A stretch of 35,649 nucleotides of DNA from Desulfobulbaceae bacterium (GTDB lineage: Bacteria; Desulfobacterota; Desulfobulbia; Desulfobulbales; Desulfocapsaceae), in contig QZLB01000291.1 in the NCBI GenBank assembly GCA_004796425.1, positions 1-35,649 of the forward strand, read 5' to 3'. Position 1 is the stretch's first letter. Each line of letters starts with the position of its first letter. Of this stretch, positions 1 to 35,649 are shown piece by piece. The notes under the pieces were generated by a model, which saw only the letters and a list, made by a program, of their open reading frames with translations, was not told where the DNA came from and did not search any database. Both the position numbers and the translations under genes were made by a program.

Positions 1-70
1 AAAACACCACGTAACACATCGGTTATAAAAAGACGTTTTTGTCAATTAGATTGAAACAATAGCGTTGGAA

Positions 71-673
71 ATGGATTTCAAAAAGCAAGTACTTAAGAGG
101 ATATATTTGTGCCGACACGGTGAAACCGTAGCAAAAGGTACATATACCGGAACCAGAGATGTATCGCTTTCAGACGAAGGGAAAAAGCAGGTGTGTAAAC
201 TGTCTGAACTGCTCTCGCATTATCAGATTGATATCTGTTATTCGAGTCCGCTTAAAAGGTGTATCCAAACCCATGTGGTTCTTGGAGGTGATTACCAAAT
301 GATCATTAATGAGCAACTGCGCGAAGTCGATTTCGGTAGATGGGAAGGGAAAACATTTCAACAAATTTATGTTGAAGATCGTGAACTTGTCGATGACTGG
401 ATTGCCAATGATCTCGAGTTTACCTTTCCCGATGGTGAAAGTATTGAGCATTTCATTTCCAGGCTCAGACTATTTCATAAAAAACTGATAAGTGATCCTC
501 ATCAGAACATTCTCATCATTTCTCATGGTGGCGTTATAAGGTTTTTGATTTGTTTGCTCCTTGATATCCCGCTGAAGTTTTATCATAAATTGGATATTAA
601 AGAGTCAGGATTAGCCGTTATCCATGGCCTGTCTGATGACTATTGGCTTTGTTCACTTAACAACGCATTCTGA
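71..673 (+). CDS. cobC: Alpha-ribazole phosphatase (histidine phosphatase family)
   Basis: Removes the phosphate from alpha-ribazole 5'-phosphate (or the adenosylcobalamin phosphate intermediate) at the end of cobamide nucleotide loop assembly, in the cytosol. The N-terminus carries the phosphoglycerate-mutase signature RHGE with the phospho-acceptor His at about residue 16, a second catalytic His in ISHGGV at about 152, and the conserved SSPLKR and REVDFG segments. About 200 residues is normal for CobC. I chose the ATG at 71; an in-frame TTG lies two codons upstream at 65, and neither has a strong ribosome site. It is the first cobamide gene in the window, 3 nt before cobU, so the assignment rests on both motif and operon; histidine phosphatases alone are hard to assign to a substrate. 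The promoter and any cobalamin riboswitch would lie left of the window. Confidence 0.9.
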   Translation: MDFKKQVLKRIYLCRHGETVAKGTYTGTRDVSLSDEGKKQVCKLSELLSHYQIDICYSSPLKRCIQTHVVLGGDYQMIINEQLREVDFGRWEGKTFQQIYVEDRELVDDWIANDLEFTFPDGESIEHFISRLRLFHKKLISDPHQNILIISHGGVIRFLICLLLDIPLKFYHKLDIKESGLAVIHGLSDDYWLCSLNNAF

Positions 674-676
674 CCT

Positions 677-1213
677 ATGGCAAAAATAATTTTAGTAACA
701 GGTGGGGCACGTTCTGGTAAGAGCGATTTTGCTCAGGAGTACGCTGAAAAACTCAACGGGCCTCATTTCTTCATTGCGACGTGCCAGCCCCTCGATCATG
801 AAATGGAGCTTCGAATCAACGTGCATAGAAGCACACGATCATCGTCAATTTGGAAAACGATTGAGGAGCCAATCAAACTAGAGGAATCAATTACCAAAAT
901 TGAAAAATGTTCTACCATATTAATAGATTGTCTGACTCTGTGGATCAGTAATCTCTTTTTTACCAATCTGCAGGAGGATTTTTCTTTGGGACCGAAAACA
1001 CTTGATCCAATTCTGGAACCTTTGATGAAAACAATGCGCCTCAGGGCGCATACCGTAATCATGGTGACCAATGAAGTGGGGCTTGGCATTGTCCCTGAGA
1101 ATCCATTGGCCAGAAAATACCGTGATATGGTAGGAACATGTAATAGATATATTGCAAAGCAGGCAGATGAAGTCTATTTGGTAACCTGCGGAATACCAAC
1201 AAAAATAAAATAA
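677..1213 (+). CDS. cobU: Adenosylcobinamide kinase / adenosylcobinamide-phosphate guanylyltransferase
   Basis: Bifunctional enzyme that phosphorylates adenosylcobinamide and then transfers GMP to give adenosylcobinamide-GDP, the substrate of CobS. Visible signatures are the N-terminal P-loop GGARSGKS (residues 9-16), the stretch with EMELRINVHRSTR in which His50 is the expected guanylylated residue, and VTNEVGLGIVPENPLARKYRD near the middle-to-end. At 178 residues it matches the family length. It starts 3 nt after cobC and is followed 10 nt later by cobT, so it is co-transcribed with the nucleotide loop genes. The C-terminal tail is slightly unusual (ends ...GIPTKIK) but no catalytic element is missing. 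Confidence 0.96.
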   Translation: MAKIILVTGGARSGKSDFAQEYAEKLNGPHFFIATCQPLDHEMELRINVHRSTRSSSIWKTIEEPIKLEESITKIEKCSTILIDCLTLWISNLFFTNLQEDFSLGPKTLDPILEPLMKTMRLRAHTVIMVTNEVGLGIVPENPLARKYRDMVGTCNRYIAKQADEVYLVTCGIPTKIK

Positions 1214-1223
1214 TAACAACAAC

Positions 1224-2291
1224 ATGAACTTATTAGAAAAGACCTGCCAGGACATTTTTCCCCAGGATAGTGAAACAAGAGATAAAGCAAAACAACGGTT
1301 AGAGATGCTCACGATGCCACACTGGGCGCTTGGAGATTTAATGGATTTGGCCATTGATATTGCCGGCATGTGCGGTTCTATAAAGCCGCAACTCAAAAGG
1401 AAAGCGATCTTTACCATGGCAGGAGATCATGGTGTCACTGAAGAAGGGGTTTCAAAATTTCCAGCCGAAGTCACTCCTCAGATGGTTTACAACTTCGTAA
1501 ATGGCGGAGCCGGTATTAACGCCCTGGCAAATCAGGCCGGGGCTGAGGTGATTGTTGTAGATATGGGGGTTAACGCAAATTTGAGTGAACTTTCCGAGCA
1601 GGGAAAAATCCTCAACAAGAAAATAGGCTTCGGTACGAATAATATTGCCAAGGGGCCTGCAATGAGCATCGCAAATGCAAGAAAAGCGGTAGAATCTGGA
1701 ATAGAGATAGCCCTAGAATATGGCAAGAAATTTGATCTATTTGGTACGGGAGACATGGGGATTGGCAATACGACACCCAGCACTGCAATTGCCGCAGTAA
1801 TTACTGGAAAAGAGTTGAGAGATTTGACCGGCAGGGGGACCGGGCTTGATGATCAGCAGCTTGAAGGTAAGATTTCAACTATCGAAAAAGCCCTTGAGGT
1901 CAATAAACCAGATAAGAACAACGGTCTAGAAATCCTTGCCACCCTCGGTGGATATGAAATTGGCGGTATCGCAGGCTTGATTATTGGTGGTGCAATGCAG
2001 CGAAAACCTATTGTGATAGATGGATTCATCTCTACCGCAGGAGCACTCATTGCTTATAAGATAGAACCATTTGTGAGAGATTATCTGATTTTTGCCCATC
2101 GTTCGGTGGAACCTGGACATAAATACATGCAGGAAGTGCTCGGCTGTGAAAAACCGCTACTTGACCTAAATATGAGGCTCGGTGAAGGCACGGGAGCAGC
2201 TCTAGCAATGAATATCGTTGAAGCTTCATGCGCTGTACTCACAGAGGTCGCGACTTTTGAAGAGGCTGCGGTTGCTGGATCAGATAAGTAA
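1224..2291 (+). CDS. cobT: Nicotinate-nucleotide--dimethylbenzimidazole phosphoribosyltransferase
   Basis: Activates the lower-ligand base by transferring phosphoribose from nicotinate mononucleotide, giving the alpha-ribazole phosphate used by CobS and CobC. The 355-residue length is typical. Conserved segments include GDHGVTEEGVS near the N-terminus, GTGDMGIGNTTPSTA at about 175-189, and RLGEGTGAALAM near the C-terminus, where Glu321 matches the catalytic glutamate (E317 of the Salmonella enzyme). Which base is used cannot be read from the sequence; anaerobes of this type often use bases other than dimethylbenzimidazole. It lies between cobU and cobS in a tight operon. Confidence 0.96.
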   Translation: MNLLEKTCQDIFPQDSETRDKAKQRLEMLTMPHWALGDLMDLAIDIAGMCGSIKPQLKRKAIFTMAGDHGVTEEGVSKFPAEVTPQMVYNFVNGGAGINALANQAGAEVIVVDMGVNANLSELSEQGKILNKKIGFGTNNIAKGPAMSIANARKAVESGIEIALEYGKKFDLFGTGDMGIGNTTPSTAIAAVITGKELRDLTGRGTGLDDQQLEGKISTIEKALEVNKPDKNNGLEILATLGGYEIGGIAGLIIGGAMQRKPIVIDGFISTAGALIAYKIEPFVRDYLIFAHRSVEPGHKYMQEVLGCEKPLLDLNMRLGEGTGAALAMNIVEASCAVLTEVATFEEAAVAGSDK

Positions 2292-2321
2292 ACGTGATAA
2301 ATACTTGATCCAGGAGCACAG

Positions 2322-3074
2322 ATGAAAACTCATCTTCAGGGGTTGCGTACCGCGATAACGTTTCTCACCATTATCCCGCTACCAAAATGGCAACAAGGGA
2401 TTTCCGAAGATTTTTTGGGCTCGGTAAAGTATTTCCCCCTTGTTGGCATGCTGACTGGTTTCATAATAATGGTGACCGGGATGATCAGTACATCTATTTT
2501 CCCCCAGACCGTGTCGATTGTACTCCTGGTTTTCCTGCTATCTTTGATATCCGGTTTTTTTCACCTGGATGGCCTGGCAGATACTGCAGATGGATTCTTG
2601 AGCAGTAAACCCAAACAAGCCATTTTGGAGATAATGAAGGATAGTCGCATTGGCGTAATGGGAGCATGTACGATCATTTTTTTATTATTGTTCAAAATCT
2701 CAGCACTTTTTTCAGTATCTGGTGATGATCTGAGCTTTGTGCTTTTTTGTGGCCCATACTTTGGCAGAATTGCCATTGTCGCGATGATGGGGAGTATGGT
2801 TTATGCGCGTAAGAAGAATGATGGGTTGGCAGGCTTGTTTTCTAACTTTCGGAGCTCTGCCTTGAGTCTGGTGCATATTATAATCTTGGGTTGTGTCTGT
2901 TTTGCTGCAATGGGTGTGGCTGGCCTCCTGTGTCTGTTTTTTTCATCATTTACCATTGGTGCTTTTTTTTATCTCAGTTACCGTAAAATTGGCGGTTACA
3001 CTGGCGATACGCTTGGCGCAGCATGCGAGTTGGGAGAGGCTGCTTTTTTTATCAGCTGTGCAACCTTTTTGTGA
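2322..3074 (+). CDS. cobS: Adenosylcobinamide-GDP ribazoletransferase (cobalamin synthase)
   Basis: Integral membrane enzyme joining adenosylcobinamide-GDP and alpha-ribazole(-phosphate), the step that closes the nucleotide loop. The 250-residue protein is strongly hydrophobic with multiple membrane segments and carries the hallmark FFHLDGLADTADGFLSS motif at about residues 77-93, whose acidic residues bind the metal in this family, plus KDSRIGVMG and a late GGYTGDTLGA segment. The ATG at 2322 is preceded by an AGGAGC ribosome site. It ends 10 nt before the fused cobD-cobQ gene. Confidence 0.95.
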   Translation: MKTHLQGLRTAITFLTIIPLPKWQQGISEDFLGSVKYFPLVGMLTGFIIMVTGMISTSIFPQTVSIVLLVFLLSLISGFFHLDGLADTADGFLSSKPKQAILEIMKDSRIGVMGACTIIFLLLFKISALFSVSGDDLSFVLFCGPYFGRIAIVAMMGSMVYARKKNDGLAGLFSNFRSSALSLVHIIILGCVCFAAMGVAGLLCLFFSSFTIGAFFYLSYRKIGGYTGDTLGAACELGEAAFFISCATFL

Positions 3075-3084
3075 GCGATGATCA

Positions 3085-5691
3085 ATGACCAAAACAATAG
3101 GAACCGGAAACAACATGTCGTTTGGGCATGGCGGCAACATCCACAAAATAGCTCATTCCACGAAGGGATCACCGGGCGAATTTATTGACTTCAGTGCCAA
3201 TATCAATCCACTGGGGTTACCATCGTGGGCCAGAACGCTAATAAATCGCGAATTAGAGACAGTTGTTCATTATCCGGACCCGGAGTATAATGAACTGAAG
3301 ACTGCGATTGCAGCGTCATATAAGTGTGATCGTGACGTCGTGGTGCCGGTGAACGGAACCTCGGAATTGCTTTACATGCTCCCCCGTGTTTTAAATATAA
3401 AAAGGATTATTATTCCGGTACCATCCTATATTGATTACCTGAAATCTTTTCGATCTCATTCACAAGAGGTTATTGAACTCACGCTATTAGAAGATGATAA
3501 TTTTAATCTTGATGAAAAAAAACTGAATGGATTGATACGTGAAGGTGATGGTCTTGTTTTAGGAAACCCTTCTAATCCAACAGGCACCTATATACCAGAT
3601 GAAATAATCCTTGAATGGGCGCATCGTTTTCCAAAATGCGTATTCATTATTGATGAAGCCTTCAAAGAATTTGTCACCTCGTTTAAAAGTCTTGGTGCGC
3701 GATTACCAAATATCATTTCACTGAACTCACTCACTAAATTTTTCTCTGTACCTGGGTTGCGTATCGGTTTTGGGCTGCTTCCCGAACCATTTTTGAGCAG
3801 AATCAAGGAGCGCCTCCCAGAATGGAATGTTAATTCACTTGCTCAATCATTCGCCATCAAAGCCCTGCATGATGAAACCTACTGCAAACGCACGAGAGTA
3901 AACTGTCAGGAGTTGAGAAGCCAATTAATCAGTCGACTTGACTATATAGAGGGATTGAAAGTTTATCAATCCAGTGCCAACTATCTTCTTATAAAAATTC
4001 TGCATACTCACACAGATCAGACGCTGTATGATTTTCTTCTCAGTCATAAAATCATTGTTAGAAGATGCTCGAATTACCAGGGGCTGGATCATTCGTTTGT
4101 CAGAATTGCCGTAAGAACCGAAGAAGAGAATGATCAGCTGGTTAGGTTGCTTGAAAAAGCATTCAGTTCCCGGGAAAAATCTGTAGGAAGTTCTTTGAAA
4201 AAAAGACCCCGGGCCCGGTCGTTGATGTTTCAGGGTACCTCTTCAAATGCTGGAAAGTCTCTTTTGACTGCTGGCCTGTGCCGAATATTACAACAGGACG
4301 GCTATCGGGTTGCCCCTTTCAAGGCTCAAAATATGTCTTTGAATTCTTTTGTTACCAGGGATGGAAAAGAAATGGGTCGGGCCCAGGTTGTCCAGGCACG
4401 TGCGTCACGAATTGAACCAGATTGCCTGATGAACCCGATTTTGCTCAAACCAAACTCAGACACAGGTTCCCAGGTAATTGTTCACGGAATCCCTGTCGGC
4501 AATATGAATGTCGCACAATATCACGCATACAAGGAAAAAGCGTTTTCCTGTGCGAAAAAAGCTTATGACAAACTATCAAGAGATTACGACTGCATTGTGC
4601 TTGAGGGTGCCGGATCGCCAGGTGAGGTTAATCTGCGGAAACATGATTTTGTAAACATGCCGATGGCCGCATATGCAGATGCTCCGGTGTTGCTTGTTGG
4701 AGATATAGACAGAGGGGGCGTTTATGCAGCTTTAGCCGGTACGATGGACGTTTTAAACGAACCAGAGCGCAAAAGGGTCGCAGGTTTTCTTATCAACAAA
4801 TTTCGGGGAGACCAATCATTACTTGAGGATGCCCATCGGTTTTTATTTGATCATTCAGGAAGAGAAGTGCTTGGAGTTATACCTTATCTTGATAATTTAG
4901 CGATTCCTCAAGAGGATTCAGTCGTGTTGCATGAAGGTTTTTACCAGAACAGGCCGGCCGATTCTAATGAAGTCGATATCGCCGTTATTCTGTTGCCACA
5001 TGTGTCCAACTTTACCGATATCGATGCGCTCTATTTTGAAGATGGTGTGAACGTTCGATTCGTCAAAGATCGATTTGAGTTAGGAAATCCTGCTGCGGTG
5101 ATCTTACCCGGCTCAAAGAATGTTGCAGCGGATCTTGAGTTTATTAAAAATCGTAAATTTGCCGATGAAATCATTCACCTTGCGACACAAGGTTGCACCA
5201 TTGTCGGGATTTGTGGAGGGTACCAGATGCTTGGCACCGTCTTACGTGATCCTCACAAAATTGAATCCACAGAAGATGAGCAAGAGGGTCTTGGCCTGCT
5301 TGAAGTTCATACCACTCTGGGTGAAAGAAAAATTCTCCAAAGAAAATACGGTCGGCATACTGTTTCCGGGTTACCCCTCGTTGGATATGAAATCCATCAT
5401 GGAGTCAGTGAAGGTGGGGCTTTGGAAAACGGTGTTGTACTCTTTGATGATGGAAGTTGGTGCGGTTGTCGAAATCAGCAGGGGAATGTATGGGGCTGTT
5501 ATCTTCACGGACTCTTTGATGAAGATCAGTTCCGTAATTGGTTTATAAATGAACTGCGAGCAAAATCAGGGTTATCACCCATAAAACCAGGAAAGAATGG
5601 TTCGCATATAGATCAAAATCTTGATCGGCTGGCTGAGATTATCAGATCCAACTGTAATATTGACCAGCTGTATAATGTAATGAAGCTTTAA
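3085..5691 (+). CDS. Fusion: threonine-phosphate decarboxylase (CobD) + cobyric acid synthase (CobQ/CbiP)
   Basis: An 868-residue two-enzyme protein. Residues about 11-360 are a PLP fold I aminotransferase-like domain of the CobD type, opening with SFGHGGNI and FSANINPLG, with NPSNPTG at 161-167, Asp190, the Schiff-base lysine in NSLTKFF (Lys218) and the carboxylate-binding Arg340; it should make (R)-1-amino-2-propanol phosphate from threonine phosphate. A basic linker (about 361-378) leads to CobQ: the nucleotide-binding GTSSNAGKS (384-392), PFKAQNMSLNS, then a class I glutaminase with nucleophile Cys710 in GICGGYQ and catalytic His808 in CYLHGLF. CobQ amidates adenosylcobyrinate diamide to cobyric acid. 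Both active sites look complete. The annotated ATG follows cobS by 10 nt; the ATG at 3115 is a possible alternative. A HisC-type aminotransferase role for the N-terminal domain is less likely given the neighbours. Confidence 0.93.
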   Translation: MTKTIGTGNNMSFGHGGNIHKIAHSTKGSPGEFIDFSANINPLGLPSWARTLINRELETVVHYPDPEYNELKTAIAASYKCDRDVVVPVNGTSELLYMLPRVLNIKRIIIPVPSYIDYLKSFRSHSQEVIELTLLEDDNFNLDEKKLNGLIREGDGLVLGNPSNPTGTYIPDEIILEWAHRFPKCVFIIDEAFKEFVTSFKSLGARLPNIISLNSLTKFFSVPGLRIGFGLLPEPFLSRIKERLPEWNVNSLAQSFAIKALHDETYCKRTRVNCQELRSQLISRLDYIEGLKVYQSSANYLLIKILHTHTDQTLYDFLLSHKIIVRRCSNYQGLDHSFVRIAVRTEEENDQLVRLLEKAFSSREKSVGSSLKKRPRARSLMFQGTSSNAGKSLLTAGLCRILQQDGYRVAPFKAQNMSLNSFVTRDGKEMGRAQVVQARASRIEPDCLMNPILLKPNSDTGSQVIVHGIPVGNMNVAQYHAYKEKAFSCAKKAYDKLSRDYDCIVLEGAGSPGEVNLRKHDFVNMPMAAYADAPVLLVGDIDRGGVYAALAGTMDVLNEPERKRVAGFLINKFRGDQSLLEDAHRFLFDHSGREVLGVIPYLDNLAIPQEDSVVLHEGFYQNRPADSNEVDIAVILLPHVSNFTDIDALYFEDGVNVRFVKDRFELGNPAAVILPGSKNVAADLEFIKNRKFADEIIHLATQGCTIVGICGGYQMLGTVLRDPHKIESTEDEQEGLGLLEVHTTLGERKILQRKYGRHTVSGLPLVGYEIHHGVSEGGALENGVVLFDDGSWCGCRNQQGNVWGCYLHGLFDEDQFRNWFINELRAKSGLSPIKPGKNGSHIDQNLDRLAEIIRSNCNIDQLYNVMKL

Positions 5692-5697
5692 AACTCC

Positions 5698-6693
5698 ATG
5701 GTACTTGCACTACTCATCTGCTCAAGCGTTCTGTTTGACCTAATTTTTGGGGATCCCCGGATTACGATCCATCCCATTAGAATAATTGGCTCCATTGTAA
5801 CGAGGGCAGAACAGTTCATAAGGGCAAAGGGGAGCGGATTTCCCCTAAAGACACAAGGTTTGTTATGCTGGATGATCGTAATTGGTGTTGTTAATTCTAT
5901 CCTGATCTTGTGTCATCTGGTCATCAGACAACTACCCGAAATTTTACAATTTGTTTTCTATGTTTTCCTATTCTATTTTGCCATTGCCTTAAAAGATTTG
6001 ATCCTGCATTCTAAAGCAGTCAACCTTGCGTTAACAGTAAATGACCTGGAAAAAGCAAGAAACGCACTTTCGATGCTGGTTAGCAGAGATACATCTCAAA
6101 TGGATACGGCACAAATCTGTAAGGGGTGCATTGAGTCCATTGCAGAGAATTTTGTTGATGGCATCTTTGCTCCGATATTCTGGTTTCTTGCTGGCGGAAG
6201 TATCTTCTACCTTTTGGGTTGGGATCAAAACTTGGGTGCACTACTATCAGGATATACATTCAAATCGATATCCACGATGGATTCAATGCTCGGTTACAAA
6301 AATGATCGTTATAGATATTTTGGTTGGTACGCTGCAAAAGCTGATGATCTTGCCAACTATATTCCCGCAAGAATTGGGGCAGGACTCTTATTACTCACCG
6401 GTTTCTTCATGGGACTCGGTACAAAAAAAACTTTCGCAATATATTTCAGAGACAATCGAAAAAGCTCAAGCCCGAACAGTGGTCACCCTGAAGCAGCGGT
6501 TGCAGCACTCTTGGATATTAGAATAGGAGGAAAGGCGGTTTATCATGGAAAAGAGGTAGACAACCCCATTTTCTGTATAGAGGGGAGGGAGCCAAATCCA
6601 GAGGATATCACAAGAGTCAATAAACTTTCCGTCGGTGCAACACTATTCTTTACTGTTCTGATCCTGATCATGGGCTTTTGGGGATCTAGATAG
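5698..6693 (+). CDS. cbiB: Adenosylcobinamide-phosphate synthase CbiB
   Basis: Membrane enzyme that attaches the aminopropanol (phosphate) arm to adenosylcobyric acid; it consumes the products of both halves of the preceding fusion protein. The 331-residue sequence has the family features: an early DLIFGDP motif (about 14-20), hydrophobic segments along its length, the AKADDLANYIPAR segment in the second half and a late SGHPEAAVAALL motif. It starts 6 nt after the fusion gene. It is the last recognisable cobamide gene of the operon; called cobD in Pseudomonas nomenclature. Confidence 0.95.
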   Translation: MVLALLICSSVLFDLIFGDPRITIHPIRIIGSIVTRAEQFIRAKGSGFPLKTQGLLCWMIVIGVVNSILILCHLVIRQLPEILQFVFYVFLFYFAIALKDLILHSKAVNLALTVNDLEKARNALSMLVSRDTSQMDTAQICKGCIESIAENFVDGIFAPIFWFLAGGSIFYLLGWDQNLGALLSGYTFKSISTMDSMLGYKNDRYRYFGWYAAKADDLANYIPARIGAGLLLLTGFFMGLGTKKTFAIYFRDNRKSSSPNSGHPEAAVAALLDIRIGGKAVYHGKEVDNPIFCIEGREPNPEDITRVNKLSVGATLFFTVLILIMGFWGSR

Positions 6694-7173
6694 AATTGAA
6701 AGTGAGACTTATTGTTAAAAAAATGAATACTAAATCGACCATACTACCGAGCCCTAATCTAAAAACCGGCCTTTGCAAACATGGCCCCAATATCTTGATT
6801 ACTAAAGGAAAATTATTAATAGTACAGACCGGGAAATCTCAAATTTTGTTAATTTGAGATTTTATTAACCAGGTGATACATTGAAAAATGCCTTTGCTCC
6901 AATAACGATACGCATTAAATTGAGCTGTTACATTTGGGTGCTTAACGGCGCCAACACTCAATAAGGTTACGTGCAAAAGTTGGAGCAGGAGTTGTTGACC
7001 CGAACAGTTTTGGGTGAAATTCAACCATGGTATCAATCGAAAAACTTTATAAATATTTATTACTATCTTGATGAGCAGAGACACCAACACGAGATTTGAG
7101 TATTTCGCATATGATCAGCGATTACAAATAGTCCGCGTTAGATGTTAACTGCAATAGGGTGGAAAGGGGGCGC
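6694..7173. other. Gene-poor interval between cbiB and the exported-protein gene
   Basis: About 480 bases with no gene I can support. It holds an AT-rich perfect inverted repeat at 6834-6862 (listed separately). Reading the + strand from about 6882 gives short open stretches broken by stops (one at the end of an NGANTQ segment near 6964, another near 7100) with no recognisable family, so this could be decayed coding sequence or simple spacer. No tRNA-like or IS-like structure was seen. The promoter for the gene at 7174 is probably in the last 100 bases, but I cannot point to convincing -35/-10 boxes. Confidence 0.5.
6834..6862. terminator. AT-rich perfect inverted repeat, possible transcription end of the cob operon
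   Basis: A 12-bp perfect stem (AAATCTCAAATT paired with AATTTGAGATTT) with a 5-nt loop (TTGTT), about 140 bases downstream of cbiB. The right arm runs into a short T-rich stretch. The stem is weak because it is mostly A/T pairs, so it may be a poor or bidirectional terminator, or a protein-binding palindrome. Placement after the last cob gene is the main support. Confidence 0.4.
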
Positions 7174-7668
7174 ATGTTAAAAGTTTTACTCAGAACAACG
7201 TGGATTCAATTAGTGCTGATCATCAGTTTCATTTTACCAGTTAATGCCAACCCGACCCCTCACGAGACTGACAATAGTCCTCAACTGTTAAAACTCGAAG
7301 ATACGGTTCTATTAGAGCTTAACGAGGAGGAAAAGAGCTGGTACATCAAATTCAAGGAAGGGGTGTTATTTTTTGATGGTTGGAATACCATTTCCCACAA
7401 AATTTTAAGTGTCTTCCCTGTTGAAGCCCAAGAAGAGAAACGAGCATCAGTTCAACGGCTCGGTATAAAAATCGGTACTGAGTGGTGTCGAGAAAATGAA
7501 ATTCGTAAAATTAATACAAATATGTTGAAAGCATGGGGAAGCCGAATAAGAGAAGCAGTCGACCTGGGGGCTCTTGAGACTGAAACCGTCTTGAAGGAGA
7601 TTGAAACCGAGGTTGATCTTATTCTCCAAAGTGATGGTGGATCCTCACTTGTCACATCAGAATCTTGA
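7174..7668 (+). CDS. Small exported protein of unknown function
   Basis: I do not recognise a named family. The protein (164 residues from the ATG at 7174) begins with a clear Sec signal peptide: MLKVLLRTTW followed by a hydrophobic core and a likely cleavage after VNANP-like residues around position 25-27. The mature part is charged and probably helical, with a WY-containing core (SWYIKFKEGVLFFDGW), then a Lys/Glu-rich helical stretch and an ESES-type tail. A GTG at 7159 extends the frame by five codons, but the GGAAAGGGGG ribosome site immediately before 7174 favours the ATG. There is a single Cys in the mature part (GTEWCREN). It stands alone between a gene-poor interval and ndk, 60 nt upstream of the latter. 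A periplasmic location is inferred. Confidence 0.75.
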   Translation: MLKVLLRTTWIQLVLIISFILPVNANPTPHETDNSPQLLKLEDTVLLELNEEEKSWYIKFKEGVLFFDGWNTISHKILSVFPVEAQEEKRASVQRLGIKIGTEWCRENEIRKINTNMLKAWGSRIREAVDLGALETETVLKEIETEVDLILQSDGGSSLVTSES

Positions 7669-7728
7669 CAACGCGCCTCCTGGATGATAGAGAGACCATC
7701 AAAAAATCATATCTTATAAGGGGGTATC

Positions 7729-8142
7729 ATGGAAAAAACATTTGCGATTATCAAACCCGACGCGTTTGCTGCCGGAAATGCCGGCAAAATTCTCCAAAGA
7801 ATTTACTCAGAAGGATTTAAGGTTATCGGGCTGAAAAAGCTTTTTTTAAGCAAAGTCGAAGCAGAAGGATTCTATTACGTCCATAAAGATCGACCGTTTT
7901 TTGACGAACTAACCGATTTTATGAGCAGCGGCCCCTGTATCGTTATGGTACTGGAAGCTGAAAATGGTATTAAAAAATGGCGTGATTTAATGGGTGCAAC
8001 CAACCCTGCAGAAGCAGCAGAAGGAACCTTGAGGAAAGAATTCGGTTCCTCAGTAGGAGAGAATGCAACCCACGGTTCCGATGCCCAGGAAACAGCAGCG
8101 TTTGAAGTTTCCTATTTCTTTTCTGGACTTGAGTTACTGTAA
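7729..8142 (+). CDS. ndk: Nucleoside diphosphate kinase
   Basis: Transfers the gamma phosphate of ATP onto nucleoside diphosphates through a phosphohistidine, balancing NTP and dNTP pools in the cytosol. The 137-residue protein shows [14 protein letters not shown] at the start, the [10 protein letters not shown] segment, and the active-site NATHGSD motif with the catalytic His near residue 116. A strong AAGGGGG ribosome site precedes the ATG. It has its own intrinsic terminator downstream. Some residues differ from the most common consensus (for example [14 protein letters not shown]) but nothing catalytic is missing. Confidence 0.97.
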
Positions 8143-8165
8143 CCGAGCCCAATTTCTTTTGGTTT

Positions 8166-8204
8166 AAAAAGCCTGCTCTTCTTATTGGAGAGTGGGTTTT
8201 TTTT
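8166..8204 (+). terminator. Intrinsic terminator of ndk
   Basis: A long stem with several G-U pairs (AAAAAGCCTGCTCTTC pairing with GGAGAGTGGGTTTTTT), a TTATT loop and a run of eight T, starting about 24 bases after the ndk stop codon. Position and T-run fit a Rho-independent terminator. Confidence 0.8.
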
Positions 8205-8295
8205 ATGCAATGGCCGATTTGAATTTTACTACCTGGTATCGTAAAATTTCATAATAGCATAGTAGATAAAGTTAACCTCAGATATCTTCAAGACC

Positions 8296-9444
8296 ATGCT
8301 TCTCAGGCTGCCAATAGTTCTCACCTGGTTTCTCATTATTTTACTCACTTTTTTCGTTCACCGTAGTTTTGGTAATGAAAAAGGAATGATCATTCTCGGA
8401 CAATCGTGCGCCCTGTCTGGACCAGCAAGTGATCTTGGAAATGAGTTTAAGACAGGACTAAACATTGCGTTTGATGAGATAAACGGTAATGGCGGCATCA
8501 ATGGTCGAGAAATAATCCTTGAAAGCCTTGACGACGGTTATGAGCCATATCGGGCCTATGCGAATACCAAGCAATTAATTGAAAAAGGTGTTTTCGCACT
8601 TATCGGTGAAGTCGGGACTCCAACATCGAAAGCGGTATTGCCACTTATTGAAATACATAAAATACCTTTTTTCGCGCCTTATACCGGTGCAGATTTGCTC
8701 AGGACACCTTTTAATCCCTATATCATCAATATCAGGGCAAGTTATAACCAGGAGATGGAAAAGCTGGTGAGTTACTTTGTCGACCATCTAGGATTAACCC
8801 GGATCTCCTGCTTTTTCCAAAATGACAGTTATGGTTTCAGTGGCCTCAATGGTTTGAAAATAGCCTTGCACAAACGAGGGTTGACTCTCGTATCAAAGGG
8901 AGAATATGAGCGAAACACCGTTGCTGTACTAGGGGGTGTTTTGGATATCATGAAGGCATCACCTGAAGCGGTTGTTTTGGTTGGAGCTTATCCGGCATGT
9001 GCTGAATTTATCAAACTTTACAAGCTTCGAAATCCTAAGAACACTGCGATATTCGGTAATATCTCATTTGTCGGGACTACCGGCTTGAAAAATGCGCTCG
9101 AATCCTTTGGTGAGCACGTAGTCGTTACCGAAGTTGTACCATTCCCCTGGGATCGGTCGAGACCCATCGTCTCGTCTTATATCAATGCACTAAGAACCCA
9201 TCGACCCAGCAAAAGTCCGGGTTTTGTCTCACTAGAGGGGTATATAGCCGGAAAGCTATTCGGATATATTGCCGGAAGAATTGAGGGTCGACTAACTCGT
9301 GAGGCATTTCTGAAAAAAATACCTGAGCTTGGTTCATTTCAGCTCGATGATTTTCAGCTAATGTATCAATCGGGTGCCTATGTCGGTAGTACTGAGGTTA
9401 TTTTGATTAAACTGTTTCCCGATTATCAGCAGGTGAAATTTTAA
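8296..9444 (+). CDS. Periplasmic substrate-binding protein, branched-chain amino acid/amide type (Peripla_BP_6)
   Basis: A 382-residue exported receptor of the LivK/AmiC type. An N-terminal hydrophobic signal (about residues 1-26) is followed by the family start GQSCALSGPASDLGNEFKTG, then DEINGNGGINGREI, GEVGTPTS and the lobe-II segment around FFQNDSYGFSGLNG. No ABC permease or ATPase gene is nearby. The next gene, 23 nt downstream, is a large sensor kinase, so a role as ligand receptor for that kinase is a reasonable inference, as opposed to nutrient uptake. The ligand cannot be deduced. The ATG at 8296 lacks a strong ribosome site. Confidence 0.87.
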   Translation: MLLRLPIVLTWFLIILLTFFVHRSFGNEKGMIILGQSCALSGPASDLGNEFKTGLNIAFDEINGNGGINGREIILESLDDGYEPYRAYANTKQLIEKGVFALIGEVGTPTSKAVLPLIEIHKIPFFAPYTGADLLRTPFNPYIINIRASYNQEMEKLVSYFVDHLGLTRISCFFQNDSYGFSGLNGLKIALHKRGLTLVSKGEYERNTVAVLGGVLDIMKASPEAVVLVGAYPACAEFIKLYKLRNPKNTAIFGNISFVGTTGLKNALESFGEHVVVTEVVPFPWDRSRPIVSSYINALRTHRPSKSPGFVSLEGYIAGKLFGYIAGRIEGRLTREAFLKKIPELGSFQLDDFQLMYQSGAYVGSTEVILIKLFPDYQQVKF

Positions 9445-9467
9445 CTCAGGACAATAGATCTCAACCC

Positions 9468-12458
9468 ATGGTTAAGCGAAGGGGTTCTCAATTCAGCAGT
9501 GATTCAATTGTCTACGGACCTTATAAAATGACAATCTCGGTAATCTCCGCGATTTCGTTACTGTTCGCGCTGATCTGGGGAGTTGTCAAGTATGTTCAGT
9601 ATACCCAAACCCTAGAGAATATCAGGTCCGAATATCTTCACGCAAATCAGACACGCTTAGTGGATGAACACCGTAATATTGTAGAATTTATTGAGTATAA
9701 ACGAGAACAAACACTGCAAATGATTAAAGAGGAACTGGAACGGCAGGTTCAAACAGCGTATGTAACGGCTGCTCATCTATATAGCAGATATCGGCATGAA
9801 AAAGATCAAAATGAGCTTCGAGGGATGGTCATTGAAACCCTCAGACCAATCAGATGGAGTACCGGTAGTGGCTACTATTTTGCTTTTCGAACCAGAAGTG
9901 GTTTTGTTGATTTGCTTGCCGATCGACCTCAATTTGAGCAGAAGACCCTGCTTGATGTTCAGGGTGGTACCGGGAAATTCATATTCCAGGATATGAAATC
10001 CATTGTTGAAACCAGGGGAGCAGGATTTTATCAATATGAATGGTACAAACCAGCACAACTCGGAACCTCCCACCCGAAATTATCATTTGTCAGATACTTT
10101 AAGCCATTTGATTGGTGCCTTGGTGCCGGTTTTTATATCGATGATATCGACGAAAGGATTCAAGGCGATGTTCTTGAACGACTTCGTCAGATATCATTTG
10201 GCAAAATGGGTGACGTGTTGATCTTTTTGGATAATGCAACAACGATATGTGATACCGATCCTCATCGTGAAGGAAGGAGAGTCGATTCAATATATTGGAA
10301 TAGAACGTACCCTCTGGGCGCACAACTCTTTGAAATTTCAAGAAGTAAAGAACTTAATGGTTATGTGATGAGCGGTGAAATCACCGCTGACGATAAATCT
10401 GAAGAGTCAATACCACTGCTGGCTCAGGTCAAAAAATACCAACCCTGGGGTTGGAATATTGTGACGATGATTTCGATGACTGATATGAAATCAGCGATTA
10501 CCGCAGAGACAGAAAAGCAGAAAACTCAAATTAAAAACGAAATCATCGTATTCTTTCTGGTTCTCATGACGTTGTTCTCTCTGCTGTTTTTTGTCGCACG
10601 GTTAAATTCACGAAGAACAAAAGCAGGGGTTGAAGCATTTACCGATTTCTTTGTCAAAGCCTCAGAATCAAATGCGCGATTGCAAGACCAGGAAATTGCC
10701 TTTTCAGAGTTTCGAACGATCGCCGATTTTGCCAACAAGATGCTTGAGACCAGAGTTGCAAACGAAGAGGAGTTACAACGGAATCGATTGCGTCTTGATA
10801 CTCTTTTGCAGATTGCTCGTGAGACTTCCCAATCAGAGCAAGAAATCTGTACCTTTGTCATCTCAAGATTACTCGATATTACTGCAAGCTCTACCGGTTA
10901 TATCGGCTTTGTTGATAGTGATCAGAAACGATTCTCAATGGTCATCCGAGCTAATAGCAAACGAATTGAAGGTCGGGAAGCCAACGAAATACTATACGAA
11001 ACCACAATACATCTCTCAGATTATTCACGCCTTGAGCAGATAATATCAGGGACAGAAACGATAATCGAAAATGATCTCAAAGCAGAAGAAAAGAGCTCAC
11101 GTTATCCTTTTATGAAGTCTGTTACCCGGACAATGGAACTACCGATAATGCATGAAAATCGGGTAGTAATCCTGGCGGGTGTCGGGAGCCGTGAAAAACC
11201 ATATTCTGAAACTGAGCAGTCCGCGATCAGGCTCCTGTTGGAAGGTATGTATAAAGCACTGCTGGTGAAAAGAGCTGACCGGGAAATGGCGAGTTTGAAA
11301 AATATCTTGAACTCGATAATCGACTCCATGCCTTCCAAACTTATTGGTATCGATAAAAGCTATAATGTGATTTTCTGTAACCGTATTGCTGAACAAGAAC
11401 TGGAGCTGCCAAGAGAGGCGGCAATTGGAGCGAAAGCAGATCAGATTTTGCCCCAATTTAACCTTTATTCTGCAATGATTGATCAAACGCTGACAACCGG
11501 TAACCCGACAGAAGAAAAGCGCATTAGAAGAAAAGATTTGCAGCTGGTACGGTTTGAATCGATCATGGTTTTTCCTTTTCCAACAGAAAGCGGGTTAGGC
11601 GCCGCTCTTAAAATAGATGATATTACAGAAAAAGTTCGCCTCGAAGATATGATGGTACAATCAGAAAAGATGTTATCCGTTGGTGGGTTAGCCGCTGGGA
11701 TGGCACATGAAATAAATAATCCACTTGCCGGGATTATTCAGAACCTTCAAGTGGTTCGAAATCGTCTAAAAGCAGATTTGAAGAAAAACAAAGAGGTGGC
11801 AGCTCAATGTAAACTGGATTTTGAGAACCTTGCAGATTATCTCGACAAAAGGGAAATAAACACAATGTTCGAATCAATACATGATTCGGCAAATCGAGCT
11901 GCAACGCTGGTCAAAAATATGCTTTCATTTTCAAGAAAAAGTGATGCAGTTTCAACAACCCAGAATCCAATAGAACTGCTTGAGTCAACCATTGACCTCG
12001 CCGCTAATGATTATGATTTGAAAAAACAGTTTGATTTTAAAAAGATCCAGGTAAACAGATATTTCGATCCAAGTACCCCGCCAATCATTTGTGAGACAAC
12101 AAACATTCAGCAGGTACTCCTCAATATCATTAAAAATGGGGCCCACGCTCTGATGGATAAAGAATATAGTGGTGATGACAAGCCGTCTCTTCAACTCTCG
12201 ATATACCCGGAAAACGGTATGGCGTGCATCGAAATCGCCGATAACGGTCCGGGAATGGATCAGGAGACGCAGAAGAGGATTTTCGAACCTTTCTTTACAA
12301 CAAAGCCGGTTGGTTTGGGAACAGGTCTTGGCCTTTCGATTTCATATTTCATTATTGTCGACCAACACCGAGGGGATTTGAGTGTCTCCTCGGAATTGGG
12401 AGTTGGGAGCAAATTTACTATCAGACTCCCACCGGATCGAAGATCAGCTCGTCGATGA
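9468..12458 (+). CDS. Large hybrid-sensor-like histidine kinase with double cache, GAF and PAS domains
   Basis: Membrane sensor kinase of 996 residues. Order: membrane segment about 22-41; periplasmic double-cache region about 95-345 (GYYFAFRTRSGFVDLLADRP and FKPFDWCLGAGFYIDD are typical dCache_2 strings); membrane segment about 358-378; helical linker; GAF domain about 440-600; PAS domain about 605-725; dimerisation domain with phospho-acceptor His747 in MAHEINNPLAG; and an ATPase domain with NIIKNGAHALMD (N box), DNGPGMD and GTGLGLSI (G boxes). There is no receiver domain and no response regulator gene next to it. It follows the binding-protein gene by 23 nt and probably reads the same signal. 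Its last 15 bases overlap the convergent end of xseA. Confidence 0.92.
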   Translation: MVKRRGSQFSSDSIVYGPYKMTISVISAISLLFALIWGVVKYVQYTQTLENIRSEYLHANQTRLVDEHRNIVEFIEYKREQTLQMIKEELERQVQTAYVTAAHLYSRYRHEKDQNELRGMVIETLRPIRWSTGSGYYFAFRTRSGFVDLLADRPQFEQKTLLDVQGGTGKFIFQDMKSIVETRGAGFYQYEWYKPAQLGTSHPKLSFVRYFKPFDWCLGAGFYIDDIDERIQGDVLERLRQISFGKMGDVLIFLDNATTICDTDPHREGRRVDSIYWNRTYPLGAQLFEISRSKELNGYVMSGEITADDKSEESIPLLAQVKKYQPWGWNIVTMISMTDMKSAITAETEKQKTQIKNEIIVFFLVLMTLFSLLFFVARLNSRRTKAGVEAFTDFFVKASESNARLQDQEIAFSEFRTIADFANKMLETRVANEEELQRNRLRLDTLLQIARETSQSEQEICTFVISRLLDITASSTGYIGFVDSDQKRFSMVIRANSKRIEGREANEILYETTIHLSDYSRLEQIISGTETIIENDLKAEEKSSRYPFMKSVTRTMELPIMHENRVVILAGVGSREKPYSETEQSAIRLLLEGMYKALLVKRADREMASLKNILNSIIDSMPSKLIGIDKSYNVIFCNRIAEQELELPREAAIGAKADQILPQFNLYSAMIDQTLTTGNPTEEKRIRRKDLQLVRFESIMVFPFPTESGLGAALKIDDITEKVRLEDMMVQSEKMLSVGGLAAGMAHEINNPLAGIIQNLQVVRNRLKADLKKNKEVAAQCKLDFENLADYLDKREINTMFESIHDSANRAATLVKNMLSFSRKSDAVSTTQNPIELLESTIDLAANDYDLKKQFDFKKIQVNRYFDPSTPPIICETTNIQQVLLNIIKNGAHALMDKEYSGDDKPSLQLSIYPENGMACIEIADNGPGMDQETQKRIFEPFFTTKPVGLGTGLGLSISYFIIVDQHRGDLSVSSELGVGSKFTIRLPPDRRSARR

Positions 12459-13793
12459 TACCTCGCTGATGATTTTTCCTTTTTTCAGAGTGATCTGAAG
12501 TTTATCCCCGGTTTTTACTTGATTAGCTTCAGTAATAACTCTAGACTCCTCTGGCTTTTCTGGAGGTATTTTCTGGACAATCGAATATCCGCGTGAAAGC
12601 GTGGCCAGTGGGCTGACCGAATCAATGCGGGAAGCTGCTGCGGCCAAAGCTGAGTTACGATTTTCAAGAAAATGTAAGGTAGCACGAATCATACGACTGT
12701 GCTGAAATGAGACTTCCTGTTGTCTAAGTTCTATCTTGCGGGCAGGGTTACACTGATGAATGCGAGATAAAACAGTAAGCAGATCATAGCCGTTTTTATC
12801 AAGAACGGTTGAAAATTTTTCGATTATATTCATCCGGAGATAGTCGAGCTTCAGCGATCTTTTATCATAAAAATAATCAAGCTTTGTTAATCGATTGTGC
12901 AAATTCACCAGCTCATATTCACGGTCCTGGACTAATCTTGAGAAGCTATTGATCAGCTTGTGTTTTTCTCTCGTAAGCAGATTTGTAAAACGTTGCTTAT
13001 CCCGAGTGAGATGCTGGGCGGCAGCAGTCGGTGTTGGGCACCTGAGATCAGCACAGAAATCTGCGATAGTAAAGTCGGTTTCGTGCCCGATTGCACTGAT
13101 AACTGGTAGTTCAGAATGATAAATTGCTTCGGCTACCCGCTCCTCATTAAAAGACCAGAGGTCCTCTATGGATCCTCCCCCCCTGGTGAGGACAATGATG
13201 TCTGCACCTGTTTGATGCGCTTTTTTAATTGCCTCTGAAATGTCTGGTGCAGATTGAACTCCCTGTACACTTACCGGTATTATGAGTATTGAAAAGTCAT
13301 GAAATCGGTTTTGGCAGATCGCAAGAAAGTCTTTAACTGCCGCACCGGTTGGTGAGGTAATCAAAGCAACTTTTGAAATTACATCTGGTATTGGTAGTTT
13401 ACGTTCTGCATCGAAATATCCCTTGCTCTTCAAATGCGCTTTTAATATTTCAAACTCTGCATGCAAAGTACCACTGCCAACGACTTGAATGCTGTCAATG
13501 ATTATCTGGTATTCCCCTCGGGGTTCGTAAACACTTATCCTGCCGGTGCAGATCACCTGCATCCCATCCCTGAGACTCTCTGTGAGATATCTGGTCTGGT
13601 TGCGAAAAATAACCGCTCTTAACCGTGAGTTCTCATCTTTAAGACTGAAGTAATGGTGTCCGGAGGAGGGGATGGAGAGACCGGATACTTCACCGATAAT
13701 TTTAACGAAATGAAACGAGTGGTGAAAATACTCTTGAATTTCACTGGTGATTTCTGAAACGCTTTTGATGTTGCCTGTATTTTTCTTAAACAT
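12444..13793 (-). CDS. xseA: Exodeoxyribonuclease VII large subunit
   Basis: Catalytic subunit of exonuclease VII, which degrades single-stranded DNA to oligonucleotides. Of its 449 residues, about 1-105 form the OB-fold (FVKIIGEVSGL, SGHHYFSLKDENSRLRAVIF), followed by the catalytic core with ITSPTGAAVKDF, RGGGSIEDLWSFNEERVAEAI, SAIGHETDFTIADFCADLRC and TPTAAAQHL, then a long coiled-coil region and the C-terminal ATLSRGYSIV segment. Length is normal. The small subunit gene xseB, often adjacent, is not in this window. The gene converges on and overlaps the sensor kinase by 15 bases and is divergent from the TPR gene. Confidence 0.96.
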   Translation of the reverse strand: MFKKNTGNIKSVSEITSEIQEYFHHSFHFVKIIGEVSGLSIPSSGHHYFSLKDENSRLRAVIFRNQTRYLTESLRDGMQVICTGRISVYEPRGEYQIIIDSIQVVGSGTLHAEFEILKAHLKSKGYFDAERKLPIPDVISKVALITSPTGAAVKDFLAICQNRFHDFSILIIPVSVQGVQSAPDISEAIKKAHQTGADIIVLTRGGGSIEDLWSFNEERVAEAIYHSELPVISAIGHETDFTIADFCADLRCPTPTAAAQHLTRDKQRFTNLLTREKHKLINSFSRLVQDREYELVNLHNRLTKLDYFYDKRSLKLDYLRMNIIEKFSTVLDKNGYDLLTVLSRIHQCNPARKIELRQQEVSFQHSRMIRATLHFLENRNSALAAAASRIDSVSPLATLSRGYSIVQKIPPEKPEESRVITEANQVKTGDKLQITLKKGKIISEVSSTS

Positions 13794-13907
13794 ACGGTGC
13801 AGTATAATATGATTTACGGGGTTTTACCAATGGACACTCGTCTTGATTTATACTATATAAGTCCGCTCAGACTGAGGATTTAATAAAAATTAAACAGGAA
13901 AACCGAG

Positions 13908-14600
13908 ATGGCTGATAAAAGCGTATTCGATAAACTCCATGTTGATGAAAGAGAGAAAGATGACATTCCTGGTGTACTTGAGCAGCTCAATTTACCACCC
14001 AAATTCGTTACTTTTGTCAGAGAGAATAAAAGACTGGTCCAAATCCTGACGGCTTTTGTCGTCTTGATGATAGTTTTCTGGTCTTTCTATGACTCATATC
14101 GAGACAAACGGATCGAAACTAGCGGTGATGCGCTGGCAATTGCCCTTGAGGCTGCGGGAGAAGAAAAAATTGCTGCGTTACAAGAGGTGAGCAAGTCTTA
14201 CTCTGGAACTGATGCGGCGCTATGGGCAGAATTACACCACGGTCTGGAATTGGTGAAGCAATCACGAATTGAGGAAGGCATGACGTCTCTGCTGGCAACT
14301 CGACAAAAGATTTCAGAGAAATCTTCATTATTTCCGCTTATTACCATAAGTCTTGCGCAGGCCTACGAACAAGGAGACAAGAATAACGAGGCGATGCAGG
14401 AGTATAAACGTCTTCAGGATATGAAAGGATACGAGTTCCTTGGTTTTAATGGTTCTGCTCGAATCTATGAAAAAACTGATGAATATGAACTGGCGCTGGC
14501 TGAATATGAGAAATGTATCGGGACCCTTGATCCAGTATCCCAGCGAACGCAAAAATCAATTATCGATGAAAAAATAGCCCGGCTACGTGCACTCAAGTGA
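13908..14600 (+). CDS. Membrane-anchored TPR-like protein
   Basis: A 230-residue protein with a cytosolic N-terminal segment, a single membrane helix at about 43-62 (ILTAFVVLMIVFWSFYDSY) and a C-terminal part of helical hairpins that reads as tetratricopeptide-like repeats (ALWAELHHGLELVKQSRIEEGM; SLAQAYEQGDKNNEAMQEYKR in overlapping form; SARIYEKTDEYELALAEYEKC). The layout resembles YfgM-type ancillary proteins, but I cannot assign a partner. The stop codon overlaps the GTG start of panC (GTGA), implying translational coupling with pantothenate synthesis genes even though the function looks unrelated. Confidence 0.75.
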   Translation: MADKSVFDKLHVDEREKDDIPGVLEQLNLPPKFVTFVRENKRLVQILTAFVVLMIVFWSFYDSYRDKRIETSGDALAIALEAAGEEKIAALQEVSKSYSGTDAALWAELHHGLELVKQSRIEEGMTSLLATRQKISEKSSLFPLITISLAQAYEQGDKNNEAMQEYKRLQDMKGYEFLGFNGSARIYEKTDEYELALAEYEKCIGTLDPVSQRTQKSIIDEKIARLRALK

Positions 14601-15448
14601 TAATAGAAGAACTTCCTGAAAATGCCGCCAGAATCGTTAGAGAGTGGCGTCGTGATGGCAAAACGATCTGTTTAGTGCCAACGATGGGATATTTTCACGA
14701 AGGGCACCTTTCGTTGATGAAACATGGCCTACAATTAGCAGATAAGGTAATTGTAAGTTTATTTGTCAACCCAACACAATTCGGTGCCAATGAAGACTTG
14801 AGTGTGTACCCGCAAGATCTTGAGGGAGACTGCCATAAAGCTGAACGTACAGGTGTGGATTTACTTTTTTGTCCAGCCGCTTCGGCAGTCTACAGAGAAA
14901 AACACCAAACGGTTGTTTCGGTAAAAGATGTGTCAAATCGACTCTGTGGACTTAATCGACCCGGACACTTCGATGGTGTGGCTACCATCGTAACCAAATT
15001 GTTCAACATGTTCTCACCAGAGTTTGCCCTGTTTGGTGAAAAAGATTATCAGCAGCTGGTTGTGATAAAAACAATGGTGAGTGACCTGGACATGCCGGTA
15101 ACGGTAAAGGGTGTTCCAACCATACGAGAACACGATGGTTTGGCGATGAGTTCGAGAAATAGTTATTTGGACCCAGAAGAGCGTGCGATAGCCCCGGTGC
15201 TCTATGAGACGCTCAATGATATTCGGACTTCGTTTAAGACAAAAAAAACACCTGCTGCTGTCTTACCACTGGTGGAAAAAGCGAAAGCCAAGATCACTCG
15301 ATTTACGCAATGCAGTGTAGATTATCTTGAAGTATTTGATGAGCGTGATCTATCCCCCGCTGAAGTTATTTCAGAAAACTGTCGAGCTGCAGGTGCAATC
15401 AGGATCAATGGAAAAGTCAGACTCATTGATAACCTTTCAATGAAATAA
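14597..15448 (+). CDS. panC: Pantothenate synthetase
   Basis: Condenses pantoate with beta-alanine using ATP, the last step of pantothenate (vitamin B5) synthesis. The 283-residue sequence shows VPTMGYFHEGHLSL with the nucleotidyltransferase HxGH motif, SLFVNPTQFG, LFGEKDYQQL and the GLAMSSRNSYL segment that serves as the KMSKS-like loop. It starts at a GTG that overlaps the upstream stop codon, and panD, which supplies beta-alanine, follows 17 nt downstream. Confidence 0.96.
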   Translation: MIIEELPENAARIVREWRRDGKTICLVPTMGYFHEGHLSLMKHGLQLADKVIVSLFVNPTQFGANEDLSVYPQDLEGDCHKAERTGVDLLFCPAASAVYREKHQTVVSVKDVSNRLCGLNRPGHFDGVATIVTKLFNMFSPEFALFGEKDYQQLVVIKTMVSDLDMPVTVKGVPTIREHDGLAMSSRNSYLDPEERAIAPVLYETLNDIRTSFKTKKTPAAVLPLVEKAKAKITRFTQCSVDYLEVFDERDLSPAEVISENCRAAGAIRINGKVRLIDNLSMK

Positions 15449-15465
15449 TTCTAAAGGAAGTTTCA

Positions 15466-15825
15466 GTGTTTGAATTCTTTTTGAAAGCAAAACTGCACAA
15501 GGCAACAGTTACCGAGGCAGATATTGATTATGAGGGATCGCTTACCGTGGACAAAGAGTTGCTTGATGCGGTGGGTATGAAGATATTTGAACGGGTTCAT
15601 GTCTATAACATCACCAATGGGGAACGCTTCGAGACCTATCTTATTGAAGGTGTCTCCGGCAGCGGTACGATAGGGCTCAACGGAGCAGCCGCACGTAAAG
15701 GAATGAAAGGCGATAAGATCATCATTGTTGCATACTGTTTACTACCCGATAACCAATCTGATCATTTTCCTCAGATTGCCCTGCTCGATGAACAAAATAA
15801 AATTAAAGAAATGATATCAAAATAG
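15466..15825 (+). CDS. panD: Aspartate 1-decarboxylase (self-processing)
   Basis: Makes beta-alanine from L-aspartate for PanC. It is a pyruvoyl enzyme: the proenzyme cuts itself between Gly24 and Ser25, and both residues sit at exactly those positions here (DYEGSLTVD). Other conserved strings are VHVYNITNGERFETY and GLNGAAARKGMKGDKIIIV. The start is a GTG at 15466 with an AAGGAAG ribosome site five bases upstream; this start gives the canonical Gly24/Ser25 numbering. Length (119 residues) is normal. Confidence 0.96.
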   Translation: MFEFFLKAKLHKATVTEADIDYEGSLTVDKELLDAVGMKIFERVHVYNITNGERFETYLIEGVSGSGTIGLNGAAARKGMKGDKIIIVAYCLLPDNQSDHFPQIALLDEQNKIKEMISK

Positions 15826-15884
15826 TGCACCCGCAGGTGCGCTGTATAGGGCCCGTTGCTGTTGCTTATGAGGTGCTGTTGATC

Positions 15885-16247
15885 TTACCGATAAAATTTG
15901 TGGGATCCGTACTGTGCAATGTAGGTATAATCGTTTGCCCAGTTTGGAGTAATTGAATCGAGGTGATAATGGGTTGCACCATTAGTTATATCATTGCTGG
16001 TGATTGCAATATACACCGAATGCATGCATTTAAGAAAAGCATCGGGATCGTCAGGAATGTAGGATTTTTTCTGGAACGTCCAGCTGAACTGGTACGGTTG
16101 ACGTACCACCTCATAAACAGGCAGTTTGTTCAGGTTTGCACGATTTAATGTAACCTGGGCGACCGCTATCTGTCCGATCTGCGGTTCTGAACGCGCTTCA
16201 TGATACACATTGAGTGTAAGCCAAAGAACTGCTTCTAAGAGTGTCAT
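15885..16247 (-). CDS. SleB/CwlJ-family cell wall hydrolase without an export signal
   Basis: Short (120-residue) protein matching the SleB-type peptidoglycan hydrolase core: LTLNVYHEARSEP with the expected catalytic Glu, VAQVTLNRANL, VVRQPYQFSW and the closing NGATHYH segment. In spore formers such enzymes act in germination; in Gram-negative bacteria homologues are thought to trim peptidoglycan. There is no signal peptide or membrane anchor, and an in-frame stop lies nine codons upstream of the ATG, so an N-terminal extension can be excluded. A GGGAGA ribosome site supports this start. How it would reach the wall is unclear. Confidence 0.82.
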   Translation of the reverse strand: MTLLEAVLWLTLNVYHEARSEPQIGQIAVAQVTLNRANLNKLPVYEVVRQPYQFSWTFQKKSYIPDDPDAFLKCMHSVYIAITSNDITNGATHYHLDSITPNWANDYTYIAQYGSHKFYR

Positions 16248-16548
16248 CGTGTTTCTCCCTGCATCAAGTCATCCGCTACCACATTACCGCTTCGTGCTAA
16301 CAGTCACTCCAAATGGAATTACAATTGACAAGATACTGCACAGAAGACCAATGAATATTTGCAACTACTTGATAGTACGATTAAATTGTGATTTGAATGG
16401 TTTTGTTTCGTCTCGTATAAATCTGCCGAAAATATAAATGCAAATAGCTACAAGTCAAGCACTTTTTTTTCGTTAGGCTATATGTGCTCGAAAATAATAA
16501 TCATTTTCGTTATCGGTTAAAAGGCAGAACAGACCTGAGCAGGTACTA
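16248..16548. other. Interval between the SH3-protein gene and the SleB-like gene
   Basis: About 300 bases with no gene. It contains a small AT-rich hairpin (CGAAAAT at 16489-16495 pairing with ATTTTCG at 16503-16509) just downstream of the SH3 gene on the minus strand, possibly its transcription end, and a candidate minus-strand promoter at 16431-16458 for the SleB-like gene. Nothing else recognisable. Confidence 0.5.
16431..16458 (-). promoter_or_regulatory. Candidate sigma-70-type promoter for the SleB-like gene
   Basis: On the minus strand TTGACT and TATATT are separated by 16 bases, a good fit to -35/-10 boxes in an AT-rich context. The SleB-like gene starts about 180 bases further on, so the leader would be long. 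Confidence 0.4.
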
Positions 16549-17292
16549 TCAGTGTAAGAATCGACGTTTGCTTTTAAGAAAAAATCTTCCGGAAATGAGA
16601 CCACCAAAAAACACGATACCTCCTGCAATGAACATATAGAGGAGAAATCTTTTATCAGCACTTAATCTCATAGGTGACAAGTCATCAACGTGCTGAAGTT
16701 CGATATCTTTCTGTTTTTGGATTTCCTGTATCTTGTTTTCAAGGCGTGCGATTGCTTTTTGTTCCCTGGCGATTGAAGCTGAGAGTTGACTGTTTTTCGT
16801 GGATAAAGATTCATTCTTTTTTCTTAACAGGGTAATAGTTTCACGTTGTTTGTGAATCTCTTCGGTCAATTCCGTAAGTCGTTCCTCTGAAACTGAATTC
16901 AACTGTGCAGGTGGGAGAGGCGCAGATTCGTTCTGAGCAAGATTGTTTTCGAGTTCTTCTATTTTGTGTTGGAGTTCCGTAATAATTTGCTTCTTTGGTT
17001 TTTCGGACTTTAAGTATTTGGCAGGAACCCAGCCACTGATATTCTCAGTAGTTCTTACCTGGGCAAAACCATTTTCAATATTTATGATCTCAAGCTGATC
17101 TCCTGATTGCAAACGAGTAACGACCCGGTATGGTTCATTAAAATCACTACGCAGGTTTACCACGAGCACATCAGAGATGTATTTAACATCTGGTTCAGCC
17201 TGTGCTAGACCGGAGTTGCCTATGATAAGTACGAGAACAGAAAGGAAATACCAAAGGCGGCTACCGATATATCCGTATTTAGAAAGTACCAT
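16549..17292 (-). CDS. SH3 and membrane-anchor domain protein (YgiM/TIGR04211 type)
   Basis: A 247-residue envelope protein. A signal peptide (about 1-32, ending GLAQAEPD) is followed by a bacterial SH3 domain (about 35-100: ISDVLVVNLRSDFNEPYRVV, GDQLEIINIENGFAQVRT, GWVPAKYL), a long coiled coil rich in Glu/Lys/Gln (about 105-205) and a C-terminal membrane helix (about 218-238) with a basic tail RFFLKSKRR. SH3 domains of this kind usually bind cell wall or protein ligands; the function of the family is poorly known. The open frame continues upstream into the alcohol dehydrogenase gene, but the AAGGAG site at 17299-17304 with 6-nt spacing fixes the start at 17292. Confidence 0.82.
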   Translation of the reverse strand: MVLSKYGYIGSRLWYFLSVLVLIIGNSGLAQAEPDVKYISDVLVVNLRSDFNEPYRVVTRLQSGDQLEIINIENGFAQVRTTENISGWVPAKYLKSEKPKKQIITELQHKIEELENNLAQNESAPLPPAQLNSVSEERLTELTEEIHKQRETITLLRKKNESLSTKNSQLSASIAREQKAIARLENKIQEIQKQKDIELQHVDDLSPMRLSADKRFLLYMFIAGGIVFFGGLISGRFFLKSKRRFLH

Positions 17293-17298
17293 TTTCGT

Positions 17299-17304
17299 CT
17301 CCTT
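17299..17304 (-). promoter_or_regulatory. Ribosome binding site deciding the SH3-protein start
   Basis: AAGGAG on the minus strand, six bases before the ATG at 17292. It decides for this start over the open frame that runs 47 codons further upstream into the neighbouring gene. Confidence 0.85.
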
Positions 17305-17387
17305 CGCGAAATGATGACCATAGTTCGAAATCACTTTAATACTAAGCCTTTGGGCTATTGTCAAATATTTGAGTAAGGAGGGTGCGT

Positions 17388-18554
17388 TCACAGGCACGCA
17401 GCGAATATATCGGCAAGATATCGCTCGTGACAATGTTTCATCTTCCAGATTTTAGCCTGTACCATACAATGCATGACTAATCTCGGAATGTCTTTTGAGG
17501 TAATTCCAATATCACTGATGGATCGTGGCGCCTTGAATTCTGATAACAGATTGTTGAAGTAATCAATCAGGTTCGTATTGTCTCTTACGGGTAATTGAAA
17601 TTGGTTTTCAATTAGACAGAGATTAAGGCGATCAATTCGTTCAGAAAGACGAACTGAATTGAATGTGAGCCAGCCGGTCAAAAGAGAGGCCAGTCCCTCA
17701 CCGTGGGAAATAGCGCTATCAAGTGCGGATAAGCTGTGTTCCAGCAAATGCAATTCAAATTGAACCCTCCCCAATCCACTGGTGCCCAAACCGTTCATCG
17801 CTAAACCAGATAACCAGAGCATCTCTGCACGTAAGTGATAGGATTGGGGAGTTTCACGAAGTGAAGTTCCTACTTTTAGAATCGAGTGGATTATCAGTTC
17901 AAGAAGTCGTGGCTGGAAAATGATGTTGTCGGATTGATGAGAAAGGTATGGTTCCAGACAATGAATGCACGCATCGATCATTCCATCGATGGTTTGTTTC
18001 TCTGGAAGAGACAGTGTTAATGAGGGATCTGCAATACAGATGCGAGGAAACAGTAATCGATGAGCATAACCAAGTTTGAGATTATGGAAGTCATTGGTAA
18101 TAACCATTCCACCATTAACTTCTGAACCACTACCTGCAGTGGTCGGGATAGTAATAATAGGGACGGTTTGCTGAATAGATTTCTTACCTAAAAAAAGATT
18201 CCATATATCGTAGTCATGAACCACACCAACTGAAATCGCCTTTGCAGTATCAATTACCGAGCCGCCACCAATGGCGATGATGCAATCACAGTGTTGATCG
18301 CGATATTGAGTTATTCCCTCATACACCTTTGAGAGCACAGGATTTGCCTGGATTCCTCTGAACAGATGATAGGGGATGTCTGCTTCGCTGAGGAGTGTGT
18401 TGATCTGCTCAAATACACTATTTTTAAATAAATGATTTTGGCCACAGACGATGAGTGGTTTTTTACCAAGGCCTTTCAATTCTGTGGCAAGAAGCGTAAG
18501 CTTTTTTCTTCCAAAGAGTATTTTTACTGGATTATGATAAACAAAATCAATCAT
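17388..18554 (-). CDS. Iron-containing alcohol dehydrogenase family protein
   Basis: NAD(P)-dependent oxidoreductase of the group III (Fe-ADH) family, 388 residues, presumably cytosolic. It has the N-terminal HNPVKILFGR start, the dinucleotide-binding GGGSVIDTAKAI, PTTAGSGSEVNGGMVI, and the metal-binding set: Asp and His in IDACIHCLEPYLS, His in LLEHSLSAL and His in AISHGEGLASLLTGW. The pattern is closest to butanol/aldehyde reductases (YqhD/Bdh-like); the true substrate cannot be told. I chose the ATG at 18554, which overlaps the rsmA stop (ATGATTGA), over an upstream in-frame start inside rsmA. The overlap implies translational coupling. Confidence 0.9.
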   Translation of the reverse strand: MIDFVYHNPVKILFGRKKLTLLATELKGLGKKPLIVCGQNHLFKNSVFEQINTLLSEADIPYHLFRGIQANPVLSKVYEGITQYRDQHCDCIIAIGGGSVIDTAKAISVGVVHDYDIWNLFLGKKSIQQTVPIITIPTTAGSGSEVNGGMVITNDFHNLKLGYAHRLLFPRICIADPSLTLSLPEKQTIDGMIDACIHCLEPYLSHQSDNIIFQPRLLELIIHSILKVGTSLRETPQSYHLRAEMLWLSGLAMNGLGTSGLGRVQFELHLLEHSLSALDSAISHGEGLASLLTGWLTFNSVRLSERIDRLNLCLIENQFQLPVRDNTNLIDYFNNLLSEFKAPRSISDIGITSKDIPRLVMHCMVQAKIWKMKHCHERYLADIFAACL

Positions 18555-19407
18555 CACGAAATTGAGATCGTAGCGCCTGGCTGAGCTCGATAAACTGAGC
18601 AATGGTTAATGATTCGGCCCGTATCGTTGGTTTAAGCTTAACCTTGTTAAGCTCGTTTTCCAGCCTTATACGGACTGCTCTTTTTTCCTGATCGACCGCG
18701 AACAATTGAGCTGAGAGCAGGTTGTTCAGTAATGTTTTTCGCCGATTAGCAAACCCGTGTCTCACCACTTTTTTAAAATAATCAAACGGAACCGGAAAAG
18801 AGGCGTGAAGAAACTGAATATCAATCACCTGTGAGTCAACCTTTGGTCGAGGATGAAATTCAGCAGGTTTAATCTTTAAGAGGGGCGTTACCTGAGCCTT
18901 TGCATTGAGAAGTACGGTAGGAATACCGTATTCTTTGCTGCCCGGAGTGGCAGTCAACCGATCAGCCACTTCTTTTTGCAACATGACGGTTACCCGCGAT
19001 ACCAGGTGGTGGTTATCCAGCACTTTAAAAATAAACGGGTTTGAGATCGAATAGGGAAGATTGGCAATTATCTTTAATTCACCACCGGTTTGTTCGAAGT
19101 ACTTTTTAAAATCAAGTTTCAATATGTCTTCGTGAACCAGTTTCACGTTTGAGGGGAGCGTTTTTTCATTCTGATGGTATCGAATTATTCCACGATCAAT
19201 TTCGATTCCGATTACCTGGTTGACCTGCTCGGCAATAATGCTGGTGAGCGCGCCCATCCCAACACCCACTTCCATAACCGTATCCTGAGCTGAAAACTGC
19301 CCTAAACTTACGATCCTTCTCGCAGTTCCAGGGTTGACCAGAAAATTCTGTCCGAACTTTTTGGAAGGAGCCAACCCATGTTTATTCAGTTGATCTTTTA
19401 ATGACAT
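18547..19407 (-). CDS. rsmA: 16S rRNA (adenine1518/1519-N6)-dimethyltransferase
   Basis: Dimethylates two adjacent adenines in the helix 45 loop of 16S rRNA late in small-subunit assembly (also named ksgA). The 286-residue protein has the family opening KKFGQNFLVNPGTARRIV, the SAM-binding EVGVGMGALT, the acidic GIEID, and the catalytic NLPYSISNP motif, followed by FHPRPKVDSQV and GFANRRKTLLNNL. It is linked by an 8-base overlap to the downstream dehydrogenase gene and lies 28 nt after the DUF2062 gene, in a tsaD-led cluster on the minus strand. Confidence 0.97.
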   Translation of the reverse strand: MSLKDQLNKHGLAPSKKFGQNFLVNPGTARRIVSLGQFSAQDTVMEVGVGMGALTSIIAEQVNQVIGIEIDRGIIRYHQNEKTLPSNVKLVHEDILKLDFKKYFEQTGGELKIIANLPYSISNPFIFKVLDNHHLVSRVTVMLQKEVADRLTATPGSKEYGIPTVLLNAKAQVTPLLKIKPAEFHPRPKVDSQVIDIQFLHASFPVPFDYFKKVVRHGFANRRKTLLNNLLSAQLFAVDQEKRAVRIRLENELNKVKLKPTIRAESLTIAQFIELSQALRSQFRDD

Positions 19408-19435
19408 AAATGAAATCGAAAAAGCAGATGTTTAA

Positions 19436-19936
19436 TTAATGGAGAATATGCTTTTCTGCTCGTTTTCTGTTAATTTTTACAAACAGAGCATAAAAGATAT
19501 AATAACTTGCAATAGTAAAGGGAGTGGCGAGTAATGCTCCACCAATCAGCATTACAAATATCGCATCGATTCCAAGACTGAATATCGCAGACATGCTTTC
19601 AGAAAAAGAACCACTGGAAAGCAGGGTATCCATGACGTTTTCTATTCTTGTCCAACTCAAATCCCATGGAGTTACCCAATTTCCTATCTTAAAGGATAAA
19701 TAATATTGAGGTAGGTAGGTAAGTGGATTACAGACCAACCAGCTGGTTATTAATCCGGCAATGAAAGAAGAACGAGTCATCAGGGCAGCAAAAAAAATCA
19801 TGATGGTGTGAAAAGGGATCGTCGGGGTTATGCCGATGAAAACACCAACAGCGGATCCGAGTGCGAGGCTGTGTGGAGACCCTCTGAGCCGGACAAGTTT
19901 AATGTAGTAGAACTTTACGGTTCGCCTGATATTCAT
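19436..19936 (-). CDS. DUF2062 membrane protein
   Basis: Inner-membrane protein of about 166 residues in the DUF2062 family. The family hallmark GSPHSLALGSAVGVFIGITPTIPFH is present near the N-terminus (quoted region spans about residues 20-44 and includes the GVFIG and TP motifs), followed by further hydrophobic segments and CNPLTYLP, also typical. No biochemical role is known for the family. The start is uncertain: the ATG at 19936 lies 4 nt after the tsaD stop codon, while an ATG at 19972 would overlap tsaD by about 30 bases; neither has a good ribosome site. I prefer 19936. Confidence 0.8.
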   Translation of the reverse strand: MNIRRTVKFYYIKLVRLRGSPHSLALGSAVGVFIGITPTIPFHTIMIFFAALMTRSSFIAGLITSWLVCNPLTYLPQYYLSFKIGNWVTPWDLSWTRIENVMDTLLSSGSFSESMSAIFSLGIDAIFVMLIGGALLATPFTIASYYIFYALFVKINRKRAEKHILH

Positions 19937-19940
19937 ATAC

Positions 19941-20945
19941 TTAATTACCAAGCCTGGATCGAGGGAAGACATCTTCAGAAACAGCGGAGTGCAGACCTGC
20001 TTCAAATTTCTTGAGACCAGCCAGAGCAATCATTGCTCCATTGTCAGTACAATTCTTTTTAGCTGGTACGAAGGTTTTATATGTATCTGATTTCGCAGCC
20101 GTTATCATTGCCTCTCGCAAACAATCATTTGCTGCAACCCCACCCCCAAGGACAATGTTCTCTGTCTTGTACTTCTCAGCTGCTCGTATTGCTTTGGTGA
20201 CAAGTACCTCAACGACTGCCTCCTGGAATTCTTTACATATTGCTTTGAGTTCAGTTTCTTGATCTGATAATTTGACCTGGTCGACATAATTAGAAACCGC
20301 GGTCTTCAGTCCGCTGAAACTAAAATCCAAAGAGTCCTCTTCGAGCCAGGCTCGCGGAAATTTGCATCCTAAATCAGCTGCGTCTTGGGCAAGTTTAGAG
20401 ATTATCGGACCTCCAGGGTAACCGAGTTTTAGAATTCGTGCGGTCTTATCAAAGGCTTCTCCTGCTGCATCATCTCTGGTTCTGCCAACTAGTTGATAGT
20501 CCAGAAAACCGTTCACTAAAAAAAGAGAGGTTGTACCACCAGAAACAATTAGTGCAACATAGGGAAAACGAGGCACTGAAGGTTCAAGAAAAGCTGAAAG
20601 GATGTGACCAGACATATGATCTACCCCTACGAATGGTTTTGTTGCCCGATAGGCCAGAGATTTTGCAAATGAAAAACCAACCAGGAGTGAACCGATTAAT
20701 CCGGGGCCTTGAGTGGCAGCAATCAAATCAACTTGATCAAGGGTAACACCAGCTGTCGAAAGTGCCTGGGTTACCACCGTGGAAATTTTCGCGACATGAT
20801 CACGGGATGCAAGTTCCGGAACGATCCCGCCAAATCGCTGGTGAATGTCATGCTGACTGGAAACGATGGAAGAGAGGATCAGGTCATCTTTGATGATTGC
20901 AGCTGCAGTGTCATCACATGAACTCTCAATACCCAGCACAATCAT
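19941..20945 (-). CDS. tsaD: tRNA N6-adenosine threonylcarbamoyltransferase
   Basis: Transfers the threonylcarbamoyl group to adenosine 37 of ANN-decoding tRNAs, with TsaB and TsaE (not in this window). The 334-residue sequence carries GIESSCDDTAAAI, GGIVPELASRDH, the metal-binding HMSGH (His110 and His114), FSFSGLKTAV, the nucleotide-binding GGGVAAND and the late CTDNGAMIALAG with the third metal ligand. It is the first gene of a minus-strand cluster with DUF2062, rsmA and the Fe-dehydrogenase. An 80-base gap separates it from pheA. Confidence 0.97.
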   Translation of the reverse strand: MIVLGIESSCDDTAAAIIKDDLILSSIVSSQHDIHQRFGGIVPELASRDHVAKISTVVTQALSTAGVTLDQVDLIAATQGPGLIGSLLVGFSFAKSLAYRATKPFVGVDHMSGHILSAFLEPSVPRFPYVALIVSGGTTSLFLVNGFLDYQLVGRTRDDAAGEAFDKTARILKLGYPGGPIISKLAQDAADLGCKFPRAWLEEDSLDFSFSGLKTAVSNYVDQVKLSDQETELKAICKEFQEAVVEVLVTKAIRAAEKYKTENIVLGGGVAANDCLREAMITAAKSDTYKTFVPAKKNCTDNGAMIALAGLKKFEAGLHSAVSEDVFPRSRLGN

Positions 20946-21025
20946 ATAAATACCATCCTAAACGATTCTTACGGTCCGAAAAAAAATAGTCAGAAGATAG
21001 TAGCGGTTTGACAAAGATTTCTCGC

Positions 21026-22123
21026 CTATCTCTCTCCATTGGAATCGGGACTGTAGGGGTAAGAACCGAGCCATTCAAAATAGGAGCACAGTTCACGAAT
21101 CCTATCGCAACCGGTCTTGATATGCGATTCCTCTATGTGTCCGAGCATGTCTAAAAAGAACATGTACTTCCAATGTTTACCCTTGATTGGTCTTGATTCG
21201 ATCTTGGCAAGATTGATTGATTCTTCCGACAAAACGGTCAATATCTCGTTTAATGCACCCGGGCGATCCATAGTACCAATCAAGAGTGATGTCTTGTCTT
21301 CACCACTGAATTCGGGTGACTTCTGGCCAAGGACAAGGAATCGTGTAGTGTTTCCTCGATAATCCTCAATTCCTTTCACAACGACCTGGAGTTCATAAGT
21401 CTTTATTGCCAGAGAGGATGCGATGGCGCCGATATTAGGGTTATTTGCAGCCATCTGGGCAGCAGCTCCGGTCGAAAAAACGGGGAGTGTTGGTACCGAA
21501 GGCATGTTTTTTCTGAGCCAGTCCCGGCATTGCGCAAGCGGTTGGGCGTGGGAAGCTACCGTCTGGATGTCTTCTATGTTACCTGACCTGCATACAAGAT
21601 TATGGCTGATGCCTAATCTAACCTCACCACAGATCTGAACTTTATATTTCATAAAAGAATCAAGGGTAGAGAAGACAGCCCCCTCAATGGAATTTTCTAC
21701 TGGAACGATACCATAAGAAGTCCTACCCTTTTCTACCTCTGCAAACACATCATCTATTGACTCGAGAGCCTTGTACTCTGCAGAGTGACCGAAATAACTG
21801 ACACCAGCTAAATGGGTGAACGTCGCTTCCGGTCCGAGATAGGATACGATCTGTTTCTTCTGGGAAAGTCGACAGGTCGTAATAATTTCATGGAAAATTG
21901 AGCGAAGGGCGTTCTCAGGAAATATACCTTGGTTCAACTCCTGTAATCGCTCAAAAATTTGTCGCTCACGTAACGGATCCCATTTTGCGCGCTTGCTCTC
22001 GTCCTTGAGCTTGCCTATATCTTTAGCGCAGGTGATTCGTTTCTTGAGTAGCTCAAGAATACTGTTGTCAATTGTATCGATTTGGTCTCTTATATCAGGT
22101 ATTGTCGTCTTTTCGGTGGTCAT
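21026..22123 (-). CDS. pheA: Bifunctional chorismate mutase / prephenate dehydratase
   Basis: Converts chorismate to prephenate and then to phenylpyruvate for phenylalanine synthesis. In the 365-residue protein, residues about 8-90 are an AroQ chorismate mutase (IRDQIDTIDNSILELLKKR, DPLRERQIFERL), about 92-265 the prephenate dehydratase (SYLGPEATFTHLA, PVENSIEGAV, SHAQPLAQC, and the catalytic NTTRFLVLG), and about 278-355 an ACT domain with PGALNEIL and ESRP, the motifs that bind phenylalanine for feedback inhibition. I chose the ATG at 22123; the frame stays open 27 codons further upstream, but that extension has no family similarity. Confidence 0.96.
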   Translation of the reverse strand: MTTEKTTIPDIRDQIDTIDNSILELLKKRITCAKDIGKLKDESKRAKWDPLRERQIFERLQELNQGIFPENALRSIFHEIITTCRLSQKKQIVSYLGPEATFTHLAGVSYFGHSAEYKALESIDDVFAEVEKGRTSYGIVPVENSIEGAVFSTLDSFMKYKVQICGEVRLGISHNLVCRSGNIEDIQTVASHAQPLAQCRDWLRKNMPSVPTLPVFSTGAAAQMAANNPNIGAIASSLAIKTYELQVVVKGIEDYRGNTTRFLVLGQKSPEFSGEDKTSLLIGTMDRPGALNEILTVLSEESINLAKIESRPIKGKHWKYMFFLDMLGHIEESHIKTGCDRIRELCSYFEWLGSYPYSPDSNGER

Positions 22124-22293
22124 TTTTAAATTCTCTTTATTGATGAGACGTATCAGAAAGCAGTGCAGCTTTATATTACTAGGAGAAAGAGATATGTCTG
22201 TCAAGTCGTAAAAATGGGTAAGAGCTGAGGCATAAAAAGCCTCGAAAACTCTGTAAATAACAGGAAATATTACACATATTGTATAGTGAAACC

Positions 22294-23469
22294 ATGGACC
22301 AGATAAATAACATCCGTACTTATGATGAAATAAACCAAAAGATCAAAGCTGGCAATGCAGTTATCGTGACTGCTGAAGAGATGGTTTCAATCGTCAGGGA
22401 CAAAGGTGTTGAAAAAGCTGCCAAGCACGTAGACGTGGTTACCACGGGCACCTTTGCCCCGATGTGTTCATCTGGTGCGTTTCTCAATATTGGCCAGATG
22501 ATACCAACCATTAAAACCTCTAAGGTATGGTTTAATAAAGTACCTGCGTATGGCGGACTGGCTGCGGTAGATGCATACCTGGGAGCTACAGAACCATCTG
22601 AGGATGATCCCCTTAACAAGGTTTATCCTGGTGAATTCAAATACGGGGGTGGGCATGTAATCGAGGATCTTTTGCGAGGCAAGCCAATACTTCTTGAAGC
22701 CAAAGCTTATGGCACTGATTGCTATGCCGCTCGAAAACTTAAGAAGGAAATCACTCTTGAAGATCTTCCCTATGCTTTGTTATGCAATCCACGGAATGGA
22801 TATCAGAACTATAATTGTGCCGTGAACCGAACTGAACGAACAGTCTACACCTATATGGGAATGCTCAAGGCGGGGTTAAGAAATGCCACCTATTGCAGTG
22901 CCGGTGAGTTAAGCCCTTTATTTAATGATCCGTTCTATAAAACAATTGGGATTGGAACCCGAATTTTCCTCGGAGGTGCGCAAGGATACGTAACCTGGCA
23001 CGGGACCCAGCATAGGCCAAATGTGCAGCGGTCTGATAGGGGAGTTCCGCTTACTCCTTCTGGAACCTTAATGGTACAGGGGGACCTCAAAGAGATGAGT
23101 CATGATTGGGTAAAAGGCGTTTCTATCTTAGGTTATGGAAATTCACTCGCGGTAGGTCTTGGCATACCTATACCAATCTTATCATTGGAAATTGCCGAAT
23201 CGACAGGTATTGGAGATGAGGAGCTCTTTACCCAGGTAGTCGATTATGGCCATGATTATACCAATGGTGTATCAGACCCACTTGCCCAGGTGAGTTATGC
23301 TGAGCTAAAAAGCGGTAGCATTGAAATTGAAGGAAAACAGATTAAAACTGCACCATTATCAAGTGTGGTAAAAGCTCGTCAAATAGCAGAAATACTGAAG
23401 AAAGATATAGAAAACGGCACTTTTCAGTTGAGTGAGCCTGTCAAATTGATACCGGGCCCAAATCAGTAA
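22294..23469 (+). CDS. COG1900/DUF39 homocysteine biosynthesis protein
   Basis: Member of the family shown in methanogens and sulfate reducers to make homocysteine from aspartate semialdehyde and a sulfur donor, without acyl-homoserine intermediates. The 391-residue sequence has TTGTFAPMCSSGAFLNIGQ, GATEPSEDDPLNKVYPGEF, YGGGHVIEDLLRGK, AKAYGTDCYAARK and GGAQGYVTWHGTQHRP. Cys58 and Cys143 are candidates for the two conserved cysteines reported to matter in archaeal members. There is no CBS or ferredoxin domain, and no NIL/ferredoxin partner gene in the window. The ATG at 22294 is preferred over an in-frame TTG at 22279. It ends one base before the LarE-like gene, implying shared function or coupling. 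Confidence 0.9.
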   Translation: MDQINNIRTYDEINQKIKAGNAVIVTAEEMVSIVRDKGVEKAAKHVDVVTTGTFAPMCSSGAFLNIGQMIPTIKTSKVWFNKVPAYGGLAAVDAYLGATEPSEDDPLNKVYPGEFKYGGGHVIEDLLRGKPILLEAKAYGTDCYAARKLKKEITLEDLPYALLCNPRNGYQNYNCAVNRTERTVYTYMGMLKAGLRNATYCSAGELSPLFNDPFYKTIGIGTRIFLGGAQGYVTWHGTQHRPNVQRSDRGVPLTPSGTLMVQGDLKEMSHDWVKGVSILGYGNSLAVGLGIPIPILSLEIAESTGIGDEELFTQVVDYGHDYTNGVSDPLAQVSYAELKSGSIEIEGKQIKTAPLSSVVKARQIAEILKKDIENGTFQLSEPVKLIPGPNQ

Positions 23470-23470
23470 G

Positions 23471-24265
23471 ATGACAGCAGTGAAAGACATTGAGCAAAAG
23501 CTGACGCGAGAAATTGAACAGTATGATCGTTTAGCTATCGCGTTTTCAGGTGGGGTTGACTCAACATTGCTCCTTTACGTGGCCTGTAAAACGCTCGGCT
23601 ACCAAAATGTAGTCGCAGTTTTTGCTGACTCTGTTTTTCAGTCAGCAAAAAGCAGGGCAGGGGTCAATACAACCATTCTTGAACAGTTCAATGAACAATT
23701 GAAGCTTATCAGGATATCTATCGATCCGTTTAAAAGTGATGAAATCATCAATAACGATAAAAATCGCTGTTACTTCTGTAAAAAATTGATTTACCAGACA
23801 ATACTGGCAAAACTTAAGGAACTGAATTTTACGGTTCTGGCTGACGGAACGAATTGTTCCGACCTGGAGCTCAACCGCCCCGGCATTAAGGCGATAGAAG
23901 AGCTGCAAATTAAAACTCCGTATGTTAATGGAGGTCTTTCTAAGCGAGATATTAGGGTGCTTGCGAGACATTACAATCTCCCACAGGCTACATTACCATC
24001 GAACTCATGTCTGGCTGCCAGAACGGAAACAGGAAGACCACTGGAGTTGAAGATGTTGGAAGAAATTGAAGATTCGGAATTATACCTTGCGAGTTTAGGG
24101 TTTGTAATATTTCGAGTGAAACCCCGCGGTACAAAGATCTTTATTGAGCTTGGTGAAAATGATTTTACCAGATTAAACAACCCCCGGATTCGAGAGAAAA
24201 TTATCTCCTATTTTCAATCACATAATAAAGATTCCATTTTCCTTGATTTAAGTCCAAGAAGTTAA
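23471..24265 (+). CDS. LarE-like ATP-dependent sulfur transferase (PP-loop family)
   Basis: A 264-residue member of the adenine-nucleotide alpha hydrolase superfamily. The PP-loop SGGVDS lies at 26-31 and the LarE-type strings RCYFCKKLIY, ADGTN and LPSNSCLAARTETG follow. LarE normally sulfurates the pyridinium dithioacid mononucleotide that becomes the nickel-pincer cofactor; Cys180 sits at the position of the sacrificial cysteine (Cys176 in Lactobacillus plantarum). Cys100 and Cys103 form a CxxC, so a three-cysteine Fe-S variant is possible. No larA, larB or larC is in the window. The start is one base after the COG1900 stop codon, so a role as sulfur donor for homocysteine synthesis is an alternative to cofactor synthesis. 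Confidence 0.85.
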   Translation: MTAVKDIEQKLTREIEQYDRLAIAFSGGVDSTLLLYVACKTLGYQNVVAVFADSVFQSAKSRAGVNTTILEQFNEQLKLIRISIDPFKSDEIINNDKNRCYFCKKLIYQTILAKLKELNFTVLADGTNCSDLELNRPGIKAIEELQIKTPYVNGGLSKRDIRVLARHYNLPQATLPSNSCLAARTETGRPLELKMLEEIEDSELYLASLGFVIFRVKPRGTKIFIELGENDFTRLNNPRIREKIISYFQSHNKDSIFLDLSPRS

Positions 24266-24433
24266 AAGGTACAAAAAATCCTGATATTGTTAGTTTTAAG
24301 CGATTTAACTCTTGATTCTGGTTCGTGATTAAATTATGCTGTTCAGGCTTGCGCATGTAAAAGCCCGAATATAAAGGATTGTAGGCTGAATGTATGTGTA
24401 GGAGAGAAAAGAAAGTGCAGGTTTTTTTTTGCT

Positions 24434-24462
24434 TTGACAATTGTTTCTAGTTTGAGTAAAGC
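24434..24462 (+). promoter_or_regulatory. Weak candidate promoter for the HU gene
   Basis: TTGACA at 24434-24439 is a perfect -35 box; 17 bases on lies TAAAGC, a poor -10 match. It is about 75 bases upstream of the HU start, within a 270-base interval that otherwise holds nothing recognisable. Confidence 0.35.
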
Positions 24463-24527
24463 ATCAATTCTAGGAGAAAGGGAACAGGGTCTAATAACCT
24501 GTTACAGAGAAAAGAAATGAATGAGCA

Positions 24528-24533
24528 GGGAGG
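24528..24533 (+). promoter_or_regulatory. Ribosome binding site deciding the HU start
   Basis: GGGAGG five bases before the ATG at 24539. It argues against the in-frame ATG six codons upstream at 24521, which would put this site inside the coding region. Confidence 0.85.
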
Positions 24534-24538
24534 AATTC

Positions 24539-24811
24539 ATGAACAAGAAGGAACTGATTGAAAGCATCGCAGGAGCAGCAGACATTAGTAAAGCAGCAGC
24601 AGAAAAAGCACTCAATGGCACGCTTGCGGCAATCGCAGATGCACTTAAGAAAGGTGACAAAGTAACCCTCGTTGGTTTTGGAACCTTCTCAGTATCAAAG
24701 CGTGAAGCACGCACCGGTCGTAATCCTCAGACTGGAAAATCAATCAAAATTCCAGCCAAAAACGTTGCAAAGTTCAAAGCTGGTAGCAAACTTTCTGACG
24801 CTATCAACTAG
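24539..24811 (+). CDS. HU-family DNA-binding protein
   Basis: Histone-like nucleoid protein of 90 residues, the standard length. It shows [20 protein letters not shown], the [22 protein letters not shown] arm region with the DNA-intercalating proline (residues about 47-68), and the closing [18 protein letters not shown]. Start at 24539 gives the exact HU N-terminus. It is followed after 60 bases by tRNA-Pro with no terminator between them, so both may lie on one transcript. Confidence 0.96.
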
Positions 24812-24871
24812 ACTTTGAACATGAACCTCCCGGCAGGATAGAAACGTTCGAAGAGGTAATAAGCTAAAAGT

Positions 24872-24948
24872 CGGGACGTGGCTCAGTCTGGTAGAGCACA
24901 GCGTTCGGGACGCTGGGGTCGGAGGTTCAAATCCTCTCGTCCCGACCA
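24872..24948 (+). tRNA. tRNA-Pro (anticodon CGG)
   Basis: A 77-nt cloverleaf: acceptor arms CGGGACG (24872-24878) and CGTCCCG (24938-24944), D-arm starting GCTC...GAGC, anticodon stem CAGCG/CGCTG with loop TTCGGGA (anticodon CGG at 24906-24908, reads CCG), T-arm GGAGGTTCAAATCCTCT, discriminator A and an encoded CCA end. Confidence 0.96.
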
Positions 24949-24995
24949 CGACTTAAAGCTAAGCTGAAAAGAACGGACATGCTGGTTAGGAACAG

Positions 24996-25030
24996 AGCCG
25001 TTGCCTGGAAAGGCAGCGGCTTTTTTTTTT
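24996..25030 (+). terminator. Strong intrinsic terminator after tRNA-Pro
   Basis: Ten-base-pair GC-rich stem (AGCCGTTGCC with GGCAGCGGCT, one G-U pair), a 6-base loop and a run of ten T. It closes the HU-tRNA unit; no earlier terminator is seen. Confidence 0.9.
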
Positions 25031-25199
25031 ACTGAAAAGTAATTGCAACGAGACAATTTTCTTAAGCAGGTTGCTTTATGGTATTGATTCGATAGTAATC
25101 ACAATATTGAAGCAGGACGAGAGAATCGCTTAGGTAATATTTGATTATGAACCTCTGATTTACTTCTCTAGATGATTAAAAAGAAATGAAGGTTTTACA

Positions 25200-26789
25200 A
25201 TGATAACTCTTCTTGACTATGGTGCTGGCAATGTACGAAGTGTGAGAAACGCTATACGAACGCTTGGCTATGAAGTGATCGATGCGAAAAGCAGCGCTGA
25301 TATCCTGGTCGCAGATAAACTAATTTTTCCAGGTGTTGGCAGTTTTGGTTCGGTTATGAATCAGTTACGGAAGGATGGATTTGATCAGGCTTTGAAACAG
25401 AGAATTTCCCAAAACAAACCATTTCTCGGTATATGTGTCGCCCTGCAGGCATTTTTTGACGGCAGTGAAGAATCACCGGGAGTAGAGGGACTCGGGATTA
25501 TACCAGGCATGGTAAGACGATTTCCTGAATCAGCAGGTGCTGTTCCCCAAATAGGCTGGAATGATTTGAAACTTGTTTCAGACTGTTCTCTGTTTAAAAA
25601 GTACAACCAGGAGAAAATGTACTTTGTCCATTCCTATTACGCTGAAAAGCGCAATGTCTCTGACGAGTGGCTTGTTGCAACAACAGATTACGGTCATGAA
25701 TTCGTCTCAGGTATCTGTCGGGGAAATATCGCTGCCCTTCAGTTTCATCCTGAAAAAAGTGGTCAAGCCGGTTTGAATATTCTGCACAATTTTCTCAAAA
25801 GTGATGAAATAACAGTTTCAAAACGACCACAAAAAGATAGCCAGAAAAAAACATCCCTTGGAAAACGTATTATTGCCTGTCTCGATGTCCGAAGTAATGA
25901 TAATGGAGATCTAGTGGTAACAAAGGGAGATCAATATGATGTAAGGGAGTCAGGAGAAGTCAGAAATCTTGGCAAACCGGTGGAACTTGCAAAAAGATAT
26001 TTTGATGAAGGGGCAGACGAGATTACCTTCCTGAATATAACAGCATTCCGTGATTTTCCACTGTCGGATCAGCCGATGCTTGAAGTACTGAAACAGTCAT
26101 CTGAAAATGTTTTTGTACCATTGACCATCGGCGGAGGGATACGGGAATTTACTGATTCCGATGGTCGCTATTACTCTGCACTAGACGTTGCCTCAGAGTA
26201 TTTTCGCTCAGGGGCTGACAAAATTTCCATTGGCAGTGATGCTGTAACCACGGTTGAAATGGTTCTTGAGTCCGGGAAAAAAGATGGCTCCAGTTCAATC
26301 GAGCAGATTTCCCATGTATATGGAGCACAAGCGGTTGTCATATCAGTTGATCCAAGAAGGGTGTATGTCAACTCACCAGATGAGACGGTACATCAGGTTA
26401 TAGAAACTGAATTTCCCGGTCCAAACGGTGAAAAGTATTGCTGGTATCAATGCACCGTGAAAGGTGGAAGAGAGGGTCGTGATGTTGATGTGATACAATT
26501 GGTGACGATCTGTGAATCCCTTGGGGCGGGTGAAATTTTGCTCAACTGCATTGACCGTGATGGTACCAACTCGGGTTTTGATATCGAACTGGTCAATCAC
26601 GTAAAATCTGCAGTTTCAATTCCGGTTATTGCTTCCAGTGGAGCTGGTAAACCGGATCACTTCAGTGAAGTATTTCTCAAAACAGATACTGATGCTGCAC
26701 TTGCTGCAGGGATCTTTCATAGAAAAGAAGTTGAAATCGCCGAGGTGAAGCAGGAGATTGCTTCCCACAACATACCGGTGAGAAAATGA
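25200..26789 (+). CDS. hisHF: Fused imidazole glycerol phosphate synthase HisH-HisF, eukaryote-like
   Basis: One 529-residue protein holding both halves of imidazole glycerol phosphate synthase (histidine synthesis, branch to AICAR). Residues 1-200 are the glutaminase HisH: GAGN start, nucleophile Cys79 in LGICVALQ, and His183/Glu185 in QFHPEKSG. After a lysine-rich linker (about 201-219) comes the HisF barrel, with Asp229 (ACLDV) and Asp384 (VSVDP) at the catalytic positions. The HisF half is about 310 residues instead of the usual 250-256: extra segments around 232-258 (NDNGDLVVTKGDQYDVRE), 318-326 and 390-418 (with PGPNGEKYCWYQCT) are those of the yeast HIS7 and plant enzymes, not of ordinary bacterial HisF. 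No other his gene is nearby. It runs tail-to-tail, without a gap, into the lipoprotein gene. Confidence 0.95.
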   Translation: MITLLDYGAGNVRSVRNAIRTLGYEVIDAKSSADILVADKLIFPGVGSFGSVMNQLRKDGFDQALKQRISQNKPFLGICVALQAFFDGSEESPGVEGLGIIPGMVRRFPESAGAVPQIGWNDLKLVSDCSLFKKYNQEKMYFVHSYYAEKRNVSDEWLVATTDYGHEFVSGICRGNIAALQFHPEKSGQAGLNILHNFLKSDEITVSKRPQKDSQKKTSLGKRIIACLDVRSNDNGDLVVTKGDQYDVRESGEVRNLGKPVELAKRYFDEGADEITFLNITAFRDFPLSDQPMLEVLKQSSENVFVPLTIGGGIREFTDSDGRYYSALDVASEYFRSGADKISIGSDAVTTVEMVLESGKKDGSSSIEQISHVYGAQAVVISVDPRRVYVNSPDETVHQVIETEFPGPNGEKYCWYQCTVKGGREGRDVDVIQLVTICESLGAGEILLNCIDRDGTNSGFDIELVNHVKSAVSIPVIASSGAGKPDHFSEVFLKTDTDAALAAGIFHRKEVEIAEVKQEIASHNIPVRK

Positions 26790-27407
26790 TCAGATTCGTT
26801 TCCGTGACTCAATAAACGTGAGGCTGTGTAAGAACTGCTCAGCCTCATCAGAGTAAGACACCTCAACCGATCTCAGCGGGCTCCTTTCAAAATAATAAAT
26901 ATCGATGCCTTTTTCAGGTTGAGCCGGATGTACGCAGATCAGGCCGTTGCTGGTAACACGAGAGGGGTGTCCCTTGGCGGGGTTGGAAATGGTGGAAGAG
27001 TGAACCTCATAGTTGTGTTGGTACTGCACACACATTCCCTCCTTTTCTATCGGGGCAAAATTGTAGGAAATATTTTTATGGGTCTCCGGGTAACGACCGG
27101 TCTTTTTGAGCTTCACAAAACTCATCAACTCTTCTATATCATTGACACCCGAAGAAAATGATAATTCGTGAGCCCGAGTGTAGATAATGTATTTATCAAA
27201 GTCGGTTTTTTTCAGGTAGAACAGATCTCCTTTATCTATTTTTTCAAACCAGTCGGTGCCTGGCGGAGGAGAAACCGAAAAGCCAAAGGTGCTGATTCGT
27301 GGTTTGTCATGGAAAACAGGAAGATACCGATTCCTGGCAGTTGTGCATCCCAGGAGAGAACCGAGCATCATCAGGATGATAAAGTATTTAAATGTCAGCT
27401 GAAGCAT
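26790..27407 (-). CDS. Putative lipoprotein of unknown function
   Basis: A 205-residue protein with a lipoprotein signal: hydrophobic stretch FKYFIILMMLGSLLGC, lipobox LLGC with the lipidated Cys near residue 22, followed by TTARNRY. The mature domain has a mixed alpha/beta look (FGFSVSPPPGTDWFEKI, YLKKTDFDKYIIYTRAHEL, FLHSLTF at the end). I do not recognise a named family; the layout resembles small periplasmic domains described only as lipoproteins in related bacteria. I chose the ATG at 27407 because it places the signal peptide at the N-terminus; an in-frame ATG 16 codons upstream would add a charged extension. Residue +2 after the Cys is Thr, giving no inner-membrane retention signal by the E. 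coli rule, so outer membrane is likely. Confidence 0.72.
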   Translation of the reverse strand: MLQLTFKYFIILMMLGSLLGCTTARNRYLPVFHDKPRISTFGFSVSPPPGTDWFEKIDKGDLFYLKKTDFDKYIIYTRAHELSFSSGVNDIEELMSFVKLKKTGRYPETHKNISYNFAPIEKEGMCVQYQHNYEVHSSTISNPAKGHPSRVTSNGLICVHPAQPEKGIDIYYFERSPLRSVEVSYSDEAEQFLHSLTFIESRKRI

Positions 27408-27501
27408 GGTACAATTTTGTCTATTATGAATCTTCAGATTATTCACGGTCCGCACATCCTAACCAACGTATATCATTGAAGTCAATATAATTCTTCTGTT
27501 T

Positions 27502-27530
27502 TTGACATGATAAGAATGACTACGAATAGT
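27502..27530 (+). promoter_or_regulatory. Candidate sigma-70-type promoter of dctBD
   Basis: Perfect -35 box TTGACA (27502-27507), 17-base spacer, -10-like AATAGT (27525-27530, 4 of 6 matches), ending about 28 bases before the dctB start. Spacing and position fit a housekeeping promoter. Confidence 0.5.
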
Positions 27531-27557
27531 CCATGCAGGACATAAAATAAGCTGATC

Positions 27558-29408
27558 ATGCGTGCAGCTAAATTTCTTGCAATCCGTTCCATCAGCGGTT
27601 GGATCACAATTCTTGCGATTCTGGTACTGATTCTTTTTTTTGTGTCCACCGTTACCTATAAGATAGAACTCAAGAACTATTCAGATGAGGGTTCGATACG
27701 GTTGGAACTCTTTATCACCTATCTCAGAGGTGTTCTCGAGAAGTATGAGAATTTGCCTGAATTACTTGCAGGTGAGGAGCAGGTAGCAACATTCCTGAAC
27801 GAAACTGGTAATTCGCAACGTATTGAATATTTTAATAAATACCTTGAAGAATTCAATAATACTATTAATGCTTCCGACACCTATTTAATGGACAAGGCAG
27901 GGTTCACCGTTGCCGCAAGCAATTGGCGAAAAAACCATAGTTTTGTTGGTAAAAATTTCTCTTATAGACCGTATTTCACTGAAGCGATCGGAGGGGCAAC
28001 AGGACGGTATTTTGCGCTTGGGACAACCTCCGAAAAAAGAGGTTATTATTTTGCCTATCCCGTGAAGCAAAATGGGGAAGTGCTTGGTGCAGTTGTAATT
28101 AAGACCAATATCGATACGGTTGAGAAACAGTGGGGATATCATGACCAAACTTTTATCGTTACCGATCCTGAAGATTTTATCTTTTTATCAACCAATCCGT
28201 TATGGCGATTCAAATCTTTGGGCATTGTGGACCCTTCCATACGAAGACAGGTGGAACAGTCCAAACGATACAGCGATCGAAGACTTCTGCCTTTGACAGT
28301 GCAAAGGGTAAAAGACTATGACTTTGGCTCCGTAATCAATGTGTACGGAGATGCAAATGAGTACAAAACTTATCTGCGTCAACATAAATTTATGGAAGAG
28401 GCCGGCTGGTATGTTCACATACTGTCAAACATTCGGCCAATCAGAGGAAAAATTCTGCAAGTCAATATTTATGTAAGTTTTATCATTCTGGTTAGTTACC
28501 TCTGCCTGGTGCTATTTACTCAACGCAGACAGCGCTTAGCAGAGCTTAAATTGTTTGAGGAACAAGCGAGAAAAGTTTTGCAGGAAGCCAATGAAAAACT
28601 TGAATCCCGTGTCCATGAAAGAACTCATGAATTAACTGAAGCCAACCGCAAATTGTTAATTGAGATCCAAGAACGAAAAAACACAGAAATCGTCTTGAAT
28701 CGAACGCGGTCTGAGCTGGTCCATGCGGCCAAGATGGCCACATTGGGACAATTGTCGGCTGGCATTAATCACGAACTCAATCAACCTCTTGCGGCTATCA
28801 GAAGTTACGCTGATAACAGCATCCAGCTTCTTGAAAAGGATCGAACTGTCGATGCCGTTTCTAATCTTGAGCAGATCAGTGAATTGACTGAGCGAATGGC
28901 TCAAATCGGTCTTCAATTAAAAGTATTCTCCAGAAAAACCTCCGGTCAGAAAGAGCGGCTTTCATTACAAGGGGTAATAGACGGCGCGCTCGAGATAATT
29001 CTACCGTCTGTAAAAAAGCACAATATTGATTTCCAGGTTGATTTCACACCTCCCTATCTGCATATAATTGCCAACCAGGTGCTCATGCAGCAGGTTTTTG
29101 TAAATGTTTTCAGCAACGCGATACATGCCATCGAAAACCGTAATGAAAAATGGATTAAGATAAACGCTCAAAAACATAATGGGTTTGTTGAGATAGTGAT
29201 TGAAGACTCGGGGGAGGGGATAGATGAGAGCATTCGAGGACGTGTTTTTGAACCGTTTTGCACAACCAAGAAATCAGGTGAGGGACTCGGCCTTGGGTTA
29301 ACTATTACCCAGAGAATTCTCAATGAGATGAGTGGGACTATCGATCTTGAGCAGCACATAACAGGCAGAGGAGCGATCTTCACCATAATAATTCCATCTT
29401 CTGAGTAG
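27558..29408 (+). CDS. dctB: DctB-like sensor histidine kinase
   Basis: Membrane sensor of the C4-dicarboxylate DctB type, 616 residues. Membrane helices at about 14-33 and 302-321 enclose a periplasmic double-PDC/cache domain (about 35-295), with SYRPYFTEAI and GYYFAYPV typical of this fold. A cytosolic coiled coil (about 325-385) connects to the dimerisation domain, phospho-acceptor His405 in INHELNQPLAAIRSYADN, and an ATPase domain with NVFSNAIHAIE, DSGEGID and GEGLGLGLTI. It should sense an organic acid (or similar) and phosphorylate DctD, whose gene starts 9 nt downstream. The exact ligand is not decided by the sequence. Confidence 0.93.
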   Translation: MRAAKFLAIRSISGWITILAILVLILFFVSTVTYKIELKNYSDEGSIRLELFITYLRGVLEKYENLPELLAGEEQVATFLNETGNSQRIEYFNKYLEEFNNTINASDTYLMDKAGFTVAASNWRKNHSFVGKNFSYRPYFTEAIGGATGRYFALGTTSEKRGYYFAYPVKQNGEVLGAVVIKTNIDTVEKQWGYHDQTFIVTDPEDFIFLSTNPLWRFKSLGIVDPSIRRQVEQSKRYSDRRLLPLTVQRVKDYDFGSVINVYGDANEYKTYLRQHKFMEEAGWYVHILSNIRPIRGKILQVNIYVSFIILVSYLCLVLFTQRRQRLAELKLFEEQARKVLQEANEKLESRVHERTHELTEANRKLLIEIQERKNTEIVLNRTRSELVHAAKMATLGQLSAGINHELNQPLAAIRSYADNSIQLLEKDRTVDAVSNLEQISELTERMAQIGLQLKVFSRKTSGQKERLSLQGVIDGALEIILPSVKKHNIDFQVDFTPPYLHIIANQVLMQQVFVNVFSNAIHAIENRNEKWIKINAQKHNGFVEIVIEDSGEGIDESIRGRVFEPFCTTKKSGEGLGLGLTITQRILNEMSGTIDLEQHITGRGAIFTIIIPSSE

Positions 29409-29417
29409 ATCGTAACG

Positions 29418-30767
29418 ATGAAAAAAAGCGTACTATTTATTGACGATGAAAAACATATACGACTGGCCAATACCCAAACCTTGGAATTAGCTGATATTGG
29501 GGTTGTCTGCTATGAATCTGCTGAGGCGGCTTTGCAGGTTATTACCGATGAATGGGAAGGAGTGATTGTCTGTGATATACGATTGCCGAAGATGGATGGG
29601 CTCGAGTTCTTACGAAGAGTCCAGCAAATTGATAGAGATTTACCGGTTATCCTGATCACCGGTCATGGTGATGTTTCGACTGCAGTGCAAGCCATGCGGG
29701 ATGGGGCATATGATTTTATAGAAAAACCATATTCCGCCCAGCGATTTGTTGGAACCGTTGAGCGAGCTCTGGAAAAGCGGAAGCTTACCTGTGAGAATCG
29801 TCTTCTCAGAAGTGAACTCAAAGCGCATGTAGCGCCCGGTCCACGGATTATTGGTGAAACTGAAGAAATGAAAATGCTCAGGGCAACGATCAGTCAGATT
29901 GCTGATAGCGGAGCTGATGTTTTGATAACCGGAGAAACAGGTACCGGCAAGGAATTGGTCGCCCGTTCTCTGCATGAGCAATCAAAAAGACGTACCAGTA
30001 ATTTTGTTGCGGTAAATTGTGGTGCGGTTGCTGATTCTTTAATCGAGAGCGAATTGTTTGGTCATGAGTCCGGTTCATTCACCGATGCAAAGGGCCAAAG
30101 AATTGGTAAGTTTGAACATGCCAATGGGGGGACGATACTGCTTGATGAAATTGAATCCATGCCCATAGGCGTACAAGTACATCTTCTCAGAATACTACAG
30201 GAGCGTACCGTCGAAAGAATTGGTTCGAACCAGCAAATTAGTCTGGATCTTCGAGTAATAGCAGCGGCAAAAGCTAATTTGATGGAACTTGCCGCAAATA
30301 ACCAGTTTCGAGAAGATCTCTACTACAGACTCAATGTCGTGAGCCTGCGAATTCCACCGCTACGCGAAAGAAGAGAGGATATACCGCTTTTATTTCATCA
30401 CTTTATTCTGGTTGCGTCTCACCGCTATAAGCAGGAAGTCCCGATGCCTGCAACCAGTGACATGAGCTCGCTTATGGCGCACAATTGGCCGGGAAACGTC
30501 CGTGAATTGAGAAACGCGGCAGAGCGTTATGTGCTGCTTGGCAATCAGAATAAATGGTCTATCAAATCGCTGGTCACCAACACTCAGACAAACGTTGCGC
30601 AAAATCTCCCACAACAAGTTGAAATATTTGAAAAAAGTTTGATTGTCCAGGCTTTGTCAGCGAGCAATGGTTCAATAAAGAAGGTGATGGAATTGTTATC
30701 GGTGCCTCGAAAAACTTTGTCGGACAAGATGAAAAAATATGGGTTAAACAAGAGCGATTTTAAGTGA
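29418..30767 (+). CDS. dctD: DctD-like sigma-54-dependent response regulator
   Basis: Transcription activator of the NtrC/DctD class, 449 residues. Receiver domain about 4-118 with acidic pocket Asp9/Asp10, phospho-acceptor Asp53 and Lys103; AAA+ domain about 143-380 with Walker A GETGTGK (172-178), Walker B LLDEIE (241-246) and the sigma-54-contact loop written GSFTDA (219-224) where most activators have GAFTGA; C-terminal Fis-type helix-turn-helix (about 408-445). It should activate the sigma-54 promoter at 30897-30912 in front of dctP. The AA substitutions in the loop are noted as a finding. Confidence 0.94.
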   Translation: MKKSVLFIDDEKHIRLANTQTLELADIGVVCYESAEAALQVITDEWEGVIVCDIRLPKMDGLEFLRRVQQIDRDLPVILITGHGDVSTAVQAMRDGAYDFIEKPYSAQRFVGTVERALEKRKLTCENRLLRSELKAHVAPGPRIIGETEEMKMLRATISQIADSGADVLITGETGTGKELVARSLHEQSKRRTSNFVAVNCGAVADSLIESELFGHESGSFTDAKGQRIGKFEHANGGTILLDEIESMPIGVQVHLLRILQERTVERIGSNQQISLDLRVIAAAKANLMELAANNQFREDLYYRLNVVSLRIPPLRERREDIPLLFHHFILVASHRYKQEVPMPATSDMSSLMAHNWPGNVRELRNAAERYVLLGNQNKWSIKSLVTNTQTNVAQNLPQQVEIFEKSLIVQALSASNGSIKKVMELLSVPRKTLSDKMKKYGLNKSDFK

Positions 30768-30793
30768 TTTTTGGCGGGAATCCCCAGCGTATA

Positions 30794-30829
30794 ATTGTAT
30801 AATCGGCGGATATCCGCCGATTATACAAT
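30794..30829. repeat. 36-bp perfect palindrome between dctD and dctP
   Basis: ATTGTATAATCGGCGGAT followed directly by its reverse complement, with no spacer, starting 27 bases after the dctD stop codon. It has no T-run after it, which argues against a simple terminator. Its centre lies about 110 bases upstream of the start point predicted for the sigma-54 promoter, a normal distance for an enhancer bound by a DctD-type activator. No second copy was seen in the window. Confidence 0.85.
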
Positions 30830-30896
30830 CCAGTTCTACTCCCTTTCCAGTGATAAGTTCCTAGATCGTCAATAACAAATGACTTAATCTCCCAGC

Positions 30897-30912
30897 TGGT
30901 GCAAAACTTGCA
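30897..30912 (+). promoter_or_regulatory. Sigma-54 (-24/-12) promoter of dctPQM
   Basis: TGGTGCAAAACTTGCA has the invariant GG and GC exactly 10 bases apart and the TTGCA -12 box of the consensus TGGCAC-N5-TTGCA. Transcription would start near 30923, about 105 bases before dctP. It sits directly downstream of a dctD gene whose product is a sigma-54 activator. Confidence 0.8.
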
Positions 30913-31014
30913 AAATGTAACTCGATCACGTTAACCGGCTTTGTTCTGGTGATACTGATTTTACTGGCAAGAATTATTGCCCAACTTGTCGTGAATGCGG
31001 CAAAAAACCAATTG

Positions 31015-31020
31015 AGGAGG
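31015..31020 (+). promoter_or_regulatory. Strong ribosome binding site of dctP
   Basis: AGGAGG, the full anti-16S complement, seven bases before the dctP ATG; the strongest site in this operon, in line with the high level needed for a binding protein. Confidence 0.85.
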
Positions 31021-31027
31021 AGTTGTT

Positions 31028-32017
31028 ATGTTTCGTACGGTTTCCAAAATCCTGGCAGTCACTGCAGTATCCACAGTACTCGCTGTTGGGAGTGCATTTG
31101 CAGCGCCCATTACCATCAAGTTTTCTCACGTGGTTGCTGAGAACACCCCGAAAGGTCAGATGGCAAACAAATTCAAGGACCTGGTTGCCGAGCGTTTAGG
31201 GGATAAAGTTATTGTTGAGGTGTTCCCAAATTCACAGCTTTTTGGTGACAACAAAGTTCTTGAAGCAATGCTGCTTGGCGATGTTCAACTTGCCGCACCA
31301 AGTCTTTCAAAATTTGAAAGATACACCAAATCTCTACAACTTTTTGATCTACCCTTCTTGTTCAAAGATATGGCTGCGGTAGAAAAATTTCAGAAAAGTG
31401 CTAAAGGACAGGAACTCCTTAAGTCCATGGAAAGCAAAGGTCTGATCGGACTTGGTTACCTCCATAATGGTCTTAAGCAGCTCTCTTCCAGCAAGCCGCT
31501 GAAAGTTCCTGCAGATGCGAGCGGACTGAAATTCAGGATTATGACCTCAGACGTTCTTGCAGCGCAGTTTGAAGCTCTTGATGCAGTACCGCTGAAAAAA
31601 CCATTTTCTGAAGTTTTCACCCTGCTGCAGACCAAAGCGATCGACGGACAGGAAAATACCTGGTCCAACATCTACTCAAAGAAATTCTTTGAGGTTCAGC
31701 CATATATTACCGAGTCTAATCATGGAGTTATTGATTACCTCGTCGTTACTTCCACTGAATTCTGGAAAGGGCTTCCTGATGATATCAGAGGAGAAGTTAA
31801 GAAGGCTCTGGACGAAGCGATTGCTTTTGGTAACAGCGTTGCTGCCGAAAAAGCAACCAGTGATCGTCAGCGAATCATCGATTCCAAACGAAGTAAAGTA
31901 CTTGAACTTACTGATGCCGAAAGAGACCAGTGGGTAAAAGCGATGAAACCTGTTTGGTCAAAGTTTGAAAAAGATATTGGCAAAGATCTTATCGATGCTG
32001 CATACTCGTCAAACTAA
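31028..32017 (+). CDS. dctP: TRAP transporter periplasmic substrate-binding protein DctP
   Basis: Exported receptor of a TRAP transporter, 329 residues. Signal peptide about 1-25 ending SAFA before APITIKFSHV; family strings include ENTPKGQMANKFKDLVAERLGD (split over 39-60), FPNSQLFGDNKVLEAMLLGDVQ, LPFLF, FRIMTSDVLAAQFEALDA with the carboxylate-binding Arg near residue 168, PFSEVFTLLQTKAIDGQENTW and the C-terminal helix. Substrate is likely a carboxylate but cannot be fixed. Followed by a strong palindromic terminator before dctQ. Confidence 0.95.
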   Translation: MFRTVSKILAVTAVSTVLAVGSAFAAPITIKFSHVVAENTPKGQMANKFKDLVAERLGDKVIVEVFPNSQLFGDNKVLEAMLLGDVQLAAPSLSKFERYTKSLQLFDLPFLFKDMAAVEKFQKSAKGQELLKSMESKGLIGLGYLHNGLKQLSSSKPLKVPADASGLKFRIMTSDVLAAQFEALDAVPLKKPFSEVFTLLQTKAIDGQENTWSNIYSKKFFEVQPYITESNHGVIDYLVVTSTEFWKGLPDDIRGEVKKALDEAIAFGNSVAAEKATSDRQRIIDSKRSKVLELTDAERDQWVKAMKPVWSKFEKDIGKDLIDAAYSSN

Positions 32018-32052
32018 CAGACTAGTTTTTATTAGGAACCGTTAGTTTTTGA

Positions 32053-32091
32053 GGCAAGCCGTAGAATTCTACGGCTTGCCCGATTTTTTTT
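32053..32091 (+). terminator. Intra-operon terminator between dctP and dctQ
   Basis: A 28-base perfect palindrome (GGCAAGCCGTAGAA and its reverse complement) followed by an eight-T run, 35 bases after the dctP stop codon. It is expected to end most transcripts after dctP, with read-through into dctQM. Confidence 0.88.
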
Positions 32092-32105
32092 AAAAGGGGT
32101 ACATC

Positions 32106-32648
32106 ATGTTCTTACGGGTGCTGAACCGACTTGAAGAGGCAGTAATCTGTATCCTCCTGGTCTCAACCACTCTTCTGGTATTTCTCGATGTGGTAATGAG
32201 ATTCGGATTTAATGCCGGATTTTTATGGTCCCAGGAATTGACTCTACACATGTCTGCGTGGTTTGTGCTTTTTGGCGCATCATATGGGTTGAAGGTTGGT
32301 TCCCATATTGGCATGGATGCATTTGTGAAACTATTTCCTACATTGGGAAGGAAAATTTTAACCGGTATTGGGTGTATCCTCAGTGGGGTATACTGCGCCC
32401 TCATTATACAGGGGAGTTTAGTCTACCTGAAAAAAATGAAGATGATTGGTATTCATCTCGAAGACCTACCGATTCCCGTCTGGATCGCCCATGGTATGCT
32501 TCTGGTTGGGTTTATATTTTTATCCATCAGATTACTGGTACTCCTGTGGTCAGTGATCTTTACTGAAGTTGATGGTTTCAGACATACGGATGAAGCGAAG
32601 GAGAGTATGGAGATCGTAGAAGAACTTTCCAAGGAGGAACAATCATGA
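32106..32648 (+). CDS. dctQ: TRAP transporter small membrane subunit DctQ
   Basis: Small integral subunit linking DctP and DctM, 180 residues with four membrane segments (about 12-36, 48-70, 85-108 and 128-150). Typical strings are LEEAVICILLVSTTLLVFLDVVMRF (early part), WSQELTLHMSAWFVLFGASYGLK and HIGMDAFVKLFP. Start at 32106 has an AAAGGGG site. It overlaps dctM by four bases (ATGA), so the two membrane subunits are translationally coupled. The C-terminal tail is charged and longer than strictly needed. Confidence 0.93.
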   Translation: MFLRVLNRLEEAVICILLVSTTLLVFLDVVMRFGFNAGFLWSQELTLHMSAWFVLFGASYGLKVGSHIGMDAFVKLFPTLGRKILTGIGCILSGVYCALIIQGSLVYLKKMKMIGIHLEDLPIPVWIAHGMLLVGFIFLSIRLLVLLWSVIFTEVDGFRHTDEAKESMEIVEELSKEEQS

Positions 32649-34045
32649 CAACTGCAGCACTCTTCATTATTCTGTTTGCCTGCATGCTCCTTGGAATGCC
32701 AATTGCGCTCGCCTTGGGCCTTTCAAGTATTGCGACTATTCTGATGTTCTCAAATGATTCACTGGCATCCATTGCCTTGAAATTATTTGAAGCACTCTCA
32801 GAACATTATACATTGTTGGCAATCCCATTTTTTATTCTTTCATCAGCATTCCTTTCCACGGGAGGTGTTGCCAAACGAATTATTCGGTTTGCCTTGAGTA
32901 TAGTTGGACACATTCGCGGCGGAATAGCAATGGCATCCGTACTTGCTTGTATGATTTTTGCCGCCGTTTCAGGTTCCTCACCGGCGACAGTTGCTGCCAT
33001 TGGTACGATCGTTATCGCTGGTATGGTTAAAGCCGGTTATCCGCAAAGCTTTGCAGCCGGTGTTATTGCCAACGCGGGTACCCTTGGAATCTTGATCCCA
33101 CCTTCAATTGTTATGCTGGTATACGCTGCTGCTACTGAAGTTTCAGCCGCACGGATGTTCATGGCCGGGTTTATTCCCGGTACCATGATGGGTTTGATGT
33201 TGATGATCGTCATCTACTTTGTTGCACGGATAAAAGGTATACCATGTCAGCCATGGTCCGGATTTAAAGAGATTATCCTATCATTTTGGAGCGCACTTGG
33301 CGGCCTGATGTTAATCATCATCGTCCTTGGCTCAATTTACGGTGGTATTGCCAGTCCTACTGAGGCTGCTGCAGTATCTGCGGTATATGCCTTTTTTGTT
33401 GCAATTTTCGGCTATCGTGACATGGGGCCGATTAAAGGAGTTCCGTGGAAGAAACCGGGGGAGAATTATTTGTCTGTGGTGTATAGAAATACGTTTTTGA
33501 CGATTATTAACCTACCGAAATGTATTATCGACAAAGATGTCAACAAAGTTGTTCTTGACGCATCAAAAGTCAGTATTATGCTGCTTTTTATCATTGCTAA
33601 CGCAATGCTCTTTGCCCACGTACTCACAACAGAACGTATCCCGCATCACCTCGCTTCAATTATTGTTGAACTAGGGCTTTCTCCCTGGATGTTTTTGATC
33701 GTTGTCAATTTGCTGTTGCTAGCTGCCGGTAATTTCATGGAGCCTTCTGCCATTTTACTGATCATGGCTCCGATCCTGTTTCCCATTGCCATGCAACTCG
33801 GGATTGATCCGATTCATCTTGGTATTATCATGGTTGTGAATATGGAAATCGGTATGATTACGCCACCTGTTGGCCTGAACCTATTTGTTACCGCTGGTAT
33901 CACCGGCAACAGTATTGGTTGGGTCATACGAGCTGCATTACCATGGCTCAGTGTCTTGCTGGTATTCCTGGTACTCATCACTTACATTCCACAGATTTCC
34001 TTATTCCTGCCGGAATTCATCGATAAACTCCAGGGTTATAATTAA
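32645..34045 (+). CDS. dctM: TRAP transporter large permease subunit DctM
   Basis: Main channel subunit of the TRAP transporter, 466 residues with about a dozen membrane segments. Conserved strings: LFACMLLGMPIALALGLSS, SGSSPATVAAIGTIV, GTLGILIPPSIVMLVYA, GSIYGGIASPTEAAAVSAVYA, AAGNFMEPSAILLIMAPILF and ITPPVGLNLFV. It is somewhat longer than the usual 425 or so residues, because of an extra hydrophilic stretch at about 258-310 (GPIKGVPWKKPGENYLSVVY). An AAGGAGG site lies in the end of dctQ. A good terminator follows. Confidence 0.95.
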   Translation: MTTAALFIILFACMLLGMPIALALGLSSIATILMFSNDSLASIALKLFEALSEHYTLLAIPFFILSSAFLSTGGVAKRIIRFALSIVGHIRGGIAMASVLACMIFAAVSGSSPATVAAIGTIVIAGMVKAGYPQSFAAGVIANAGTLGILIPPSIVMLVYAAATEVSAARMFMAGFIPGTMMGLMLMIVIYFVARIKGIPCQPWSGFKEIILSFWSALGGLMLIIIVLGSIYGGIASPTEAAAVSAVYAFFVAIFGYRDMGPIKGVPWKKPGENYLSVVYRNTFLTIINLPKCIIDKDVNKVVLDASKVSIMLLFIIANAMLFAHVLTTERIPHHLASIIVELGLSPWMFLIVVNLLLLAAGNFMEPSAILLIMAPILFPIAMQLGIDPIHLGIIMVVNMEIGMITPPVGLNLFVTAGITGNSIGWVIRAALPWLSVLLVFLVLITYIPQISLFLPEFIDKLQGYN

Positions 34046-34070
34046 TAGTAAAAACCAAAAATAGTTTCGA

Positions 34071-34103
34071 GGGGCATCGCTATTAAGTGATGCCCCTTTT
34101 TTT
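34071..34103 (+). terminator. Intrinsic terminator of the dct operon
   Basis: Ten-base-pair stem (GGGGCATCGC with GTGATGCCCC, one G-U pair), loop TATTAA and seven T, 25 bases after the dctM stop codon. Confidence 0.9.
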
Positions 34104-34163
34104 ATTGAAAACAACAAAAAACGGCTTAGTATTTCTATCATACAAACATAAGGAGAAATAGTT

Positions 34164-34655
34164 ATGCCGTTATTACCTGATTTTAAAACAATTTTGTACG
34201 CTACAGACCTTGGACCAAACGTTCGACCAGTATTTCGAGCAGCTCTGAGTATTGCGAGAAAGTTTCAAGCAAAAATCATTATGCTTCATGTTGTTGAACC
34301 AATGAGTCCTGCAATTCAAGCGGTGGTTGATACCTATCTAACTGAATTGGATGCTAAAAAGATACATAAGGATGGGATGCAAGAGGTACTTGCTACCATG
34401 AAGGAACGCCTCAAATCTTATTGTGAAGATGAGCTAGATACCCACGATATTGGATCGGCTCAAGTCAAAGAAATGCTCGTTGTAAGTGGAAAAACGAGTG
34501 AGGAGATTATCAGAGCGGCAAATAAGCATAATGCAGATTTGATAGTACTCGGAAAATCAACCCGGAATATTATGGGCAGTGACGTTGCTGGCAGTGCCGC
34601 ACGAAGAGTCTCGAGATATTCCGATATTCCAGTATTCATTGTCCCCAATAACTAA
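34164..34655 (+). CDS. Universal stress protein, UspA family
   Basis: Cytosolic nucleotide-binding-fold protein of 163 residues. It has the family opening FKTILYATDLGPNVRPVFRAAL, the strand KIIMLHVVEP and the C-terminal signature around ADLIVLGKSTRNIMGSDVAGSAARRVSR. In the ATP-binding pattern G-2x-G-9x-G(S/T), the second glycine is replaced by Thr (GKST), so ATP binding may be altered. An AAGGAG site precedes the ATG. It is alone on its transcript between the dct terminator and ispH, 28 nt upstream of the latter. Confidence 0.88.
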   Translation: MPLLPDFKTILYATDLGPNVRPVFRAALSIARKFQAKIIMLHVVEPMSPAIQAVVDTYLTELDAKKIHKDGMQEVLATMKERLKSYCEDELDTHDIGSAQVKEMLVVSGKTSEEIIRAANKHNADLIVLGKSTRNIMGSDVAGSAARRVSRYSDIPVFIVPNN

Positions 34656-34683
34656 CACGAACATCTTTCGCACTTAGTCGAAC

Positions 34684-35625
34684 ATGGACGACTATATCAA
34701 GGTTTATCTTGCATCGCCCCGAGGTTTTTGTGCGGGAGTTGTACGCGCCATTGAGACGGTAAAGCTCACCCTACGACAGCATGGGAGGCCCATCTATGTG
34801 CTACATGAAATTGTTCATAATAAGCACGTCATATCAGAACTTGAGGCACTTGGGGCTCATTTCGTTGTCGAACTCGATGAGATACCTAAAAATGAGATCT
34901 GCATTTTCAGTGCGCATGGTGTTTCAGTCGCCCTTGAAAAACAAGCCCGTCAATTAGAGCTCAGAACGGTAAATGCGACCTGTCCGCTGGTTTCCAGTAT
35001 TCATCGCATGGTTGAAAAGTATCATCGAGATCAATATGATGTGATCATAATTGGCCATCACGGTCACCCGGAAGTTGTAGGTACTGCTGGTCGCGTAGAA
35101 CATTCAGTTCACGTTGTTGCAACACCTCAGGAGGCCGACCTTCTGTCCCTGACTAACGAGAAAGTTGCATACGTTACACAAACCACGCTCAGTCAATCTG
35201 ATATTGCAAATATCATTTCGATACTAAAGAGAAAATATCCTCAGATTAAAGGCCCGGCGCGTTCAAATATCTGTTACGCAACACAAAACAGACAGGACGC
35301 AGTGAGAAGACTTGCGGAGCGGGCTGACATAATATTTGTGGTTGGTTCAAAAAACAGTTCCAACTCAAACCGTTTGAGAGAAGTTGCTGAACAGGCAGGG
35401 GGGAGAAGTTATCTCATTGATGATTACTCAGATATCAACCCTGAATGGCTTGACGAGGTTCAAATTATTGGTATTACCGCAGGGGCTTCTGCACCAGAAC
35501 GACTTGTTGAGGGTGTGCTTGACTGGTTGAAAGTAACGTGGAATGTGGAAGTGGAGGAGATGAAAGGGGAACGTGAGATCATCAGTTTCAAGCCAGCGAG
35601 TCTGGAAGGAGATGAGCTGGCCTGA
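34684..35625 (+). CDS. ispH: 4-hydroxy-3-methylbut-2-enyl diphosphate reductase
   Basis: Last enzyme of the MEP isoprenoid pathway, reducing HMBPP to IPP and DMAPP with an Fe-S cluster. The 313-residue protein has the three cluster cysteines Cys16 (SPRGFCAGV), Cys100 (VNATCPLV) and Cys197 (SNICYATQNRQ), the substrate-binding His in HEIVHNKHV, SAHGVS and HHGHPE, and the SSNSNRL segment. Length matches the family. The stop codon is 24 bases from the window end. Weak ribosome site. Confidence 0.97.
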   Translation: MDDYIKVYLASPRGFCAGVVRAIETVKLTLRQHGRPIYVLHEIVHNKHVISELEALGAHFVVELDEIPKNEICIFSAHGVSVALEKQARQLELRTVNATCPLVSSIHRMVEKYHRDQYDVIIIGHHGHPEVVGTAGRVEHSVHVVATPQEADLLSLTNEKVAYVTQTTLSQSDIANIISILKRKYPQIKGPARSNICYATQNRQDAVRRLAERADIIFVVGSKNSSNSNRLREVAEQAGGRSYLIDDYSDINPEWLDEVQIIGITAGASAPERLVEGVLDWLKVTWNVEVEEMKGEREIISFKPASLEGDELA

Positions 35626-35646
35626 AACTAATTTTGGTTTTAGTTT
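35625..35646 (+). terminator. Short AT-rich hairpin after ispH, cut by the window end
   Basis: AAACTAA pairs with TTAGTTT around an 8-base loop directly at the ispH stop codon. It could be the start of a terminator, but the window ends three bases later. Confidence 0.3.
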
Positions 35647-35649
35647 AAA

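Follow-up and report, generated by a model that had tools for sequence, protein, structure and literature searches.

The locus analysed here raises the question why a gene of homocysteine synthesis should stand one base away from a gene of nickel-pincer nucleotide (NPN) synthesis. It lies in a stretch of 35,649 nucleotides from a Desulfobulbaceae bacterium (the window, by which we mean the whole stretch of DNA analysed), where a gene for a COG1900 protein, HcyBio, is followed on the same strand by a gene for a LarE (Table 1). A preliminary description of this DNA had proposed that LarE supplies the sulfur for homocysteine or, more widely, that the pair takes part in another sulfur transfer route.

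The gene pair and its surroundings

Both open reading frames are intact and start with ATG (positions 22294 and 23471); an in-frame TTG (22279) lies 5' of the HcyBio start. The genes are separated by a single base, 23470, just as had been described before. Such a gap suggests, as far as a sequence can, that the two are translationally coupled, and we infer that they are transcribed together. A search for a riboswitch, promoter or regulatory site upstream of the pair found none. The divergently oriented gene for chorismate mutase/prephenate dehydratase anchors the locus across the order, even where HcyBio is gone. The gene order HcyBio-LarE-HU is seen again in other families (loci L055, L067, L070, L373, L376), and the HU gene is probably an incidental neighbour. 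A tRNA gene (24872-24945) is found 3' of the HU gene, and positions 25200-26789 hold a HisH-HisF fusion, with glutamine amidotransferase and His_biosynth domains in one 529-aa open reading frame.

Table 1. Positions in the window of the paired genes, of selected residues of their products and of the adjoining genes.
Feature	Position	Strand	Remark
Chorismate mutase/prephenate dehydratase (pheA), divergent neighbour	21026..22123	-	locus anchor in the order
HcyBio / COG1900a, L-aspartate semialdehyde sulfurtransferase (L-ASST), 391 aa	22294..23469	+	PF01837 match
Codon of HcyBio Cys58	22465..22467	+	invariant; matches essential Cys54 of MA1821 by conservation
Codon of HcyBio Cys143	22720..22722	+	95% conserved; matches non-essential Cys131 of MA1821 by conservation
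LarE, [4Fe-4S]-type ATP-dependent sulfur insertase, 264 aa	23471..24265	+	TIGR00268 match, AlphaFold model
PP-loop SGGVDS, LarE residues 26-31	23546..23563	+	sequence
CxxC, LarE Cys100 and Cys103	23768..23779	+	sequence
CLAAR, LarE Cys180 to Arg184	24008..24022	+	canonical CL[AS]SR; most paired LarEs CLATR
RVK, LarE residues 215-217	24113..24121	+	canonical RVR = Arg212/Arg214 of L. plantarum LarE
HU DNA-binding protein, downstream of LarE	24521..24811	+	gap of about 255 nt

HcyBio and its partners

HcyBio matches profile PF01837 over all of its 349 positions (506 bits, cut-off 26); the COG1900 domain is full-length and has no ferredoxin insert. The coenzyme M synthase MMP16/ComF (TIGR03287) was rejected as an identity, the score being 118.4 bits against a cut-off of 363.95. 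The only conserved cysteines are Cys58, which is invariant in two alignments (A1 and A2) and in all 79 sequences of a further comparison, and Cys143. Both were equated with Cys54 and Cys131 of the Methanosarcina enzyme MA1821 (PMC12068725) by conservation, MA1821 itself not being in the alignment. The structure of HcyBio is predicted with confidence (pLDDT 90). The best match of the model in the PDB has a Z of 2.9 over 68 residues, and Foldseek gave no match under E 0.001, so that there is no structural hint of a kinship to LarA or NPN binders; the lack of a PDB match excludes nothing, however.

In Desulfovibrio vulgaris HcyBio (DUF39), a NIL/ferredoxin and COG2122 are all three needed for homocysteine (PMC5764234). 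Counterparts of all three are present in the genome of the window, with one NIL/ferredoxin (C80:10855-11058, NIL and Fer4 domains) and one COG2122 protein (C193:4426-5163, 265.5 bits, slightly below the cut-off of 271). In this genome LarB is encoded divergently beside the NIL/ferredoxin, at a distance of 157 bp (L073:4881-6290). The arrangement was considered as a second link between the two pathways and dropped, since in three other genomes (G145, G195, G022) LarB seemingly adjoins an RsmE-like gene instead; it is probably accidental.

LarE and the lar genes

The second protein matches the LarE family TIGR00268 from residue 8 to 261 (219.3 bits, cut-off 150), and its AlphaFold model (pLDDT 95) superimposes on the LarE from Methanococcus maripaludis (8cnz) with Z 27.5 over 253 residues (rmsd 2.6) and on 5udt with Z 27.4. 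The two identities given in the preliminary description, COG1900 and LarE-like, are thus borne out, and the PP-loop, the CxxC at 100/103 and Cys180 are all where it had placed them. That the three cysteines point to a LarE of the [4Fe-4S] type also stands, but their weight for the pairing had been overrated: they occur in 213 of 215 LarEs of the phylum, paired and unpaired alike, and are therefore no hallmark of a paired LarE. Most LarE homologs indeed carry the CXXC-C motif; the [4Fe-4S] cluster that it holds leaves one iron site free to take up an additional sulfide (PMC9283937). Judged from the motif, the cysteines probably indicate how this LarE works and not that it serves HcyBio. A scan of viral contigs for LarE found no relative.

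The phosphate of the LarE substrate has as proposed ligands Ser180, Arg212 and Arg214 in the enzyme from Lactobacillus plantarum (PMC9283937). The LarE of the window has Ala183, Arg215 and Lys217 at these positions. With two of the three changed, P2CMN is less well supported as the substrate, whereas the assignment as LarE is unaffected.

This is the only LarE of the genome, which also encodes LarB (C80:9892-10521, 289.7 bits) and LarC (C204:16260-17384, 447 bits) in single copy and four LarA homologs (on C180, C26, C196 and C93). By homology the genome thus has every step of NPN synthesis as well as LarA proteins that might use the cofactor, and the pathway needs this LarE because there is no other. 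The preliminary description would have found it unfavourable to its proposal if the genome held larA, larB and larC and if the pairing was not conserved. The three genes are there; the pairing is conserved nonetheless.

Conservation of the pairing

The nearest named relatives of the window's order are the Desulfobulbales, a lineage of sulfate reducers. Within this order HcyBio and LarE form a direct pair in 87 of the 104 genomes bearing HcyBio, named carriers being Desulfopila aestuarii and Desulfofustis glycolicus. In a sample of the phylum (198 genomes, HcyBio in 133 and LarE in 171) LarE lies directly 3' of HcyBio on the same strand in 27 of the 133, which belong to 14 family codes. It should be noted that there is one genome per species, that the genomes are partly incomplete and that uncorrected statistics overstate the independence of such counts. 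In a tree built from 161 LarEs, 9 changes suffice to explain the pairing, compared with 25 when the labels are shuffled; it is therefore mainly inherited and clustered. The coupling, as had been supposed, is conserved; it is real, old and far beyond chance. In the literature searched no mention of an association of HcyBio with LarE was found.

The surroundings of HcyBio vary. In further genomes a few kilobases separate LarE from HcyBio, for example in family f11, in which a five-gene cluster of HcyBio, NIL/ferredoxin, MnmA, LarE and a PP-loop protein (ThiI/MnmA-like) was seen (L077:1101-5656, L078:7437-12262). HcyBio adjoins MnmA or a PP-loop/NFACT-R protein in families f10, f11, f16, f40, f48, f54, f66 and f73, at no fewer than 18 of 144 loci by motif count. 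These sulfur-transferase-like neighbours with an SGGxDS motif fit a general sulfur-insertion neighbourhood around HcyBio. The PP-loop protein with an NFACT-R-like C-terminus follows HcyBio-LarE or is near it in f10, f40, f54, f66 and f73 (L056:2497-3489, L063:6043-7047 and similar); its NCBIfam matches are weak only (NF006222, ThiI, MnmA). A stand-alone protein of about 200 aa with two CBS domains is encoded directly or closely 5' of HcyBio at a number of loci (L033-L037, L042, L048, L055, L067, L070, L361-L363, L365) and probably corresponds, as a protein of its own, to the CBS domain that is fused to MA1821.

A possible reason for the pairing

The explanation that we prefer, and that has in our estimate an even chance of being right, is an operon of two genes whose enzymes both consume sulfide and are co-expressed but not chained. 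HcyBio would be the catalytic subunit of the anaerobic enzyme L-ASST and, with the NIL/ferredoxin and COG2122 proteins encoded elsewhere in the genome, would make homocysteine from aspartate semialdehyde and sulfide. LarE would act as the [4Fe-4S] sulfur insertase of the NPN pathway, adenylylating the LarB product and transferring cluster-bound sulfide, and nickel would be inserted by LarC after this step. Since both enzymes would work on sulfide, they may be expressed together for the sake of a shared regulation or a shared local supply. The NPN formed could serve the four LarA homologs in the genome of the window; in most relatives, which have no LarA, it would have to serve another protein.

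That LarE is still tied to the NPN pathway follows from the retention of LarC in 27 of 27 and of LarB in 26 of 27 paired genomes. Four points count against this explanation. Upstream of the pair there is neither a regulatory site nor a riboswitch that could be found. LarA was found in no more than 10 of the 116 genomes of the order, which leaves the purpose of NPN there unexplained. The substrate of LarE may be unusual because two of three phosphate ligands are changed in the window and because the HcyBio-linked LarEs of families f32 and f68 lack the segment on which two of the ligands lie. And because the pairing is mostly inherited, few independent events back this explanation.

Does LarE supply sulfur for homocysteine?

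LarE could, with ATP and a [4Fe-5S] cluster, give sulfide or activated sulfur to Cys58 of HcyBio, alone or besides its work for NPN. We regard this as unlikely, although the linkage is very tight in the order and although the substrate ligands are eroded in linked LarEs, including forms that lack the C-terminal segment. LarEs with Thr at the position of Ser180 are also commoner in genomes with HcyBio (54 of 61 versus 51 of 96, p = 4e-6), but this is a raw comparison uncorrected for ancestry; with independent pairs it is not significant, and Thr-type LarE was rejected as a marker of HcyBio genomes.

Against a donor role speaks first that the known partners are kept. COG2122, the published candidate for a role in sulfur delivery, is missing from none of the 27 paired genomes (four weak matches are omitted from these counts on purpose), and a NIL domain is matched in 26 of the 27, which rules out LarE as a replacement for either. 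Paired genomes also keep LarB and LarC, both of which would be unneeded if LarE worked solely for HcyBio.

Secondly, the modules are separable. Of the 133 genomes with HcyBio, 19 have no LarE; at least 11 of these 19, several of them single-contig, are devoid of any lar gene. At four of the lar-less loci that were examined the gene order is CBS-HcyBio. The HcyBio of such genomes cannot be told from the others by its residues: comparison of lar-bearing with lar-less genomes gave nothing beyond conservative hydrophobic changes and D264N. Conversely, 57 of 171 LarE genomes have no L-ASST. In genus g5 of the window's order HcyBio was lost and LarE remains. For example, in its member G195 (L367:3268-4676) CBS-LarE stands without HcyBio at the syntenic locus next to tsaD and pheA, and in this single-contig genome HcyBio, NIL and COG2122 are all absent while LarB, LarC and LarE remain. 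From the lar-less genomes and from g5 it follows that each module can exist without the other. A dependence of LarE presence on HcyBio has no support in the phylum as a whole (LarE in 114 of 133 versus 57 of 65 genomes, p = 0.83); within the order the two are associated (101/3/5/7, p = 2e-6), a result confounded by incomplete genomes and physical adjacency. The proposal that LarE is the sulfur source for homocysteine is thus not supported, this being moreover the only LarE of the genome, and LarE is probably not the sulfur donor of HcyBio. The wider alternative, some other sulfur transfer route, may still describe what the pair serves.

Has the substrate of LarE changed?

The linked LarE might instead thiolate another small molecule or a protein carboxylate, neither the LarB product nor HcyBio; we think this improbable to about the same degree as sulfur donation to HcyBio. 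Where L. plantarum LarE has Ser180, almost every paired LarE has Thr, and that of the window has Ala. At the position of Arg214 the order has Lys, Thr, Gly or His in 8 of 58 LarEs, compared with 1 of 149 elsewhere. Paired LarEs in f32 and f68 are only 196-207 residues long and end before the arginine segment (L055:5388-5987, L067:5699-6289, L070:3804-4427); they retain all three cysteines, and downstream of them no remnant of the C-terminal substrate-binding segment was found in any frame. Going by these residues, the departures in the order, f32 and f68 may reflect either a relaxed constraint or a changed substrate. Less favourable to a new substrate is that the structurally characterised LarE of M. 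maripaludis belongs to the Thr type (judged from its CMATR motif), that this type is present in LarA-bearing genomes (29 of 61) and that LarB and LarC are kept.

NPN synthesis without LarA

Of the 116 genomes of the order, 106 have LarE, and LarB and LarC are present in all eight members of the order in the phylum sample. To our knowledge LarA is the only enzyme family that uses NPN, and as it is missing from 106 of the 116 genomes a client of the Lar pathway other than LarA is likely. LarB, LarC and LarE without LarA have been reported for about 15% of the genomes surveyed, notably from cyanobacteria, and a non-LarA NPN protein has been predicted to exist (PMC11796402).

Could HcyBio be this client? 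HcyBio itself or a partner protein would use NPN to relay hydride from ferredoxin to a thioaldehyde intermediate in NPN makers that have no LarA. The clusters LarB-CBS-HcyBio-LarE in four genomes (G029, G066, G156, G181) agree with the idea, and so does the predicted non-LarA protein. Two of the control genomes, Synechococcus elongatus and Methanocaldococcus jannaschii, combine HcyBio with LarB, LarC and LarE and gave no LarA match. LarA is, besides being rare in the order, missing more often from paired genomes (20 of 27) than from unpaired ones with HcyBio and LarBCE (24 of 81; p = 8e-5). On the LarE tree, however, this last association comes down to about one well-supported independent contrast, too few for a general rule, and it may go back to one or a few ancestral events. 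Phylum-wide, HcyBio and LarBCE do not co-occur above expectation. The HcyBio proteins of lar-less genomes share all the conserved Cys, Lys and His residues, and 18 genomes with LarBCE, including G195, have neither LarA nor HcyBio. For these two reasons HcyBio is not a general NPN client, and the universal missing client it cannot be. Its use of NPN in LarA-less organisms we consider slightly less probable still than the two preceding alternatives. The same low expectation applies to L-ASST as a non-LarA client of the Lar pathway where LarBCE persist without LarA, whether as an NPN-bearing enzyme or with a component modified by LarE; this would be an accessory which the lar-less homologs do without.

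Comparison with known systems

The L-ASST systems MA1821/MA1822 from Methanosarcina acetivorans and DUF39, NIL/ferredoxin and COG2122 from D. vulgaris Miyazaki (PMC5764234, PMC12068725) resemble that of the window in the full-length COG1900 domain, in the conserved counterparts of Cys58 and Cys143 and in the presence of NIL/ferredoxin and COG2122 in the genome. Unlike in those systems, HcyBio is here in a predicted operon with LarE, and NIL/ferredoxin and COG2122 are unlinked (on C80 and C193). MA1821 has a fused CBS domain, many relatives of the window have a separate CBS gene next to HcyBio, and the window locus has neither.

With the [4Fe-4S] LarEs from Thermotoga maritima (PMC9283937) and M. 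maripaludis (8cnz/8cp4) the LarE of the window shares SGGxDS, CXXC-C and the fold over the whole length. It differs from them in being linked to homocysteine synthesis rather than to larA, larB or larC, and in having Ala and Lys for Ser180 and Arg214 (L. plantarum numbering). The sacrificial LarE of L. plantarum has the fold (Z about 27), the PP-loop and the family TIGR00268 in common with it; that enzyme has no CXXC-C and sacrifices the sulfur of its own Cys176, whereas the LarE of the window is of the three-cysteine type. Most paired relatives are like the systems with LarB, LarC and LarE but without LarA (PMC11796402), except that larE here shares a predicted operon with the gene of a named metabolic enzyme; the genome of the window itself has LarA homologs.

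Significance

It has been published that the nickel-pincer cofactor is made by many microbes in which no enzyme using it is known (PMC11796402). Here an entire bacterial order shows this LarA-less pattern, and the gene for the sulfur-insertion step of the pathway is held next to one with a named role in metabolism. The locus offers HcyBio, NIL/ferredoxin and the CBS protein as candidates for the NPN client, and with D. aestuarii and D. glycolicus there are culturable carriers of the pair in which the candidates can be tested. The predicted HcyBio-LarE operon is a concrete lead on NPN synthesis without LarA.
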